Part shown: in pieces, positions 1 to 64,000 of the stretch
How positions within the stretch are numbered: position 1 is the stretch's first letter
Layout of the letters: each line of letters opens with the position of its first letter
NCBI GenBank assembly: GCA_016776925.1
Contig: JADHSL010000005.1
Span: 1 to 64,000, forward strand
DNA from: Pirellulales bacterium
GTDB lineage: Bacteria; Planctomycetota; Planctomycetia; Pirellulales; UBA1268
Length of the DNA: 64,000 nucleotides
Reading direction: 5' to 3'
Translations under genes and position numbers: made by a program
Notes under the pieces: generated by a model
Told to the model about the DNA's origin: nothing
Seen by the model: only the letters and a program-made list of their open reading frames with translations
The model's database searches: none

Positions 1-67
1 TTTTTGTAATGGCAACGAAAATAACAATATTGGAATTTGAGAAAAACCAACACCTCTTGGTCTGCTC

Positions 68-1063
68 ATGAATACAGCTCGAATACTTCAGCAGGAGAAA
101 GAAGACCCCTACCCCCAGACACTTCTGCGGCCGTGTCGTGCGATCACCGGCATCTCCGCGATTCTTCTTCCCTACAACAATGACAATTCGGTTGATTGGG
201 CTAGTTTCGAGCGAACTCTTGAGCACACCGTATCTGCTGGCCTTATTCCTGCAGTAAATATGGATACCGGATATGCCAGCCTGATAGACGAAGCAACACG
301 ACTGGAGGTGCTACAACGAACCAGTACTGTGACATCTGGGCTTGAATTTGTAGCTGGTGTCTTCGTTGGTGATTCACCAGGACAGAAGTTTGACGCTGAT
401 GCGTATCGGCATGGTATTGAAGAGACAGAAGCCGTTTCAGGAACACCCATTCTCTTTCAGTCTTTCGGCTTGAGCGAACTGCAGGAAGATGAAGTGGCCC
501 CAGCATACGAATCAGTCACTCTTTCTTGTGATCAATTTTTGTTTTTTGAACTAGGTAAAGCATTTGCGCCCTTCGGCAGGATCTACTCCCTCGAGACCTA
601 CGAACAACTGATGCAAATCCCAAACGCAGTTGGTGCCAAACACTCATCGCTACGTCGACAACCTGAGTGGAGTCGAATTGAGTTGCGAAACCGTGTGCGG
701 CCAGATTTCAAGGTGTTCACGGGAAATGATCTAGCAATCGACATGGTGATGTATGGAAGCGATTACCTACTTGGACTAAGCGCCTTCGCCCCAGATGCGT
801 TCGCTCGACGCGACGCCATGTGGGCTGCAGGAGATCAGCGTTTCTTCCGATTGAATGACGTGCTTCAATACCTCGGAGCATTTGCATTTCGCCCTCCTGT
901 TCCAGCCTACAAACACTCGGCGGCCATGTTTCTAAAGATTCAAGACCGGATCACGAGTAGTGCAACTCATCCTGATTCACCCCGCCGTCCGGAAACCGAT
1001 CTCGAAGTACTGTCTGCCATTGCTAGTGAACTACGGCAACTGCTAGAGGAATCCAACGAATGA
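68..1063 (+). CDS. Dihydrodipicolinate synthase-family lyase/aldolase
   Basis: A 331-residue TIM-barrel protein of the DapA/N-acetylneuraminate lyase class. The Schiff-base lysine is probably the one in VGAKHSS (around residue 193), and a later [16 protein letters not shown] stretch matches the substrate-loop region of the family. Members cleave or form pyruvate-type carbon bonds in the cytoplasm. This one is unlikely to be the biosynthetic DapA, because it is diverged and is coupled (ATGA overlap) to a flavin oxidoreductase, with a glycerate kinase following. An aldolase or dehydratase for a sugar acid is the most sensible guess. The exact substrate cannot be read from the sequence. Confidence 0.75.
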
Positions 1064-2469
1064 CTTTTCCACGCATGGCCAGTTTTAAGACTCATGCAGC
1101 ATTCACGCGTCATTTGAGTACTTTACAACTAACGCTTCCTTGTGCTGAGTTGGTTAAGAGTGGTCCTCATTCACCACTGGCTCAATCCATTCACGTCCAT
1201 GATTTTAAAATAGGAAATAGATTCTGTATTCTTCCGATGGAAGGCTGGGACGGAACAGCAGATGGAAAACCATCGGAACTCACGCGGCGTCGGTGGCGAA
1301 ATTTTGGTCGCAGCGGTGCCAAACTGATCTGGGGTGGAGAGGCAGTTGCTGTTCGTCATGATGGCCGAGCGAATCCGAACCAAATGGTTATCAACAGTGA
1401 GAACCTGTCTGAACTTGAATCATTACGAGCAGAACTCGTCGCTACACATGAGACTGAATTTGGCACCACTACCGATCTGTTCATCGGATTACAACTGACG
1501 CACGCGGGCCGCTTCGCAAAACCGGACTGCCATGATCGCATGCAACCACGAACAGCGCAGCGAAATTCAATTCTCGATGCCCGGTGTGGTATTACTGACG
1601 ATTCCGCACTATTAAGTGATGATGAAATCACTTCCCTTATCGAGGACTTCGTAAGCGCGGCATCCCTTGCTGCGCAAGCGGGATTTCAATTTGTTGACAT
1701 TAAACACTGCCACGGGTACCTCGGCCATGAACTACTCAGTGGTTTTGACCGGCCAGGAAAGTTTGGAGGCTCATTTGAGAATCGCACGCGGTTCCTCCGA
1801 GAAATTGTTGACGGTATCCGTAGTCGCACACCCTCTCTCGAAATTGCTGTTCGCATTAGTATCTATGACTTTCTTCCATTCACTCAGGGTCCGGACGGCG
1901 TCGGCATCCCGGAGGAGAATGGTGATCCCAGACTGATATTTGGTGGCGATTCTACTGGTGTAGGGATCGATCTATACGAACCGACAAAGTTCCTCTCCCT
2001 TTTGCAATCACTTGGCATCAAATTAGTCTGCACGACTGCCGGGAGTCCTTACTACAACCCACATATTCAACGTCCAGCTTTTTTTCCTCCGAGTGATGGC
2101 TACAAGCCACCTGAAGATCCCCTCTTGGGAGTAGCGCGTCAAATTCTGGCCACAGCAGAATTAAAACGACACCATCCCGATCTCATTCTGGTTGGTTCCG
2201 GTTACAGCTATTTTCAGGAATGGTTGCCGCATGTGTCGCAGGAGGTGATTCAGAGAGAATGGGTCGATTCCATTGGGCTTGGACGGATGGTCTTGTCTTA
2301 TCCTGAGTTACCAGCGGATGTCCTGACCGGGCGAACCATGGCACGAAAAAAGGTGTGTCGCACGTTCAGTGACTGCACAACATCGGCTCGAAAAGGAATG
2401 GTGAGCGGCTGCTATCCACTTGATCCATTTTATAAAGAACGTGAAACCGTTGCAGATCCCAACAAATAA
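1060..2469 (+). CDS. NADH:flavin oxidoreductase, old yellow enzyme-like
   Basis: 469 residues. The ATG overlaps the stop of the preceding lyase gene by four bases, so the two are probably translationally coupled. The FMN-barrel hallmarks are visible: an N-terminal region ending in LPMEGWDG, the LQLTHAGRF strand, and the [17 protein letters not shown] segment, which corresponds to the HGAHGYL/FLSP region of the OYE and 2,4-dienoyl-CoA reductase families. No C-terminal FeS or NAD-binding domain is seen, so it is a single-domain OYE-like protein. The substrate is unknown; pairing with a DHDPS-family lyase suggests reduction of an intermediate in a catabolic route. Confidence 0.72.
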
Positions 2470-2606
2470 AATAGCGGTGCGCTATGCTTGAGTATCTAAC
2501 GTTCTCACGTCTATTCCGGTTTCTTGTTTATTCTGTCTGCTCATACCAGTTATGAGAGTCCGTAGCAGAAAAAATGAGATGCGTTGCATAGATAGGATTA
2601 CCCACT

Positions 2607-4049
2607 GTGAGTAGTATTCATCACCAGCGAGAACATCTCTTATCCGTTGTGTCGGCTATCACATCGGCTGTAAATCCGTATCGCCTTCTCACAGAGCGTC
2701 TCGCTCTCGAATCATCAAAAGACGTGCTCACCTTCGATGGCAATCCTGTTTCAGTCGGCGTTCAACAAACAATAGAACTTCAGGAAACCGGTAAAATCTG
2801 TGTTGTCGGTGGCGGGAAAGCTGCTGCAGGATTTGCTGCTGGCTTAGAGCATCTGTTCGGCAGTGATCGCCTTCACAAGCATAAGGTGCACGGCCTGGTG
2901 AGTGTCCCTGAAGGGTGTGGTATTCAGCTTGATCATATCGAAGTTCGAGAAACACGAAATCGCACACACAATCTGCCAACTGATGCTGTTGTTCAAGCAA
3001 CTCACGAGATGGTTGAACAACTAAGTGCGCTCAAGCAAGAAGATCTTGCATTTGTCTTAATCACAGGCGGCGCTTCAGCCCTTCTCGAATCGCCACGAGC
3101 ACATATTTCACTTCAGTCGTTAGTACATCTCACAAAAAATCTTTCACATGCCGGCGTCGACATTCAAACATTGAATACGATACGCCGCATGACGAGTAAG
3201 GTAAAAGCGGGAGGGCTCGCACAGACCTGCACTGCGGGCAAACTTATTGTGCTTGTTCTTTCAGATGTTCTTGATGACTCCTTGGCCGTAATTGGATCCG
3301 GTCCATGCATGCCCCGTATCGCAGAACCACCATCAGCAATCGAAGATATTCTTCTTCATGCAAACATCCCTGAATGCGATCGTGCAATTATTTCAGAAGC
3401 AGCGAATGAGTACGTAAAAGAACATGATGTGCTCTCCCGTCATCAAATAAATTCTGGCGACTGGGTCACTCCCAAAGGCTGTCGAGTTACTCACCTCACT
3501 CTTGGAACAAATGCACTGGCAGTCGAAGCTGCAGCAACTGCTTCGACTGCACTCGGTTATGAAATTTTTTCTGCCACAACAAACACGTACTCACAGACAG
3601 CCAATACGGTTGGAAGTCGTCTCGCGACTTCAGTCAGCATAATGGCTTCTCGAGAAGCGACCAAAAACTACCCTCAGTCTTTACTGGAGGGCGGTGAGGC
3701 AACTGTGCATGTGCCTCTCGAACATGGGCTTGGGGGTCGCAATCAACATACTGTTGTAGCTGCAGCAAATGACATTCTGGTTCAACAAAAACGTGAATGG
3801 CCAGCTGGCACGCTCATTGCGAGTTTCGGAACTGATGGTGAAGACGGGCCAACCTTTGCTGCAGGTGGCTTCATTGATTCAGACGTTGCAAAATCTCTTG
3901 CTTGCCAACCCAAGAGCCTGACAGAAGCAATATCCAAATGCGACTCACATGAACTTCTCAAGTCTGCTGGTGGTCTGATTGAAACTGGACCAACTGGTAC
4001 GAATGTTGCCGATATTCGAATCGTACTCACTCACCCCACATCAGACTAA
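2607..4049 (+). CDS. Glycerate kinase, MOFRL/DUF4147 family
   Basis: 480 residues from a GTG start. The DUF4147 N-domain shows a glycine-rich VVGGGKAAAGFAAGLE segment and FVLITGGASALLESP. The C-terminal MOFRL domain shows LEGGEATV, GLGGRNQH and the nucleotide-site signature ASFGTDGEDGPTFAAGG. Family members (GckA/TtuD type) phosphorylate D-glycerate, usually to 2-phosphoglycerate, feeding lower glycolysis. The gene ends three bases before the convergent metallophosphoesterase gene. A hydroxypyruvate isomerase-like gene lies beyond that, which fits a glyoxylate/tartronate-semialdehyde/glycerate theme, although the operons differ. Confidence 0.85.
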   Translation: MSSIHHQREHLLSVVSAITSAVNPYRLLTERLALESSKDVLTFDGNPVSVGVQQTIELQETGKICVVGGGKAAAGFAAGLEHLFGSDRLHKHKVHGLVSVPEGCGIQLDHIEVRETRNRTHNLPTDAVVQATHEMVEQLSALKQEDLAFVLITGGASALLESPRAHISLQSLVHLTKNLSHAGVDIQTLNTIRRMTSKVKAGGLAQTCTAGKLIVLVLSDVLDDSLAVIGSGPCMPRIAEPPSAIEDILLHANIPECDRAIISEAANEYVKEHDVLSRHQINSGDWVTPKGCRVTHLTLGTNALAVEAAATASTALGYEIFSATTNTYSQTANTVGSRLATSVSIMASREATKNYPQSLLEGGEATVHVPLEHGLGGRNQHTVVAAANDILVQQKREWPAGTLIASFGTDGEDGPTFAAGGFIDSDVAKSLACQPKSLTEAISKCDSHELLKSAGGLIETGPTGTNVADIRIVLTHPTSD

Positions 4050-4052
4050 CAA

Positions 4053-6188
4053 TTACTCTTGCTTGACTGATTCTTTGACGTCAGTGAGGTGTGCGTCTCC
4101 AGTGAGTCGAAAAGAGTGACCCTGCGGACTTCGATCGATTAGGAATGGGCCAACCGTTCGATCACAATCAAGAAAAATCACAGTGTTTTCATCGGATGTC
4201 AATCGTCGCTTTGGCTCGAAAGGCTGGTTATATCGTGCACCCTTTGAAATCCGTATTTCATCAATCTCACCATTGAAAAATGAATTGGGGCGACCACGAA
4301 CATCTGGATCAGCACCCACAATGAATGGAAGCCAGTTCGCCTTCCGCTTCATTAAGGGCTTCGTCGGCAGCCGACCTTGGGGCTTTCCGTCAACGTAGAG
4401 AGCCAATGAATCCCCCTCGTAGACCATGGCAACGTGGTACCACTGGCCTACCTTGAGTTTGAGATCGGGCCGAATATTTTTATATGCCCCTCCCAGAAAA
4501 ACACTTGCATCGAGTTGACCACGAGAAGCGAATATGCCGTATTCACTCTGCTCTGTTTTTGCGAGAAGACCAACTCGATCTGCAAACTCTCGAGCCTTAA
4601 ACCAGCATTCCACTGTAAAAGGCCCTTGTGGGAGAGGCACCTTAATCGATTCAAGAGACACACAGTCACCGCTACCATCGAGTGCGAGTGCACGATTCAC
4701 AGTACCCTGAGAAGACGCTTCATCACTAAAGAGTAATGGGACGTTCTTTTTTACCTCTGGAATGCTATAGCGAGTTGCGGGTGCGAGATAGTCTTGTGAG
4801 AGTGTCACCTGCACCATCTCTGACAATCTCTCAAACTGTTTTGCTTGGTACACTGCACTAAAATCTGCTTTACAACTCGCACCCGCATTCAGTACGCCGT
4901 GAGTATGATCTGGTGCAAACTGCCAACGATTATCGACACTCTCAAGTGAAACGGTGTACTCAACAGGACGACTTGTCGGATTTGAAAATGAAACAGAAAA
5001 CTGACTCGTACTGGGCTTTTCACGCATAGCTGCCGAAACCTGTATGCCACCTTTAAAAGTGACTGGAAGCCGAGCCAACTGAATCGTCTCTTCCTGAAGA
5101 CTTGAGGTAATTTCCCGCACGTCCATTGCCTGCCCTACTGGAAATGCAGCCATAGCAACTTGCTCTTTCCGGACGGTGACAAGGTGATACTGATGAAGGT
5201 AGCCTGCTTCTGGAACAACACCTTTTTGACCACCACCAACAGTGGCGAGGGCTATGTATTCAATTCCATCATTCGGATCACTGCGCATGTGATGAATATG
5301 ACCCGCAAACACTGCCGTCACATTGCCTGCCTCGACAAGCAGAGGATGGACACGTTTTTTCCAATCGTCACCATAATTGCCACTGATCCATCGAGGATGG
5401 TGAAGAAATATAAATTGGTGATTGCAATCTTTCCCCCGTGCAAGAGCTTGCCGTAGAAATGCAAGCTGTTCGTCACTTATTTTCTGAAGGCGTGGCTTCG
5501 AGAAACTTTTTTCACCAGTTTCTTCATCTCCTTCATCTGAATAAATTACCGTGAATGCACATTGCTTGTGCTGAAATGAATACCAAAGGGGTCCAAAATG
5601 CATCTCGTAGTGATCTTGGTGCTGAAACTTTGGCATCTCTGGATCATTGAGTGGCCGCCAATACACATCATGATTTCCTGCAACTGGAAACCATGGACAT
5701 AGCAATCTGTTCATAATCGACTTGAACTCACGCATCTGTATGAGCCATTCAGCTGTGCGGTTATATCCATTCACTAGGTCACCGACTGTCATAACGAGAT
5801 CAGGCTCAATGAGATTGACGTCCCGAACCGCATCTGCCAGCACATCAACGCCCTCTGGCTGCCCCCCAGTCCGATCTCCGAATACGGCAAACGTAAATGC
5901 ATCTTCTTCAGAAGGAAGTGGTAGGACGATCTCACTTGAGCGAGTAGTAAAAAATCGTTGCTCACTTGGTTGTATTGTCTCATGAGGAACTCCATAACGA
6001 TGGAGGTGCCGGTCATGAGACAAATGAGGAGTTTCTTCACCGGGCTCGACATTTTCTGTCTCGGTGGACGGACTACCAGCCATCACCTGTCCAACACTCC
6101 AAAGAGAGAGCATTGCTATACAGGCGATAAAAGAAAGGAGCCGGAAAACACTCTGTCTGGGGCAGCACTGCCAGAATCTTGTAGCCAT
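4053..6188 (-). CDS. Secreted metallophosphoesterase with C-terminal LamG domain
   Basis: 711 residues. An upstream in-frame ATG at 6209 exists, but the AAGGAG ribosome-binding site lies inside that extension and sits correctly for the ATG at 6188. The N-terminus has a hydrophobic signal segment. The calcineurin-like phosphoesterase core shows FAVFGDRTGG, VGDLVNG, AGNHDVYW, FLHHPRW and FAGHIHH, so all metal-ligand blocks are present. A middle beta-rich region is followed by a concanavalin/LamG domain (from about ALDGSGDCVSLES to the VIFLDCD region). It probably acts outside the cytoplasmic membrane on a phosphoester bound to a polymer. It lies 35 bases behind the Tat-exported isomerase-like gene and is likely co-transcribed with it. 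Confidence 0.82.
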   Translation of the reverse strand: MATRFWQCCPRQSVFRLLSFIACIAMLSLWSVGQVMAGSPSTETENVEPGEETPHLSHDRHLHRYGVPHETIQPSEQRFFTTRSSEIVLPLPSEEDAFTFAVFGDRTGGQPEGVDVLADAVRDVNLIEPDLVMTVGDLVNGYNRTAEWLIQMREFKSIMNRLLCPWFPVAGNHDVYWRPLNDPEMPKFQHQDHYEMHFGPLWYSFQHKQCAFTVIYSDEGDEETGEKSFSKPRLQKISDEQLAFLRQALARGKDCNHQFIFLHHPRWISGNYGDDWKKRVHPLLVEAGNVTAVFAGHIHHMRSDPNDGIEYIALATVGGGQKGVVPEAGYLHQYHLVTVRKEQVAMAAFPVGQAMDVREITSSLQEETIQLARLPVTFKGGIQVSAAMREKPSTSQFSVSFSNPTSRPVEYTVSLESVDNRWQFAPDHTHGVLNAGASCKADFSAVYQAKQFERLSEMVQVTLSQDYLAPATRYSIPEVKKNVPLLFSDEASSQGTVNRALALDGSGDCVSLESIKVPLPQGPFTVECWFKAREFADRVGLLAKTEQSEYGIFASRGQLDASVFLGGAYKNIRPDLKLKVGQWYHVAMVYEGDSLALYVDGKPQGRLPTKPLMKRKANWLPFIVGADPDVRGRPNSFFNGEIDEIRISKGARYNQPFEPKRRLTSDENTVIFLDCDRTVGPFLIDRSPQGHSFRLTGDAHLTDVKESVKQE

Positions 6189-6223
6189 TAAAACCTCTCC
6201 TTCAAACATTGACAGCGAACTGT

Positions 6224-7159
6224 CTAAAGTGAGACATCACACAACAGAACCGCCTCCCGCAGGCCAACAAGTGGATCCCGCGTCGGTATAAACTCCTGCC
6301 CCACATACCCCTGATAACCAATGGCCAGCAGCTTCTGCATAATCGGCGGATAATTAATTTCCTGCGATTCGTCCAATTCCCCTCGTCCAGGATTCCCGGC
6401 AGTGTGCACATGACCAATAATATCTTTGCACTCTTCGATCCGGCGGATAACATCGCCATTCATAATTTGAACGTGATAGATATCAAAAAGTAACTTCACG
6501 TTATCAGAGCCCACTCGTCGAAGCATATTGGCAACAGCATCAACGTTATCACCTTGATAACCAGGATGCCCCTTCATGGGATGGCTATCGTCACGAGTGT
6601 TCAGGTGTTCGAGACAAATTGTCACATTCTTTTTCTCTGCATGGCCAGCTATTTTTTTGAGCCCGGTAACACAATTATCGAAAGCTTCTTCATCAGTCAT
6701 GGCGCCACTCGCTGAATCTTCAGCATCCCGCCACTTAAATCCCGTAAAGGCAATAACTGCTGGGATGCCGGCTGCCTCGCAACTGTCGATCATCTTCGTT
6801 GTGCGTGCAATAACTTCATCCTGATATTTTGGATTATTAAATCCCTTGATATATGGCGCGCCTGGCATGCCATTTGGGGCTATGGCACATGTGAGGTCAT
6901 GCTTCTTCAGCATTGCCCAATGCTCTGGCTGAGTCAGTTCGATAGAAATACAGCCCAGTTCATTCGCAACCTGACACTGTTTCTGAATACTCCACCTGTC
7001 GCCCATAGAGCCAAAGCACCAGGAAACAATCGATTGCTTGATGTGTCCTTTAGAAGCCGCCGGTGAACCCTGCACCCCAGTCGAAGTAGCAGCAATCGCT
7101 GCTCCAGCAACTGTTGTTAAAACACTGCGGCGATTCATCGCTGATGGCGGCTGGTTCAT
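6224..7159 (-). CDS. Tat-exported hydroxypyruvate isomerase-like TIM-barrel protein
   Basis: 311 residues. The ATG is preceded by GGGGAG at six bases. The N-terminus carries a twin-arginine-type signal (MNRRSVLTTVAGAAIAAT). The rest is an AP endonuclease/xylose-isomerase-like barrel related to Hyi: CLEHLNTRDDSHPMKGHPGYQ carries the metal-binding glutamate and substrate histidine region, LLFDIYHVQIMNGD the next metal ligands, and IGHVHTAGNPGRGELD and YVGQEFIPT the remaining ones. Known Hyi enzymes interconvert hydroxypyruvate and tartronate semialdehyde in the cytoplasm; the predicted export makes the substrate here uncertain. Such secreted family members are common in planctomycetes. Confidence 0.8.
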   Translation of the reverse strand: MNQPPSAMNRRSVLTTVAGAAIAATSTGVQGSPAASKGHIKQSIVSWCFGSMGDRWSIQKQCQVANELGCISIELTQPEHWAMLKKHDLTCAIAPNGMPGAPYIKGFNNPKYQDEVIARTTKMIDSCEAAGIPAVIAFTGFKWRDAEDSASGAMTDEEAFDNCVTGLKKIAGHAEKKNVTICLEHLNTRDDSHPMKGHPGYQGDNVDAVANMLRRVGSDNVKLLFDIYHVQIMNGDVIRRIEECKDIIGHVHTAGNPGRGELDESQEINYPPIMQKLLAIGYQGYVGQEFIPTRDPLVGLREAVLLCDVSL

Positions 7160-7333
7160 AGCAAACTCCCCTACTTCTCAAATTAGACCAGAATTCTGAC
7201 TACGTTTAGTCAAAAATATTCTTTACAAGAGCGGTATTGTGTTTGATGTGTGTTTCAAAAACAATCAACTTGTATCATGAATATCTATGCCACAGAACGC
7301 CCTTACTTATAACTCTTTGTTTTCTGGTTTTTT

Positions 7334-8311
7334 ATGCCTCATCTCAAACGCATACTAATTACTGGTGGTGCTGGTTTCCTTGGTAGTCATCTTTGTGAAT
7401 GCCTTGTTGAAAGTGGGCACGATGTTATTTGTGCTGACAACTTTTTTACTAGTCAGAAAAGGAATGTTGCTCATCTCCTCGGCCGCTCAAATTTCGAACT
7501 CGTAAGACATGATATTATTCATCCACTTTGGCTTGAAGTTGATGAAATCTATAACCTTGCCTGTCCTGCAGCCCCTGGCCACTACCAGTACAATCCCATC
7601 AAAACCATGAAGACCTCTGTGTCTGGTGCGATGAACGTTCTTGGCATGGCAAAAAGGTGTCGATCAAAGGTCCTCCAAGCCTCGACAAGTGAGGTGTACG
7701 GAGATCCAGAAGTCCATCCACAACCCGAAAGCTATCGAGGTTCAGTCAATCCTATTGGTATCAGAGCATGTTATGACGAAGGGAAGCGTGCTGCAGAGAC
7801 TCTATTCATGGATTACCACCGTGCTCATGACGTAAACATTCGTCTTGTACGGATTTTCAACACGTATGGACCGAGGATGCATCCGTACGATGGCCGCGTT
7901 GTCTCAAACTTTATTCGGCAAGCGATTACGAACGACGCCATTACTATCTTTGGTGATGGCTCACAAACACGCAGTTTTTGTTACCGAGATGATCTCGTTC
8001 ACGGCATGATAAAGATGATGAATGGACCTGACGACTTTATCGGTCCTGTCAATCTTGGTAATCCTCACGAATTCACAATACTTCAACTTGCTGAAGTAAT
8101 CATCAAACTTACAGATTCAAAATCAGAGATCATTAAAAAACCTCTCCCAAAAGATGACCCTATACGACGGCGGCCAGATATCACACTTGCAAAGCAAAAG
8201 CTCTCTTGGGAACCAACGGTGTCTTTGGAGGAGGGGCTTACAAAGACAATTGAGTGGTTCCGGTCCATTAACCTTGATGAATTTCGTGCACCAACACCGA
8301 ATTACGAATAA
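7334..8311 (+). CDS. UDP-glucuronate decarboxylase (UDP-xylose synthase)
   Basis: 325 residues, extended short-chain dehydrogenase fold. The NAD-binding glycine motif [12 protein letters not shown] is at residues 11-22, the catalytic YDEGK gives the Tyr-x-x-x-Lys pair, and [14 protein letters not shown] and [19 protein letters not shown] are hallmark UXS segments. The enzyme oxidises and decarboxylates UDP-glucuronate to UDP-xylose in the cytoplasm for surface polysaccharide synthesis. Length is normal for bacterial UXS. It is divergent from the isomerase-like gene upstream and about 280 bases ahead of the acyl carrier protein gene. Confidence 0.9.
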
Positions 8312-8314
8312 CCG

Positions 8315-8336
8315 TGGACTCGGATTGCATAGTCCA
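8315..8336 (+). terminator. Possible weak hairpin terminator after the UXS gene
   Basis: TGGACT (8315-8320) and AGTCCA (8331-8336) form a perfect six-base stem with a ten-base loop starting three bases after the stop codon, followed only by TCTT. The stem is short and the T-tract poor, so this is a weak candidate. Confidence 0.3.
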
Positions 8337-8588
8337 TCTTGAGTGACAGCAATCTCGCTTGGGAAAAACGGGGGAAAGTATTCTGCTGCAGAGAGCCTTC
8401 GTAGAAATACGAGACCGATTGAGGCCTCCTCTTTTCTGTGCAACTGCCTGTTTATTCAGTCAATTACCCCTGTTTTTGCTCTTCGCTCCACCTGAGTTAT
8501 TCGCTACCTTCTTCATTCCGTTAGGTGGCGGTGCTGTCGCACCAACCCACGATTAATGAGTCCCTGTACCCTAAGGATCTGCTTGATC

Positions 8589-8855
8589 ATGGAACGCACG
8601 CAGTTGTCGGCAATTGTTCTCGATCTTCTCGAAAAAGAAACCGGCGAAACCTACGACGCTCTCGACGATTCAACGACCCTGAATGAAGGTCTTGGCCTCG
8701 ACTCACTTGATATGGCAGGTCTCATTCTGCATATCGAAAGCCACTTCGGCATACAAATTGAGACTGAACTGTTAGACAAGATCAAGAATATCGGACAAAT
8801 ACTTGACACGCTGGAAGAAAAAATAGCTGCCAAGGAAGGAAAACACGCCGCTTAG
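8589..8855 (+). CDS. Acyl carrier protein
   Basis: 88 residues from the ATG at 8589; an in-frame ATG at 8556 would add an unusual leader, so the internal start is preferred. The four-helix ACP signature is clear: EGLGLDSLDMAGLILHIE contains the phosphopantetheine serine in DSL, and the following FGIQIETELL matches helix III. It would carry acyl chains for the ketosynthase pair downstream. The sequence is diverged enough from a primary-metabolism ACP to suggest a dedicated carrier for this cluster. Confidence 0.88.
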   Translation: MERTQLSAIVLDLLEKETGETYDALDDSTTLNEGLGLDSLDMAGLILHIESHFGIQIETELLDKIKNIGQILDTLEEKIAAKEGKHAA

Positions 8856-8930
8856 AAGTTCTGACAATGGCAGACACAGCATATGTGTTGAACCGTCAAT
8901 CTCGAATCCTTTTCGTTTGCATATATTGGC

Positions 8931-9785
8931 ATGAATCATTCAATGTCTTCATCCGCTGATCTCTCTGCACTTTGTCTCGTGGAGTCGTATGCAACGGCAT
9001 CTGTTCATTCTTCCGAAGTGAATGCACTCGCTCGTAAGAAGCATTCCCACGGCTGCCACTCCCTCCCACCGCGATTTCTTCGGCACGCAGATGAGCAGAC
9101 CATCATCGGCATGCATTCGATCATTCGTGCACTGGCGGTTGATACACAGGATAGCCGTGACATGAGCAACGACGCCGTCATAGCAGCTACCTGCTTAGCG
9201 GGCCAGCCATCTGCAGCCCGCACTATGATTGGTCTCCGAGATAAAGGACCGGTCGCAGTTACCCCACATATTGTTCCACAATGTTCTCTCCACTCAGTTG
9301 CATCTGCTGCAAGCGTAGGCTTTGGCATGCATGGCCCCAACTTTGGTGTTGGTGGAGGGCCACACGCACCGGCTGAAGGTTTTCTGCTGGCCCTGACCCT
9401 TGCACCAATGCTTGCGAGAACTTCGCCGTCTACTCGTATATGGCTTGTTTGTACGGGCTGGGACCAGCAACCTTCTCTCGACACGAATGGCAGCCTCACG
9501 AACGATCCCGTCTGTCGAGGAATGACTTTCGTATTGAAGCCTGAAGTGGCACTGCCCATCGATAATACTCTCCCGCATATTCAAATTTCTTCTCTAAAAA
9601 ATGCCTCTTCTCCTGATATTCTCCCAGCACATGGCCGTCTGAAAGAACTCTGTGAACAATTTGAAACGGGCATCCACACAACGGTAGCCATAACAGACAC
9701 ATGCACAATCGAAATTTCATCTCTCTCTTCGATACGACCTTCATCACGATCAAATAAAGCTGTCTGCCAGAAGGAGGCTGCTTAA
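8931..9785 (+). CDS. Ketosynthase-like protein lacking the active-site cysteine
   Basis: 284 residues. The central part resembles the N-terminal half of beta-ketoacyl synthases (as in the Ketoacyl-synt_2/chain-length-factor type): PQCSLHSVASAASVGFGMHG followed by GPNFGVGGGPHAPAEG. Aligned by eye with GPATTVAAACASSGYA of the neighbouring ketosynthase, the nucleophilic Cys falls on Pro144. No second KS half with the two catalytic histidines follows. It is therefore probably non-catalytic, acting as a partner or chain-length factor for the next gene, whose ATG overlaps this stop (TAATG). An ATG at 8943 is an alternative start. Confidence 0.65.
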   Translation: MNHSMSSSADLSALCLVESYATASVHSSEVNALARKKHSHGCHSLPPRFLRHADEQTIIGMHSIIRALAVDTQDSRDMSNDAVIAATCLAGQPSAARTMIGLRDKGPVAVTPHIVPQCSLHSVASAASVGFGMHGPNFGVGGGPHAPAEGFLLALTLAPMLARTSPSTRIWLVCTGWDQQPSLDTNGSLTNDPVCRGMTFVLKPEVALPIDNTLPHIQISSLKNASSPDILPAHGRLKELCEQFETGIHTTVAITDTCTIEISSLSSIRPSSRSNKAVCQKEAA

Positions 9786-11029
9786 TGGTTTCAGAACAGC
9801 TTTCTCGTGTTGTCATTACTGGAATCGGTGCTTCGACACCACTGGGCAATTCATTCGATGAAATTGGTGATGCATTGCAAGCTGGTCGTTCCGGTATCGA
9901 CTGGTACGATGCTGGCACGTTTAACCGTCTCCAAAAACATGCTGCTGCCAACGTAAAAGAGGCACTGATACCGACGGAAAAAGACAGTCTCGTACCCACT
10001 GAGCAATTCGAGAAATCTTCGCGGATCGAGCAGTTCATGATTGGACCCGCCGCACATGCTCTCACTGATGCCGGCATCAATCCAAAAGCCAATAGTCTGG
10101 AACAAAGGAAACGTATTGGAATCATTGCTGGCATCGGCGCTGAACAACTTAAGGATTGGGAACGCGACTTTCTTGACAGTGGCCATGATGTTTTTGAGGC
10201 AAGCCGTCAACCATCACTTGTCCACCGAGTTGCTCAAATGCTTGGCGTGAATGGCCCCGCAACAACTGTTGCTGCAGCCTGTGCATCCAGCGGATATGCT
10301 CTTGCGCTTGGTAAAACCTGGCTCACAACCGGATTAGTAGATGCCTGTGTTGTTGGTGGGTGTGATGTTCTCAGCCCAACAGCACTTGCTGCATTCCACA
10401 ATCTCCGAGCGCTATCACGGAGAGATGACGATCCTAAAAAAGCTTCCCGTCCGTTTGATCAAAATCGTGACGGTTTTGTCATGGGCGAAGGCGGTGTCTT
10501 TTTTGTACTCGAAAGACAGCACGCGGCAAAGGCTCGACAATGTAAAATATATGGTGAATTAGCCGGAATCGGCATGTCGAGTGATGCATCACATATGGTT
10601 ACGCCATGCAGTGATCCAGTTCAAGCATCACGCGCAATCACCGAAGCACTTGCTGATGCAAATCTCCCACCAGCACAGGTTGATTACATTAATGCACATG
10701 CTGCTGGTACCCCGGTAGGTGATGCTGCTGAGGCAGGAGCCATCCGTGATGCCTTTGGTGCTGCGGCTTCAGAAATACCTGTCAGCTCAACGAAAAGTAT
10801 GTCAGGACACCTCATCAGTGCAGCCGCTGTTTTCGAAGCACTTGCGTGCCTTGTTGCAATCAAACGAAACATGATTCCTCCAACTATCAATCTCGACAAT
10901 CCTGATAAAGAATGCTGCCTTCGACATGTCCCACATCAGGCGATTTCATCACCGGTTCATGTGGCAGCAAGCAATTCGTTCGGCTTTGGTGGTTCCAATC
11001 TTTGCCTTATTCTGAAAAGCGCTGCTTAA
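9785..11029 (+). CDS. 3-oxoacyl-ACP synthase (KAS II/FabF-like)
   Basis: 414 residues, full-length FabF-type condensing enzyme. The catalytic triad is intact: Cys166 in AAACASSG, His305 in NAHAAGTPVGD and His342 in SGHLISAA, with the conserved Lys337 in SSTKS. It condenses malonyl-ACP with an acyl chain. It starts within the stop codon of the cysteine-less ketosynthase-like gene and has an ACP gene nearby, which points to a dedicated acyl or polyene-like product rather than only housekeeping fatty acid synthesis. The product is unknown. Confidence 0.88.
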   Translation: MVSEQLSRVVITGIGASTPLGNSFDEIGDALQAGRSGIDWYDAGTFNRLQKHAAANVKEALIPTEKDSLVPTEQFEKSSRIEQFMIGPAAHALTDAGINPKANSLEQRKRIGIIAGIGAEQLKDWERDFLDSGHDVFEASRQPSLVHRVAQMLGVNGPATTVAAACASSGYALALGKTWLTTGLVDACVVGGCDVLSPTALAAFHNLRALSRRDDDPKKASRPFDQNRDGFVMGEGGVFFVLERQHAAKARQCKIYGELAGIGMSSDASHMVTPCSDPVQASRAITEALADANLPPAQVDYINAHAAGTPVGDAAEAGAIRDAFGAAASEIPVSSTKSMSGHLISAAAVFEALACLVAIKRNMIPPTINLDNPDKECCLRHVPHQAISSPVHVAASNSFGFGGSNLCLILKSAA

Positions 11030-11062
11030 AAACTATTTCATATCACCATCTGGAGTTTTATT

Positions 11063-11707
11063 GTGCCTGATTCATCACCAACCCTTCCATCACTCACGCT
11101 CCCTGAAATTGGATCCGCCACTGATACCATGCTTGAAACACTTGTGGCTCATTGGCATGACGTTGATCCACAACATTCGGAAGATGGTCTTGCGGGCAAA
11201 GTCTGTGACCTCCATCAATTCAATTTTCTCCTGTGGCACGAAGAAGATATCGCGAGATCTCCCGACGTCACTGACACGAAAATAGCTGCTGTAAAGCGGG
11301 CGATTGATAAGTACAATCAGGCTCGCAATGATGCGATTGAAAAAGTTGATGACTGGCTCATTCAGGAACTTGCAAATCGTGGTATCGCGGCTGAAGAAGA
11401 TGCACCAGCCGCTACAGAAACACCAGGTGCTGCAATTGACCGGCTTTCAATTCTTGAGCTTCGCCGTTACCACATGCGTGAACAACTCGAACGAGACGAT
11501 GCATCGCAGGAGCACCGTGAGAAAGTAGCTCAGAAAATGGTCATACTTGATCAGCAGAGAGATCATCTCACCACTGCCCTTGACCGACTGCTACAAGAAA
11601 TATTTTCTGGAAAACGTCCTTTGCGAGTCTTCCGGCAAATGAAGATGTACAACGATCCAGCAATGAATCCGTATCTGTACAAATCCACTTCAAATCCGGT
11701 TGCATGA
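11063..11707 (+). CDS. DUF4254 domain protein
   Basis: 214 residues from a GTG start with GGAG at 11052-11055. Helical protein matching the DUF4254 pattern: LHQFNFLLWHEEDIARSPD near residue 55, IAAVKRAIDKYNQARNDAIE, then PGAAIDRLSILELRRYHM and the C-terminal LFRQMKMYNDPAMNPYLY-like end (here VFRQMKMYNDPAMNP). The biochemical role of DUF4254 is not established. In this window it directly follows the ketosynthase pair and may belong to the same transcription unit. Confidence 0.8.
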   Translation: MPDSSPTLPSLTLPEIGSATDTMLETLVAHWHDVDPQHSEDGLAGKVCDLHQFNFLLWHEEDIARSPDVTDTKIAAVKRAIDKYNQARNDAIEKVDDWLIQELANRGIAAEEDAPAATETPGAAIDRLSILELRRYHMREQLERDDASQEHREKVAQKMVILDQQRDHLTTALDRLLQEIFSGKRPLRVFRQMKMYNDPAMNPYLYKSTSNPVA

Positions 11708-11782
11708 TACAGACAAAACAGAGCGATCCGTATCAATGAATGTCCGTCACACAGACCGCTTCATAAATGATCTGGCCTGAGA

Positions 11783-13279
11783 TCACAAAAGAATATCGCG
11801 CACAACATCACCATGGACATCGGTGAGTCGATAGTTTCGACCTTGATGACGGAACGTGAGTTTCGTGTGGTCAAAACCAAGAAGCTGAAGTATTGTGGCA
11901 TTGAGGTCATGTACGTGAACAGGGTTCTCGGTAATTGAGAATCCTAACTCATCCGTTGATCCATAGATTGTGCCAGGTCGTGTACCACCACCAGCGAGCC
12001 ACATCGTGAAAGCGTCTTTGTGATGATCACGTCCCGGTTCCCGTTTTTTTGTATTGGGTGTGTCAGCATTTCCTTGTGCCAGTGGCGTGCGGCCAAACTC
12101 ACCACCCCAGACCACAAGAGTCTCATCGAGTAAACCTCGTCTTCTCAAATCGGCTACAAGCGCAGCCATGCCCTGATCTACATCACGGCATTTAGCAGGT
12201 AATCGAATTTTAAGGTTCCCATGATGATCCCAATCGGAATCAAAAAGTTGCACAAAGCGAACCCCGCGTTCGATCAGCCGACGGGCAAGGAGGCAGTTAG
12301 CAGCAAACGACGGCTTCCCGGGTTCCACGCCATAAAGTTCCAGTGTCTCAACAGTCTCAGTGGAAAGGTCGGTCAGGTCTGGAACGCTTGCCTGCATTCG
12401 AAACGCCATTTCATACTGGCTGATTCGTGTCGCAATTTCTGGGTCTTCAGTTTCGGCAAGACGTAGAGAATTGAGACCGTTGACGGTATCGAGTAATCGC
12501 CGGCCATCTTCACGAGATCGACCGGCTGGATTGCTGAGGTAAAGCACCGGGTCGCCACTCGAACGAAAACGTACTCCCTGATGCATGCTTGGTAAAAACC
12601 CACTTGACCACAACTGTGAACCGGCTCCACCAGCAGGACCAGAGAGCAATACAACGTATGCTGGGAGATTCTCGTTTTCACTTCCCAATCCGTAGGTTGT
12701 CCAAGCACCGAGAGCAGGCCGTCCACCGCGTCCAAACCCACTATGCATGAACATCTGTGCTGGCGCATGGTTGATTTCATCGGTATGAAGACCGCGAATA
12801 ACACACAACTCATCAGCCACACCCCCAAGGCAAGGAAGATGCTCGACGACATCAAGCCCGGCATTACCTTGCTTGGAAAATCGAAAAGGTGAACCTGCTA
12901 GAACTTTTTTGTCACCGATAAATGCCAGCTTTAAACCATCGAGCAATGCTTCCGGACAGTTTTCACCATGACGCTCTGAAAGGACAGGCTTTGGATCAAG
13001 CATATCGATCTGGGATGGTGCACCTATCATATGGAGGTGAATTACCGACTTTGCACGAGGACCAAAGTGAGGAGAACGCCGAGGAAGCAGATGGCCATCA
13101 TCGGGTTCTTGAGCCATCGGAGAATCACTCGCCAACAATGTAGACAACCCAACTGCTGAGAGCCCTAAACCCTGCCGAAAGAAATGACGACGAGACACAT
13201 CTAAAAAATTCATCTTTTGCTCAGGATTTGGCCGCCACATGAGATCTACCACACTCTCAGTTTTTGGTGATTGTTTCAT
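11783..13279 (-). CDS. DUF1501 protein (Tat-exported, sulfatase-fold)
   Basis: 498 residues from the ATG at 13279. A later ATG at 13213 would place the twin-arginine-like SRRHFFRQ right at the N-terminus and is a real alternative. The DUF1501 blocks are visible: VIHLHMIGAPSQIDMLDPKP, ELCVIRGLHTDEINHAPAQM, VWGGEFGRTPLAQGN and GRDHHKDAFTMWLAGGG. DUF1501 belongs to the alkaline phosphatase/sulfatase superfamily; its substrate is unknown. The 5' end overlaps the 3' end of the PSCyt1 gene, the standard planctomycete pairing. Confidence 0.85.
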   Translation of the reverse strand: MKQSPKTESVVDLMWRPNPEQKMNFLDVSRRHFFRQGLGLSAVGLSTLLASDSPMAQEPDDGHLLPRRSPHFGPRAKSVIHLHMIGAPSQIDMLDPKPVLSERHGENCPEALLDGLKLAFIGDKKVLAGSPFRFSKQGNAGLDVVEHLPCLGGVADELCVIRGLHTDEINHAPAQMFMHSGFGRGGRPALGAWTTYGLGSENENLPAYVVLLSGPAGGAGSQLWSSGFLPSMHQGVRFRSSGDPVLYLSNPAGRSREDGRRLLDTVNGLNSLRLAETEDPEIATRISQYEMAFRMQASVPDLTDLSTETVETLELYGVEPGKPSFAANCLLARRLIERGVRFVQLFDSDWDHHGNLKIRLPAKCRDVDQGMAALVADLRRRGLLDETLVVWGGEFGRTPLAQGNADTPNTKKREPGRDHHKDAFTMWLAGGGTRPGTIYGSTDELGFSITENPVHVHDLNATILQLLGFDHTKLTFRHQGRNYRLTDVHGDVVRDILL

Positions 13280-15737
13280 CAAGATTCAAAATTGTGGCTG
13301 CTATTGCATACCATGCTGCTAGCTCATTCACGTTCATGCTTTTTGGAATATTAATTGCAGAATGATCTTTCATGATCGCCTCAATTTTTTGTGGATTTGC
13401 TACTAATTTTTGCCGTTCTGTATTCAATAATTTTTGCAAGAGATTCATCTCACTAGCTGTTGGCTGCCGGCTGACTGCAATGCGAAAACCATAACCAATA
13501 CGTGATGTATCAGTATCCCCTGGTGAATCAGAGAGAATCCGTTTTGCGAAGGCAAAGGCTGCCTCGGTGTACACTGGGTCATTTAATAGAACCAGTGACT
13601 GAAGTGGTGTATTGGACCGAGAACGCCTCGTTACACACGTCATGCGCTCAGTTGCATCAAAAGTCACAAAACTTGGGTATGGGCTTCCTCGCTTGAGAAC
13701 AACATAGATGCCACGACGGTATTGTTGCTCACCCGGACTCACTTCATATGTATATTTCTGACCGCCAAGCTTCGTCCACAAACCATTGGGCTGTGGTGGA
13801 TGGATCGACGGACCGCCTTTTGCAGCACTCAGTAACCCTGCGATAGCAAGTGCGTTATCCCGAATGCCTTCTGCATCCAGACGAAATCGTGGGCCTCTCG
13901 CAAGCCATTTATTTTGAACGTCTTGCAACCGTTTCTCCGAAGGTACAGTTGAAGACTGCCGATACGTTCTGCTGGAGACAATGCGCCGAACCAATTTCTT
14001 AAGGCTCCACCCATCTTCCATAAAGCCAACTGCAAGACTGTCGAGCAGTTCTTGGTGTGTTGGTCGTTCACCTTTGACACCGAAATCCTCGAGTGTTGTG
14101 ACAATGCCTTGGCCAAAAATCTCAAACCAGACTCGATTGACAAAAACTCTCGCCGTTAACGGATTATCCTGTGACACAAGCCATTGAGCAAGCATGAGTC
14201 GGTTCGCGGGACCGTTGGTCTTTCCGCCCAACACAAGTGGCGTGCCCGCCTCAACCTGCTTTGAGGGGTCCGTAAAGTCGCCACGGTTAAAGACAAAGGT
14301 CTCACGTGGCATCGCCTTGTCTTTCATCACAAGTGTCTTCGCCTGTGGAATCGAAGACAACTTGTTTTGTAATTGTTTGACTTTTTTTTCTTTCGTCTTC
14401 AAACGCGTATCATAGTCTTTCTGCTGTTCCTGTTGGTCGACTAACATCTCTCCACCGCAGGTAGTAGGCCCTTCACTTTCATCTTGAATGACATCCTTCC
14501 CTGTTTTGTCACCCTTAATCTGCTTCACATTTTTCTGAGCATCGCGAAGACTTTGGCTGATGGACTTCCGTTCCGCAGCCCAAGGATCGTGGCTTAAGTT
14601 CATTGATGGGCCAATGAACTTGATTGAGGATGGCACCTTTGGGTTCGCTCGCTCTGCTTCTGCTTCTGTTGAATTAAAATACGCTGCAAAGCGGTAGTAC
14701 TCTTCTTGTGAAAACGGGTCATACTTGTGGTCGTGACATTGCGCACATTCAAGCGTGACACCCAACCACACAGCACCAGTGGTATTCACGCGGTCAAAAA
14801 CCTGATTAATGCGACTCTCTTCTGGATCGGTTCCCGCTTCTACGTTGGTTGGAGCGCACCGATGGAAGCCCGTAGCAATTCGTGTTGCTTCATTTGCGTC
14901 AGGCAGTAGATCACCAGCAATTTGTGTAATTGTGAACTGGTCGAAAGGCATATCGTCGTTCAACGCATCCACGACCCAATCCCGATACGCCCACATATTC
15001 CGCAGGTCATCCCGTTGAAATCCATGGGAATCTGCATAGCGGGCAAGATCAAGCCACATCCGTGCCCAGCGAACGCCAAATTCTTCACTTTGGAGGAACT
15101 CATCAACAAGATTTTCATATGCGTCATCGCGTTCGTCTGCCTCGAATGCCGCAACTGCCTCTGGGCTTGGTGGCAAGCCAGTCACGTCAAATGCAAGACG
15201 TCGTATCAACTGACTTTTTTTCGCTACAGGAGCAAACTGGAGATCTTCATGTTTATGTGCCGCAACGATCCAACCATCGATAGTCGGATCAATAATCGAT
15301 AGGTCTTGTGAGCCAGCCGCTGGGGAAGAATGCCGAACCGGAGGAACATATGCCCAGTGCTTTTGCTGTGGAATCGCATCTGGCAGTTCACCACCTTGTT
15401 GTATCCAGCGACGAAGTACGATTTCTTCACGGCCTGAAAGCCCCGGCCCCACGGGGGGCATTGCATCATCATGCAACCGATCGAGTGACACTCTTCGAAG
15501 CAGTTCACTTTCACGGGGTTTACCGGAAATTATGGCCGGACCTGAATAACCACCAGCCAGGAATTCATTTCGATCATCAAAACGCAGGTCGCCCTCCTGC
15601 ACATCCGGGCCATGGCATTCGAAACAATGTCGTTGAAGGACAGGCAGAACATCCTTCGTAAAGCCAACGTGCTCTGCTCCCTGGGTTACTGAAAATGCAA
15701 GCAACAGCGGAAAAGCTGATAGAGAGATTTTATACAT
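13257..15737 (-). CDS. DUF1549/DUF1553 planctomycete cytochrome c protein (PSCyt1)
   Basis: 826 residues from the ATG at 15737, which places the signal peptide YKISLSAFPLLLAFSVTQG at the N-terminus; earlier in-frame ATGs (15752, 15848) add an unlikely cysteine- and arginine-rich leader. Order: PSCyt1 with one CFECH haem motif, DUF1549 (LIRRLAFDVTGLPPSPE, CAQCHDHKYDPF), a lysine-rich coiled-coil-like spacer, and DUF1553 (NPLTARVFVNRVW, RRSRSNTPLQSLVLLND). The second CxxCH in CAQCH could bind a second haem. These exported proteins are thought to act with DUF1501 partners in polymer degradation or electron transfer, but their activity is not established. Confidence 0.87.
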   Translation of the reverse strand: MYKISLSAFPLLLAFSVTQGAEHVGFTKDVLPVLQRHCFECHGPDVQEGDLRFDDRNEFLAGGYSGPAIISGKPRESELLRRVSLDRLHDDAMPPVGPGLSGREEIVLRRWIQQGGELPDAIPQQKHWAYVPPVRHSSPAAGSQDLSIIDPTIDGWIVAAHKHEDLQFAPVAKKSQLIRRLAFDVTGLPPSPEAVAAFEADERDDAYENLVDEFLQSEEFGVRWARMWLDLARYADSHGFQRDDLRNMWAYRDWVVDALNDDMPFDQFTITQIAGDLLPDANEATRIATGFHRCAPTNVEAGTDPEESRINQVFDRVNTTGAVWLGVTLECAQCHDHKYDPFSQEEYYRFAAYFNSTEAEAERANPKVPSSIKFIGPSMNLSHDPWAAERKSISQSLRDAQKNVKQIKGDKTGKDVIQDESEGPTTCGGEMLVDQQEQQKDYDTRLKTKEKKVKQLQNKLSSIPQAKTLVMKDKAMPRETFVFNRGDFTDPSKQVEAGTPLVLGGKTNGPANRLMLAQWLVSQDNPLTARVFVNRVWFEIFGQGIVTTLEDFGVKGERPTHQELLDSLAVGFMEDGWSLKKLVRRIVSSRTYRQSSTVPSEKRLQDVQNKWLARGPRFRLDAEGIRDNALAIAGLLSAAKGGPSIHPPQPNGLWTKLGGQKYTYEVSPGEQQYRRGIYVVLKRGSPYPSFVTFDATERMTCVTRRSRSNTPLQSLVLLNDPVYTEAAFAFAKRILSDSPGDTDTSRIGYGFRIAVSRQPTASEMNLLQKLLNTERQKLVANPQKIEAIMKDHSAINIPKSMNVNELAAWYAIAATILNLDETITKN

Positions 15738-15926
15738 GCATCCACTGACCATACGTAGAAATTTTATCGGCCCCAGGCAGCGACTCTCTCGGCTCTCTCT
15801 CGATTTGCAACAATTCCTGTCGCAACAACGCAAAAGAGTCACGATCACCCTAGAAGGTAGCTGCCTCCTTGATTCTTACGCACGAGGCACCATACATCAA
15901 GAAAAATGCCTGCGTTAGCATAAAAG

Positions 15927-15938
15927 AAGAACGTTCTT
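15927..15938. promoter_or_regulatory. 12-bp perfect palindrome upstream of a sulfatase gene
   Basis: AAGAACGTTCTT is a perfect palindrome about 100 bases before the sulfatase start at 16040, in the divergent region between the PSCyt1 and sulfatase genes. The size and symmetry fit a dimeric repressor or activator site. No regulator gene is adjacent, and chance occurrence is possible. Confidence 0.3.
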
Positions 15939-16039
15939 GTACATTTAAGGATATCTTTCTTTGTATAAGAACTCGTGAAGTTGCACATTAAGATCAAAGA
16001 CATGATGGGTACTTCGTTTTTATCTTTGGGACATACAAC

Positions 16040-17737
16040 ATGGTCTCTTCAAAAAGCACGTCGCTTGATGCTCTCAAATCACTTCGAAGGCTTCTCATAC
16101 TTATCATACTTTTCATTCTGACAAATGTCTGTTGTGAAAATCCTGGGTGGGCTGTCGAGAATAATACTGAAGAACGACCAAACATTTTATTTTTGTTCGC
16201 TGATGACTGGGGACGACATGCCTCGGTTCTTTCAAAGATTGACGGAGCCGGTGGTATCAATGACGTCGTCCAAACACCAAATTTCGACAAGGTCGCTAGT
16301 CGTGGTGTCCTTTTTCGAAACGCACACGTGAGTGCACCATCGTGCACCCCATGTCGTAGCGCGTTACTTACTGGTAGACATTTTTGGCAAACGGGAACTG
16401 GCTCAATACTTCGGGGTGCTGTCTATGACAGTTCGATCCCGAGTTTTCCGCCGCTCCTTCGAGAGCAAGGCTACTGCGTCGGCTATTCCCATAAGGTCTG
16501 GAGTCCCGGTACTCCGGCGAATTCACCATTCACACAAGATGAAAGCTTTGGCAAAAACGGTGGTCGGATCAATCAATTCTCTCAAACCGTAACAAAGCTC
16601 ATCAGTAAGGGAACACCTCGCGAGACGGCTAAGCTCGCAATTCTCGACGAAGTCAGAGGCAACTTCCGTGACATGCTCAATAGCTGCAAGGACAACGCTC
16701 CTTTTTGCTACTGGTTCGGGCCTACCAATGTGCATCGAAAATGGATCAAAGGAAGTGGCAAAGATCTTTGGGGAATCGATCCCGATTCTCTCCAAGGAAA
16801 GATGCCTGCTTTTCTGCCTGATGTTCCGGAAGTACGACAAGATCTTGCAGATTATTTTGGCGAAATAGCTGCCTGGGATGCGGCTGTTGGTGTTTTGCTT
16901 GATGAACTCGAGAAAGCCAAACTCACTGACAACACACTCGTGGTTATAAGTGGAGACCATGGAGCACCTGGGTTTCCTCATGGAAAATGCAACCTGTATA
17001 GTTTTGGTACCGGCGTATGTCTTTCTGTAACCGGGCCGGGCGTTGTCGGCGGCCGTGTTGTTGATGACATGGTGAGCCTCATTGATCTTGCCCCCACATT
17101 TCTAGAGACGGCACGTATCAAGCCACCGGAATCAATGACTGGCAGGTCACTATGGCCACTTCTTCACTCGAAAAAATCAGGTTTTATTGACCCGACACGA
17201 GACTGCGTATTTACAGGACGTGAACGACACGTTGAAAGTGCACGGGCTGATTTCACTCCCTACCCTCAGCGCGCTATCCGCACTCACGATCATGTTTTAA
17301 TTATGAACTTTCGCCCCGACCGGTGGCCGCTTGGTGATCCATATCGCCTTGAAGATGGACCTGAGCCAACACAGCAGGAACTTGAAACAAATACACGAGT
17401 GACATTGCCTGATGAAGATGCTGGCCCAACCAAAGCATGGCTTGTGCAATCTCGTAAGGAAGAGTCGTGGAAACAACTATTTAACAACGTATACGGAAAG
17501 CGAATGCCCATCGAGCTCTTCGACCTGACTCAGGATCCATATGAAATGCACAACCTTGCTGGTGAGCGAGCACATGCTGAAGTTGTCAAAAAGCTTATGA
17601 ACAGGCTTCTGAGTGAATTATACAAGACAAAAGATCCGAGGCTCAAGAATGACGGTGAGTTCTATGAGACGCCTCCTATGGCAGGCCCTCTAAAAGAAAA
17701 ATCTCCTGGTTGGAAAAATCAAAAAAGAAAGCCATAG
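16040..17737 (+). CDS. Secreted sulfatase with CTPCR active-site motif
   Basis: 565 residues with a hydrophobic signal (LLILIILFILTNVCC region, about residues 17-32). The type I sulfatase fold is shown by NILFLFADDWGRH (metal-binding Asp pair), PSCTPCRSALLTGR (formylglycine cysteine) and LVVISGDHGAPGFPHGK (metal-binding DHG). The maturation motif is CTPCR, with Cys in place of the usual Ser at the fourth position. Likely hydrolyses sulfate esters on polysaccharides outside the cytoplasm. It is followed after four bases by a second sulfatase gene, so the two form an operon. Confidence 0.88.
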   Translation: MVSSKSTSLDALKSLRRLLILIILFILTNVCCENPGWAVENNTEERPNILFLFADDWGRHASVLSKIDGAGGINDVVQTPNFDKVASRGVLFRNAHVSAPSCTPCRSALLTGRHFWQTGTGSILRGAVYDSSIPSFPPLLREQGYCVGYSHKVWSPGTPANSPFTQDESFGKNGGRINQFSQTVTKLISKGTPRETAKLAILDEVRGNFRDMLNSCKDNAPFCYWFGPTNVHRKWIKGSGKDLWGIDPDSLQGKMPAFLPDVPEVRQDLADYFGEIAAWDAAVGVLLDELEKAKLTDNTLVVISGDHGAPGFPHGKCNLYSFGTGVCLSVTGPGVVGGRVVDDMVSLIDLAPTFLETARIKPPESMTGRSLWPLLHSKKSGFIDPTRDCVFTGRERHVESARADFTPYPQRAIRTHDHVLIMNFRPDRWPLGDPYRLEDGPEPTQQELETNTRVTLPDEDAGPTKAWLVQSRKEESWKQLFNNVYGKRMPIELFDLTQDPYEMHNLAGERAHAEVVKKLMNRLLSELYKTKDPRLKNDGEFYETPPMAGPLKEKSPGWKNQKRKP

Positions 17738-17741
17738 AATT

Positions 17742-19247
17742 ATGAAAAATATTTTTGCTTGCTGCGTTTTAGCGATGGCCTGTTCATCTGTGTATGCAGC
17801 TGATAAGCCAAATATCCTATTCATAGCCATTGATGATCAAAATGATTGGATTGGTCATCTCGATGGACATCCTCTTGCCAAAACACCACATATTGATGCT
17901 CTTGCCAAACGGGGGACAACGTTCACAAATGCACATTGTCAGGCACCGCTGTGCAATCCTTCCCGAACGAGTCTTTTGCTTGGCTTGCGACCAACAACAA
18001 CAGGAATATACGGACTGAAACCATGGTTTCGAACAGTCCCCGAATGGTCCGACCGTGTCACGCTTCCACAACACTTTGCGAATGATGGTTATTACACCGC
18101 GGCGACTGGGAAAATCTATCATGGCTTTCGAAAGAATCCCAAGAAGAAAAATCAAGGAAATAACGCACCAGAGCATGTTGAGTTCGAAGTCACTGGGGCA
18201 TTCGGTGGTGTCGGAACCAAACCACCAAAAAAACTAATTCCCGAGACCCCCATGGGAAATCACCCACTCATGGACTGGGGCGTGTGGCCACTGGATAATG
18301 ACGACACGCAGAAGGGTGATTATCAAGTGGCTTCTTGGACCGTCGAACAAATTCAGAATGCGCCTAAAGACCGACCATTCTTTTTGGCAGCAGGATTTTT
18401 TCTCCCACACGTACCGTGTTATGCCACCCAGAAATGGTTTGATCTCTACCCAGATGATGATTCGGTCTTGCCACCAATCCTTCAGGATGATCGTGCCGAC
18501 ACTCCACGATTTTCATGGTACATCCACTGGTCCCTACCGGAGCCTCGATTAAAGTGGGTCCGTGAAAACAATGAGTGGAGGAATCTCGTACGTTCATACC
18601 TTGCCTGCACCAGCTTTGTTGATGCACAAATTGGTCGTATTGTGTCTGCAGTGGAACAAAGTGAATACGCGGACAACACTATCATTGTTGTCTGGGGAGA
18701 TCACGGATGGCATCTTGGTGAAAAAAACATCACAGGCAAAAATACATTATGGGACCGTGGCACAAAGGTCCCTCTTGTCTTTGCTGGGCCAGGCATCACA
18801 CCTCAGCAAACATGTGGCCAGCCAGTCGAGTTGCTGGACATCTACCCGACCCTGATTGATTTAGCAGGCGCTCCAAGCCGTTCTGATCTAGAAGGAATAA
18901 GCCTTGTGCCACAACTAAAGGATGCAGCAACCACCCGCACTCGTCCTGCAATCACCAGTCATAATCAGGGGAACCATGGCATTCGGAGTGAACGCTGGAG
19001 ATACATTCACTATGCCGATGGCAGTGAAGAACTCTATGACATGCATGCCGATCCGCATGAATGGACAAATCTTGCACATCTTCCAAAACATGCAGCAGTC
19101 ATCGAGCAGCATCGCCGGTGGCTGCCAACTATTGATCGAGAACTCGTTCCCAACAGTGCCGCACGAGTCCTTACATACGACAAGGCAACAGATACCGCCG
19201 TCTGGGAAGGTACCACTATCAAGCGAACAGACCCAATTCCAGATTAA
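17742..19247 (+). CDS. Secreted sulfatase, iduronate-2-sulfatase-like
   Basis: 501 residues with a signal peptide (ACCVLAMACSSVYAA). NILFIAIDDQNDWIG, CNPSRTSLLLGLRPTTTGIY with a canonical CxPSR formylglycine site, and IIVVWGDHGWHLGEKN are typical of the iduronate-2-sulfatase (S1_7-like) group abundant in planctomycetes. It follows the CTPCR sulfatase by four bases and probably acts on the same sulfated glycan after a different cleavage step. The substrate cannot be fixed from sequence alone. Confidence 0.88.
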   Translation: MKNIFACCVLAMACSSVYAADKPNILFIAIDDQNDWIGHLDGHPLAKTPHIDALAKRGTTFTNAHCQAPLCNPSRTSLLLGLRPTTTGIYGLKPWFRTVPEWSDRVTLPQHFANDGYYTAATGKIYHGFRKNPKKKNQGNNAPEHVEFEVTGAFGGVGTKPPKKLIPETPMGNHPLMDWGVWPLDNDDTQKGDYQVASWTVEQIQNAPKDRPFFLAAGFFLPHVPCYATQKWFDLYPDDDSVLPPILQDDRADTPRFSWYIHWSLPEPRLKWVRENNEWRNLVRSYLACTSFVDAQIGRIVSAVEQSEYADNTIIVVWGDHGWHLGEKNITGKNTLWDRGTKVPLVFAGPGITPQQTCGQPVELLDIYPTLIDLAGAPSRSDLEGISLVPQLKDAATTRTRPAITSHNQGNHGIRSERWRYIHYADGSEELYDMHADPHEWTNLAHLPKHAAVIEQHRRWLPTIDRELVPNSAARVLTYDKATDTAVWEGTTIKRTDPIPD

Positions 19248-19278
19248 TCACTACGTCCTTTGAGTACGTTCAAAATAA

Positions 19279-21606
19279 TTATTCTGACTCTGCTTCGAGT
19301 GCTTGCAGGAGTCGCTTTACCATTGCCATATCAATACCGGATGGTTGTTGGATCACGAGCCACCGAGCATCTCGTTTTGCAATGTCACTTTGATTGAGCT
19401 GGCGGGCTGTAAGCATGCGTAAAAAATGGCTACGAGGAGAATCTGGACGAAGGGCCAGCATGGCATCCAAGTATCGAAGCATCGATTGTGCATCTTTTTC
19501 CTGGATCGCAATTGACAGCAGGTTGTTGAGCATCCGTGACAATATTTCACGTGACGTCGATGCCTCAAGATGACTGTCGTTAAGTGGTTCTCCTGTTTGT
19601 TCAAGATGTCGCTGAGCAAGATTCTCACGAGTAAGTCTCTTTCCTCGCTCAAAAACGTCAATCCACTCTGAATCACCATCAGTTGCGTCAAAACGGACCA
19701 AAAAGTGGCCTGGGAACCCGATGCCGTGTATTTCAATACCGAGACGCTTAGCGAGTTCCATATAAACGACTGCTAACGTGATAGGTATACCTTCCCTATC
19801 ATCGAGGACCTCATTTACATAGCTATTCGATCGATTGTAATAATCTCCACGACTCCCGTGAAAACCCAGTTCGGAAAAGAGAACCTGATCCAACATTCCC
19901 AGCCGATCAGAATCACTCGCATCAATGGGCAACCGTGTTTTGATTAAAGCTGACAACCTCCGAAGATCGGCAAGAGAGGCTTCGCAATCAAGTTCTTGAT
20001 TATCAAGTCTGGCAATCTGTAACGCTGCTCTAAACATGTCAATCTTTTCATCATCAACAGCTACTTCGTCAGAAAGCTGCTCTACTGTCCGATGATGATG
20101 GACCTCAGCAGCCAACGCCCGTAACTGCTCAGACTGCCGTGACAACGAATCAGCCTTTAATTCAAGAGCCGCGACTGCAGTCGATCCGGCCTCTGCTAAC
20201 AACTCAACCAGTGTTGCGTTAGCTGGATCAATTTCGTCAAAACCTGCCGTTGTTTTTTCAACCTGCGCCCATACCGCGTCGTCTGGCTGAAAGCGTGGCA
20301 CCTCATCACCACAAGAAAACCGACGGAATGCTGCTTCGGTGCCCCGAAATGAAACAAGCCCAGGTCTGCCACCACGCAAATTTTGATCAGAAGACACGAT
20401 AACTTCAAGATCATTGACGTAGCAACGAATACCGTCTTTTTCAACACGAACACGAAGATGATTCCAATCACCCTCACGGTATTCGGGTACATCGATGTCT
20501 TCAATCACATTCCAAGTAAATACTGTCGGACCATCAAATCGAGTAAATCGCAACTGCCCATTGCTTGGGTAAAAGCCGTAATGCTTATCTTCTCCATCTG
20601 CTTCAACTACAAGGCCAGCGGCGCCCGACTCATTGTCTAATTTGACCTGCACTCCAACCTCATATGGCACGCTTGGCAGTGAGCCTTTTGCTAAACAGAG
20701 GCTACGCCCACCAAAACCTTCCCCTTTTCCTGCTACCGTTATTCGACCAGCTCGTTGACGCCATAGCCCACCACCAGCAGTCAACCATTCAGTCGCGTCA
20801 AGTTGACCAATAGTAAGCCAGCGATCGAGTAATACTGGATTTGGGTTTTCTAGCAATTCATTGACACGGTCAGCCACAACAGCAAACCCGAGATTGCGAG
20901 TTACCTGTGACTTTAATGTCAGAATGCCGTGGACGTCTCCATTTCGATCAAGCAATGGTCCTCCACTGTTCCCTGACTCGATCGGAATCGCTAATTGAAT
21001 CATCTCTATGCCATCAATAGTACGTCTCCCCGACACACGACCAACCACAACGCTCCGCTGAAGCCCATGAGGATTTCCAATCGCAACAACCTCTTGTCCG
21101 TCGCGAAGCGAACTGGAAGCGGCTAAACCCAACGGCTGCAAATTTTCTGCGTCTATTCGTATGACCGCAACGTCTGCGTTTCTGTCGGTCGCATGTATTT
21201 CAGTCACATCAAAGATGCGACCATCCGTAAGCTCAACTGAAATTGGTCGGGCTTCTCCGATCACATGTAAATTCGTCGCGATAAGACCATCAGAGGAAAT
21301 CACAAAACCTGTCCCCAGCCCAGCATCGTTTCCTCCCCTACCAACGTGGCGAATGGTTACAACGGACGGACGAACAGTCATAACGAGTTCTTCAACTGAA
21401 GGAATATTCTCCTTGGACTGATCCGCAGCATGTGGAATACCCACCACTCCAGCAAAAGAGGAGGCTACCCAAAAAACAGTAGTCTTTCGAATTATGTTGC
21501 GGCTCAAAAAAAGAGCCATCGCTGCTATGGTGTTTATGATTTCTGCATGTACGTCGGACGCCAGGAAGCTACTCGACACACGAAGAACATGGCATTGCTT
21601 GCTCAT
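19279..21606 (-). CDS. HtrA-like serine protease fused to LamG-like and SirB1/TPR domains
   Basis: 775 residues; an alternative ATG at 21519 brings the hydrophobic segment to the N-terminus. Order: signal/anchor (about 41-60); trypsin-like S1C protease with His114 (TNLHVIG), Asp145 (NADVAVI) and Ser214 (GNSGGPL); a beta-sandwich resembling LamG/DUF1080 (about 265-435); a charged helical linker; a SirB1-type transglutaminase-like domain (about 540-670, with YYNRSNSYVNEVLDDREGIP and ELAKRLGIEIHGIGFPGHFL); and C-terminal TPR-like helices. No PDZ domain is seen. Both ends are recognisable families; the fusion and its role are unclear. It probably works outside the cytoplasm. It converges on the sulfatase operon. 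Confidence 0.8.
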   Translation of the reverse strand: MSKQCHVLRVSSSFLASDVHAEIINTIAAMALFLSRNIIRKTTVFWVASSFAGVVGIPHAADQSKENIPSVEELVMTVRPSVVTIRHVGRGGNDAGLGTGFVISSDGLIATNLHVIGEARPISVELTDGRIFDVTEIHATDRNADVAVIRIDAENLQPLGLAASSSLRDGQEVVAIGNPHGLQRSVVVGRVSGRRTIDGIEMIQLAIPIESGNSGGPLLDRNGDVHGILTLKSQVTRNLGFAVVADRVNELLENPNPVLLDRWLTIGQLDATEWLTAGGGLWRQRAGRITVAGKGEGFGGRSLCLAKGSLPSVPYEVGVQVKLDNESGAAGLVVEADGEDKHYGFYPSNGQLRFTRFDGPTVFTWNVIEDIDVPEYREGDWNHLRVRVEKDGIRCYVNDLEVIVSSDQNLRGGRPGLVSFRGTEAAFRRFSCGDEVPRFQPDDAVWAQVEKTTAGFDEIDPANATLVELLAEAGSTAVAALELKADSLSRQSEQLRALAAEVHHHRTVEQLSDEVAVDDEKIDMFRAALQIARLDNQELDCEASLADLRRLSALIKTRLPIDASDSDRLGMLDQVLFSELGFHGSRGDYYNRSNSYVNEVLDDREGIPITLAVVYMELAKRLGIEIHGIGFPGHFLVRFDATDGDSEWIDVFERGKRLTRENLAQRHLEQTGEPLNDSHLEASTSREILSRMLNNLLSIAIQEKDAQSMLRYLDAMLALRPDSPRSHFLRMLTARQLNQSDIAKRDARWLVIQQPSGIDMAMVKRLLQALEAESE

Positions 21607-21911
21607 ACATTCACCCGCTTCTAGAAAAGAAACATTTGAATTGGCTTAGAAGATCTTTCCAACTTCATCATCACGACAGATTTCTGCCAGAAAACTTTAC
21701 CTGCATTTCCATACAAGGTATTCATTTTTTTTCTAATAAAGCACACTTTTTTCAGCGAATTCAGCATCTTACGCTCGTTCATGCTTAGGGTTTCCGTATC
21801 CACACGATGCCTGACACGGGGTGCTGTGTAAGATTAGATATCACGACGACGTGGCCTTATCGTACGTTTCAGCCCGTACCATTTATTTTTTTACCCTCAA
21901 TATTATCCGAA

Positions 21912-24900
21912 ATGCTTGTAACCATCAGACGATTGCCTGCTCACGTGTTTTCAAAGTTCATCATGTGGACCATTGGATTCTTTCTTTTTGCAACCGCGAC
22001 GCTTCATGCAACCAAAGCCGCTCCTACAGAAGCATTTCATTTCCAGAAAGGTGACATTGTTGCCATTTACGGGAATGGACTTGCTGACCGAATGCAACAC
22101 GCCCCGTGGGTAGAGACACTTCTACAAAATCACCTGCAGGGTATGGATGTTCGCTTCCGCAACATGAGTTTTTCAGGTGATACGGTTGACAGAAAACCAC
22201 GAAGCAAGGGTTTCACTGATGATGAAGCGTACCTTCAGCACGTTGGCCCATCCGTTATCTTTATTATGTACGGGTATAACGAATCATTTGAGGGCGAGCA
22301 GGGAGAAGCTCAATACAAGCAGCAACTTGTTGAACTCGTTGAAAAATATCGGCGACTACGCAAAGAAAAAGGCTGTGACGTTCGGTTTGTCCTCTTCAGC
22401 CCTATTGCCTATGAACAAACGGGCAGCCCAAATCTTCCCGATGGCACCCAACTCAACACGAACCTAGCCATCTATACCGAAGCGACTCGGCAGGCTGCTA
22501 CGGAAGCGAAAGCTACTTTTGTTGACCTCTATGGCCCAACTTCTCAGCGATTTGCAGAAGGCAAGAAGCAACTGACACACAATGGCATTCATTTAAATGA
22601 ATCTGGCTACTGGGAACTTGCTGACATCATAAGTACATCACTTCTGAACAAACCGACACTGACTCAATCGAATTTAGAAACTACTTACGACGCTGTAACC
22701 AAAAAAAACTGGACATGGCACAATCGTTATCACGCGACCGACGGTAATGACGTTTGGGGATCTCGTTCGACGCTTACATTTGTTGATGGGCAAAGCAATG
22801 CTGATGTCTTGCGAAACGAACTAGTCATGCTTGATGTAATGGCAGCGAACCGTGATGAGGTCGTTTGGGCTGCTGCAAATGGACAAACAATTACGGTCGA
22901 TGATAGCAACGTTCCACCACCGGTGAAGGTTATTTCTAATGTGGGGGGCGGTAGTAAAAGCTCAAGTGCTGACAAAGAAGGCAGCGTTACGTATCTCAGT
23001 CCAGAAGAAAGTGTTGCCCAAATTTCTGTACCCGAAGGCTTTGAACTGAATGTCTTTGCGTCTGAAGAAATGTTTGAAGACTTTGCAAATCCAGTGCAGC
23101 TACAAGTCGATGGAAAAGGGCGGCTCTGGGCGGCATGCTGGAACACGTATCCGAAGTGGGAGCCACTTAAGGAAATGAACGATGCCCTCGTAATTCTTGA
23201 GGACAACGATCGCGATGGTGTAGCAGACACACGGAAAATATTTGCCCATGTCCACAATCCGCTGGGTTTTGAATTCTGGGGGGGTGGTGTGGTTGTCACG
23301 TCTGGGCCCGACTTGATCTTCCTTCAAGACACCGATGGTGATGATGTAGCAGACGTTCGCTACCCGCTGCTCCAAGGCCTGGGAACTTCTGACACGCATC
23401 ACGCTGCCAACAATCTGATATATGGACCGGACGGTGGAATCTACTGGCAGAGTGGTATCTTTCTTATCAACAACCACGAAACACCGTGGAAGCAAAATCT
23501 TGCCATCGGCGAATCAGGGATGTATCGATTTGACCCTCGAACATTTGCGATTACTCCGCATGCAGCAAACAAGCCAAATCCACATGGGACGAGTTTTGAT
23601 TATTGGGGCTATTGCTATGCAAATGATGGCACCGGTGGCCGTTCCTATCAGGTGCGACGAGAAGGCAACGGCTTCAAAATGCACACACTATTAGAAAAAG
23701 AGTTCCGGCCTGTTGCAGCAAACGAAATATTATCTTCAGCCCATTTCCCTGAAGACATGCAACAGGATTTCCTTATTTGCAATACGATCGGCTTTCTTGG
23801 AATCCGCCAATATGACCTCGATCGTGGTGAAGGTCTTTCAGCACAGCCAACCGAGCCAAAGGAAAGCCTTAGCTACGTTGAAGTAACAAAGGATGGACGT
23901 CTTATAACCGTCAATCACCCTGCACTCAAAAACAAAAAGATTACTTCATTCAAATTAAGTGTTCCCGGAAAACAGCAAATGAATCTCTGCGAAATTGAAG
24001 TGATTTCGGAAGCTGCAGCACTCGTTCACGGAACGAGACATGTCACAAAAAATGTCAAGCTAAGCCAATCGAGTGAATACAACAAAGGCATGTATCCAGC
24101 CACATTGCTTGCCGACGGAAACAAAAAGACGTTTGCCCACACATCGATACAGATGAATCCCTGGATGAAAGGTGACTTTACCGAACCTGTTGAAATCTCA
24201 GAACTTCGAATATGGAATCGCGAAGGATTCGAAGACCGGTTTGATAATGGAAAGGTCGACTTTTTTGACAACGATACCTTAATAGCAACCGTGAACGTTG
24301 AGATTCCTAATGGCAACGGGACCGCGAGTCACGAACGTCGTTTCGGAGAAGTTTGGGGAACTCCTGTTCAAGACGTCCTCAACAGTAATGATCGAAACTT
24401 TCGGCCAACTGACGCGATTGTCGGTGAAGATGGCGCATTGTACGTAGCTGATTGGCAAAACGTCATTATCGGCCACATGCAGCACAACATTCGCGACCCA
24501 AATCGTGATCATACCCATGGGCGAATCTTTCGACTCACAGTAAAGAATCGACCGTTACAGAAACCGGTAGCTATTTCAGGCCAACCTATTGAGAATCTTC
24601 TCGAAAATCTAAAGCATCCCGTGAACGGTGTTCGTCATCGCACACGCATAGAACTGAGCGGACGTGATTCTGATGCTGTAATAGAGGCAACACAAAAATG
24701 GATGGGTAGCTTTGACCCAAATAACCAAACCGAAGCCCATCATCTTGTTGAAGCATTATGGCTACACCAACAACATAACGTCAAAAACCGGCCGCTTCTT
24801 GATATTTTGTTGAACTCCACTGTCCAGCACGCTGTCGAGGCAGCGAAAACAGTTGAACACTTTTGGACAAAAGTCGATGTCGAAATCGGTAGTGGATTTG

Positions 24901-25916
24901 CGGCACCAGCAGAGAGTGATTTCGTCAAATTCGAGATACCAAAGCATCTCAATCGCAAAGATCGTAAGACGTATAAAATTGGGGCCGAAATTTATCAGCG
25001 TGAAGCCCACTGCAGCACGTGTCATCTAACTCACGGAAAGGGGAATGGCATTATCTATCCATCCCTTGTTAATAGTCCGTGGGTAAATGGCAGTGAAGAA
25101 AGGCTGATTAAGGCAACACTTCACGGCATGTGGGGGCCCATGGAAGTACATGGAAAAAAATACGATCCGGCTCGGGGTGTCCCTCCTATGACAGCCTTCA
25201 GGAATCTTCTCAATGATGAAGAACTGGCTGCTGTTTTGACATTTGTGCGGAACACGTGGGGCAACGAGGCAACTACAGTTTCACCAGAGACCGTCAAGCA
25301 GATTCGATCGGCGACATCTGATCAAACAACCTTCTGGAAGCCTGCTGAACTTTTGGCTGACCATCCACTTGAACCAGAATTAGTAGCTGCCGCTCAATCA
25401 GAGCAACAGGTTTTTTCAAATATCGCACTTGAAAAAACATTACTTGCGACACCTGCTGATGAGCTTGCACGCACCGCAATGAAGCAAGGCAACACCAAAC
25501 GGGGGAAAAACATTTTTTATAAGTCGGCTGCAGCATGCGCAACCTGTCATCATCCACCAAAGGGCGGGATCCGCCTTGGTCCAGACCTGCAGGAGCTCAA
25601 GACAAAACGGACCCCAGAGCAACTTGTTGAGTCACTACTCTACCCTTCCAAATTGATTGACAAGGATTACGTACAAGTAACCGTTATTACAAACGATGGG
25701 AAACAGCAGACCGGAATAAGAGAGTCTGAGAACGACAAAGAAATTCTACTACGAAATCTTGCTCAGCCAAAACCAGTGTCTATCCAAAAAGATGACATTG
25801 ATGAAATCTTTGAGTCGCCTATCTCACTGATGCCAGAGAATCTTGTCCGGCAGCTTAAAAACAGGCAAGAATTCAACGATTTGATGCGGTATGTCCTCGA
25901 AGTTCGTAAACGGTAG
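21912..25916 (+). CDS. SGNH-like hydrolase / PVC-type haem-binding / discoidin / cytochrome c fusion
   Basis: 1334 residues from the ATG at 21912, which gives a basic n-region before the hydrophobic [15 protein letters not shown] signal; ATGs at 21807 and 21963 are alternatives. Order: SGNH-like domain with altered blocks ([32 protein letters not shown]); membrane-bound dehydrogenase-like propeller ([18 protein letters not shown] onward); an F5/8 discoidin-like insert (about 24010-24330); a class I cytochrome c with CSTCH and a PPMTAF methionine region; and a C-terminal CATCH haem domain. It likely binds two haems outside the cytoplasm and oxidises or deacetylates a glycan. The function is inferred. 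Confidence 0.82.
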
Positions 25917-25938
25917 TTTGGCTGCCTGTTATTTCAAA

Positions 25939-26021
25939 TGCCGGAGGTGGGACTTGAACCCACACGCCCTTGCGGGCAACGGATTTTGAATCCGTCGCGT
26001 CTGCCATTCCGCCACTCCGGC
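25939..26021 (-). tRNA. tRNA-Leu (anticodon CAA)
   Basis: On the minus strand the acceptor arm GCCGGAG pairs with CTCCGGC, with discriminator A. The anticodon stem ACGGA/TCCGT encloses the loop TTCAAAA, giving anticodon CAA. A GC-rich long variable arm (TGCCCGCAAGGGCGT) identifies a class II tRNA, and the T-loop is GGTTCAAGTCC-like. CCA is not encoded. It reads the UUG leucine codon. It lies alone between the haem-fusion gene and the GlmU-like gene. Confidence 0.95.
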
Positions 26022-26107
26022 TGATATACCGAAGATTACGCCACAGCAGCCTGTTTTGCTAGCAGCGGTCTCGCTGCCGCAGCAGGACGTCTGCTAGGGT
26101 TTTCCCC

Positions 26108-27373
26108 ATGGATGTTTATGTATACGAAGATTCTGTTGTCCCTACCCTCGGACCGCTTATCACGGCGCGGCCGGCATGTGATATCACAATTGGCACAATC
26201 GCTCTCTATGAGATGCTCACTCAGCTTGGTGACGTTCAACGCCTTTTGCGACCATATCTGCAGCACTACGTCAACAGCCTAGGCACTGATCGAATACCTC
26301 ATTGGGGGTCCGTCACGACATCAAAGTGCTCTCTTCAGAAACCCGTAGAGGGGTATGTGCTTTTTGTGAACGCCCGCCTTGTACCAAGTAGAACAAACCT
26401 GTCTACGCTCAAGGAACTGATTGACAGAAAACAAAGTGGTAGAATTCTTGCTGGAGAAACATTAGCTGCCGCGCTCATTGAGCAACGAAATAACGAAGTC
26501 CTTCTAGAAACTTTTGTATCAGGAAAAGATTCTTCTGAAGGACTTGTTGAGGAAATAAAAGCACCTCTTATTGATTCTGAACTTCAACTGATTCAGTCTC
26601 CACAAGATTTTCTTACAGCCCATGAGAATTCTATCGACGACATGGTGGCCCTGGCCATTGACTCTGGACAATACATCGAATCACGACCTGGGCTTTTTCT
26701 AAAAAGAAAAGGTGATTCAGCTACCTCAACAGTCATTGATGATTTCGTATCGATTCGATCTGGCCCTGTTCTTATTGATGAAGATGTGAATGTTGGGCCA
26801 TTCTGTTGCCTTGATGGCCCATTAAAAATTTGCTCGGGTACAAGAATTCATCCTCACTCCTGGCTGGGTCCAGCTACTGTTGTTGGTCGAGACTGTCGCC
26901 TTGCGGGAGAAGTAACTGCTTCAGTCATCGAATCTTTTTCTAATAAGGCGCATAACGGGTTTCTTGGCCACAGTCACCTTGGCAGTTGGGTTAACCTTGG
27001 TGCAGGAACTATCACGAGCAATCTTAAGGTGAGCTATGGCGCCATCCGGCTCAACCTGAGTCGCAATGAAATTCTTCAGACAGACCGACAGTTCTTTGGA
27101 ACACTTTGTGGCGATTTCTCAAAAACTGCAATCCATACCTCTCTACCATGTGGTGCACTCATTGGTGCGGCTGCGACCCTGGCGGGCAGGCCAGCCGCTT
27201 TCGTGCCATCACTCTGCTCACAACTTGGAAACGAGTCTCCGGAGACAACCGCAACCGTTGAACAGGTCGTGACTGCTCTTGGTAGAATGATGAGTCGTCG
27301 TGGTATCCAACCCCACCCAGCAGACAGCGACCTTATTACAGCTATTTCCGAATTATCGAAGCCTGACTCATAG
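26108..27373 (+). CDS. GlmU-like sugar nucleotidyltransferase with left-handed beta-helix
   Basis: 421 residues. The N-terminal half resembles the NTP_transf_4 type of nucleotidyltransferase (VGLLITARP-like start, here LGPLITARPACDI, and GYVLFVNARLVPS). The C-terminal half is a hexapeptide-repeat beta-helix (VNVGPFCCLDGPLKI, HPHSWLGPATVVGRDC, NKAHNGFLGHSHLGSWVNLG, GAGTITSNLK), close to the acetyltransferase half of GlmU with its N-K-A/H-x-G active region. It probably activates a sugar for the cell envelope. It is distinct from canonical GlmU because the usual LAAGxGTRM nucleotide loop is absent. Confidence 0.75.
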   Translation: MDVYVYEDSVVPTLGPLITARPACDITIGTIALYEMLTQLGDVQRLLRPYLQHYVNSLGTDRIPHWGSVTTSKCSLQKPVEGYVLFVNARLVPSRTNLSTLKELIDRKQSGRILAGETLAAALIEQRNNEVLLETFVSGKDSSEGLVEEIKAPLIDSELQLIQSPQDFLTAHENSIDDMVALAIDSGQYIESRPGLFLKRKGDSATSTVIDDFVSIRSGPVLIDEDVNVGPFCCLDGPLKICSGTRIHPHSWLGPATVVGRDCRLAGEVTASVIESFSNKAHNGFLGHSHLGSWVNLGAGTITSNLKVSYGAIRLNLSRNEILQTDRQFFGTLCGDFSKTAIHTSLPCGALIGAAATLAGRPAAFVPSLCSQLGNESPETTATVEQVVTALGRMMSRRGIQPHPADSDLITAISELSKPDS

Positions 27374-27535
27374 TGACTGCCTCCGCCAACTTGATATCAA
27401 TCGAAGCAGGTGCCTTCCGTTGTGAATCTGTGATTTTAAACATTCTCTGTTAGGGTAATACCCAGGCGTGCGGTTTCTACATAAGCCTTTTTCCATCTCC
27501 TACCTTATTTCCTTCCGTTGCAGAAAGGAATCGTT

Positions 27536-28414
27536 GTGACGCAGCAAGTTAGTTATGCGAAAGAATCGTTCGATCTCTCCTTCGAGTTATTTCCCCCAAA
27601 AACGGCTGAATCTGAGGCCATGCTTTGGCAAACCGTCGATGAGCTGATGGGGTTTGATCCTACGCTCATAACCTGCACCTACGGAGCCGGAGGTTCGACC
27701 CAGACAAAGACTCTTGAGGTATTGGATGGTGTTCTCGTGCGATACCCAACTGTTGCTGTTGCAAGCCATCTTACCTGCGTTGGCCGAACGACGGATCAGC
27801 TGAGAGAATACCTCCGAGAAGCTCAACAAAGGGGGGTGACTTCAATTGTCGCATTGCGCGGCGATCCGCCACAGGGCGAGACTACTTTTACTCCAATCGC
27901 CAATGGCCTTCATTATGCTGTCGAGTTGGTAGCTCTTATTAAACAAGAGTTTCCTGAATTAAGAATTCTGGTTGCTGGCTATCCAGAAACCCATCAGGAA
28001 GCAGTCAGCCCTGAAGTTGATCTTGAACACCTGAAAGAGAAATGCAACGCAGGTGGTGATACGGTTGTAACGCAATTGTTCTATGACAACACCGACTTTT
28101 TCCGGTTCCGAGATCGCTGTTCTTCAATTGGTATCACCAAACCAATTATCCCAGGGCTGATGCCCGTTACAAATTTCAAACAGATCAAGCGAATTGCAAC
28201 TCTGTGCAAAGCTCGACTACCAAATAGTTTTACACACGCACTCGAAAAAGCTGGTGATGATGCCGATGCACAATTTGAAGCGGGTGTAGACTATGCATCA
28301 AAACAGGCTGAAGAATTACTCTCTAATGGTATACCTGGCATGCACTTGTATGTTCTCAACAAGTCTCCTGCCGCAATACGTGTTCTTGAACAGGTCGGTA
28401 TGACAAGGCCCTGA
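27536..28414 (+). CDS. metF: 5,10-methylenetetrahydrofolate reductase
   Basis: 292 residues from the GTG at 27536, which has AAAGGA seven bases upstream; a TTG at 27518 overlaps that site and is less likely. MetF hallmarks are SFELFPPKT at the N-terminus, TCTYGAGGSTQTKTLE, ASHLTCVGRT, IVALRGDPPQG and GGDTVVTQLFYDNTDFFRF. It is a cytoplasmic flavoenzyme that reduces methylene-THF to 5-methyl-THF for methionine synthesis. Length is normal. It converges with the response regulator gene. Confidence 0.93.
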   Translation: MTQQVSYAKESFDLSFELFPPKTAESEAMLWQTVDELMGFDPTLITCTYGAGGSTQTKTLEVLDGVLVRYPTVAVASHLTCVGRTTDQLREYLREAQQRGVTSIVALRGDPPQGETTFTPIANGLHYAVELVALIKQEFPELRILVAGYPETHQEAVSPEVDLEHLKEKCNAGGDTVVTQLFYDNTDFFRFRDRCSSIGITKPIIPGLMPVTNFKQIKRIATLCKARLPNSFTHALEKAGDDADAQFEAGVDYASKQAEELLSNGIPGMHLYVLNKSPAAIRVLEQVGMTRP

Positions 28415-28422
28415 AAAAAGCT

Positions 28423-28908
28423 CTACGATTGGGCCTGCCGGGGCGGAAGATCATTGTCCATACTGCTGATGTAGCTTCGTAAACGCTGGAGTTCATCGCT
28501 CACATGACGTAACTTCAGCATGTTTTCAACTCGTTTCACCAACTCAATTTTATTCACCGGCTTTGAAAGAAAATCGTCTGTGCCGGCCTCTACTGCACGT
28601 TCGATATCACCAAGTTCCCCAAGTGCCGTCACCATCAAAACCATAATATGTCGAGTCGTCGGGTCTGCTTTGAGTTGCTGACACACTTCAAAGCCGGATA
28701 ATTTTGGCATCATAATGTCGAGAAGAATGATATCCGGCTTGAATGATGCGACTCTTTCTAAGGTATCAGAGCCATCAACTGCTGTCGCAATTTCGCAGTC
28801 AACATCAGCCAGGTATACCTCAAGAAGCTCACGATTTGGCTCGTTGTCATCCGCAATAAGAATCCGGCTCGTTGCGGTGGACGATGAATCACTATTGTTT
28901 TTTTGCAT
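28423..28908 (-). CDS. Stand-alone response regulator receiver
   Basis: 161 residues, a single CheY-like receiver with acidic pocket Asp20-Asp21, phospho-acceptor Asp64 in ILLDIMMPKLSG, Thr94 and Lys116 in FLSKPVNK. About 30 residues follow the domain and contain no DNA-binding or enzymatic output domain. The FLSKPVNKIEL segment resembles PleD/polar-differentiation receivers. No histidine kinase is adjacent, so its partner is elsewhere. It lies just upstream of the DUF2617 gene on the minus strand only in the sense of sharing orientation; the 47-base gap permits co-transcription. Confidence 0.88.
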   Translation of the reverse strand: MQKNNSDSSSTATSRILIADDNEPNRELLEVYLADVDCEIATAVDGSDTLERVASFKPDIILLDIMMPKLSGFEVCQQLKADPTTRHIMVLMVTALGELGDIERAVEAGTDDFLSKPVNKIELVKRVENMLKLRHVSDELQRLRSYISSMDNDLPPRQAQS

Positions 28909-28955
28909 AGAAATAAACGCGTGTTCAAAAGCTTTGTTGTACTGCAGATAGAGTA

Positions 28956-29495
28956 TCAGGGAAGCTGAAAAATTGATTGGCTTTTTACGATTGCAAACTC
29001 TTCTGGAAATGTATGGAAAGCTTGTATCAGAAGGCTACTTGTCCGAGTTTCGACATTCACCCAACTAATAGCCCCAATGCCGAGACGTCCACCAGATTCA
29101 AACCGATGAAATAAACCTTGTGAAATGCCATCGGCTGATAATTCCTGCTGAAATGTCCAAAATACATCCGGACGCACCCGCTCCAGCTGGAAACTCGTTT
29201 CATAACAGACGCCGTTTGCGCACTCCAGAGAGTCCGTACGTTCCCCCTGAATAGGATGAGAGAGGAGCTGCCTCTTTTTAGGAAGAGGCTGTTGATCTGA
29301 GGTGGCAACCTCCACCAGGGTCAAACTACCGCTATTCCATGAAACCGTGTGCCCACTCCCGGTTATTGCAATCTCGGCCTGAAAATTACCTCGTTCGACA
29401 TATCGCACTGCATGTCGCTGGAAGAGTTCCGGATGCAAGGAACGACCGTAAAGCCGAAAAACCAAGTCAGTGACACTAGGACGGGCTGAAATCAA
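28956..29495 (-). CDS. DUF2617 protein
   Basis: 179 residues. The start is a TTG at 29495 with a strong GGAGG (minus strand, 29505-29509) nine bases upstream, which decides the start. It matches the DUF2617 pattern seen in planctomycetes and actinobacteria: FRLYGRSLHPELF near the N-terminus, then ISWVNVETRTSSLLIQAFHTFPE near the C-terminus. The function is unknown. No signal peptide is seen, so it is probably cytoplasmic. Confidence 0.75.
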   Translation of the reverse strand: MISARPSVTDLVFRLYGRSLHPELFQRHAVRYVERGNFQAEIAITGSGHTVSWNSGSLTLVEVATSDQQPLPKKRQLLSHPIQGERTDSLECANGVCYETSFQLERVRPDVFWTFQQELSADGISQGLFHRFESGGRLGIGAISWVNVETRTSSLLIQAFHTFPEEFAIVKSQSIFQLP

Positions 29496-29509
29496 CGCTA
29501 TATACCTCC

Positions 29510-30457
29510 ACAGAGCATTTCACCAGCAAATCCATTGATGACCTCGTGCCCTGTAGGAAACAGTATATCGGCTTCCGACGACTGCTCCTACCGATTGGCA
29601 AAAAGCAGTTCCACAGATTTCCCAAGAAGCCATACTGCGGGGGTTGTTTGGCCCGGAAGAGCACTCAATAGCCAATAAAAACATGGCACTTTCACTCCCT
29701 CACCCGGGACACGTTCAGGTGGAAAAAGTAGACCAGTTAAAAAGCCGATCCCACACACAACACGGCTCGAATAGAGACCCAAAAATTCAATTTTAGCTTA
29801 TTTTTTGAGATACTCCCGAGACCGTGCCGACGCCTCAAAAAAATTATTTCAATAGTGGTAGAAATTTTTGATGAAGAATATTTCTGAACCATGCGACCCG
29901 CATCAGTGATAACTTGCGGACAAGCGAGACAGTGCTTGACAGGATCAAACAACGACACAGAATGCACATGTGATGGAAATTATTCATCACGCTGTAATGA
30001 CAAATGAATCTCATTGATTTCAAGGAAATTTTTGTCTCAGACAATTACAAGAGTTTTCATTTTCAGGTAGTCTTGTTTGGCTACGAATGTATTAAAAATC
30101 AGGGGGGGAGATTTTAACGAGCTGGTCGCATTATTTATTCATTGACTGAACTCGTTCATGATGTACAACTTCGAGGAATCCAAGGGGGGCGGCGACGTGA
30201 GGGATCGACAGTCGACGGGTTCACCTGTGGCTTGGATGTCCCCCCCGTCTTCGAGGTATATTTTATTTCCTGATCGTTTCGTACTTGCATGCTTCTCTGG
30301 AGCTGGTCGTAGACCGTATTGGAATACTGCCTACAGCATTCAAGCTGGAACTGTTTCTAACAACATGAATGCAGGGAAGGACCTAGGTGTGCTTCTTACT
30401 CAATTGGCCTGCTTTTGGTGACCTTTTTGGGCCCATGTAACGGTATGAGGATACGTA
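29510..30457. other. About 950-bp intergenic region with a possible structured RNA
   Basis: No convincing gene is seen. Short frames on the minus strand (for example 29588-29782, TTG start) lack ribosome-binding sites and recognisable similarity. The right part (30168-30256) has unusual structure: ATCCAAG (30178-30184) pairs with CTTGGAT (30231-30237), G-run 30184-30189 can pair with C-run 30240-30246 across that stem (pseudoknot-like), and CTTCGAGG is repeated at 30169 and 30249. It could be a structured leader or small RNA ahead of folK; the evidence is only base pairing by eye. Confidence 0.35.
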
Positions 30458-31600
30458 ATGGTCCTTCAATCCAATCGTCAAAAGGTAGCGCGCTGCCTCA
30501 TTGGTTGTGGGGCAAATGTAGGTGCCCGACGAGAACAGCTTGACCAGGCAATCGACATGCTTCGATTTATGCCAGGTATTCAGCTCATGCATGTCAGTCA
30601 GTTTTTAGAAACAAGACCTGTGGGTGGCCCACCTGGACAACCTCCCTATTTAAATGCCGCTTGCCTCATTGAAACAACCTTTGAGCCCATTGAAGTACTC
30701 GACATGCTTTTGGCTGTCGAAAACACGCTGCAACGTTCTCGGGAAACACGGTGGGGCCCACGAACTATTGATCTGGATTTACTGATCTACGATGACTGCG
30801 TTCTGAAGACCGAACGTCTTCAGGTTCCACATCCACGCATGACAACGCGACGGTTTGTTCTTGAGCCAGCAGCTGAAATTGCCGCCGACTTGGAACATCC
30901 AGTGTCCCGGTGCTCAATTCATGAACTTCTTGAGAATATCTCGCAACGTCACCTCCACGTCGCCGTGGTGGGTGTTCCGGGAAGTGGCGCTCCGGAAATT
31001 GCTGATGCGGTAGCCGATGTGACACTTTCGAGGTTGATTCATGCACCTGCTCCTCTTCCGATAGCTGGCTGGGGGGCGCTATCTACGAAGCAGGTATCAA
31101 CAAAAGAGCCTACTGAGCAGCTACTCCTATTATCTCAGAAATACGCAGATCCTCTCTTGAAGGCCAATTGGCCTGATGGTCCACATGGCACCGTCACTGA
31201 TTATTGGATTGAGTCCATTCGGTTAGCCGCAGAAAACAACTCTGCAATTGATACGAACAAACAATTCGAGAACGCCTTTGCATCAATCAGCCAAAAAACA
31301 GTCACACCGCATGTCGTATTACTGCTCAATGTGAATCGCCAAACGCTATCAGAGAGAATTGCCTATCGGGCTCATGCCGCACAACAGAGTGACGTCTTTG
31401 CTGATCTAGTTGCGGTGCAAACAATGACGACTTCTGATCAAGGAATTGCAACATTGCTCTCTTTGCAGGAGCACCTTATAGATTGCCTACTCAGTACTCA
31501 GGGCAGACAATGCCGTCCGAAAGCAGTCATACAACTTGACTCCGATGATCTTGGAAAGGCTGCGCTTGATGCCGTTGCCGCCATTGAGGGCATCTCGTAA
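30458..31600 (+). CDS. folK: HPPK (FolK) fused to a degenerate P-loop kinase-like domain
   Basis: 380 residues. Residues 11-165 are hydroxymethyldihydropterin pyrophosphokinase: IGCGANVGARREQLDQAI, the PYLNAACLIET strand and the signature RSRETRWGPRTIDLDLLIYDD. This enzyme makes the pyrophosphate for dihydropteroate synthesis. Residues 166-380 look like a deoxynucleoside-kinase fold (HVAVVGVPGSGAPEIADAV, a later VVLLLNVNRQTLSERI), but the P-loop lysine is absent (GSGAPE instead of GxGKS/T). This half is twice the usual HPPK length and its activity is doubtful. It is two bases ahead of panC, in an apparent vitamin operon. Confidence 0.85.
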   Translation: MVLQSNRQKVARCLIGCGANVGARREQLDQAIDMLRFMPGIQLMHVSQFLETRPVGGPPGQPPYLNAACLIETTFEPIEVLDMLLAVENTLQRSRETRWGPRTIDLDLLIYDDCVLKTERLQVPHPRMTTRRFVLEPAAEIAADLEHPVSRCSIHELLENISQRHLHVAVVGVPGSGAPEIADAVADVTLSRLIHAPAPLPIAGWGALSTKQVSTKEPTEQLLLLSQKYADPLLKANWPDGPHGTVTDYWIESIRLAAENNSAIDTNKQFENAFASISQKTVTPHVVLLLNVNRQTLSERIAYRAHAAQQSDVFADLVAVQTMTTSDQGIATLLSLQEHLIDCLLSTQGRQCRPKAVIQLDSDDLGKAALDAVAAIEGIS

Positions 31601-31602
31601 CT

Positions 31603-32463
31603 ATGTCGACGCCACTGGTTATTCGTGATCGTAATACAATGCGAAACCTGATTCTCACGAATCAAACAATGGGGCGGCGCATCGGCTTTGTTCCTACAAT
31701 GGGCAGCCTTCATGCGGGACACACATCATTAGTTGATCGTGCAATGGCTGAATGTGACGACGTTGTGACCTCAATTTTTGTGAATCCAAGTCAATTCGGA
31801 CCACAGGAAGATTTTGAGCGATACCCAAGAGATTTTGATGCTGATTTCAATCTATTGGCTCAGCATGACGTTCGCTGGATTTTCGCGCCTGACGTTCATG
31901 AGATGTATCCACCTGGTGATTCAACTCGTATTGAAATCTCTGGACCCGCTGAGCCCTACGAGGGGCAGTTGAGGCCCGGCCATTTTTCTGGCGTCGCAAC
32001 AATAGTTTTCCGGCTTCTTCAGAGTACACCAGCGAATACTGTCTATTTTGGTGCGAAGGATTGGCAGCAGGTTCTGGTAGTTCGACAAATGGTGCGCGAC
32101 CTTGGGCTCGACGTAGAGGTTATGACATGCCCAATAGTCCGTGACAAAGATGGCCTGGCGCTGAGTTCGCGGAATGCATACTTGAGTGAATCGGAGAGGA
32201 CGCGTGCCCAAACTATTTACGCTGCACTTCAACAAGCAGAAGAAAACTGGTGCCGTGGTTTGGCAATCGATAAGATAGAGCTGAAGGTAAGAGACATGCT
32301 GTCAGCACGAGAGATCCGGATTGACTACGCTGATATTGTTCACGATGAATCTTTGAGAAAGATTTCTGAAGTGAGTCGCAACACCCCTGCAATTTTTCTC
32401 ATCGCCTGCCACGTTGGCTCAACACGACTGATTGATAACATTCTCCTGCCATCACAGACGTAA
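31603..32463 (+). CDS. panC: Pantothenate synthetase
   Basis: 286 residues. All blocks of PanC are present: FVPTMGSLHAGH (HIGH-like ATP site), SIFVNPSQFGPQEDF, YEGQLRPGHFSGVATIV, YFGAKDWQQVLVV and the KMSKS-like LALSSRNAYLS. It ligates pantoate and beta-alanine with ATP in the cytoplasm. It begins two bases after the folK-fusion stop and is followed five bases later by lgt, so the three genes form a tight operon. Confidence 0.95.
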   Translation: MSTPLVIRDRNTMRNLILTNQTMGRRIGFVPTMGSLHAGHTSLVDRAMAECDDVVTSIFVNPSQFGPQEDFERYPRDFDADFNLLAQHDVRWIFAPDVHEMYPPGDSTRIEISGPAEPYEGQLRPGHFSGVATIVFRLLQSTPANTVYFGAKDWQQVLVVRQMVRDLGLDVEVMTCPIVRDKDGLALSSRNAYLSESERTRAQTIYAALQQAEENWCRGLAIDKIELKVRDMLSAREIRIDYADIVHDESLRKISEVSRNTPAIFLIACHVGSTRLIDNILLPSQT

Positions 32464-32468
32464 TCTTT

Positions 32469-33527
32469 GTGCGCACAACACTTTTCTACATACCTACAGA
32501 ACTCTCCCTCGGTTCAGCATTCTTGCCGCTCTTTGGATGGGGTGCTTTCTTTTTTGTATGGCTGTTTCTCGGCACCACGGCATTTGTGCTCACCAGTCGA
32601 CAAAAAGGTTGCCAGGAGGCCATCAATTTACTCCTCCTACCATTGGCAATAAGTGGTGCTGTGATTGTTTGGGGGCTGCCTGCACTGGACGATGGCCATG
32701 GGATTCCTGTGCGCGGATATGGAACGATGCTCATCGCCGCGGCGGCGGCTGGCACATGGCTGTCGATTATCCGCGGACGAAAAGTGGGTATTGATGCTGA
32801 CTCAATTATTGCCCTCGGGCTTGAAGTTTTTCTTGCTGGAATTATCGGCGCGCGAATATTTTTTGTTATTGAATATCATGAACAGTTTTTTTCTCCTGAC
32901 AAAAACCTGATCCAATCGTTTCTTGCGATCATCAACATTCCTGCGGGTGGGCTTGTCGTTTTCGGGGCCTTGCCTACGGCATCATTGGCAGCATGGCTGT
33001 TTGCGAGGAGAAGAAATATTCCAATTACTCAGCTTGCTGACTGCATTGCTCCGGGCCTCCTCATAGGTCTCTCACTCGGCAGACTCGGCTGTTTTTTAAA
33101 TGGGTGCTGCTACGGCGGGCCCTGTGAACTCCCATGGGCCATGCAGTTCCCGGCTGGAAGTCCGCCATGGTTTGATCAGGTCAGTCGAGGATTGATTCCA
33201 GGCCCTGGTATTGATGGAAGCACCGTGCCTACGCTTCCAATTCACCCAACACAACTTTACGCAGCACTTGATGCAGCTATCTTGGCAGTACTGGCTGTTG
33301 CTTTTACACCGTTCGCGCGCCGGAATGGTGAGGTGTTTGCCCTGGTTGTCACTCTCCATCCGATTTCACGGATTCTGCTTGAGGAAATTCGTATCGATGA
33401 ACCACCCGCCCTTGGAACACCACTCTCAATATCTCAATTGATGTCAGTCGTGATTCTGGGCTGTGCGATGGTGTTCTGGTGGTGGATTTCAACGCAACCA
33501 CAACAGGCAGCTAGAGACAACGTGTAA
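32469..33527 (+). CDS. lgt: Prolipoprotein diacylglyceryl transferase
   Basis: 352 residues from a GTG start, polytopic membrane protein with about seven hydrophobic segments. Lgt landmarks are VRGYGTMLIAAAAAG (the YG block), GARIFFVIEY, and the signature region GLSLGRLGCFLNGCCYGGPC, followed by HPTQLYAALDA near the C-terminus. In this signature the Asn of GNF and the Glu of NGE are cysteines (GCFLNGCCYG), a variant also found in other phyla. Transfers diacylglycerol to lipoprotein cysteines at the membrane. Confidence 0.88.
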   Translation: MRTTLFYIPTELSLGSAFLPLFGWGAFFFVWLFLGTTAFVLTSRQKGCQEAINLLLLPLAISGAVIVWGLPALDDGHGIPVRGYGTMLIAAAAAGTWLSIIRGRKVGIDADSIIALGLEVFLAGIIGARIFFVIEYHEQFFSPDKNLIQSFLAIINIPAGGLVVFGALPTASLAAWLFARRRNIPITQLADCIAPGLLIGLSLGRLGCFLNGCCYGGPCELPWAMQFPAGSPPWFDQVSRGLIPGPGIDGSTVPTLPIHPTQLYAALDAAILAVLAVAFTPFARRNGEVFALVVTLHPISRILLEEIRIDEPPALGTPLSISQLMSVVILGCAMVFWWWISTQPQQAARDNV

Positions 33528-33539
33528 GGAACATTGAGT

Positions 33540-33815
33540 GTGACTCTTCAGAAACCTAAGAAGCCTGTTACCGACCCGCCTGTCGTACGGCTCCGATGTC
33601 GAGAAGATGGACCGCTTGTTGTTGAATTACCGGAGGCTATCGATGGGGTCCCTTCAGTCACCGTACAAATCACCGATCACCACCGAGAGGCATTTACACT
33701 CCCCACGAACAAATCAGTTCTTGCACTGTGTCGTTGTGGAAAATCCGCAAACCGCCCATTTTGTGATGGGAGTCACAAAACTTGTGAATTTCGTGCAAGT
33801 GAAACTGCTAGCTAA
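33540..33815 (+). CDS. CDGSH iron-sulfur domain protein
   Basis: 91 residues from the GTG at 33540, which has AAGGA nine bases upstream; an in-frame TTG at 33534 is only three bases from that site. The C-terminal CRCGKSANRPFCDGSHKTC contains the full CxC-x2-S-x3-P-x-CDGSH motif, with three Cys and one His binding a 2Fe-2S cluster. The N-terminal half is a small beta domain. The role is probably redox or cluster transfer. It is the last gene of the folK-panC-lgt run. Confidence 0.9.
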   Translation: MTLQKPKKPVTDPPVVRLRCREDGPLVVELPEAIDGVPSVTVQITDHHREAFTLPTNKSVLALCRCGKSANRPFCDGSHKTCEFRASETAS

Positions 33816-34184
33816 CCACGTTTCCCTTCGAGCCGAAAAACGAGCCAAATACGCGCTCTGAACCACGCAGAAGGGGGGCGTTTTAACGGCTCTTCCGAGT
33901 ACCAAGGCTCTTCCGAACAGGAAAACCTTGCCTAGAAGACGACTCAGACCGAGTCCCTCAGGAAAAAAACAAGCCATTTACGGTGGAAAGATATAGACTC
34001 TGAAGAAGAACATGGTTAATTTTTCATCGTGTCCGTCAGTTCGTTCAGTACTCATACGGTTCAATTGACTGACGCATTGCTTCATCAACCGCCATCCAAG
34101 CCGTCAGGCTGGTGATGGCGGCGAATGAATACCGACCGTCGTCATTCCCAGTATTGTCCCCTCAATAGGTTCACTTGAGCCCAT
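33816..34184 (+). other. Intergenic region ahead of the MMPL exporter gene, with hairpin
   Basis: No gene is seen in these 370 bases. An 11-base direct repeat GGCTCTTCCGA occurs at 33888-33898 and 33906-33916. A strong hairpin spans 34089-34121: CCGCCATC pairs with GATGGCGG and AGCC with GGCT around a GTCA loop, with a small internal loop. No T-run follows, so it is more likely a leader structure than a terminator. Confidence 0.4.
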
Positions 34185-36737
34185 ATGTCTCAACGACCCG
34201 GATTTTACGAGCGATACAGCGTTTGGATTCTCGCTATCCTTGTCTTTTTGCTTCCCATGGTGGTTGTGGGCGCTATCAAGGCCAAAGGCAATAATCGTAA
34301 TGACGTAAAGGGATGGCTGCCTCTGGAGTACCCAGAGACCAAGACGTATCGCTTCTTTCGTGAGAATTTCCAGGGTGAAGAATTCATTCTCGTGAGCTGG
34401 GATGGCTGCACGATGGATGATCCACGGCTTGAACTACTAGCCAGGAAGTTGCTGCCGCCTCCTGAAGAGGCCTCCCGAATTAGTCGAACAATCTTTTTCA
34501 AAACAGCTCAGACTGGCCCCCGGGCTGTTGAGCAGATGACTGAAGAGCCGCTCAATCTTGATCCTGAAGAAGCGGTAGACAGGCTCACTGGTGCACTTAT
34601 CGGTGATATCGATTCACCTGATAACCAGACCGCCGAAGATGACAGTACTGACACTTTGACAGAGGCAGAATTAGATGACCTTCAAACGTGTCTTGTCCTG
34701 ACGCTGTCCGATGCAGCTCGAGCAAACCTCCATGGTGCAATTGACACAATAAAAATTGTTGCGGTCGAAGAGTGTGGTATTCCGGAAGAAACGATCCACA
34801 TGGGTGGGCCACCCGTTGACAATGTATCAATTGATCGCGCGGGGCAGACCAGTGTCACGCTACTCTTTGGCCTTTCGCTTGTTGTTGGCTTCTTTGTTAG
34901 CTGGTGGAGCCTCAAAAGCAAAATGCTCGTCGGGCTTGTACTTGCTTCGGGCGTTTACAGCATGTTCGCGAGTCTTGCGATCGTGTGGTATTCAGGATAT
35001 CCCGTTGATGCCATCCTGCTCACGATGCCCTCTCTTGTCTACGTTGCAACAACGAGTGGTGCAATCCACCTTGCCAACTATTACCGCGATCAGTTGGCTG
35101 AAACAGGAGTGCTTAAGGGGGCTGCTGGTGCTTCGGTACGTCATGCCCTCCTACCACTTTCTTTAGCTACGGGTACCACAGCCGTAGGACTGGCGACACT
35201 CGCTGTGAGTGTACTTGTACCGATCAAAATGTTTGGCATCTTTTCAGCAATCGGTGTTGTTGTGAGTTTCATCATTTTGATTACGTTGATACCTGCGTGC
35301 CTTGAACTTTTCCCACCAAAACTTCGTCTCGGTGCAGCAGGCAGTGAAGAAGACGGTGACTCGTGGCGTCCTATTGAAGAGAGTCCGTGGTGGGGTGTTG
35401 GTGAATGGATCACACGACACAACGTTTCAGTCGCCACAATTTGTCTCCTCGTCATGGCAGGCATTGGCTATGGCATGACCCGTGTAGAAAGTAGCGTTCA
35501 GCTCATGAGGCTATTTTCGCCTCAGGCTCGAATTCGACAGGACTATCGTTGGCTTGAGAAAAAACTTGGGCCACTCGTTCCAATGGAAATACTCATTCGC
35601 TGTGATCAAGAAAAGTGTGATCTCAATTTCCTGGAACGAATGGAACTCGTAGATGAAATACAGCGGGAGATTGGTGAACTCGGTGAGGTAGGTAGTTCTC
35701 TCTCGACCGTCACCTTTGGCCGGAGTCTTGACGTCGGTGGTGGCGGAATTGGTGGCGCTGCAGGCCGTGTATTCGGCCTGAATGCGCGAACACGACGGAG
35801 CGTTCTCAACAGAAGACTTGTCGCCCATCGTGATGAATTTCTTGATGGTGACTATCTGCGTGAAGCAAAGGTAGTAAGTGACGAAGGAACTCGTGATCAG
35901 GAACTGTGGAGAATTAGTGCTCGTGTCAGTGCGACTAAAGAAGTCGACTACGCGGAGTTCAAGCGTGACCTCCAGTCAAAAATCGACCCGATTCTGGCCA
36001 GCTACAAATCTGACGGCACGCACGGAATTTCTGTCGACTACACTGGTCTTGTACCACTGGTCTACAAAGCACAACATTCCTTGCTCGACGGGCTTATTGC
36101 TGGCTTCATTAGTGACTTTGCAATAATTGTTCTGGTCATGGTGCTTCTTTGCCGGGCTGCCTCCGCGGGGCTCGTGCTTCTACTTCCTGCTGCCTTTCCT
36201 GCTGTTGTTGTCTTCGGAGGAATGGGTTGGGGGAATGCGCTTCTAAAGAGTTTCGGAACAGGAAACCTTCTTATCGATATCGGCACCGTAATGGCTCCTT
36301 GCGTTGCACTCGGTGTTACCGTTGACGATGTTGTTCATTTCATGCTTTGGTTCAGACGTGGTATTTCTGATGGTATGGACCGTAAACAAGCAACTATGCT
36401 GGCCTACAAAGGGTGTGCTCGAGCGATGTATCAAAGCTGGGGTGTCATTGGTATTGGCCTGTCAGTCTTTTCGCTCTCACCGTTTGGGCCGACACAGCGA
36501 TTCGGTCATATGATGCTCGCCATGCTCACTGTTGCATTGGTTGGAAACCTTGTGTTGCTTCCAGCACTCTTGGCCGGGCCACTTGGTGATATTTTTGGAT
36601 GGAGTGTACTTCGTCTGAATCGCAAAAGGTCAGAAAAGCAGGATCAACGCCGGGTGAGGACTGAGGCTGGAACAGATGCTCTTCCACAGCCTCACGTGTT
36701 GCCTGAACCGGCGACGAAGCAGGTTGTTCATGCCTGA
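34185..36737 (+). CDS. RND/MMPL-family membrane exporter
   Basis: 850 residues with the duplicated RND layout: TM1 at about residues 13-31, a periplasmic loop, a five-helix bundle (about 225-380, LLFGLSLVVGFFVSWW through VVSFIILITLIPACLELFP), TM7 near 410-430, a second periplasmic loop, and a final five-helix bundle (about 630-810) containing GTVMAPCVALGVTVDDVVHF, where the Asp pair marks the proton-relay helix. MMPL members move lipids or hydrophobic molecules using the proton gradient; the cargo here is unknown. The end overlaps the start of the methyltransferase gene by eight bases. Confidence 0.85.
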   Translation: MSQRPGFYERYSVWILAILVFLLPMVVVGAIKAKGNNRNDVKGWLPLEYPETKTYRFFRENFQGEEFILVSWDGCTMDDPRLELLARKLLPPPEEASRISRTIFFKTAQTGPRAVEQMTEEPLNLDPEEAVDRLTGALIGDIDSPDNQTAEDDSTDTLTEAELDDLQTCLVLTLSDAARANLHGAIDTIKIVAVEECGIPEETIHMGGPPVDNVSIDRAGQTSVTLLFGLSLVVGFFVSWWSLKSKMLVGLVLASGVYSMFASLAIVWYSGYPVDAILLTMPSLVYVATTSGAIHLANYYRDQLAETGVLKGAAGASVRHALLPLSLATGTTAVGLATLAVSVLVPIKMFGIFSAIGVVVSFIILITLIPACLELFPPKLRLGAAGSEEDGDSWRPIEESPWWGVGEWITRHNVSVATICLLVMAGIGYGMTRVESSVQLMRLFSPQARIRQDYRWLEKKLGPLVPMEILIRCDQEKCDLNFLERMELVDEIQREIGELGEVGSSLSTVTFGRSLDVGGGGIGGAAGRVFGLNARTRRSVLNRRLVAHRDEFLDGDYLREAKVVSDEGTRDQELWRISARVSATKEVDYAEFKRDLQSKIDPILASYKSDGTHGISVDYTGLVPLVYKAQHSLLDGLIAGFISDFAIIVLVMVLLCRAASAGLVLLLPAAFPAVVVFGGMGWGNALLKSFGTGNLLIDIGTVMAPCVALGVTVDDVVHFMLWFRRGISDGMDRKQATMLAYKGCARAMYQSWGVIGIGLSVFSLSPFGPTQRFGHMMLAMLTVALVGNLVLLPALLAGPLGDIFGWSVLRLNRKRSEKQDQRRVRTEAGTDALPQPHVLPEPATKQVVHA

Positions 36738-37953
36738 GAATGACGTGGCTTCAGGGGCACTTTCAGAGGCCACTGTCTTTATTAAGCCAAAGCGTGCTCG
36801 CCCATTTTTCGGCCGTCATCCATGGGTCCTTGATTCGGCGGTGCTGCGTGTTCACGGTGAACCCACTGATGGAGCCGTGGTCGATGTTGTGACGCACGAT
36901 GGCAACTTCATTGCCCGAGGCCTATGGAATGCATCAAGCCGAATTCGTGTTCGATTGTATTCCTTTGTACAGGACCAAGCTCTTGATGAAGTATTCTGGA
37001 ATGCTCGTATCGAAAATGCAGTTGGCTTACGACAACAACTCGGCCTTCTTTCCAAAAAGACTGGCTGCCGGCTCATAAACAGTGAAGGCGATAGTCTCTC
37101 TGGCATCATTGTCGATCAATATGGCTCCTACCTCGCTTTACAAGTGACAGCCCTCGCAATGGCTGAACGGATCGACATGATCTGCGATAGCCTTGAACGC
37201 CTTGTACAACCAAAAGGTATCTTGCTTCGTGGCGCCGAACGAGGGCTGGGGAAACTTGAGGGGCTTCATTTGCCTGATCGACTGCTCCGTGGTGAATCAC
37301 CTGTTGGACCAATCTTTGTTGAGGAACATGGCCTTCGCTTTGGTGTCGATCTTACCGAGGGACAAAAGACTGGCTATTACCTGGATCAAAAAGAAAACCG
37401 ACAAGCTGCAGCGGCCTATGCTGCCGGGCGGCGAGTCCTTGATATGTTCTGCTACTCCGGAGGTTTTGGAGTAGCGAGTGCCGTTTCTGGAAAAGCTAGT
37501 TCAGTTCTTTCTGTTGATTCAAGCATCAAAGCGATTTCACTGGTACGGGCAAATGCAGAACTTAACAATGCAACAACAATGACGGTTGAGCAGGCCGATG
37601 CATTTGAAAAGCTCGCTTCTCTTGAAGAAGAGAATGCACAGTTTGGCATGGTCGTACTTGATCCACCAAAGTTTGCCCGCAGTCGAGCATCTGCCTCTGA
37701 CGCGCTTCGAGCATATCACCGAATAAATCGTCTTGGTGTCGATCTCCTTGAACCTGGTGGAGTTCTGGTAACGTGCAGTTGTTCTGGAGCGATCGCCCGT
37801 GATGACTTTCTCATGATGCTTTCAGCAGTAGCCCAACGAAGCGGTCGAACACTACAGCTTCTCGAGTACCGCGGCGCTGCTCCTGACCACCCGGTCAACC
37901 TCCACTGCCTGGAGGGTGAATATTTAAAGTGCGTTATCGCTCGAGTGCACTAA
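36730..37953 (+). CDS. RlmI-like 23S rRNA cytosine methyltransferase
   Basis: 407 residues from the ATG at 36730; an earlier in-frame ATG inside the exporter gene adds an unlikely leader. Order: N-terminal PUA domain (VFIKPKRARPFFGRHPWVLD), EEHL-like linker, and Rossmann methyltransferase with the SAM loop VLDMFCYSGGFGVASAV, the substrate motif VVLDPPKFARSR and the catalytic-region cysteines in VTCSCSGAI. This architecture is that of class I m5C methyltransferases RlmI/RlmK-C type acting on 23S rRNA. The exact target base is not readable from sequence. Confidence 0.85.
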   Translation: MPENDVASGALSEATVFIKPKRARPFFGRHPWVLDSAVLRVHGEPTDGAVVDVVTHDGNFIARGLWNASSRIRVRLYSFVQDQALDEVFWNARIENAVGLRQQLGLLSKKTGCRLINSEGDSLSGIIVDQYGSYLALQVTALAMAERIDMICDSLERLVQPKGILLRGAERGLGKLEGLHLPDRLLRGESPVGPIFVEEHGLRFGVDLTEGQKTGYYLDQKENRQAAAAYAAGRRVLDMFCYSGGFGVASAVSGKASSVLSVDSSIKAISLVRANAELNNATTMTVEQADAFEKLASLEEENAQFGMVVLDPPKFARSRASASDALRAYHRINRLGVDLLEPGGVLVTCSCSGAIARDDFLMMLSAVAQRSGRTLQLLEYRGAAPDHPVNLHCLEGEYLKCVIARVH

Positions 37954-37980
37954 GACAGGACAGTGACGTCCTACGTGACT

Positions 37981-38256
37981 TCAAACCTTCTTGATCCTGG
38001 TAAACTCGTCGATCGTAACGGTCGTTAACTCCCCGTCATCTCTGGCAAGGATGAGCACATCACTATAAACCTTGTCGTCGGCATTTCGCCGAAAATGAAG
38101 TCCGTGCCGACGCCGCTCCCGCCGCAATACCTTTCCGACAGTAGTCGTACTCCACGTGGCACTTGAGCCAACAGTCACGCCATGGATTACCTCGACCCGA
38201 TCTCCAGGCTTCAGGCCGTCATACACTTCACGTAATTCCTGCTCTGCTGTATTCAT
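37981..38256 (-). CDS. Small conserved-looking hypothetical protein
   Basis: 91 residues from the ATG at 38256 (AGGG eight bases upstream); a start at 38295 is possible. Not recognised. It begins with an acidic helix (AEQELREVYDGLKPGDRVEV), continues with a beta-rich stretch and a very basic GKVLRRERRRHGLHFRRN, and ends with an acidic-basic tail. The GDRVEVIHGVTVGSS start resembles small beta-barrel proteins that bind nucleic acid or ribosomes, but this is only suggestive. It is downstream of ilvC on the same strand. Confidence 0.55.
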   Translation of the reverse strand: MNTAEQELREVYDGLKPGDRVEVIHGVTVGSSATWSTTTVGKVLRRERRRHGLHFRRNADDKVYSDVLILARDDGELTTVTIDEFTRIKKV

Positions 38257-38334
38257 ACTCGTAACCCTAGCTGGTAGTAGCACGGACCGGACCATTTCAT
38301 GTCGGTCCTGTTCATCAGAATCTACCGAATTGAA

Positions 38335-39339
38335 TCAAACTTCTTTTGAATCAATCCATTTCATCATCTTCCTCAAATGGCGACCCGTTTCAGTCAACTT
38401 ATGTTCCCGTTCACGACGACGCGTTGCCTTGAACATGGCGGCTCCGGCTCGATTTTCAAGAATCCAGTCTCTTGCGAATTCACCAGCTTGAATCTCTTCA
38501 AGAATCTTCTTCATTTCAGCTCGTGTTTCATCAGTAATCACACGATTTCCTCGAGTGTAGTCACCGTATTCTGCTGTATTGGAAACACTGTATCTCATGT
38601 ATTCCAAACCACCCTGATAAAGAAGATCGACGATTAATTTCATCTCGTGAAGACACTCAAAATACGCCATCTCAGGCTGATAGCCTGCTTCTACCAATGT
38701 ATCAAAGCCAGCTTTAATCAGTTCTGATACACCTCCACAGAGAACCGCCTGTTCACCGAACAGATCGGTTTCAGTTTCTTCCGCGATGGTCGTCTCTATA
38801 ACACCACCACGAGTGCCGCCAACGCCTTTCGCATAGGCCAGCCCAATCTTTTTTGTCTCTTCTGAAGCTCCTTCACCGAGTGCAATAAGACAGGGAACAC
38901 CACCACCTTTTTCGTACTCACTTCGAACCAGATGACCAGGGCCTTTCGGCGCAACCAGCAGAATATCATGGCCGGGAGGAGGTTCAACTTGATTGAAGTG
39001 AAAATTAAATCCATGACTCGCCATAAGAACCGCACCGGCCTTAAGGTTTGGCTTAATTGAGGTCTTGTAGACATCACCCTGCAACTCATCTGGCAAAAGA
39101 ATATTTACAACATCTGCCTGCTTCACTGCCTCTTCCACAGAGAGTGGATCAAAGCCATGACTTTTGGCGAGATCGAAATTCGGTCCACCGGGACGTTGTG
39201 CAACAACGACGTTTAGGCCACTGTCACGAAGATTCTGTGCCTGAGCATGACCCTGACTTCCATAACCAATGACGGCTATTGTTTTGCCTGAGAGAACGGC
39301 CAAATCGGCATCAGAATCGTAATAAATTGTGGCTGGCAC
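38335..39339 (-). CDS. ilvC: Ketol-acid reductoisomerase
   Basis: 334 residues, class I (short) type. The NADPH site is [21 protein letters not shown] (read as GxGxxG), followed by [10 protein letters not shown], the [11 protein letters not shown] block, the HGFNFHF block and the Mg-binding acidic residues in [17 protein letters not shown] and [15 protein letters not shown]. It converts 2-acetolactate or 2-aceto-2-hydroxybutyrate to the dihydroxy acids of valine and isoleucine synthesis. It follows ilvH by 106 bases on the minus strand. Confidence 0.96.
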
Positions 39340-39445
39340 GGGGGGCTCCTTTTGAACCAGAGTAAAATCGAAAGTTTAGTTTGTACGGTATTTGTGACAT
39401 CTAAGAACCCTCATTCTTCGATGACGAGCAGGTTCTTAAGATACA

Positions 39446-39970
39446 TTAACTGGCGTCCGCTGACTCCGTATCGGACTGGTCGCAACTTGGGCTACTACCT
39501 CGGACCATTGCAATCCTGCCTGTTCGAACCAACTCAAGAATGCCCAATGGACGAATCATATCGACAAAGGCTTCAATTTTATTTTCAGTCCCAGAAATCT
39601 CAACAATTACGCTGTCAGCAGCAACGTCAACAACTCGTCCACGAAATATTTCTGCCAAACCCCTGACGTTCGAGCGATCCTGTCCAGCCGAAGCAGATAC
39701 TTTTACAAGCATCAGATCGCGTTCGACATAATTTCTTGAACTTATGTCATCAACGCTCACCACTGTGACAATTTTTTCAAGTTGCCGCCGAACCTGTTCC
39801 TGAACTCTATTGTCACCTCGCAGCACAAAAGTCATTCGCGAAAAACCGGGATTATCAGTCTCCCCAACTGCAAGGCTATCAATGTTATAGCCACGGGAAG
39901 CAAGCATTCCCGAGATGTGGGCAAGTACACCAGGAACATTCTGAACGGTTGCAGAAAGAACGTGTCGCAT
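39446..39970 (-). CDS. ilvH: Acetolactate synthase small (regulatory) subunit
   Basis: 174 residues from the ATG at 39970, which has GAGG eight bases upstream; another ATG at 39976 is too close to that site, and a distant ATG at 40072 gives an untypical leader. The ACT domain [20 protein letters not shown] and [14 protein letters not shown] is diagnostic, and the C-terminal ALS_ss_C half follows ([21 protein letters not shown]). It regulates the catalytic subunit by valine feedback. The large subunit gene is not in this window. It is divergent from rpsB. Confidence 0.94.
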
Positions 39971-40139
39971 CAGCATGGCCTCAGCCTGGGAGTGCCATGC
40001 CGGCCTGCTGGCGTCTACCCTACGGGTGAAAATTGAGTATTTGACCGAATTGCTCAGTCTAATTTCGATCATAGGCCGAATTCAAGCCACTTCCTTCATG
40101 AAAGCGTGCCGTCTGGAACTCAGCCAAAGCTCTAATGGA

Positions 40140-40169
40140 TTGACAAATGACAGAAAACACCGATATTTG
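40140..40169 (+). promoter_or_regulatory. Candidate sigma-70 promoter for rpsB
   Basis: A perfect -35 box TTGACA (40140-40145) is followed after 18 bases by TATTTG (40164-40169), a weak -10. It lies about 100 bases before the rpsB start in the ilvH-rpsB divergent region. The -10 match is poor, so the call is tentative. Confidence 0.38.
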
Positions 40170-40268
40170 CAGTACTCGCCGGATTTCATTATTGAATTTT
40201 GGCCAGTCGTACCACCCAATGCTGGTGTACGGATTTCTCAGATACCAACAGAAAGTGAACCTCTTACC

Positions 40269-41069
40269 GTGTCGAATGTCCTCGCTCAAGAATTAATCGA
40301 AGCTGGTGTCCACTTTGGCCATCGCTCGAGTCGCTGGAATCCAAAAATGCGGCCCTACATATTTGGCCGCAAAAACCTTATTCACATCATTGACGTCCGC
40401 GAAACAATTCGTGGTCTTTTACGTGGTAAGAAGTACCTGAAGCAAGTTGCTGCAACAGGCAGCCTTGTTTTGTTCGTTGGAACAAAACGACAAGGACAAG
40501 AAGCCATTGCACGTGAAGCCAATCGCTGTGGAATGCCCTACGTAAGTGAGCGATGGCTTGGTGGCACACTGACTAATTTCCGAACGATTCGTAATCGATT
40601 GGCTCGGCTTGAGGAACTGGAGGAATTACTTCCTTCTGATGCCTTCCATAACTATTCCAAGAAAATGCAGTCTTCGTTGCGACGAGAGCACAGAAAAATG
40701 CTCCGTAATCTTGGTGGTATTCGCACACTTTCCCGACTACCAGAATGTCTGGTTATCTTTGATCCAAAGAAAGAAAAGAACGCGATCAATGAAGCTCGAA
40801 AGATGGGAATCACGACCGTCGCTCTTATTGATACCGATTGCGACCCGGACGTCGTTGATCTTCCTATTCCTGGTAATGATGATTCCATTCGCTCAATCGA
40901 ACTCGTCGCTTCTCGGCTGGCTGATGCCATCCTCGAAGGCAAGGCGGACGTCGCGGAGAAAAAACAGTCAAAGGATGAGGGTGCCAGTTCGGAAACCAAA
41001 CCTGCGAAGCCTGCACCAAAAGCTCGCGGGAATGTCACACCACCTTCTCCAAATCCTGCAAAAACCTGA
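40269..41069 (+). CDS. rpsB: 30S ribosomal protein S2
   Basis: 266 residues from the GTG at 40269. The frame is open far upstream, but the family N-terminus ([20 protein letters not shown]) begins here. S2 blocks are [48 protein letters not shown] and [20 protein letters not shown]. The C-terminal tail is Lys/Pro/Ser-rich. It binds the small subunit at the head-body junction. It is followed by an attenuator-like hairpin and then tsf, the usual rpsB-tsf order. Confidence 0.95.
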
Positions 41070-41071
41070 CC

Positions 41072-41103
41072 CACGAGACCGCGTAACCGGTCTTGTGCTT
41101 TTG
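41072..41103 (+). terminator. Attenuator-like terminator between rpsB and tsf
   Basis: CACGAGACCG (41072-41081) pairs with CGGTCTTGTG (41088-41097) as a ten-base stem with one G-U pair and a six-base loop, followed by CTTTTG. It starts three bases after the rpsB stop. The position recalls the known partial terminator between rpsB and tsf of other bacteria, which lowers tsf relative to rpsB transcription. Confidence 0.6.
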
Positions 41104-41218
41104 TAGCTACAAGAGGACGTGTGTACTCGGTTCCGAACGTCACACCACACTCCTTCGACGAGTCGACTCATTTTGCTTTTCAACACAATCTCTCACACGA
41201 CATGAGGACTTAAGAATA

Positions 41219-42067
41219 ATGGCAGCAGTCACAGCCGCCGCAGTAATGGCACTGCGAGAAAAAACCGGTTTACCAATGATGGAGTGCAAAAAAGCACTTA
41301 CTGAATGTGGTGGCGATACAGAACAAGCCGTTGAATGGCTGAGAAAACAAGGCGTCAAAACGCAAGCGATGCGAGCTGATCGTGAAACTTCGATGGGCCG
41401 GCTTGCCATCTATACTGACCTTGAAAAGGGTGTTGGGACTCTTGTCGAACTAAAATGTGAAAGTGCACCAGTAGCGGGCAGTCCTGATTTCATGGATTTC
41501 GTGAATGATATAGCGAAGACACTTGCTCTTGGATCTGGTGCCAATTCGCCAGAAGAACTCCTGGCCCAAAAAAGCCAAGCGCATCCTGATAAGACCCTTG
41601 GAGAGATCAAGGACGATCTATTCAATCGAATGCGAGAAGTTTTTGAACTCTCTCGAATCTGCCGTATCGATGCTCCCTGTGGCGGATACGCCCATCATGA
41701 TGGCTCAAAGGCAGCTCTTGTTGAGATCGCTGGTGAAACGGCTGGCCCACAAGCAGCAGAAGTTGCGAAGGACGTAGCAATGCATATTGTGGCACTCTCG
41801 CCGAAAGCGATTGTTAAAGAGGATCTGGATCAAGCAGTTGTTGATAAAGAACGTGAGATTCTGACAGAGGCTGCAAAGCAGGAAGGGAAGCCAGAAAATA
41901 TCATTCATAAAATGATTGAGGGCCGGCTTCGCAATTTCTTCAGCCAGTGTGTGCTCCTTGAGCAGCCTTTCGTAAAAGACGACAAACAGAGCGTTGGCAA
42001 ACTCTTGAAGAGTGCTGGCCTGAGCGTCAAACGAATGGAACATTGGAAAATCGGCAGTGGAGATTAA
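41219..42067 (+). CDS. tsf: Translation elongation factor Ts
   Basis: 282 residues from the ATG at 41219; the frame is open upstream, but the family start is AAVTAAAVMALREKTG with the TGLPMMECKKAL motif of the EF-Tu-contacting N-domain. The dimerisation and core regions follow (GTLVELKCESAPVAGSPDF, ALVEIAGETAGPQA), and the C-terminal QCVLLEQPFVKDDK motif is canonical. It exchanges GDP for GTP on EF-Tu. The 150-base gap after rpsB contains the hairpin. Confidence 0.95.
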   Translation: MAAVTAAAVMALREKTGLPMMECKKALTECGGDTEQAVEWLRKQGVKTQAMRADRETSMGRLAIYTDLEKGVGTLVELKCESAPVAGSPDFMDFVNDIAKTLALGSGANSPEELLAQKSQAHPDKTLGEIKDDLFNRMREVFELSRICRIDAPCGGYAHHDGSKAALVEIAGETAGPQAAEVAKDVAMHIVALSPKAIVKEDLDQAVVDKEREILTEAAKQEGKPENIIHKMIEGRLRNFFSQCVLLEQPFVKDDKQSVGKLLKSAGLSVKRMEHWKIGSGD

Positions 42068-42157
42068 TGTGTCGAGCGAATAGAAACGTGGCTCAACGTT
42101 TGATCTACCTCAACTTCCCCTCGGTTCTGAACATCCATTCAAAGTAAACTACATTTC

Positions 42158-42901
42158 ATGCCATCTGCTCCTTACCGTCGAGTGCTCTTAAAGCTTTCAG
42201 GAGAAAGCTTCTCTCATGCTGGTGAACGTGGTATTGCGATGGAAGAAGTTCTTCATATCGCGAACCAGACCGTTCAGGCGGCTGCTCGTGGAACACAACT
42301 GGCCGTTGTCATCGGTGGTGGCAACATTCTTCGAGGCGCTTCCTTCACTGCAGGGAACAGTGGTGTCCAGGAAGCAACAGCTCACTACATGGGCATGCTA
42401 GCAACCGTGATTAATGGCTTGGCACTGCAAGATGCAATCGAAACACTCGGTGTCGAAACTCGCTTGATGACTGCTATTCGAATGGACGGAGTTGCCGAAC
42501 CATACATTCGCCGCAGAGCCCGCCATCATCTCGACAAAGGTATCATTGTCATTCTGGCAGCAGGCACTGGGAGTCCATTTGTGACGACTGACACAGCCGC
42601 GGCTCAGCGTGCACTTGAACTGGAAGCGGATATCTTAATGAAAGCGACGCGTGTCGATGGAGTTTATTCAGATGACCCTGAGAAAAACCCTCATGCAGTC
42701 CTTTATCGCGATCTTACTTTTCAACAAGTTCGAGAACAGAATCTAAGAGTTATGGATGCAACTGCAATCTCACAATGCATGGAACACGACATGCCTATTC
42801 TCGTATTTAATTATCGTAAGGATGGCAATATTGAGCGAGCAGTTGCCGGTGAAAAGTGTGGCACGCTGGTAAGCAGCCGTGCCGAGGCTGCTTCGAGTTA
42901 G
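42158..42901 (+). CDS. pyrH: UMP kinase
   Basis: 247 residues, amino-acid-kinase fold: [11 protein letters not shown] with the phosphate-binding [34 protein letters not shown], and [17 protein letters not shown], with [18 protein letters not shown] near residue 165. It makes UDP from UMP. It sits in the conserved tsf-pyrH-frr order, and the whole is probably one transcription unit with rpsB. Confidence 0.96.
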
Positions 42902-43001
42902 CAAAAGCTTGCTTGCTGGTGGCAGGAGGGTGACAATCCGTGTCAACAAAAGGCCGTTTATAGAACCAGTTCGTCTTGTTTTGGGGTAAGGAGAAAAGAA
43001 A

Positions 43002-43562
43002 ATGGCAGCTGATGAAATTCTTCTTGGTGCAGAAGAACGGATGGAGAAAGCAGTCGATGTCTTTCGGAACTCACTCACTGGAATTCGTACCGGCCGTGCG
43101 AATCCAGGGCTCGTCGATTCATTACGAGCTGAAGTCTATGGATCACCTACTCCAATCAAATCTCTGGCGAATGTCGGGGCGCCCGAACCAAATCAGATCG
43201 TTATTCGACCATTCGACCCGGGAACAATTAAGGACATCGAAAAAGCAATTCAGTCAAGTGACCTAGGACTCAATCCTCAGAGTGATGGGAGGGTCATACG
43301 TATTATCATTCCATCACTTTCGACTGATGTTCGTAAGAAAATGACTGCTCGCATTAAAGAACTTGCAGAAGAAGCCCGTGTCTCAATCCGCAACGTACGA
43401 CGCGATGCAAACAAGGCTGCTGACGGTGAAAAAAGTAGTGGCGACATGACAGAAGATGATTGCAACGGCACGAAAGAAGATGTTCAGGATCTTACGAAAA
43501 AGTTCGAGGGCCAGGTAAGCGATCTTGCAAAAGCAAAAGAAACCGAAGTAATGGACGATTAA
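43002..43562 (+). CDS. frr: Ribosome recycling factor
   Basis: 186 residues with AAGGAGA-type site just upstream (GGGGTAAGGAG near 42982-42993). The helical RRF arms are clear: FRNSLTGIRTGRANPGLVD at the N-terminus, IVIRPFDPGTIKDIEKAI in the middle, and RKKMTARIKELAEEARVSIR followed by NVRRDANKAADGE. It splits post-termination ribosomes with EF-G. The three-system ABC cluster starts 22 bases later. Confidence 0.96.
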   Translation: MAADEILLGAEERMEKAVDVFRNSLTGIRTGRANPGLVDSLRAEVYGSPTPIKSLANVGAPEPNQIVIRPFDPGTIKDIEKAIQSSDLGLNPQSDGRVIRIIIPSLSTDVRKKMTARIKELAEEARVSIRNVRRDANKAADGEKSSGDMTEDDCNGTKEDVQDLTKKFEGQVSDLAKAKETEVMDD

Positions 43563-43583
43563 CTTGCTTCTATTCGGAGAGTT

Positions 43584-44588
43584 TTGAGTCAGACAAGCAC
43601 CCATATGACAACTTCCGACGTTACCATTCCCGTTCGGCTAACTAATATTGTTAAGCGATATGGACGACGAACTGTACTTGATGGTGTTTCAATCGATGTA
43701 ACTCCTGGGGTGACTGGTCTTGTTGGACCCAACGGTGCTGGTAAAAGCACTCTTGTCCGATCAATTCTTGGTCTTGTCCGGCTTGCAAGTGGTCAGGCAC
43801 GCGTATTTGGAAATGACCCATATCGGAAACCTCGTCGTGTTCGTCAGATTGTTGGCGTTGTTCCCGAAGATGAATGCACCATTCCGGGTTTATCTGGTGT
43901 TGAAATGGTTCGATATGCCGCCCGTCTGTCAGGTCTGCCAGGCACTGAGGCGCTTCGGAGATCCCACGAAGTGCTGGATTGGTGTGATGCTGGCCAAGAG
44001 CGTTATCGGCCGGTTGAAACACTCTCGGTCGGCACCCGACAAAAAGTCTCTTTTGCAGCAGCTATCGTTCATGATCCCGACATGGTGATTCTTGATGAAC
44101 CGACAAACGGTCTCGACCCAATTGAGCGGCGGGCAATGCTTGGCCGTCTCACCACTCTTGCCAAAGACCACGGGAAAACAATATTTGTTTCAACCCATGT
44201 TCTTCCTGACGTGCAAGCCATTTGCGACCGCGTTATTGTGCTTGCTCAGGGCCGTGTACAACTTGCAGGTACCATTGAAACACTTACAAAGCCTCCACAG
44301 CCTGAGCACCACCTAGCTGGTTCAGGCCCGCTTGAGCAACTTGCTACAAAACTTTCCGAGCGTGGTCTACCTGCTCGTGTAGAAGCAAATGAGACGGAAT
44401 CAATCATCTCCCTTGTATCACCAAAACCAGAAAACATCCGTGATGTCTGGTCTGCAGCAGCCGAAGTTGGGGTGAGTATTCGTTCCCTCGCACCAGCAAC
44501 TCGACCACTTGAAAAAATCTTTATCGATACACTGCGACGATCAGAACAACACCATGACCAACACAACACCACGCAGGGGGACCGCTAA
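43584..44588 (+). CDS. ABC transporter ATPase (first system)
   Basis: 334 residues from a TTG at 43584 with GGAGA just upstream; the ATG at 43605 is an alternative but has no site. Walker A GPNGAGKST, signature LSVGTRQK, Walker B MVILDEPTNGLD and switch STHVL are intact. The C-terminal 110 residues are an extension typical of ABC-2-type export ATPases. Its stop overlaps the start of the permease gene (TAATG), so it pairs with that permease. Cargo unknown. Confidence 0.88.
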   Translation: MSQTSTHMTTSDVTIPVRLTNIVKRYGRRTVLDGVSIDVTPGVTGLVGPNGAGKSTLVRSILGLVRLASGQARVFGNDPYRKPRRVRQIVGVVPEDECTIPGLSGVEMVRYAARLSGLPGTEALRRSHEVLDWCDAGQERYRPVETLSVGTRQKVSFAAAIVHDPDMVILDEPTNGLDPIERRAMLGRLTTLAKDHGKTIFVSTHVLPDVQAICDRVIVLAQGRVQLAGTIETLTKPPQPEHHLAGSGPLEQLATKLSERGLPARVEANETESIISLVSPKPENIRDVWSAAAEVGVSIRSLAPATRPLEKIFIDTLRRSEQHHDQHNTTQGDR

Positions 44589-45688
44589 TGCCACTGCAGG
44601 ATGTTGGTTATCGTGCTTGGAATAATGAGCGATGTGGTCCTTCTTCAACAATCTGGGTTATTGCTTGGACTGGGATTCGCCTGGCTTGGGAAAGCCGCTG
44701 GCTTCGTCGGATGGTCTTTTTCGCATGGAGCCCGGCACTTCTTTTTGCAGCTAGTTTCTTTGCATTTGAACAGGCCGTCGACGAAGGACGACTGGCCTCA
44801 CTTGGCACCGCTGCACAACGCGGTCGAAATCTTGATGGTATTGGGATGCTGGGTACCGTTCTTGCTGATGCACTAGGTGGCAATACCGATGAAGTGGATG
44901 TTGAAACAACCCGCCACCTTGTCTGGAGTCGTCTCTTATTAGCCTTCATGCGGGCGCCTCAGGCAATGCTTCTAGCGGCTGTCGTTGGCCTAGTTGCTCC
45001 AACACTGATTTCACGTGACTTAAGAGCAAAAGCATGGCTGATCTATTTCACGAGACCTGTGGGTCGCACAGAGTACATACTTGGCAAGTTCTTTATTCTC
45101 CTTTTGTTGGTTCTTGTTATCACCATGCTGCCGGCACTCGCACTATGGCTCACCGGCGTGCTTGTAAGTCCAAGCGTTTCAGTTGCATTTGAGACATGGG
45201 ATCTACCAATTCGAATTGTCACCGCAAGCTTCATTCTGGCCGTTCCAACAGTCTTGCTGGCACTTGCTTATTCATCACTCACAACTGAAAGTCGAATTGC
45301 TAGTTTTGCATGGTTCGCAACGTGGGTTGCATGCTGGATTGCACATGGTGCTCTCACAACGGCAGATCTTGTTGCCAGCACACAAGATGGTGGCGTTTAT
45401 TCGATGGAAGGGACGCAAGAAGAGGAGGCGTCCCGTAGCCCAAAAGCAAAAGTCTCTCCGATCCGGCGCAACTTCCGTTGGTTTGCCCGTGCTGCGGGCA
45501 TCGATGCCACGCTCGATCGATGGGCTTGGGTCTCTCCATATCATGCACTTGGTGCCGTCCAAGCGGCGATATTTGGAATTGATACAAGCCCACGTTCTTG
45601 GTGGCCATCATCAATGACATTGCTTGTAATGAGTGCTGGCAGTTTATGTATTCTCGCCTGGAGGATAACCGCTCCTGCGTCGAGTTAA
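44588..45688 (+). CDS. ABC-2 family permease (first system)
   Basis: 366 residues, polytopic. Hydrophobic segments are near residues 35-60 (FAWSPALLFAASFFAF), 120-140, 165-190 (FFILLLLVLVITMLPALALW), 210-235, 240-260 and at the C-terminus. A charged loop at about 275-300 contains EEEASRSPKAK. The start overlaps the ATPase stop by one base, indicating translational coupling. Cargo not readable. Confidence 0.8.
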   Translation: MPLQDVGYRAWNNERCGPSSTIWVIAWTGIRLAWESRWLRRMVFFAWSPALLFAASFFAFEQAVDEGRLASLGTAAQRGRNLDGIGMLGTVLADALGGNTDEVDVETTRHLVWSRLLLAFMRAPQAMLLAAVVGLVAPTLISRDLRAKAWLIYFTRPVGRTEYILGKFFILLLLVLVITMLPALALWLTGVLVSPSVSVAFETWDLPIRIVTASFILAVPTVLLALAYSSLTTESRIASFAWFATWVACWIAHGALTTADLVASTQDGGVYSMEGTQEEEASRSPKAKVSPIRRNFRWFARAAGIDATLDRWAWVSPYHALGAVQAAIFGIDTSPRSWWPSSMTLLVMSAGSLCILAWRITAPASS

Positions 45689-45715
45689 TCCAGATATTTC
45701 ACCCATTCAACTACT

Positions 45716-46642
45716 ATGCTTTCTCTCCAGAACGTAACAAAGCTCTACGGCACTGTCATTGGTGTCAATGATGTCTCGGCAGAACTTGGGCAGGGGGCTC
45801 ATGGACTTCTTGGTCCAAATGGTGCAGGAAAAACAACGCTGCTCGGACTCATAACTGGGCAGCTCCGCCCCACTATTGGATCTGTAAATGTTTTTGGTGA
45901 GGCTCCTTTTGGAAACAGGCGAATTCTTTCCCGAATTGGATACTGTCCAGCCGCTGACCTCACAGAACGTAATGCGACACCACGGGAATGGGTCACATAC
46001 CTCATGCGATTAAGTGGCTTTGACGCCGCCGAAGCTCCCCGAAGAGCTGCACGTGCTCTCGACGAAGTCGGCCTTGGTGAGGCATGCACCCGTCCACTGT
46101 CAACACTTTCCAAAGGCATGCGACAACGTGCAAAACTAGCTGGTGCATTTGCACATGATCCAGACCTACTGGTCCTCGATGAGCCATTTGATGGCCTCGA
46201 TCCTGTTGCCCGGCATGACCTTGTTCATCTCGTGCGAATGTGGTCTCAAACTAGAAGTCTCATCGTAGCGAGCCACCTACTCCATGAAGTAGAAGCCCTA
46301 CGAGCTGATCTCGCTGTCATCCTTGGAGGACGACTCGTTGCCAACGGTTCCGCATCCGAAATCCGTGAGCTTGTCGATGCGTTGCCTACAGAGGTCAAAT
46401 TCAAAACATCATCTGTCGACAAACTTGCTCAGTTGGCGTGTGGAGCTGGTGTTGTGGAAACACTCTATATACCTAATGAAGACACACTTATTATCGGCAC
46501 CAGACAAGCCGGTCGTCTTGCAGACATGGTTGCCAAAGCCGTTCATGACGGTCTAGTTGTCCGTGAAGTCATTGCTGAAGACAGAACACTCGAAGGCATT
46601 TTCAGTCGGCTGATGAAACTACACCGGGGAGTTGAGCAGTGA
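45716..46642 (+). CDS. ABC transporter ATPase (second system)
   Basis: 308 residues. Walker A GPNGAGKTT, signature LSKGMRQRAKLAGA, Walker B LLVLDEPFDGLDP and switch histidine in ASHLLHEVE are intact. A C-terminal domain of about 90 residues follows the ATPase core. It overlaps the following permease by four bases (GTGA). It is similar in layout to the first system, which suggests duplication. Confidence 0.88.
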   Translation: MLSLQNVTKLYGTVIGVNDVSAELGQGAHGLLGPNGAGKTTLLGLITGQLRPTIGSVNVFGEAPFGNRRILSRIGYCPAADLTERNATPREWVTYLMRLSGFDAAEAPRRAARALDEVGLGEACTRPLSTLSKGMRQRAKLAGAFAHDPDLLVLDEPFDGLDPVARHDLVHLVRMWSQTRSLIVASHLLHEVEALRADLAVILGGRLVANGSASEIRELVDALPTEVKFKTSSVDKLAQLACGAGVVETLYIPNEDTLIIGTRQAGRLADMVAKAVHDGLVVREVIAEDRTLEGIFSRLMKLHRGVEQ

Positions 46643-47466
46643 AAGATTCCCCACAAACAGCTGATGCTTATGATCTCCCACACGGCCGTCCTCCTGAAGG
46701 GAATAATTTTGCAGCCATTCGGGCAGTCACAGGCTTTCAGCTCAATCGGTTAATGACGAAACCTCGCATTGCTATGGGTCTGGTTGGTGCTCTTTTTCCT
46801 GCTGCAGTAATGTTCGCTGTTATTCGTACGGCGCCGATCAACCGAGACATGACTGTTGCCATGATTTACGCACTCATTCCTGAGGCTCTTTGTGTCCTTG
46901 GGCTCCTTGTAACAATGTGTCCGGTTGTTGCAGATGAGCTTGAGCGCGGAACATGGATTCATGTGACCGTACGGCCGGGTGGCCGACAAAGTCTGCTTTT
47001 GGGCACATTCGCAGCTGCAGTCATTTGGACAGGAGGTGTTTCTCTCGTATCCCTTATGCTGACGCTCCTTATTGCCCAACCAACTCAGCCAATTGGACTT
47101 GTTGTGATGTTTACCGTCCTCATTGGAATATCCTGTATTGGGCGGGCCGCCTTATTTGCTGTTCCAGCTGTTATTCTGCCAAAGCGGGCCCTTATTGCCA
47201 GCGTTGGAGTTGCCTTGGTCGTTGAGTATTTTGCCGGTCTACTACCGGCTGTTGTGAATCAAGTTACAGTCAGCTTACGACTACGCAGTCTGCTCGTTGA
47301 ATGGATGGCATGGCGTAAAGATCTACCCATCGAAATGACTCTTTTCGTGGATGATTATTCAGCACCCGTCCAGATAGCGGCTGTTTGTATTCTAGTATGC
47401 ATACTCCTTACAACTGCTGGATTTATTCTCAACCGCCGACAGTTTCCACCAAGTGTAGAGAACTGA
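46639..47466 (+). CDS. ABC-2 family permease (second system)
   Basis: 275 residues from a GTG overlapping the ATPase stop. About six hydrophobic segments are seen: GLVGALFPAAVMFAVI near 45, ALIPEALCVLGLLVTM near 85, TFAAAVIWTGGVSLVSLML near 120, LVVMFTVLIGISCIG, VGVALVVEYFAGLLPAVV and a C-terminal AAVCILVCILLTTAGF. It is the export channel partner of the ATPase upstream. Confidence 0.8.
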   Translation: MKDSPQTADAYDLPHGRPPEGNNFAAIRAVTGFQLNRLMTKPRIAMGLVGALFPAAVMFAVIRTAPINRDMTVAMIYALIPEALCVLGLLVTMCPVVADELERGTWIHVTVRPGGRQSLLLGTFAAAVIWTGGVSLVSLMLTLLIAQPTQPIGLVVMFTVLIGISCIGRAALFAVPAVILPKRALIASVGVALVVEYFAGLLPAVVNQVTVSLRLRSLLVEWMAWRKDLPIEMTLFVDDYSAPVQIAAVCILVCILLTTAGFILNRRQFPPSVEN

Positions 47467-47469
47467 TTG

Positions 47470-48240
47470 ATGGACAGAACACCCATAGACATGAATGATT
47501 CAGTCATCCAAATCAAAAACCTTGTAAAGGAATATAAGGGTAGTGATGGAACGATCGTTCGGGCTGTGAACAACGTCTCGATGTCTGTTGCCGCTGGCGA
47601 AATTGTTGGCTTACTCGGTGCAAATGGTGCCGGGAAAACTACAACTCTTCGTATGATTGCAACTCTCCTGCAGCCAACATCTGGTCATGCGCAGGTCTGT
47701 AATCATGACAGTATCACCGACCCTGTCGGAGTACGACAGTCGCTTGGCTATGTATCAGCCACAACTGGTGTGCCTGATCGTCTGACGGCACGTGAATTAC
47801 TCACTTCTTTTGGTCGGCTTCATGGTCTTGAAGAAGACACTATCAAAGACCGTCTCGAATGGCTTATTACGACACTCTCTCTACGTGATTACATAGATCG
47901 TCCTGCGGGAAGGCTTTCTTCCGGACAGCGCCAACGAATTTCTCTCGGCAGGGCACTCGTCCATAACCCCCCGGCACTTGTTTTAGACGAACCAACAAAT
48001 GCTCTCGATGTTGTAGGTTCGCGTGACCTGCTTGACACACTTGATCATCTTCGAGAAAGCGGACATGCGATCTTGTTATCAACACATCGCCTGCATGAAA
48101 TTGAACATCGATGCGATCGATTTGTCATCATTGACACAGGGCACATTGTCGCCGCAGGCACGCGCGATGAACTCGTTGGAGATTCTGGAGAGCTTGAAGA
48201 TGCCTTTTTTCATGCCATTGAGAAGGGGGCACATACATGA
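47470..48240 (+). CDS. ABC transporter ATPase, NatA-like (third system)
   Basis: 256 residues from the ATG at 47470. Walker A GANGAGKTT, signature LSSGQRQRISLGRAL, Walker B ALVLDEPTNALDV and switch STHRLHEIEHR are intact. It resembles NatA, the ATPase of the Na+-extruding NatAB family, and overlaps by four bases (ATGA) the permease-containing fusion gene, so the two products are made together. Confidence 0.87.
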   Translation: MDRTPIDMNDSVIQIKNLVKEYKGSDGTIVRAVNNVSMSVAAGEIVGLLGANGAGKTTTLRMIATLLQPTSGHAQVCNHDSITDPVGVRQSLGYVSATTGVPDRLTARELLTSFGRLHGLEEDTIKDRLEWLITTLSLRDYIDRPAGRLSSGQRQRISLGRALVHNPPALVLDEPTNALDVVGSRDLLDTLDHLRESGHAILLSTHRLHEIEHRCDRFVIIDTGHIVAAGTRDELVGDSGELEDAFFHAIEKGAHT

Positions 48241-51200
48241 ATCGTAATGCCAATCCTCTTAGGGCTGCCTTAGCACTCGCTCGTCGTGATTTACTTGAAT
48301 TCTTGCGAGATCGAAGAACGGTTGCTGTCACACTCCTTTTACCAATGATCACATATCCGCTGGTCGCCCTATCAAGTTCTCTTGGTGTTCGGACTGGCTT
48401 AAAAACAACTGAAGAACGACAGTCAGCAACACCGCTGTCGCTTGTTCTCAGTGGACCGGAAGCTCCTCGTTTAGCAACTCGTCTCGGGATGGTTCTTCTC
48501 GCTGCAGAAGACAATGAGCCATCCGGATGGCCGAGTGATGTCTTCGCTGAAATTGAACCGCCACGAAAAGCAAAGGAACTCCTTGAATCTGGAAAAGTTG
48601 ATCTGTGGATTAACGTTCCGAATGGATTCACAAAAGAGCTGAAAAAATTCAATACAGTCAATCTAACTGCTCATGTTTCTGACAAGTATCCTGCAAGTGA
48701 AAAAACACGCTCGCAGTTTGAATCTCTCATTGAAAGCTTCGCAACACAGGTGCGTGAAGAACGAATGGGGGTTGCCGGAGTTCCCATAAGTCTTTTTGAT
48801 CCCATTAAGTTGATGTTCGAAGGAAAAGATCCAGAGGCCGTAGTTGCTGACCGAAGAATCATGGCTCCGGTTGCAGGAGCAATCCTCGTACTACTTTCTG
48901 TCCTGACAATGACTGGGTCTTTCTATCCCGCTATTGATGCCATTGCTGGTGAGAAAGAACGGGGCACCATCGAAACACTTCTCATCGTGCCGTGTCGAAC
49001 GCAAGATATTGTCTTCGGCAAGTATCTTGCCATTTTTGGAGTCACACTTGCTACTCTTGCCGCCAATGTCATTTCAATTCTTCTTACGATTCTTGTCTCT
49101 CTGAAATATTTTCCAGATGGTTCTACCGATTATTACCTGCAAAATATTGGACTGGGATCTCTGATAACCCTTCTTTCATTTATTGGTCTTTCATCAGTAG
49201 CATCAGCGATGAGTCTTGCTGTAACAACTGCTTCAAAAAGTATGAAAGAAGCACAAAACACACTGACTCCTGTCATCCTACTTATCAGTGCACTTGCAGG
49301 AGTGTCGCTCATACCTGGAATCAGCCAGAATCGACTTGTGCCCATGGTGCCCTACACGGGTCAGATTGTTGTTTCACAGAACGCCCTGACACCTCCACCC
49401 ACGAAACAGGAAGTTATTTCTAAATCGAACCAAACTGACGGAGAGTCGTCTTCCGTCATGATGAGTCCAATCGCCAGTATTTCGCCACTCCTGCTGACAC
49501 TCTTTTCAAGCGTTGCAGTGACTTGGGTACTCCTTCGTGGAACAACAGCAATGCTGACCGACGAAGACCTCCTGTTTCGTGGACCAGATGCCGCAAGTGG
49601 TTTTAGCCGTCCTGCACCTCGACTGATACCTGGGATTATCCATGGTGGCATTGCCCTTGTGCTTGGCCTTGCTGGTCTTTGGTATGTCCAAGGGCTCAGC
49701 CCAGAAAGCATTATCTTTGCAATACCCGTTCAACAACTCGCCGTTGTCGCTCCTCTAGCCATTCTTCTCTTGTGGCAACGGGTAAATATCAAAAGAACTT
49801 TTTCTCTTTACTGGCCAGGGTGCGGATTGAGTTGGCGATCTTTTCTCGGTGGCCTCAGTGCACTGATTGGTGGCCTCCTGACTGGTGGTGGACTTTTTAT
49901 TCTTGGTGCTGCCGTCCTCTTGCAGCTGACAACGATTGAAATGTCACCGGCAATGAAACAACTCTCCGAGAAGATACTTTCTCTCATGCTTGACCAACCC
50001 TGGTGGCTCGCCTGGGCTCTCATCGCAATACTTCCAGCATGCTTGGAAGAACTTCTTTTTCGTGGATGGGTCCTCTCTGCATTTTGTGGTGAGAAACCCA
50101 GTAAACAACGAATGGCTATTGCTGTTTTTGCCCAAGCTATTTGCTTTGCAATCTTCCATCTTCTCCCTGAACGGATGCCACAGACATTTCTTCTTGGCCT
50201 CGCACTTGGAACAATCGTTCTTCTGACGAAGAGCATCTACCCCGCAATACTGTGTCACATTGCAAATAACTCGATGCCGCTTCTTCTGCTCTATATGACT
50301 GGAATTCAAGACAAGGAATCTCTCCCCGAATCCGTGGCAACTGATGTAACCACTCTATCGCTACCGCCAGAGGCCATTGCCGCAGCAGGGGGCACCGTTG
50401 TACTCGGTGGAATTCTTCTTGTTGTTTCCAACAAACTTCGAATGCGCTGTTCCTTGGCCAGAATCGCAACATTGATCCTGCTAACGATCTCTTGTTTTTC
50501 CAACAGTCAATCGAACCACCTACTGGCCCAAGAACCAACAACACAAAAAACAACTCAGCCGTTACAAGTTGGAGTTTTTCCGATGAAGGGGCTTGCCGAA
50601 TATGGCGGAGAAAAACCTCGTGGCTACTCCATTGATCTTTGGAATGAATTGTCAAAACGTATCAATGTACCGGCAGAGTTGATTGCAATATCGTCGATTG
50701 AGAAGCTTTTTGCTGCTACTCAAAATGGTGATATTGACGTGCTTCTTGGTCCACTCGCAATGACAGAACAGCGAGAGAAGTTGGTTGACTTCACACATCC
50801 CGTTGTGCATTCAGGGCTGCAGATCGCTGTTCCCCGTGAGCCTGATGGCCGTCTGCTTACAGCTCTCAATAACTTGATCTCATGGGAATTAGTATCCATC
50901 CTTGCTGGAGTGATCGGGACGATAGTCTTGACCGGACACCTTCTCTGGATTTTCGAACGACGTCATAATGCCGAATCATTCCCGACTCCTTACCCCCGCG
51001 GCGCCTGGGAAGCTGTTTGGTGGAGCGTAAGTACAATCATCACTGGTGGCTGTGAAAATAAAGTAATTTCGACTGTTACTGGAAGATTTATAGCAACCGC
51101 ATCGATGATTGGTGGCATTGTCCTTGTTGCACTTCTCACCAGCACTCTCACTACGACCATGACTGTTGATCAGGTAACCGGCACCATACGGAGCCCTCGT

Positions 51201-51554
51201 GACCTCTTCGGCAAGACCGTCGCCTGTCAAGAAGGTGGTGTTGTTGTTGTTGCAGTGGAAGAGTTTGGGGGCAGCCCCATACTCTATCCGGATCTTGAAG
51301 CCATGGTGGCCGCTGTTTCAAGCGAGGAATGCGATGCACTGGTCTCTGAATCACACACGCTCATGCTTGCTTTGCATACTTCTAAATCAAAAGACCTTCG
51401 ACTGATTCCGGGCATCTTTGATTCGTTTGACTTCGCGCTCGCACTTCCACAAGGAAGCACACTGCGTGAGCCACTGAACAACGCAATCTTACAGATGCGT
51501 GAAGCAGGACGACTCGATGAAATCAAAGAACGTTGGTTCGGTGAACACAACTAG
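48237..51554 (+). CDS. NatB-like ABC permease / CPBP protease-like / glutamate-receptor-like triple fusion
   Basis: 1105 residues in one uninterrupted frame. Residues 1 to about 445: NatB-type ABC-2 permease (LARRDLLEFLRDRRTVAVTL, a large outer loop, then six helices). About 455-735: CPBP/CAAX-protease-like membrane domain with EELLFR (Glu604, Glu605, Arg609), FAIFH (His641) and HIANN (His674, Asn678). 736-760: a second signal-like hydrophobic segment. About 776-1105: ionotropic-receptor-like module with S1 binding lobe (LGPLAMTEQREKLVDFTHP, Arg846), TM1 (883-905), pore helix WWSVSTII, TM2 (948-970) and S2 lobe. The potassium-filter position reads ITGGCENK, not TVGYGD. The permease-CPBP fusion is known in planctomycetes; the receptor module on its end appears unusual. 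Role inferred: ligand-sensing exporter. Confidence 0.85.
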   Translation: MNRNANPLRAALALARRDLLEFLRDRRTVAVTLLLPMITYPLVALSSSLGVRTGLKTTEERQSATPLSLVLSGPEAPRLATRLGMVLLAAEDNEPSGWPSDVFAEIEPPRKAKELLESGKVDLWINVPNGFTKELKKFNTVNLTAHVSDKYPASEKTRSQFESLIESFATQVREERMGVAGVPISLFDPIKLMFEGKDPEAVVADRRIMAPVAGAILVLLSVLTMTGSFYPAIDAIAGEKERGTIETLLIVPCRTQDIVFGKYLAIFGVTLATLAANVISILLTILVSLKYFPDGSTDYYLQNIGLGSLITLLSFIGLSSVASAMSLAVTTASKSMKEAQNTLTPVILLISALAGVSLIPGISQNRLVPMVPYTGQIVVSQNALTPPPTKQEVISKSNQTDGESSSVMMSPIASISPLLLTLFSSVAVTWVLLRGTTAMLTDEDLLFRGPDAASGFSRPAPRLIPGIIHGGIALVLGLAGLWYVQGLSPESIIFAIPVQQLAVVAPLAILLLWQRVNIKRTFSLYWPGCGLSWRSFLGGLSALIGGLLTGGGLFILGAAVLLQLTTIEMSPAMKQLSEKILSLMLDQPWWLAWALIAILPACLEELLFRGWVLSAFCGEKPSKQRMAIAVFAQAICFAIFHLLPERMPQTFLLGLALGTIVLLTKSIYPAILCHIANNSMPLLLLYMTGIQDKESLPESVATDVTTLSLPPEAIAAAGGTVVLGGILLVVSNKLRMRCSLARIATLILLTISCFSNSQSNHLLAQEPTTQKTTQPLQVGVFPMKGLAEYGGEKPRGYSIDLWNELSKRINVPAELIAISSIEKLFAATQNGDIDVLLGPLAMTEQREKLVDFTHPVVHSGLQIAVPREPDGRLLTALNNLISWELVSILAGVIGTIVLTGHLLWIFERRHNAESFPTPYPRGAWEAVWWSVSTIITGGCENKVISTVTGRFIATASMIGGIVLVALLTSTLTTTMTVDQVTGTIRSPRDLFGKTVACQEGGVVVVAVEEFGGSPILYPDLEAMVAAVSSEECDALVSESHTLMLALHTSKSKDLRLIPGIFDSFDFALALPQGSTLREPLNNAILQMREAGRLDEIKERWFGEHN

Positions 51555-51705
51555 ATTATTTTCCCAGAAGCCATGTACATTGTCTTCCAGGGGGAAACGT
51601 TATCGAATCAAAGAAGATTTTTTGAGTTGATTGGGGCCCTTTATTTATACGACCGTACGGTAACGTGGCGTTTTCAGAGCGCATTATCTTTCAGGAAAGC
51701 GCACC

Positions 51706-53457
51706 ATGAAAAATTATCTATCCCTTCTGATGGCCTTGGTGTGCAATACAGGTGTCATTCAAGCACTTGCAGCTGTACCGCCAAATGTCATTCTTATTAT
51801 GACCGATGATCAGGGGTACGGTGACGTAGCATGTCATGGTAACCCGGTCATAAAAACTCCCTGTATTGATCGGTTGCATGCGGAATCGCTTCGACTCACA
51901 AACTTTCATGTGAGTCCTTACTGCACGCCAACTCGTGCCGCACTGATGACAGGTCGCTATCCTGCTCGCACCGGGGCGTACCGTACGAGTAGTGGCCGTA
52001 CAATGCTCCATCGTGATGAGCAAACGATTGCAAATATTTTTTCAGATGCTGGGTACGCCACTGGCATGATTGGCAAATGGCATCTTGGAGATAACGCACC
52101 GCACCGGCCGCAAGACCGCGGGTTTCAAGAAGTTCTCTGGCACCGCTGTGGTGGAGTTGGCCAAGCTTCGGACTACTACGGAAACGATTACTTTGACGAC
52201 ACGTATGAACGAAATGGTGTATTTGAGAAATTTACCGGGTATTGCACAGATATCTGGTTCAATGAAGCCAAAAAATTTGTTGAACGTCATCAAAAAGAAC
52301 CTTTCTTTTTATATCTCGCAACCAATGCCCCGCACGGCCCGTACCGGGTCGATCCAGAGTGGAGCGAACCATACCGAGATTCGGTTCTCTGGGGGAACGG
52401 TGCCAATTTCTATGGCATGATCACAAATATCGATCATAACTTAGGACTATTACGAGAACACCTCGAAGATCTGGGGCTTGCCGAGAATACCATTCTCATT
52501 TTCATGACAGATAATGGCACCTCCAATGGTATTCCGAAAGGTGAACTACCTGCGGGAAGTTTCCACGGCTTCAATGCAAACATGAGGGGGAAAAAGTCGA
52601 CTGTGTACGAGGGTGGCCACAGAGTCCCCTGCTTTCTTCATTGGCCTGTCGGTGGACTGAAAGAAGGGAAAGACTTCGATGGATTGACGGCTCATCTTGA
52701 TCTCCTTCCAACTCTTCTCGATCTGTGTGAGATACAACTCCCTCAGGATCATGACCCCGATGGATTTTCATTCGCAGCAAACATCCATGATGAAAAAATA
52801 CTGGCACATCGGCACCACTATATTGCACAACTCCATGGTGGTGCCGGGTTTCACCATCCGGAAGAACCGTGGGACACATCATGTGTATGTAAAGGACCAT
52901 GGCGGCTTATAAACGGCACTGAGCTTTATGATCTCCGTACTGACCACTCCCAACAAAATAATATTGCTGAAGATCATCCAGACGTTATTACTGAACTTCG
53001 TAAGCTTTATGAAGCGTTCTGGAAATCTGTATCACCCCGCATGGAACCGGTCGCTATCGATGTCGGCAACCCTGTGGAAAATCCAACTACTCTTTGCTCA
53101 CAGGACTGGTATTTGCCATTTGGAAATCCACCATGGAATTTCAATTCAATCAATCGTAGACCATCTATCACAGGACCGTGGCACGTCATGGTTCAACAAG
53201 ATGGAACATACCGAATCACCTTGCGGCAGCTTCCCAAAGAAGCAAATACGCCTCTGGTTGCAGAGCGCGCCTCCCTCACAGTTGCTGGTGAAACACACGA
53301 GGTGAATGTACTCGACGGGTCATCACACGTTCATTTCACTGTAAATTTGCCGGCTGGGAAAACTGAACTCATCACACGGTTCTGGAATTCAAATGAACCA
53401 GATGGTGGGGCGTACTTTACTGATGTTGAGTTCTTAGAGGCAAAACATGCACCATGA
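51706..53457 (+). CDS. Secreted arylsulfatase-type sulfatase with CTPTR motif
   Basis: 583 residues with signal peptide (LSLLMALVCNTGVIQALAA). VILIMTDDQGYGDVACHGN, PYCTPTRAALMTGRYPARTG (formylglycine cysteine in CTPTR, with Thr for Ser) and IFMTDNGTSNG are of the type I sulfatase fold. The last 100 residues form a beta-rich domain (GTYRITLRQLPKEAN). It probably desulfates an extracellular polysaccharide. No partner sulfatase adjoins it; the HTTM-like gene follows after 180 bases. Confidence 0.88.
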   Translation: MKNYLSLLMALVCNTGVIQALAAVPPNVILIMTDDQGYGDVACHGNPVIKTPCIDRLHAESLRLTNFHVSPYCTPTRAALMTGRYPARTGAYRTSSGRTMLHRDEQTIANIFSDAGYATGMIGKWHLGDNAPHRPQDRGFQEVLWHRCGGVGQASDYYGNDYFDDTYERNGVFEKFTGYCTDIWFNEAKKFVERHQKEPFFLYLATNAPHGPYRVDPEWSEPYRDSVLWGNGANFYGMITNIDHNLGLLREHLEDLGLAENTILIFMTDNGTSNGIPKGELPAGSFHGFNANMRGKKSTVYEGGHRVPCFLHWPVGGLKEGKDFDGLTAHLDLLPTLLDLCEIQLPQDHDPDGFSFAANIHDEKILAHRHHYIAQLHGGAGFHHPEEPWDTSCVCKGPWRLINGTELYDLRTDHSQQNNIAEDHPDVITELRKLYEAFWKSVSPRMEPVAIDVGNPVENPTTLCSQDWYLPFGNPPWNFNSINRRPSITGPWHVMVQQDGTYRITLRQLPKEANTPLVAERASLTVAGETHEVNVLDGSSHVHFTVNLPAGKTELITRFWNSNEPDGGAYFTDVEFLEAKHAP

Positions 53458-53640
53458 CTTTATTACTTTCTGGGCAGTGACTGTAGGTTTTACTCATACG
53501 ATGCTCGCAATTGGAGAGAATCAATGGTTCTCATGAAGGCCTCTCCTCCACTTGATTTTCTGTCTGCAAATCAAAATCGACCACCCTGCCAATTATATTT
53601 TCACTTTCCTTCGCTTTAAATTGTGTACCTGGTGACCGCC

Positions 53641-55089
53641 GTGAGTGAAGACACTGCCAATCAATCTACTACACGCCCTTCTGCATATTCACTCGATGCA
53701 AGTCTTGGCTGTATTAGTATCGGAATTGCAACAGCCAGCTTTATTCACATGCTCTCCTTTCCGTGGTGGATGAGCATGATCACCGGACAGCTCCTTCTGG
53801 CCGCAACCTTACTTCTTTTGTTTTTTCCACGATCTATTCTTGTCCTCTGTCTTTTTCTTCTCTCCAGTCTCACGTTCTGGTTCCAAAGACTTCCCTTTGT
53901 GCCAAATCATATTTTTTTTGAAATGCTCATACATGCCTCCATGATAGGTACGGTTCTTGCCGTCACTGCATGCAATTGGAAGAAACGCCTACCGTCTGTC
54001 GAACTTCGTGCAGCCATTTATGAGCAGATGCGCCCTGTCATAATGAGTTCCTTGATCATCATGTATCTCTTCACTGTGCTGCATAAGTTGAATTGGGACT
54101 TTCTCAACCCTGCGGTCAGTTGTGCTGTATCCATGCACAAAGAGCTTGCTGCATCAGTGCCCATCATTCCATCAAGCGAATGGACACAGTGGCCGACCAT
54201 CATCGGGACGCTTCTCATTGAGCTTGCCATTCCAATTGGCCTCTGGTGGCGCACAACACGGGTTGCCACTGTCATTCTTGGGCTTCTCTTCCACTGGTTT
54301 CTTGCACTTCACCCACATGGAGGCATCTATAGCTTTTCCCACCTGCTCTACGCGCTGTATACCGTTTTTCTTTTTTCATCTCACGACAATCCATTTCAGG
54401 TCTGGCAACGAATGCCGAAGTTCGGTGTTCTTGCCGCAAAGTTAGCTGCCGTATTCATCTTTGGACTTGCCTGCTTTTTGCAGATTCGTGCATATCGAAC
54501 TGGTGGCAGTTTTTTTACTGCCAATGCTATTGGGTTTTATGCATGGCTTCTATTCGCTTTGTGGCTGACAGCCACATACGCGCCGATGCTCCGTAAGGCT
54601 GGCTGGCGAAGTGCACCGGTACCTATGGTTCGCCCTTTGCGAATCCTCTGGATATTCCCAGCTCTCGTTTTCTTCAATGGGTACTGCCCGTACCTCAGCC
54701 TCAAAACAACAACAGCTTTTTCGATGTTCGCAAACATACGAACCGAAGGAACCGGAAACAATCATCTCTTCATGCATCGGCTGAAACTTTTTGGATATCA
54801 GGATGATCTTGTTGAGGTTCTTGGATCGAATGACCGGCAACTGCAACAATACGTGAAGACGAAGGACCTTCTCACCTGGTTCGAACTTCGAAGGATCACC
54901 TCTTCCCGGAAGCGGGAAAACCTTTTTGTAGAATACAAGCGGTCGAAAGATCCTGAGGATATTCTTTTCAAAAAGAAAGGTGCGCCGAAAGACGCTGAAC
55001 TCTTAAAGCCACATCCTTGGTACCTCTCACGATTTCTTGTTTTTCGTGCGATCGGTAGACTCGACAAACCAATGCCGTGCAGACACTAG
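53641..55089 (+). CDS. HTTM-like polytopic membrane protein
   Basis: 482 residues from the GTG at 53641 (TTG at 53623 is an alternative). About ten hydrophobic segments in the first 360 residues. The YLFTVLHKLNWDFLNP segment and GLWWRTTRVATVILGLLFHWFLALHPHGG-like region (given here in parts: LLFHWFLALHPHGG) recall the HTTM domain related to vitamin-K-dependent gamma-carboxylase. The C-terminal 110 residues are a soluble charged domain. The function of bacterial HTTM proteins is largely unknown. Confidence 0.68.
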   Translation: MSEDTANQSTTRPSAYSLDASLGCISIGIATASFIHMLSFPWWMSMITGQLLLAATLLLLFFPRSILVLCLFLLSSLTFWFQRLPFVPNHIFFEMLIHASMIGTVLAVTACNWKKRLPSVELRAAIYEQMRPVIMSSLIIMYLFTVLHKLNWDFLNPAVSCAVSMHKELAASVPIIPSSEWTQWPTIIGTLLIELAIPIGLWWRTTRVATVILGLLFHWFLALHPHGGIYSFSHLLYALYTVFLFSSHDNPFQVWQRMPKFGVLAAKLAAVFIFGLACFLQIRAYRTGGSFFTANAIGFYAWLLFALWLTATYAPMLRKAGWRSAPVPMVRPLRILWIFPALVFFNGYCPYLSLKTTTAFSMFANIRTEGTGNNHLFMHRLKLFGYQDDLVEVLGSNDRQLQQYVKTKDLLTWFELRRITSSRKRENLFVEYKRSKDPEDILFKKKGAPKDAELLKPHPWYLSRFLVFRAIGRLDKPMPCRH

Positions 55090-55111
55090 CACGTTACCTT
55101 TAAAAAGAATC

Positions 55112-56950
55112 ATGCCTGAACCTACTTCATCGAAAACAATTGCTCGCAGACATGATCTTGATGCCCTTCGGGCCGTCGCAATGCTTCTTGGCATCGTGCT
55201 TCATGGATTAATGCCATTCATGCCTGGGTTATCTGTGATTCGTGACACACAAACAGCGGGATGGGTATGGATTCTCTTTCTTGGTATTCATGGTGTTCGG
55301 ATGCCGTTGTTCTTTCTTGTCAGTGGTTTTTTTACTGCCATGCTTTGGCACAAACGTGGCGTACAAAGCATGCTCCGGCAACGAAGCGTGCGAATTCTTT
55401 TGCCATGTCTTCTTGGCACTGTCACTATTGTTCCGCTCGATACTTATGTCGGCCGGTGGGCTACCAATTACGGCAAGAGAATTGCAGAGAAGAAGCAGTC
55501 GGCTGAAAGCAAGGAAAAGCCAGACAACCTCTACGATGCAATTCGCCGCAGTGACTTTTTGACGGTGAAGTCGTTTCTGGACAAAAAGAAGGTTGGTATC
55601 AACACTCCTGATCCAGAGTTCAAAATGCCACCACTCCACATTGCTGCACTCTACGGTAAAACCAAAGTGGCTGAACTTCTTTTGAATCGCGGCGCGAACG
55701 TTCAACAACGAGACGATGGGAATCGTACAGCACTACATGGTGCCGCCTTCCTTGGTCGCGTGGGTGTTGTCAGGCTCTTACTGGATCGCGGCATCGATGT
55801 CAGTGTTCGGGGAGATGATGATGATACAGCGATGGATTCAACAAATGCGGACTGGGAGATGACTCAGGGTATCGCTTCTTGGCTGAGAGTACCGGAGCTC
55901 GACCAGAAACGGGTTGAATCGGGCCGGGAACGTGTACGAAATCTTCTTCGTGAGGCTGGAACACCTTCTCAGCAGGACTCATCAAATTCAGAAAATAGTG
56001 TTGATACTTCTCAGGAAAAAGACGCTGGCACCCTTCAACAATCTCGTTTCAAGCAGACTCTTGAGGCCATTCGTTCCGGATACGCCGGCTGGCTCAAATC
56101 GGACCGGTTTCAAACAGCTTTCAAAAAGAGCGATAAAAAAGAATCACGTGATCAAGGTATCTTTGGAAATCTCAAACCTCGTCATCTGATCTTTTCACGT
56201 GTGTTTGATCACCTCTGGTTCCTATGGTTTTTATGTTGGCTTATTCCCTTATTTGTCTGTGCCGAGTCACTCCTTCGCTGCTTTGGAATTTCCGTTGAAA
56301 AGCAATGGCCTTTTCGGCTCAATGCATCCATCTGGTGGATGGTTCCAGTCACACTTCTTCCACAACTACTCATGGGTACGATGACACCCAGAATGCACTT
56401 TGGACCGGATACAAGTCTTGGGCTTCTTCCACAGCCTCATCTTCTTGTGTACTACGCCATCTTCTTTGGGTTCGGCATGTCGGTATTCATCTCGGGTGAA
56501 AAAGCTGAAAGGCTTGGTCGTTGGTGGCCCTGGCATCTTCTTGGAGCTTGTCTTTGTTTTCCTGCCGCCCTCGCCACCATGGCCAATCCAGTCGTCACTG
56601 CAGTTCCACAGATACTTTTTGCATGGTTGATGTGTTTTGGATTCATTGGAATGTTCCGAAGATGGTTCTCAGCGGAAAGTAGAGTCATGCGCTATGTTTC
56701 TGACTCGTCCTACTGGCTCTATCTGATGCACATCCCCCTTGTGATCACACTCGCATGCTTGATGCAAACATGGAAGCTTCCAATCTTTCTAAAGCTCAGC
56801 ATGATCTGTACGGGTACAACATTGATTCTGCTTGTGACCTATCAACTGTTTGTTCGATATACATGGATTGGACGTATGCTCCACGGGCCGCGAGACAGGG
56901 GAGATCGTATTCATAGACATCGAGAATCAATGCCTGGCACGTCTGCCTGA
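55112..56950 (+). CDS. Acyltransferase-3 family membrane protein with inserted ankyrin repeats
   Basis: 612 residues from the ATG at 55112. The first part has the acyltransferase-3 start RRHDLDALRAVAMLLGIVLH and RMPLFFLVSGFF, where His and Arg are family-conserved. After a further hydrophobic segment (PCLLGTVTIVPLDTYV) comes a soluble insert, about 138-350, holding ankyrin-type repeats (PPLHIAALYGKTKVAELLLNRG and TALHGAAFLGRVGVVRLLLDRG, each split over two lines of repeat) and a charged linker. The remaining TM helices follow (HLWFLWFLCWLIPLFV to SSYWLYLMHIPLVITLAC). Likely O-acylates an envelope glycan; the ankyrin insert probably binds a partner protein. Confidence 0.82.
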   Translation: MPEPTSSKTIARRHDLDALRAVAMLLGIVLHGLMPFMPGLSVIRDTQTAGWVWILFLGIHGVRMPLFFLVSGFFTAMLWHKRGVQSMLRQRSVRILLPCLLGTVTIVPLDTYVGRWATNYGKRIAEKKQSAESKEKPDNLYDAIRRSDFLTVKSFLDKKKVGINTPDPEFKMPPLHIAALYGKTKVAELLLNRGANVQQRDDGNRTALHGAAFLGRVGVVRLLLDRGIDVSVRGDDDDTAMDSTNADWEMTQGIASWLRVPELDQKRVESGRERVRNLLREAGTPSQQDSSNSENSVDTSQEKDAGTLQQSRFKQTLEAIRSGYAGWLKSDRFQTAFKKSDKKESRDQGIFGNLKPRHLIFSRVFDHLWFLWFLCWLIPLFVCAESLLRCFGISVEKQWPFRLNASIWWMVPVTLLPQLLMGTMTPRMHFGPDTSLGLLPQPHLLVYYAIFFGFGMSVFISGEKAERLGRWWPWHLLGACLCFPAALATMANPVVTAVPQILFAWLMCFGFIGMFRRWFSAESRVMRYVSDSSYWLYLMHIPLVITLACLMQTWKLPIFLKLSMICTGTTLILLVTYQLFVRYTWIGRMLHGPRDRGDRIHRHRESMPGTSA

Positions 56951-56990
56951 GTTTCTTTTTGCTTCGCTTCGTAAGGTAAACGAAGGCAAG

Positions 56991-57019
56991 AAAAAACCCG
57001 CCCCAACAGATAGGGCGGG
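56991..57019 (-). terminator. Rho-independent terminator for the LEPR-XLL gene
   Basis: On the minus strand CCCGCCC (57019-57013) and GGGCGGG (57003-56997) form a seven-base GC stem with a nine-base loop, followed by six T residues. It lies about 30 bases after the stop of the minus-strand gene ending at 57050. It may also act weakly for the convergent acyltransferase gene. Confidence 0.85.
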
Positions 57020-57049
57020 CTTGATCGAGTGAATATTCTGCGCATCGCA

Positions 57050-58372
57050 CTACGCTTTGTCAGTTCCAAATGCACTCCAAACAGGAATTGGTGGCGTATA
57101 TCCGGCTCTTTCACTGACGGCAGATCCTGCACCAAATGTATTCCAGGTACCATCTGTTGGAATGGGTGGTGTAAATCCTGCTTGTTCGCTTATCTGGTGA
57201 CTCACGTTGGAAGCGGCACCTACTTCATCAGGAACAGGATTTATCACAGCATCGATACTAAAGGCTCGCTCCCGTGGTTTTAAGCGACTCAACATTTCAG
57301 CTTTTGTAAGGTCGTAGACACCTTCACTTGGTTTTCTGAATTCAAGTTTGCCATCACCCATAACCACATCAGGAACACCTCCCCATCCATTTTCTTCATT
57401 CGGTTGGCCATCGTCTCCACCTGTACCACTTGGTTCTTCAGGAAAAGCAAAAGTCATGTGCACCACGTTTCCATTTTCATCCAGTTCTTCCGAGACTAGT
57501 ACAGGCTGAGAGGACTCTGTTGATTCTGGTGCAGGATCGGATGAAGAACTTTCCCTTGAGTTAGATGACGTCTCTGTTGACGCCGGTGTTGAATCATCTT
57601 CGGATGACGCCGGTGTTGAATCATCTGTTGAATCTGATTGATCTTGATCATCAACAAAATCACAACCAAGTAATATGCCGGCACCAGCACCAGTTAAACC
57701 CGCACCAGCTACTCGAGCGTATGGGTGTGGGATTTTTTGCAGTGTCTGACCAACAACCACGAGACCGGCTCCAAATCCACAACCGACTGACGCCTGGCTC
57801 TGCAACCTTCTTGCGGCGGTAGATGCACCTGGGATCATTGAGCCGGCAGCGGACCAATCCCTCTGGGAGTCTCCCTGATACGTGCGTTCACCTGGACGGA
57901 AGAGACCATTACTGCCGCGACTATCCAACAAATCTCTAATTTTATCCCTATTGCCTCCAAGAATATCATTTGGGTTAAGCTCACCAGACTGATCAATGCC
58001 TGGAAATCCTGCTCGTGCACCGGGTCGACCAAGAAGGTTTTGCACACCTTTTACGAGTTCTGAAAAATCTGGGCGTATTCCCCTATCTCCAAGATGATCC
58101 ATCATCTCATCAAGTGGTATTTTTCCGATGTTCACTCCAGGCTTCGCTGACTGCTCCTTTCCGCCGAGTCCACTGGCTCCTGAGTCACCGAACACTTTGG
58201 AGGCTACCTCCGTAAAAGATTGAACCGACATATCACTGGTGTGCTCGCTCTGACACTCAGTATGACCATCGGCAACCGCTGCCATGAGCTGGCGCGGTTC
58301 AAGTTGTTCGTTGTGAAGTGTGGTTGTTTGAGTTGATAGACGGCGTCTGTATTGTCTGGTAGCGGAAGTCAT
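57050..58372 (-). CDS. Secreted LEPR-XLL protein with glycine-rich hydrophobic segment
   Basis: 440 residues from the ATG at 58372 (AAGGTG just upstream); an earlier ATG at 58435 adds a basic leader. LEPRQLMAA at residues 24-32 is the planctomycete LEPR-XLL N-terminal signal seen on surface proteins. A GCGFGAGLVVVGQ...GAGLTGAGAGILLG stretch looks like a glycine zipper that could insert in a membrane. A Ser/Thr/Glu-rich linker with short repeats follows. The C-terminus carries two copies of a (Q/R)AG(F/Y)TPPIP...FG unit. No enzymatic domain is recognised. Confidence 0.65.
   Translation of the reverse strand: MTSATRQYRRRLSTQTTTLHNEQLEPRQLMAAVADGHTECQSEHTSDMSVQSFTEVASKVFGDSGASGLGGKEQSAKPGVNIGKIPLDEMMDHLGDRGIRPDFSELVKGVQNLLGRPGARAGFPGIDQSGELNPNDILGGNRDKIRDLLDSRGSNGLFRPGERTYQGDSQRDWSAAGSMIPGASTAARRLQSQASVGCGFGAGLVVVGQTLQKIPHPYARVAGAGLTGAGAGILLGCDFVDDQDQSDSTDDSTPASSEDDSTPASTETSSNSRESSSSDPAPESTESSQPVLVSEELDENGNVVHMTFAFPEEPSGTGGDDGQPNEENGWGGVPDVVMGDGKLEFRKPSEGVYDLTKAEMLSRLKPRERAFSIDAVINPVPDEVGAASNVSHQISEQAGFTPPIPTDGTWNTFGAGSAVSERAGYTPPIPVWSAFGTDKA
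57578..57626. repeat. 22-bp direct repeat in the LEPR-XLL gene
   Basis: TGACGCCGGTGTTGAATCATCT occurs at 57578-57599 and 57605-57626 (27-base period), encoding the repeated DDSTPAS linker of the LEPR-XLL protein. It is a recent in-frame duplication of low-complexity sequence. Confidence 0.85.
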
Positions 58373-58509
58373 GAGAGCACCTTGTGGGTAGAAGTCTTGG
58401 GCAATACTCCTTCCCCAACGCAGACGGCATGCCAAAGAATGAATTTAGAAAAAACACCATTATTTGCAGATGTTTTCTTACTCTTGCGCAGACTGCGTGA
58501 AAATCGCGC

Positions 58510-58547
58510 GTAGCAAAATGCAACAAGTCTTAGTTGCATTTTGCTAC
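58510..58547. repeat. Perfect 15-bp inverted repeat (hairpin) between two minus-strand genes
   Basis: GTAGCAAAATGCAAC (58510-58524) and GTTGCATTTTGCTAC (58533-58547) are exact reverse complements around an eight-base loop. The hairpin lies 17 bases after the stop of the DUF1501 gene and upstream of the LEPR-XLL gene start. No clean T-run follows on the minus strand, so it may be a terminator, an mRNA stabiliser or an operator. Confidence 0.75.
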
Positions 58548-58563
58548 ATGTAACTGTTCGTGC

Positions 58564-60000
58564 TCAGGTAAAGAGAGCCTGAATCGGTGTCGCTGGTTCA
58601 ACACCTGTCAGTTTTGTATCAAGCCCCTGATACTCAACTGAGAAACGGTTGTGGTCGATTCCCAAGGAATGGAGCATCGTCGCGTGGAGATCACGCACAT
58701 GCACAACGTTTTCAACAGCGTTATAGCCAAAGTCATCAGTGGCTCCATACGTCACCCCACCACGGATACCACCTCCTGCCAGTACGGTACTAAAACCTTT
58801 GATGTGATGGTCTCGTCCAATACTTGTATCCTTCCCTTGGCCCATTGGTGTGCGGCCAAATTCACCACCAATGACAACCAGCGTTTCATCCAACAGGCCT
58901 CGACGATCAAGGTCAGTGAGTAACGCAGCAGCTGCTCGATCGGTTGGCGGACAGATCTCATTCATAAAGCGATCAATACCACCATGGTGGTCCCAATCAC
59001 TGTGGTAGAGGTGCACAAACCGCACGCCTCGCTCGATGAGTCTGCGGGCCATCAGGCAATTGGTTCCTACTGTCGCCTGACCAGGTTCTGCACCATACAA
59101 CTCCAGTGTTTCCGCGGTTTCTCCTGAAAGATCTGCGAGCTGTGGCACACTTGTCTGCATTCGAAACGCAAGCTCATATTGTCGAATTCGAGTCGCAACA
59201 TCTGGATCATTTATTTTCTGTAAGCGATGTTCTTCAAGAGCAGATACTGTTTGGATCACATCTCGTTGTTGTTGTACTGAAACACCAGGAGGATTTCCTA
59301 CGTAGTGAACAGGTGAACCACTCGTTGAAAATTCCACACCCTGAAACTGCCCTGGAAGAAATCCTGAATGCCACTGACGAGCAGCGATCGGCTGAGGGTT
59401 CCGTCCCATTTTACTCGTCATCACAACAAAACCGGGAAGGTCATCTGCTTCACTCCCCAGCCCGTATGTCACCCACGCACCCATACTTGGTCGGCCAGAA
59501 AGAGCCGTGCCACAATTCATAAAGGTGTGGGCTGGATCATGGTTGATCTGCTCGGTGACCATGCTCCGAATAATCGTAAACCGATCGGCAAGACTCCCCA
59601 ACTGGGCAAAGTGCTCGCTGATCTCTGCACCGCACTCACCAAACCGTCGAAAGGGTTTTCGTGGACCGAGGCACAAGAGTTTCTTGCCTTGCAATTGCGC
59701 AATCGGCTGTCCTGCCGTAATACTTTCTGGCATTGGTTGACCATCTTGTTCAGATAGGACTGGTTTGTGGTCAAACGTTTCAAGATGACTTGGGCCTCCA
59801 GCCAGGCAAAGGAAAATAACCGCTTTCGCACGAGGTGGATGATGCAGTGTTTGAATTGCCCCAAGGCTTGCCTGCTGGTGCAACCCACTTGGTGCCGCGA
59901 GGGCATCACGTGCAAGAAGGCCTGACAATGCTGCTGCACCTAGATTGAGTCCGCTTCGGGCAAGAAAGGTACGACGGTGAATATGTGATTCAAACTGCAT
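58564..60000 (-). CDS. DUF1501 protein (second copy, Tat-exported)
   Basis: 478 residues from the ATG at 60000, which has AGGA eight bases upstream; the ATG at 60009 is too close to that site. The Tat-like signal is HRRTFLARSG. DUF1501 blocks: VIFLCLAGGPSHLETFDHKP, TIIRSMVTEQINHDPAHTF, VIGGEFGRTPMGQGK and GRDHHIKGFSTVLAGGG. It is a paralogue of the protein at 11783-13279. It follows its PSCyt1 partner by 78 bases. Function unproven, but the fold is of the sulfatase/alkaline phosphatase superfamily. Confidence 0.87.
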   Translation of the reverse strand: MQFESHIHRRTFLARSGLNLGAAALSGLLARDALAAPSGLHQQASLGAIQTLHHPPRAKAVIFLCLAGGPSHLETFDHKPVLSEQDGQPMPESITAGQPIAQLQGKKLLCLGPRKPFRRFGECGAEISEHFAQLGSLADRFTIIRSMVTEQINHDPAHTFMNCGTALSGRPSMGAWVTYGLGSEADDLPGFVVMTSKMGRNPQPIAARQWHSGFLPGQFQGVEFSTSGSPVHYVGNPPGVSVQQQRDVIQTVSALEEHRLQKINDPDVATRIRQYELAFRMQTSVPQLADLSGETAETLELYGAEPGQATVGTNCLMARRLIERGVRFVHLYHSDWDHHGGIDRFMNEICPPTDRAAAALLTDLDRRGLLDETLVVIGGEFGRTPMGQGKDTSIGRDHHIKGFSTVLAGGGIRGGVTYGATDDFGYNAVENVVHVRDLHATMLHSLGIDHNRFSVEYQGLDTKLTGVEPATPIQALFT

Positions 60001-60078
60001 GAAATGCATCCTGTTTTCAAAACTCGTTACTTGTTGGGGAACTCACTGCATCCGTTTTCAGTTGTCTTCTCTATTTAG

Positions 60079-62697
60079 TTAGTACCGACCAATTGTTTCG
60101 CGAAGGTTGAGCACTGCTCGTGCAGTTGCTGTCCATGCTGCATGTTCAATGGCGTCAAGCGTGTCATCCCTCGATGAAATTCCCACAGCAAGAAGTTCTC
60201 CTGCCGATTCCGGGCTTTCCTGATATTCCTGTCTGCTGTTCTGCAAAAGATTTTTCAGCTGCTTTCTCTCGAAAGTATCCGGTTTTCGCGAAACGGCATA
60301 CCGCCACAATGTGGTCAGTCGGTCGTCGTCACTTTCGCTCTCATTCAAAACTCGTTCTGCAAGATTCCTCGCTGCCTCAATGAATGTTGGGTCATTCAGG
60401 AGGACAAGTGCTGCCTTTGGTGTGTTGGATCGCGGGCGTTGAGCCGTACATTCTTCTCGTGTCGGCGCATCGAATGCCATCAGTTGCGGATGGAGAAACA
60501 TCCGCTGCCAATGGACATACAGACCTCGCCGCCATTGCCGGTCATCAGTGTCTTGGTTGTATGTCCGTTGGGGAAAATTAAGATGGCGGTAATACCCTGA
60601 TGGCTGATACGGATGCACACTCGGTCCGCCAAGCCTTTCAACAAGTAAGCCACTCGCAAGCAACACGGCATCTCGTACACCTTCAGCGTGATATCGCCAG
60701 CGACCCTGCCGTGCGAGGAATCTGTTTTCAGGATCATACTTAAGCATATCTTCAGTGGCATCTGATGACATCCGATAGGCTCGACTGGTCACAATGCGCC
60801 GAATGAGATGTCGCACATCCCAGTCACTCTCAAAGAACTCCAGGGCGAGTCTGTCTAGAAGCTTTGGGTAGTCGGGTGGTTCACCCTGCCCGCCAAAATC
60901 ATTTACCGAACGACACAAGCCAGCACCGAAGAAGATTGACCAGATTCTGTTGGCGATCACTCGAGCTGTGAATTCTCCAATTCCACCGTCATCGGCTGGT
61001 GCCACCAGCCAACGCGCGAGATCCGCTCGTGTTGCACGACCATCAGTTTCAAGCGAACCAAGAAAGGCTGGTATAGCAGGCTCTACAACCTCGCCAGACT
61101 CATCCATCCAGTTTCCACGGTGCTGTACTCGAACAATACGTGGTGTCTCAAGTTGTTTTGTGATCATGAGCTTCCGCTCAAGATTTTTACGTTTCAATTC
61201 AAGTGCTTTGAGATGCTTTCGGGCCTGAAGGATTTCTGGTGGTTCGACAACACCAGACAGTTTTGTCTTTTCTGAAGACTGCGACTGGTTTTCCTTTTTT
61301 TCTTTATCGCTCCCTTCTTGAGCGGTTGCTTCTACCACTGGGAGTGGAAGGGGTGGGAGGCTTGCACGTGCCTGTTGAATTGTTGCATCAAGTGCAGAGG
61401 CTCGCTCGCGATCAAAGGGACCAACCACAGCCTGCTCAGGATCACGAGCGGTAGGAAGTGTGTTTGTTCCACCGCCACGGCCCGCGACACCCATGTGCTT
61501 CTCGTCATCGATATCAGCAAAGAACGCACCAAGTGCATAGAAATCTCGACTGGTGTACGGATCGTATTTATGGTCATGGCACTGTGCACAACCAACCGTT
61601 GCTCCTAGCCAGACTCCAGACAGGTTGCGAATCCTATCGGCCTGATAGATCGTTCGATATTCCTTGACCTGCAGCCCCCCTTCATGAGATGTCTGCAACA
61701 GTCGGTTATAGGCACCAGCAAGAAGGCGGTCCTCAAAATGCTCGTCAGAGTTTTTCACAGAAAAATCACCGGCGATTTGCATTTCAGTAAATCGATCAAA
61801 ATCTAGATTCTTTTGAAATGCTGCAATCACCCAATCGCGATAGGGCGATGCACTATGCGTTTGATCGCCGTGATACCCAACGGTATCAGCGTACCGAACC
61901 AGATCGAGCCACCAACTTGCAAGTCGTTCGGCATGCCGAGGAGAGGCTAGCAGCCGATCGACAAGTTGTTCATATCGATCAGCTGATTTATTCGAAAGGT
62001 AGTCATCAATATCTGATGGCGTTGGAGGAAGACCTGTGAGATCGAATGTGACTCGACGTACCAGCGTAATTGGATCAGCATCAGTTGCTGGTGAAATACC
62101 TTTCTCGTTCAACCGCTGGAAAATAAAGTGATCGATCCAATTCAAACACCATTGATCGTCAATGGTGTTTGGAACCTTGTGCTTCTCTGGAGAAACATAC
62201 GCCCAGTGCGGCTGGTATTCCGCACCACCAGCTACCCAGGCACTGAGGATCTCTTTTTGATCCTGTGTCAGTACGTGATTGCTCTCTGGTGGAGGCATGA
62301 TGACATCTGGGTCTGAATCCAAAATGCGTGCGACCAGTTCACTCTCTTCTGGTTTGCCAGGAACAATGGCACGCCTGCCACTTTCGAGTTCTTGAAGTGC
62401 GTTCGTACGGATATCCAGTCGCAAACCAGCCTGTCGATCATGGCTGTCCGGGCCATGACATGCAAAGCAGTGACGGCTGAGAATCGGCCGAACATCATGA
62501 TTAAATGACAGTGTTTCAGGCTGCACTGCAAGGCAGGTCCCGTGAGAAACACAACCAAGGAAAAGCAGAAGTCCTAGGAAGCAAACCCTTACTGTGTTTG
62601 CTTTCCCTCGTTTTTGATGCAGAAATCCAAAATCGCCTGCACTGTAAGCAGGGATGAAAGAGCATCGTGCAATGAGCCATGTGGGCGAGGGTTCCAT
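60079..62697 (-). CDS. DUF1549/DUF1553 planctomycete cytochrome c protein (second copy)
   Basis: 872 residues from the ATG at 62697; a GTG at 62733 is also possible and neither has a good ribosome-binding site. The hydrophobic VCFLGLLLFLGCVSHGTCLA is the export signal. Order: PSCyt1 with CFACH, DUF1549 (LVRRVTFDLTGLPPTPSDI, CAQCHDHKYDPY), a charged helical spacer, and DUF1553 (FTARVIANRIWSIFFGAGLC, RPRSNTPKAALVLLNDP). It is paralogous to the protein at 13257-15737 and forms the same pair with DUF1501. Confidence 0.86.
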   Translation of the reverse strand: MEPSPTWLIARCSFIPAYSAGDFGFLHQKRGKANTVRVCFLGLLLFLGCVSHGTCLAVQPETLSFNHDVRPILSRHCFACHGPDSHDRQAGLRLDIRTNALQELESGRRAIVPGKPEESELVARILDSDPDVIMPPPESNHVLTQDQKEILSAWVAGGAEYQPHWAYVSPEKHKVPNTIDDQWCLNWIDHFIFQRLNEKGISPATDADPITLVRRVTFDLTGLPPTPSDIDDYLSNKSADRYEQLVDRLLASPRHAERLASWWLDLVRYADTVGYHGDQTHSASPYRDWVIAAFQKNLDFDRFTEMQIAGDFSVKNSDEHFEDRLLAGAYNRLLQTSHEGGLQVKEYRTIYQADRIRNLSGVWLGATVGCAQCHDHKYDPYTSRDFYALGAFFADIDDEKHMGVAGRGGGTNTLPTARDPEQAVVGPFDRERASALDATIQQARASLPPLPLPVVEATAQEGSDKEKKENQSQSSEKTKLSGVVEPPEILQARKHLKALELKRKNLERKLMITKQLETPRIVRVQHRGNWMDESGEVVEPAIPAFLGSLETDGRATRADLARWLVAPADDGGIGEFTARVIANRIWSIFFGAGLCRSVNDFGGQGEPPDYPKLLDRLALEFFESDWDVRHLIRRIVTSRAYRMSSDATEDMLKYDPENRFLARQGRWRYHAEGVRDAVLLASGLLVERLGGPSVHPYQPSGYYRHLNFPQRTYNQDTDDRQWRRGLYVHWQRMFLHPQLMAFDAPTREECTAQRPRSNTPKAALVLLNDPTFIEAARNLAERVLNESESDDDRLTTLWRYAVSRKPDTFERKQLKNLLQNSRQEYQESPESAGELLAVGISSRDDTLDAIEHAAWTATARAVLNLRETIGRY

Positions 62698-62733
62698 TGA
62701 TGTAACTTCAAAGAGTTCTTTGGGAACACCCAC

Positions 62734-63146
62734 GTCGCCGCTTGCCAGGGAAAGCCTTCAAGCGCGGATCCGAGAGGGGATCGATCAGCGGGGTCTATCA
62801 ACTCTATCTTACTTAGTGACACTTTTTGAAAAAAGGCAAGGAATTCTCAGCACACGTCAGCCAGGAACAAACCAAGAAATTTTTCTCAACTGGGCCAATT
62901 AGGGCTCTTAACAAAGTCAATCTGGCCTATTTTGCCCTAGGTCCCTTCAGTCTCTTCAGCATCTGGTTCCGTCGCTTGAAAACTGCTAAAAACATAGGCT
63001 GGATGCACATACATGTCGCTAGAGAGTAGCTCGTTGACGCTCCTGACGTCTGACCGTAGATTTTCTGTCGTTTGATTGAAAACATGCGTTCTGAGTTGGG
63101 GCTTTCAGCTCACTCGATCCCTCACCATGAAAGGTTCCATACCCTG
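62734..63146. other. Intergenic region between the PSCyt1 gene and ppdK
   Basis: About 400 bases without a supportable gene. Short frames on both strands lack ribosome-binding sites and family features. The right part carries the candidate ppdK promoter listed separately; nothing else is recognised. Confidence 0.5.
63034..63062 (+). promoter_or_regulatory. Candidate sigma-70 promoter for ppdK
   Basis: TTGACG (63034-63039) and TAGATT (63057-63062) are separated by exactly 17 bases, and match the -35 and -10 consensus at five and four of six positions. It lies 85 bases before the pyruvate phosphate dikinase start. Confidence 0.5.
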
Positions 63147-64000
63147 ATGGCCAAGAAGCTTGCCAAGAAAAAAACTGCTAAGAAAAAAATCGTCCGCAAA
63201 GCTGTGAAAGCGAAGAAAGCTGGTCGGATGATTTACTACTTTGGCCAAACAAAGTGTGACGGTGATGGAACCATGCGGGATCTGCTTGGTGGCAAAGGTG
63301 CGAACCTGGCTCAGATGGTGAAAATCGGTCTGCCAGTGCCTTCAGGGTTCACTATCACAACGCAGACGTGTATCGACTACTACGCAAATCGCCAGAAGTT
63401 TCCTGCCGGTCTTGAGGATCAGATTCTTCGAAACCTCAAAACAATTGAAAAAGAAACAAAGAAGAAGTTTGGCGACCCAAATAATGCATTGCTTTTAAGT
63501 GTTCGTTCCGGTGCTCGTGACAGCATGCCTGGCATGATGGACACAATTCTGAACCTTGGCCTGAATGACGAAACCGTTGTTGGGCTCGCCAAAGCAACTG
63601 GCAATCCCCGTTTTGCCTATGACTCATATCGCCGATTTATTCAGATGTACGGCGATGTTGTTATGGGTGTCCAGAAGCGGCACGAGAATGAAGACGAGCC
63701 TTTTGATGAAGTTATGGATGGACTGAAGCATCAACTCGGCATCGAAAACGATACAGAGCTTACAGAGGAAGCACTCCGCGAACTCATCAAGCGATACTTC
63801 CGTCTCATCAAGGACCGTACCGGGAAAAATTTCCCTCAAGATCCATTCAAACAACTGATCGGTGCGGTCGGATCCGTATTCGGAAGTTGGATGAACGAAC
63901 GAGCCATTCTCTACCGTCGGAAGTACAAAATTCCAGATGAGTGGGGAACCGCGGTCAATGTCCAGACCATGGTGTTTGGCAATATGGGTGATGACTGCGC
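63147..64000 (+). CDS. ppdK: Pyruvate phosphate dikinase, 5' part (runs off the window)
   Basis: The first 284 residues, frame still open at 64000. The N-terminal 27 residues are extremely lysine-rich ([18 protein letters not shown], then AVKAKKAGR) and precede the usual start [11 protein letters not shown]. The ATP-grasp nucleotide domain follows: [50 protein letters not shown] and [17 protein letters not shown] interconverts PEP and pyruvate with ATP and phosphate. The central His and C-terminal PEP domains lie beyond the window. Confidence 0.93.

What the first reader, a model, noticed from the sequence alone, without database searches (positions are those of the whole stretch)
48237..51554. 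ABC-2 permease, CPBP protease-like domain and ionotropic-receptor-like module in one protein
Seen: one 1105-residue frame with no stop or frameshift, holding a NatB-type permease, a CPBP domain with EExxxR, FxxxH and HxxxN motifs intact, and a full S1-TM1-pore-TM2-S2 receptor module. Known: permease-CPBP fusions occur in planctomycetes, and GluR0-type receptors are normally separate proteins. Inference: a ligand sensor or channel is physically tied to an exporter and possible protease, and is co-translated with its ATPase. This is the best candidate here for an undescribed system.
Basis: partly seen in the sequence, partly recalled or inferred. Interest (0 to 1): 0.9.

Follow-up and report, generated by a model that had tools for sequence, protein, structure and literature searches.

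The report
One gene, exporter plus receptor channel
In one family of planctomycete bacteria a single gene encodes an ABC exporter with a protease-like domain followed, after a predicted internal signal peptide, by a relative of animal glutamate receptors, so the product is likely cut into two proteins: an exporter and a predicted amino-acid-gated channel whose pore motif resembles that of animal receptors rather than the potassium type of other planctomycete relatives.

Summary
The 1105-residue frame is real and no assembly accident. The same permease / CPBP / receptor order recurs in many database proteins and crosses the junction stop-free in 27 of 72 genomes of its family.

That the receptor stays physically tied to the exporter is doubtful. 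In 20 of the 72 genomes the same two proteins are adjacent separate genes, in 4 unlinked, and in 14 only one was found. The receptor tree needs four fused/split changes. Fused genes keep what split receptors have at their N-termini: a basic stretch, a short hydrophobic core and a signal-peptidase-like site. Residue 764 there is A or G in 107 of 112 proteins. In the window plus its 19 nearest relatives the linker falls to 22% identity, yet A764 is invariant.

Best reading: a precursor predicted to be cleaved into exporter-CPBP and a free receptor. Ligand-contact Arg and Glu are kept; the filter reads GGC[DE][ND]K where 16 of 17 distant planctomycete receptors carry TVGYGD, so a cation channel not selective for potassium is predicted. 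CPBP catalytic residues are invariant. Cleavage, gating, ion and substrate are untested.

The parts
43584..44588 (+). ABC ATPase A1 of the same gene cluster
   Evidence: ORF; ABC ATPase matches in NCBIfam, all below curated cut-offs; same place in relatives
44588..45688 (+). ABC-2 permease M1
   Evidence: PF12679 33.3 bits, cut-off 27.2; same place in relatives
45716..46642 (+). ABC ATPase A2
   Evidence: same place in relatives
46639..47466 (+). M2, presumed membrane partner of A2; no Pfam or NCBIfam match
   Evidence: conserved in the cluster; role inferred from position only
47467..48240 (+). ABC ATPase A3, presumed motor of the fused permease; its stop overlaps the start of the fused gene
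   Evidence: PF00005 107.9 bits; directly upstream of the permease wherever that flank was held
48237..51554 (+). fused gene: ABC-2 permease - CPBP - signal-peptide-like segment - ionotropic-receptor module
48237..49556 (+). ABC-2 permease module with extracytoplasmic domain (residues 1-440)
   Evidence: PF12698, PF12679; helices and strands of the model
49629..50441 (+). CPBP/Rce1-like module (residues 465-735) with E604 E605 R609 H641 H674 N678
   Evidence: PF02517 68.8 bits, cut-off 22.4; residues identical in 112 of 112
50442..50528 (+). internal signal-peptide-like segment (residues 736-764), predicted cut after A764
   Evidence: A or G at 764 in 107 of 112, A in 20 of 20 nearest; hydrophobicity like the N-termini of standalone receptors
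50562..50846 (+). ligand-binding half S1 (residues 776-870) with R846
   Evidence: PF00497; R846 in 111 of 112; fold match of S1+S2 to the Nostoc GluR0 core 2pyy
50883..51170 (+). M1 - pore loop - M3 (residues 883-978)
   Evidence: PF00060 42.3 bits, cut-off 30.8; helices in both models
51045..51062 (+). pore-loop filter motif, G937-G-C-E-N-K942
   Evidence: C939 and K942 in 112 of 112 fused proteins; C in 111 of 111 standalone-length relatives
51195..51545 (+). ligand-binding half S2 (residues 987-1103) with E1038
   Evidence: PF00497; E1038 in 112 of 112

Best explanation
The gene encodes an ABC exporter permease with a CPBP protease-like domain and an ionotropic-glutamate-receptor-like module in one reading frame, and its product is likely cut by signal peptidase I after residue 764 into two separate membrane proteins. 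The C-terminal product would then be a bacterial ionotropic receptor (S1-M1-pore-M3-S2) that binds an amino acid in the periplasm and, as a tetramer, opens a cation pore that is not potassium-selective. The N-terminal product would pair with the ATPase encoded just upstream (47467-48240) as an exporter carrying a probably active CPBP intramembrane protease domain. Shown here: the single frame, the conserved modules and residues, the conserved signal-peptide-like junction, and the fused, split and one-partner states among relatives. Inferred: the cleavage, tetramer assembly, ligand, ion and exporter substrate. Polyprotein coding and neighbouring-gene coding would do the same job, making the two proteins together in a set ratio, which would explain why the boundary switches between fused and split.
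Against: Ala-rich linkers hold an A-x-A by chance: 109 of 112 observed against 85.1 expected from shuffles, 17 of 18 against 13.7 for representatives; the gap is clear only in the window's own group, 18 of 20 against 8.8. Five of 112 have neither A nor G at 764. No dedicated signal-peptide or topology predictor was available. In the ATPase-permease-CPBP tree the fused genus g271 does not nest among split genomes, so the order of fusion and fission is unsure. In 11 of 111 standalone-length relatives the ligand Arg is Trp, so the amino-acid ligand is not universal. The M3 motif of animal receptors (SYTANLAAF, recalled) is only weakly matched. No current has been recorded from any member.
Confidence: 0.6

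Rival explanations
1. True tethered receptor-exporter: the internal segment is an uncleaved signal anchor, and ligand binding by the receptor module controls the exporter or the CPBP domain within one polypeptide.
For: One unbroken frame in 27 of 72 family genomes; adjacency in 20 more, all on the same strand; an extra membrane crossing is needed to put S1 outside, and the segment could supply it.
Against: Nothing in an anchor asks for A or G at residue 764, yet it is conserved in 107 of 112 while the linker drifts. Split, unlinked and one-partner genomes exist. Low confidence between modules: pTM 0.47, linker pLDDT below 50.
Confidence: 0.25
2. The receptor module no longer conducts; it is a periplasmic ligand sensor that kept the channel's membrane part as an anchor or dimer interface.
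For: The potassium filter is gone and no electrophysiology exists for the family.
Against: The pore loop is among the most conserved parts: W928, W929, S932, C939, K942, G949 and R950 are identical in 112 of 112; a dead pore would be expected to drift.
Confidence: 0.25
3. The CPBP domain, not signal peptidase I, cuts the neighbouring internal segment in cis, so the precursor processes itself.
For: The catalytic residues are invariant and the domain lies directly before the segment; CPBP relatives such as myxosortase cut near membrane helices (PMC11980579, passages seen).
Against: 11 family genomes have the permease-CPBP gene without a receptor, and the same permease-CPBP order without receptor occurs in other planctomycetes, so CPBP has another job; the site follows the signal-peptidase -3/-1 rule.
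Confidence: 0.1
4. Neutral read-through fusion of two neighbouring genes with no functional link between the products.
For: Genomes with only one partner exist (3 receptor only, 11 permease only, of 72).
Against: The pair is kept, fused or adjacent, in 49 of 72 family genomes (counting G456 and G414), across deep divergence, and several fused/split changes have kept it together.
Confidence: 0.2

Closest known systems
Bacterial ionotropic glutamate receptors: GluR0 of Synechocystis and Nostoc; 'Group 2' of Ger et al. 2010 (PMC2950845)
   Different: No TVGYG filter, unlike GluR0 and that paper's Group 1; its 10 Group 2 channels also lack a recognised filter. Here the module is joined to an exporter. 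'Planctomyc' and 'CPBP' do not occur in that paper's main text.
Animal AMPA receptors (GluA1-4)
   Same: Whole LBD-pore module aligns; filter GGCE(N)K lines up with QQGCDIS of GluA4; Foldseek top hits are GluA LBD-TMD structures.
   Different: About 20% identity; no N-terminal domain, no M4; whether the shared GC-acid motif is convergent was not tested.
NCBIfam NF041647 ABC transporter permease subunit/CPBP intramembrane protease
   Same: Same permease-CPBP order over residues 1 to about 680; 367.1 bits.
   Different: Below the curated cut-off of 435; a receptor follows.
NatAB-type ABC exporters (Bacillus subtilis)
   Same: ABC-2 permease with an extracytoplasmic domain plus a separate ATPase; some database homologues are named 'Na+ efflux pump permease subunit' or 'sodium transport system permease protein'. 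NatAB is listed as sodium exporter with a large extracellular domain in PMC11466899 (passages seen).
   Different: CPBP and receptor added; sodium export untested here.
FbcH cytochrome b/c1 precursor of Bradyrhizobium (recalled; no held paper found)
   Same: One gene, two membrane proteins, separated at an internal signal peptide.
   Different: Respiratory complex; unrelated proteins.

Membership tests
Ionotropic glutamate receptor family (bacterial branch) | S1 - M1 - pore loop - M3 - S2 order | tested here: met
   PF00497 split around PF00060; models
Ionotropic glutamate receptor family (bacterial branch) | Conserved ligand Arg in S1 and acidic residue in S2 | tested here: met
   R846 111/112, E1038 112/112 in fused proteins; in 111 standalone-length relatives R 99, W 11, gap 1
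Ionotropic glutamate receptor family (bacterial branch) | Ligand-binding core fold | tested here: met
Ionotropic glutamate receptor family (bacterial branch) | Ligand-gated current through a tetramer | not testable with these tools
   needs electrophysiology
GluR0-type potassium-selective receptor | TVGYG-type potassium filter in the pore loop | tested here: not met
   GGC[DE][ND]K-type filter: C939 and K942 in 112 of 112
NF041647 ABC_perm_CPBP | Score over the curated cut-off | tested here: not met
   367.1 against 435 bits
CPBP/Rce1 glutamic intramembrane protease | EExxxR, FxxxH and HxxxN residues | tested here: met
   identical in 112 of 112; Rce1-like 68.8 bits over cut-off 22.4
CPBP/Rce1 glutamic intramembrane protease | Proteolytic activity | not testable with these tools
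   no assay
Signal peptidase I substrate (internal signal peptide) | Basic n-region, short h-region, small residues at -3 and -1 | tested here: met
   the shuffle control is weak for Ala-rich members
Signal peptidase I substrate (internal signal peptide) | Cleavage in cells | not testable with these tools
   no N-terminal proteomics held
NatAB sodium exporter | Sodium export | not testable with these tools
   needs transport assay; the permease-CPBP part matches no solved structure by sequence

The most novel reading that the evidence does not exclude
A pump-and-channel polyprotein: one bacterial gene makes, in fixed ratio, an amino-acid-gated non-potassium cation channel with an AMPA-like GC[DE] filter, which changed from a potassium filter within Planctomycetes independently of animals, together with the ABC exporter that restores what the channel lets in; a chemical signal is read as an ion pulse and reset by the co-made pump.
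Probability: 0.2. Interest if true: 0.88.

Novelty: new variant of a known kind. Interest (0 to 1): 0.62.

Why it matters
If the precursor is cleaved, it is a natural bacterial membrane polyprotein whose gene boundary opens and closes in evolution while the signal peptide is kept, which can be tested with one tagged construct. It also offers bacterial receptors whose filter departs from the potassium type within one phylum, so the step from a potassium-selective ancestor to a non-selective glutamate receptor, inferred for animals, could be studied by comparing neighbours. Coupling an ionotropic receptor to an ABC exporter gene would be a first clue to what bacterial ionotropic receptors are for.

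Tried and rejected
Assembly or frameshift artefact: rejected, independent assemblies agree. Internal re-start of translation at M736: rejected, position 736 is M in 3 of 20 nearest sequences. Lipoprotein-type cut at C753: C in 13 of 112, so not a family feature. Other C-terminal fusions of permease-CPBP in the phylum: the 12 long open frames inspected end soon after CPBP and hold no receptor. The permease-CPBP part has no sequence match among solved structures, and the whole-model fold searches listed receptor-part matches only, so its fold was not tested. Shuffled-linker control: gives little in Ala-rich members. Tree of ATPase-permease-CPBP: does not place g271 inside the split clade. In one search only two candidates per genome were scored, so the absence of other full fusions in 391 further phylum genomes is a sample result. 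Missing partners in MAGs (51-97% complete) may be incompleteness. Literature: no paper on this coupling in searches (open-licence library only).

Full report
The observation. The frame 48237-51554 is intact and holds ABC-2 permease, CPBP/Rce1-like, and S1-M1-pore-M3-S2 modules above Pfam cut-offs. A protein search returned 379 proteins at E up to 0.001, of which 120 were listed; most of these are full-length three-part proteins. I aligned the window with the 111 listed proteins of at least 1070 residues. Contigs named as Planctomycetaceae or Pirellulales carry the same gene. The window's genome has this one copy and no other Lig_chan match.

Distribution. In 392 genomes drawn evenly from the phylum, 274 had some match but only the window's genome showed a match over the whole protein; others match the permease-CPBP part or the receptor part at about 25-35% identity (two candidates scored per genome). 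In the window's own family, 72 genomes, I counted from the listed matches: 27 with one stop-free match across the junction (G000, G398-G403, G408, G410, G412, G413, G415-G423, G453-G455, G457-G459, G461); G456 fused but broken within S1; 20 with two adjacent genes (L118-L137), one of them (G442) with an in-frame stop in the receptor; G414 frame-broken at the junction; G406, G407, G429 and G431 with both genes apart (G431 judged alone); G392, G424, G440 with the receptor only; G396, G397, G404, G405, G409, G411, G436, G439, G444, G446, G462 with the permease only; G425, G450, G460 cut by contig ends; G393, G447 with neither. These are MAGs of 51-97% completeness, so some absences may be gaps.

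Gene cluster. In the window six genes run head to tail: ATPase-permease, ATPase-M2, ATPase-fused gene. Fused loci with enough flank keep all six; of the 20 split loci one (L118) keeps them, 13 with 7 kb or more of upstream sequence do not, and 6 are too short to tell.

The junction. Split receptors begin with ordinary signal peptides. Fused proteins keep one inside: after the last CPBP helix comes a basic stretch (net charge +1 or more in 108 of 112), a core of about ten hydrophobic residues, and a site. In the window it reads ...SLARIATLILLTISCFSNSQSNHLLA|QEPTT. Column 764 is A in 95 and G in 12 of 112. Over the genus-level set of 20 the linker falls to 22-29% identity in the five most distant members, yet A764 is fixed; only L734 at the linker's edge is equally fixed. 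Shuffling the part after the core shows that mere presence of a site is weak evidence in Ala-rich proteins (109 of 112 against 85.1) and better in the window's group (18 of 20 against 8.8); I rest the case on the conserved column, the hydrophobicity profile and the split relatives. The AlphaFold model leaves 736-772 unstructured (mean pLDDT 74.0, pTM 0.47).

History. On a receptor tree rooted with eight distant receptors the fused/split label needs four changes, and five fused genomes of genus g271 sit inside a clade of split genomes (96/90 and 100/99 support); holding all fused rows together is rejected at p 0.030. The tree of the other half needs five changes for the fused label but does not nest g271 there. 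Either way the boundary has changed more than once.

The exporter and CPBP. Catalytic residues are invariant; activity is untested. Names such as 'Na+ efflux pump permease subunit' attached to some homologues are annotations only.

How it would work. One translation product inserts; the internal signal peptide re-enters Sec and is cut, giving exporter-CPBP and receptor in 1:1 ratio; the receptor assembles as a tetramer and responds to a periplasmic amino acid. Everything from 'inserts' on is inference. The tethered alternative remains possible at about one in four.

Noticed in passing
P0174, P0181, P0192, P0195, P0201, P0207, P0218, P0227, P0229, P0234, P0235: In 11 of 111 standalone-length receptors the ligand-contact Arg (R846) is Trp in an otherwise intact S1: a ligand change or loss.
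   Followed up: partly
L160, L162, L165, L166: Other genomes of the order carry two neighbouring receptor genes, one with a TVGYGD filter and one reading LLLGHKG: possibly partners in mixed channels.
   Followed up: partly
window 55037-56950: An acyltransferase-3 protein with ankyrin repeats lying between two parts of the acyltransferase match.
   Followed up: no
window 39975-43562: Upstream frames read by eye like ribosomal protein S2, elongation factor Ts, UMP kinase and ribosome recycling factor (recalled, not searched), directly before the ABC cluster.
   Followed up: no
L122 (G442), L102 (G456), L115 (G414): Three relatives with a broken receptor or junction: an in-frame stop, a break within S1, and a frame change at the junction; decay or MAG errors.
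   Followed up: partly
window 46639-47466: M2 has no Pfam or NCBIfam match but keeps its place between ATPases A2 and A3 in relatives.
   Followed up: no
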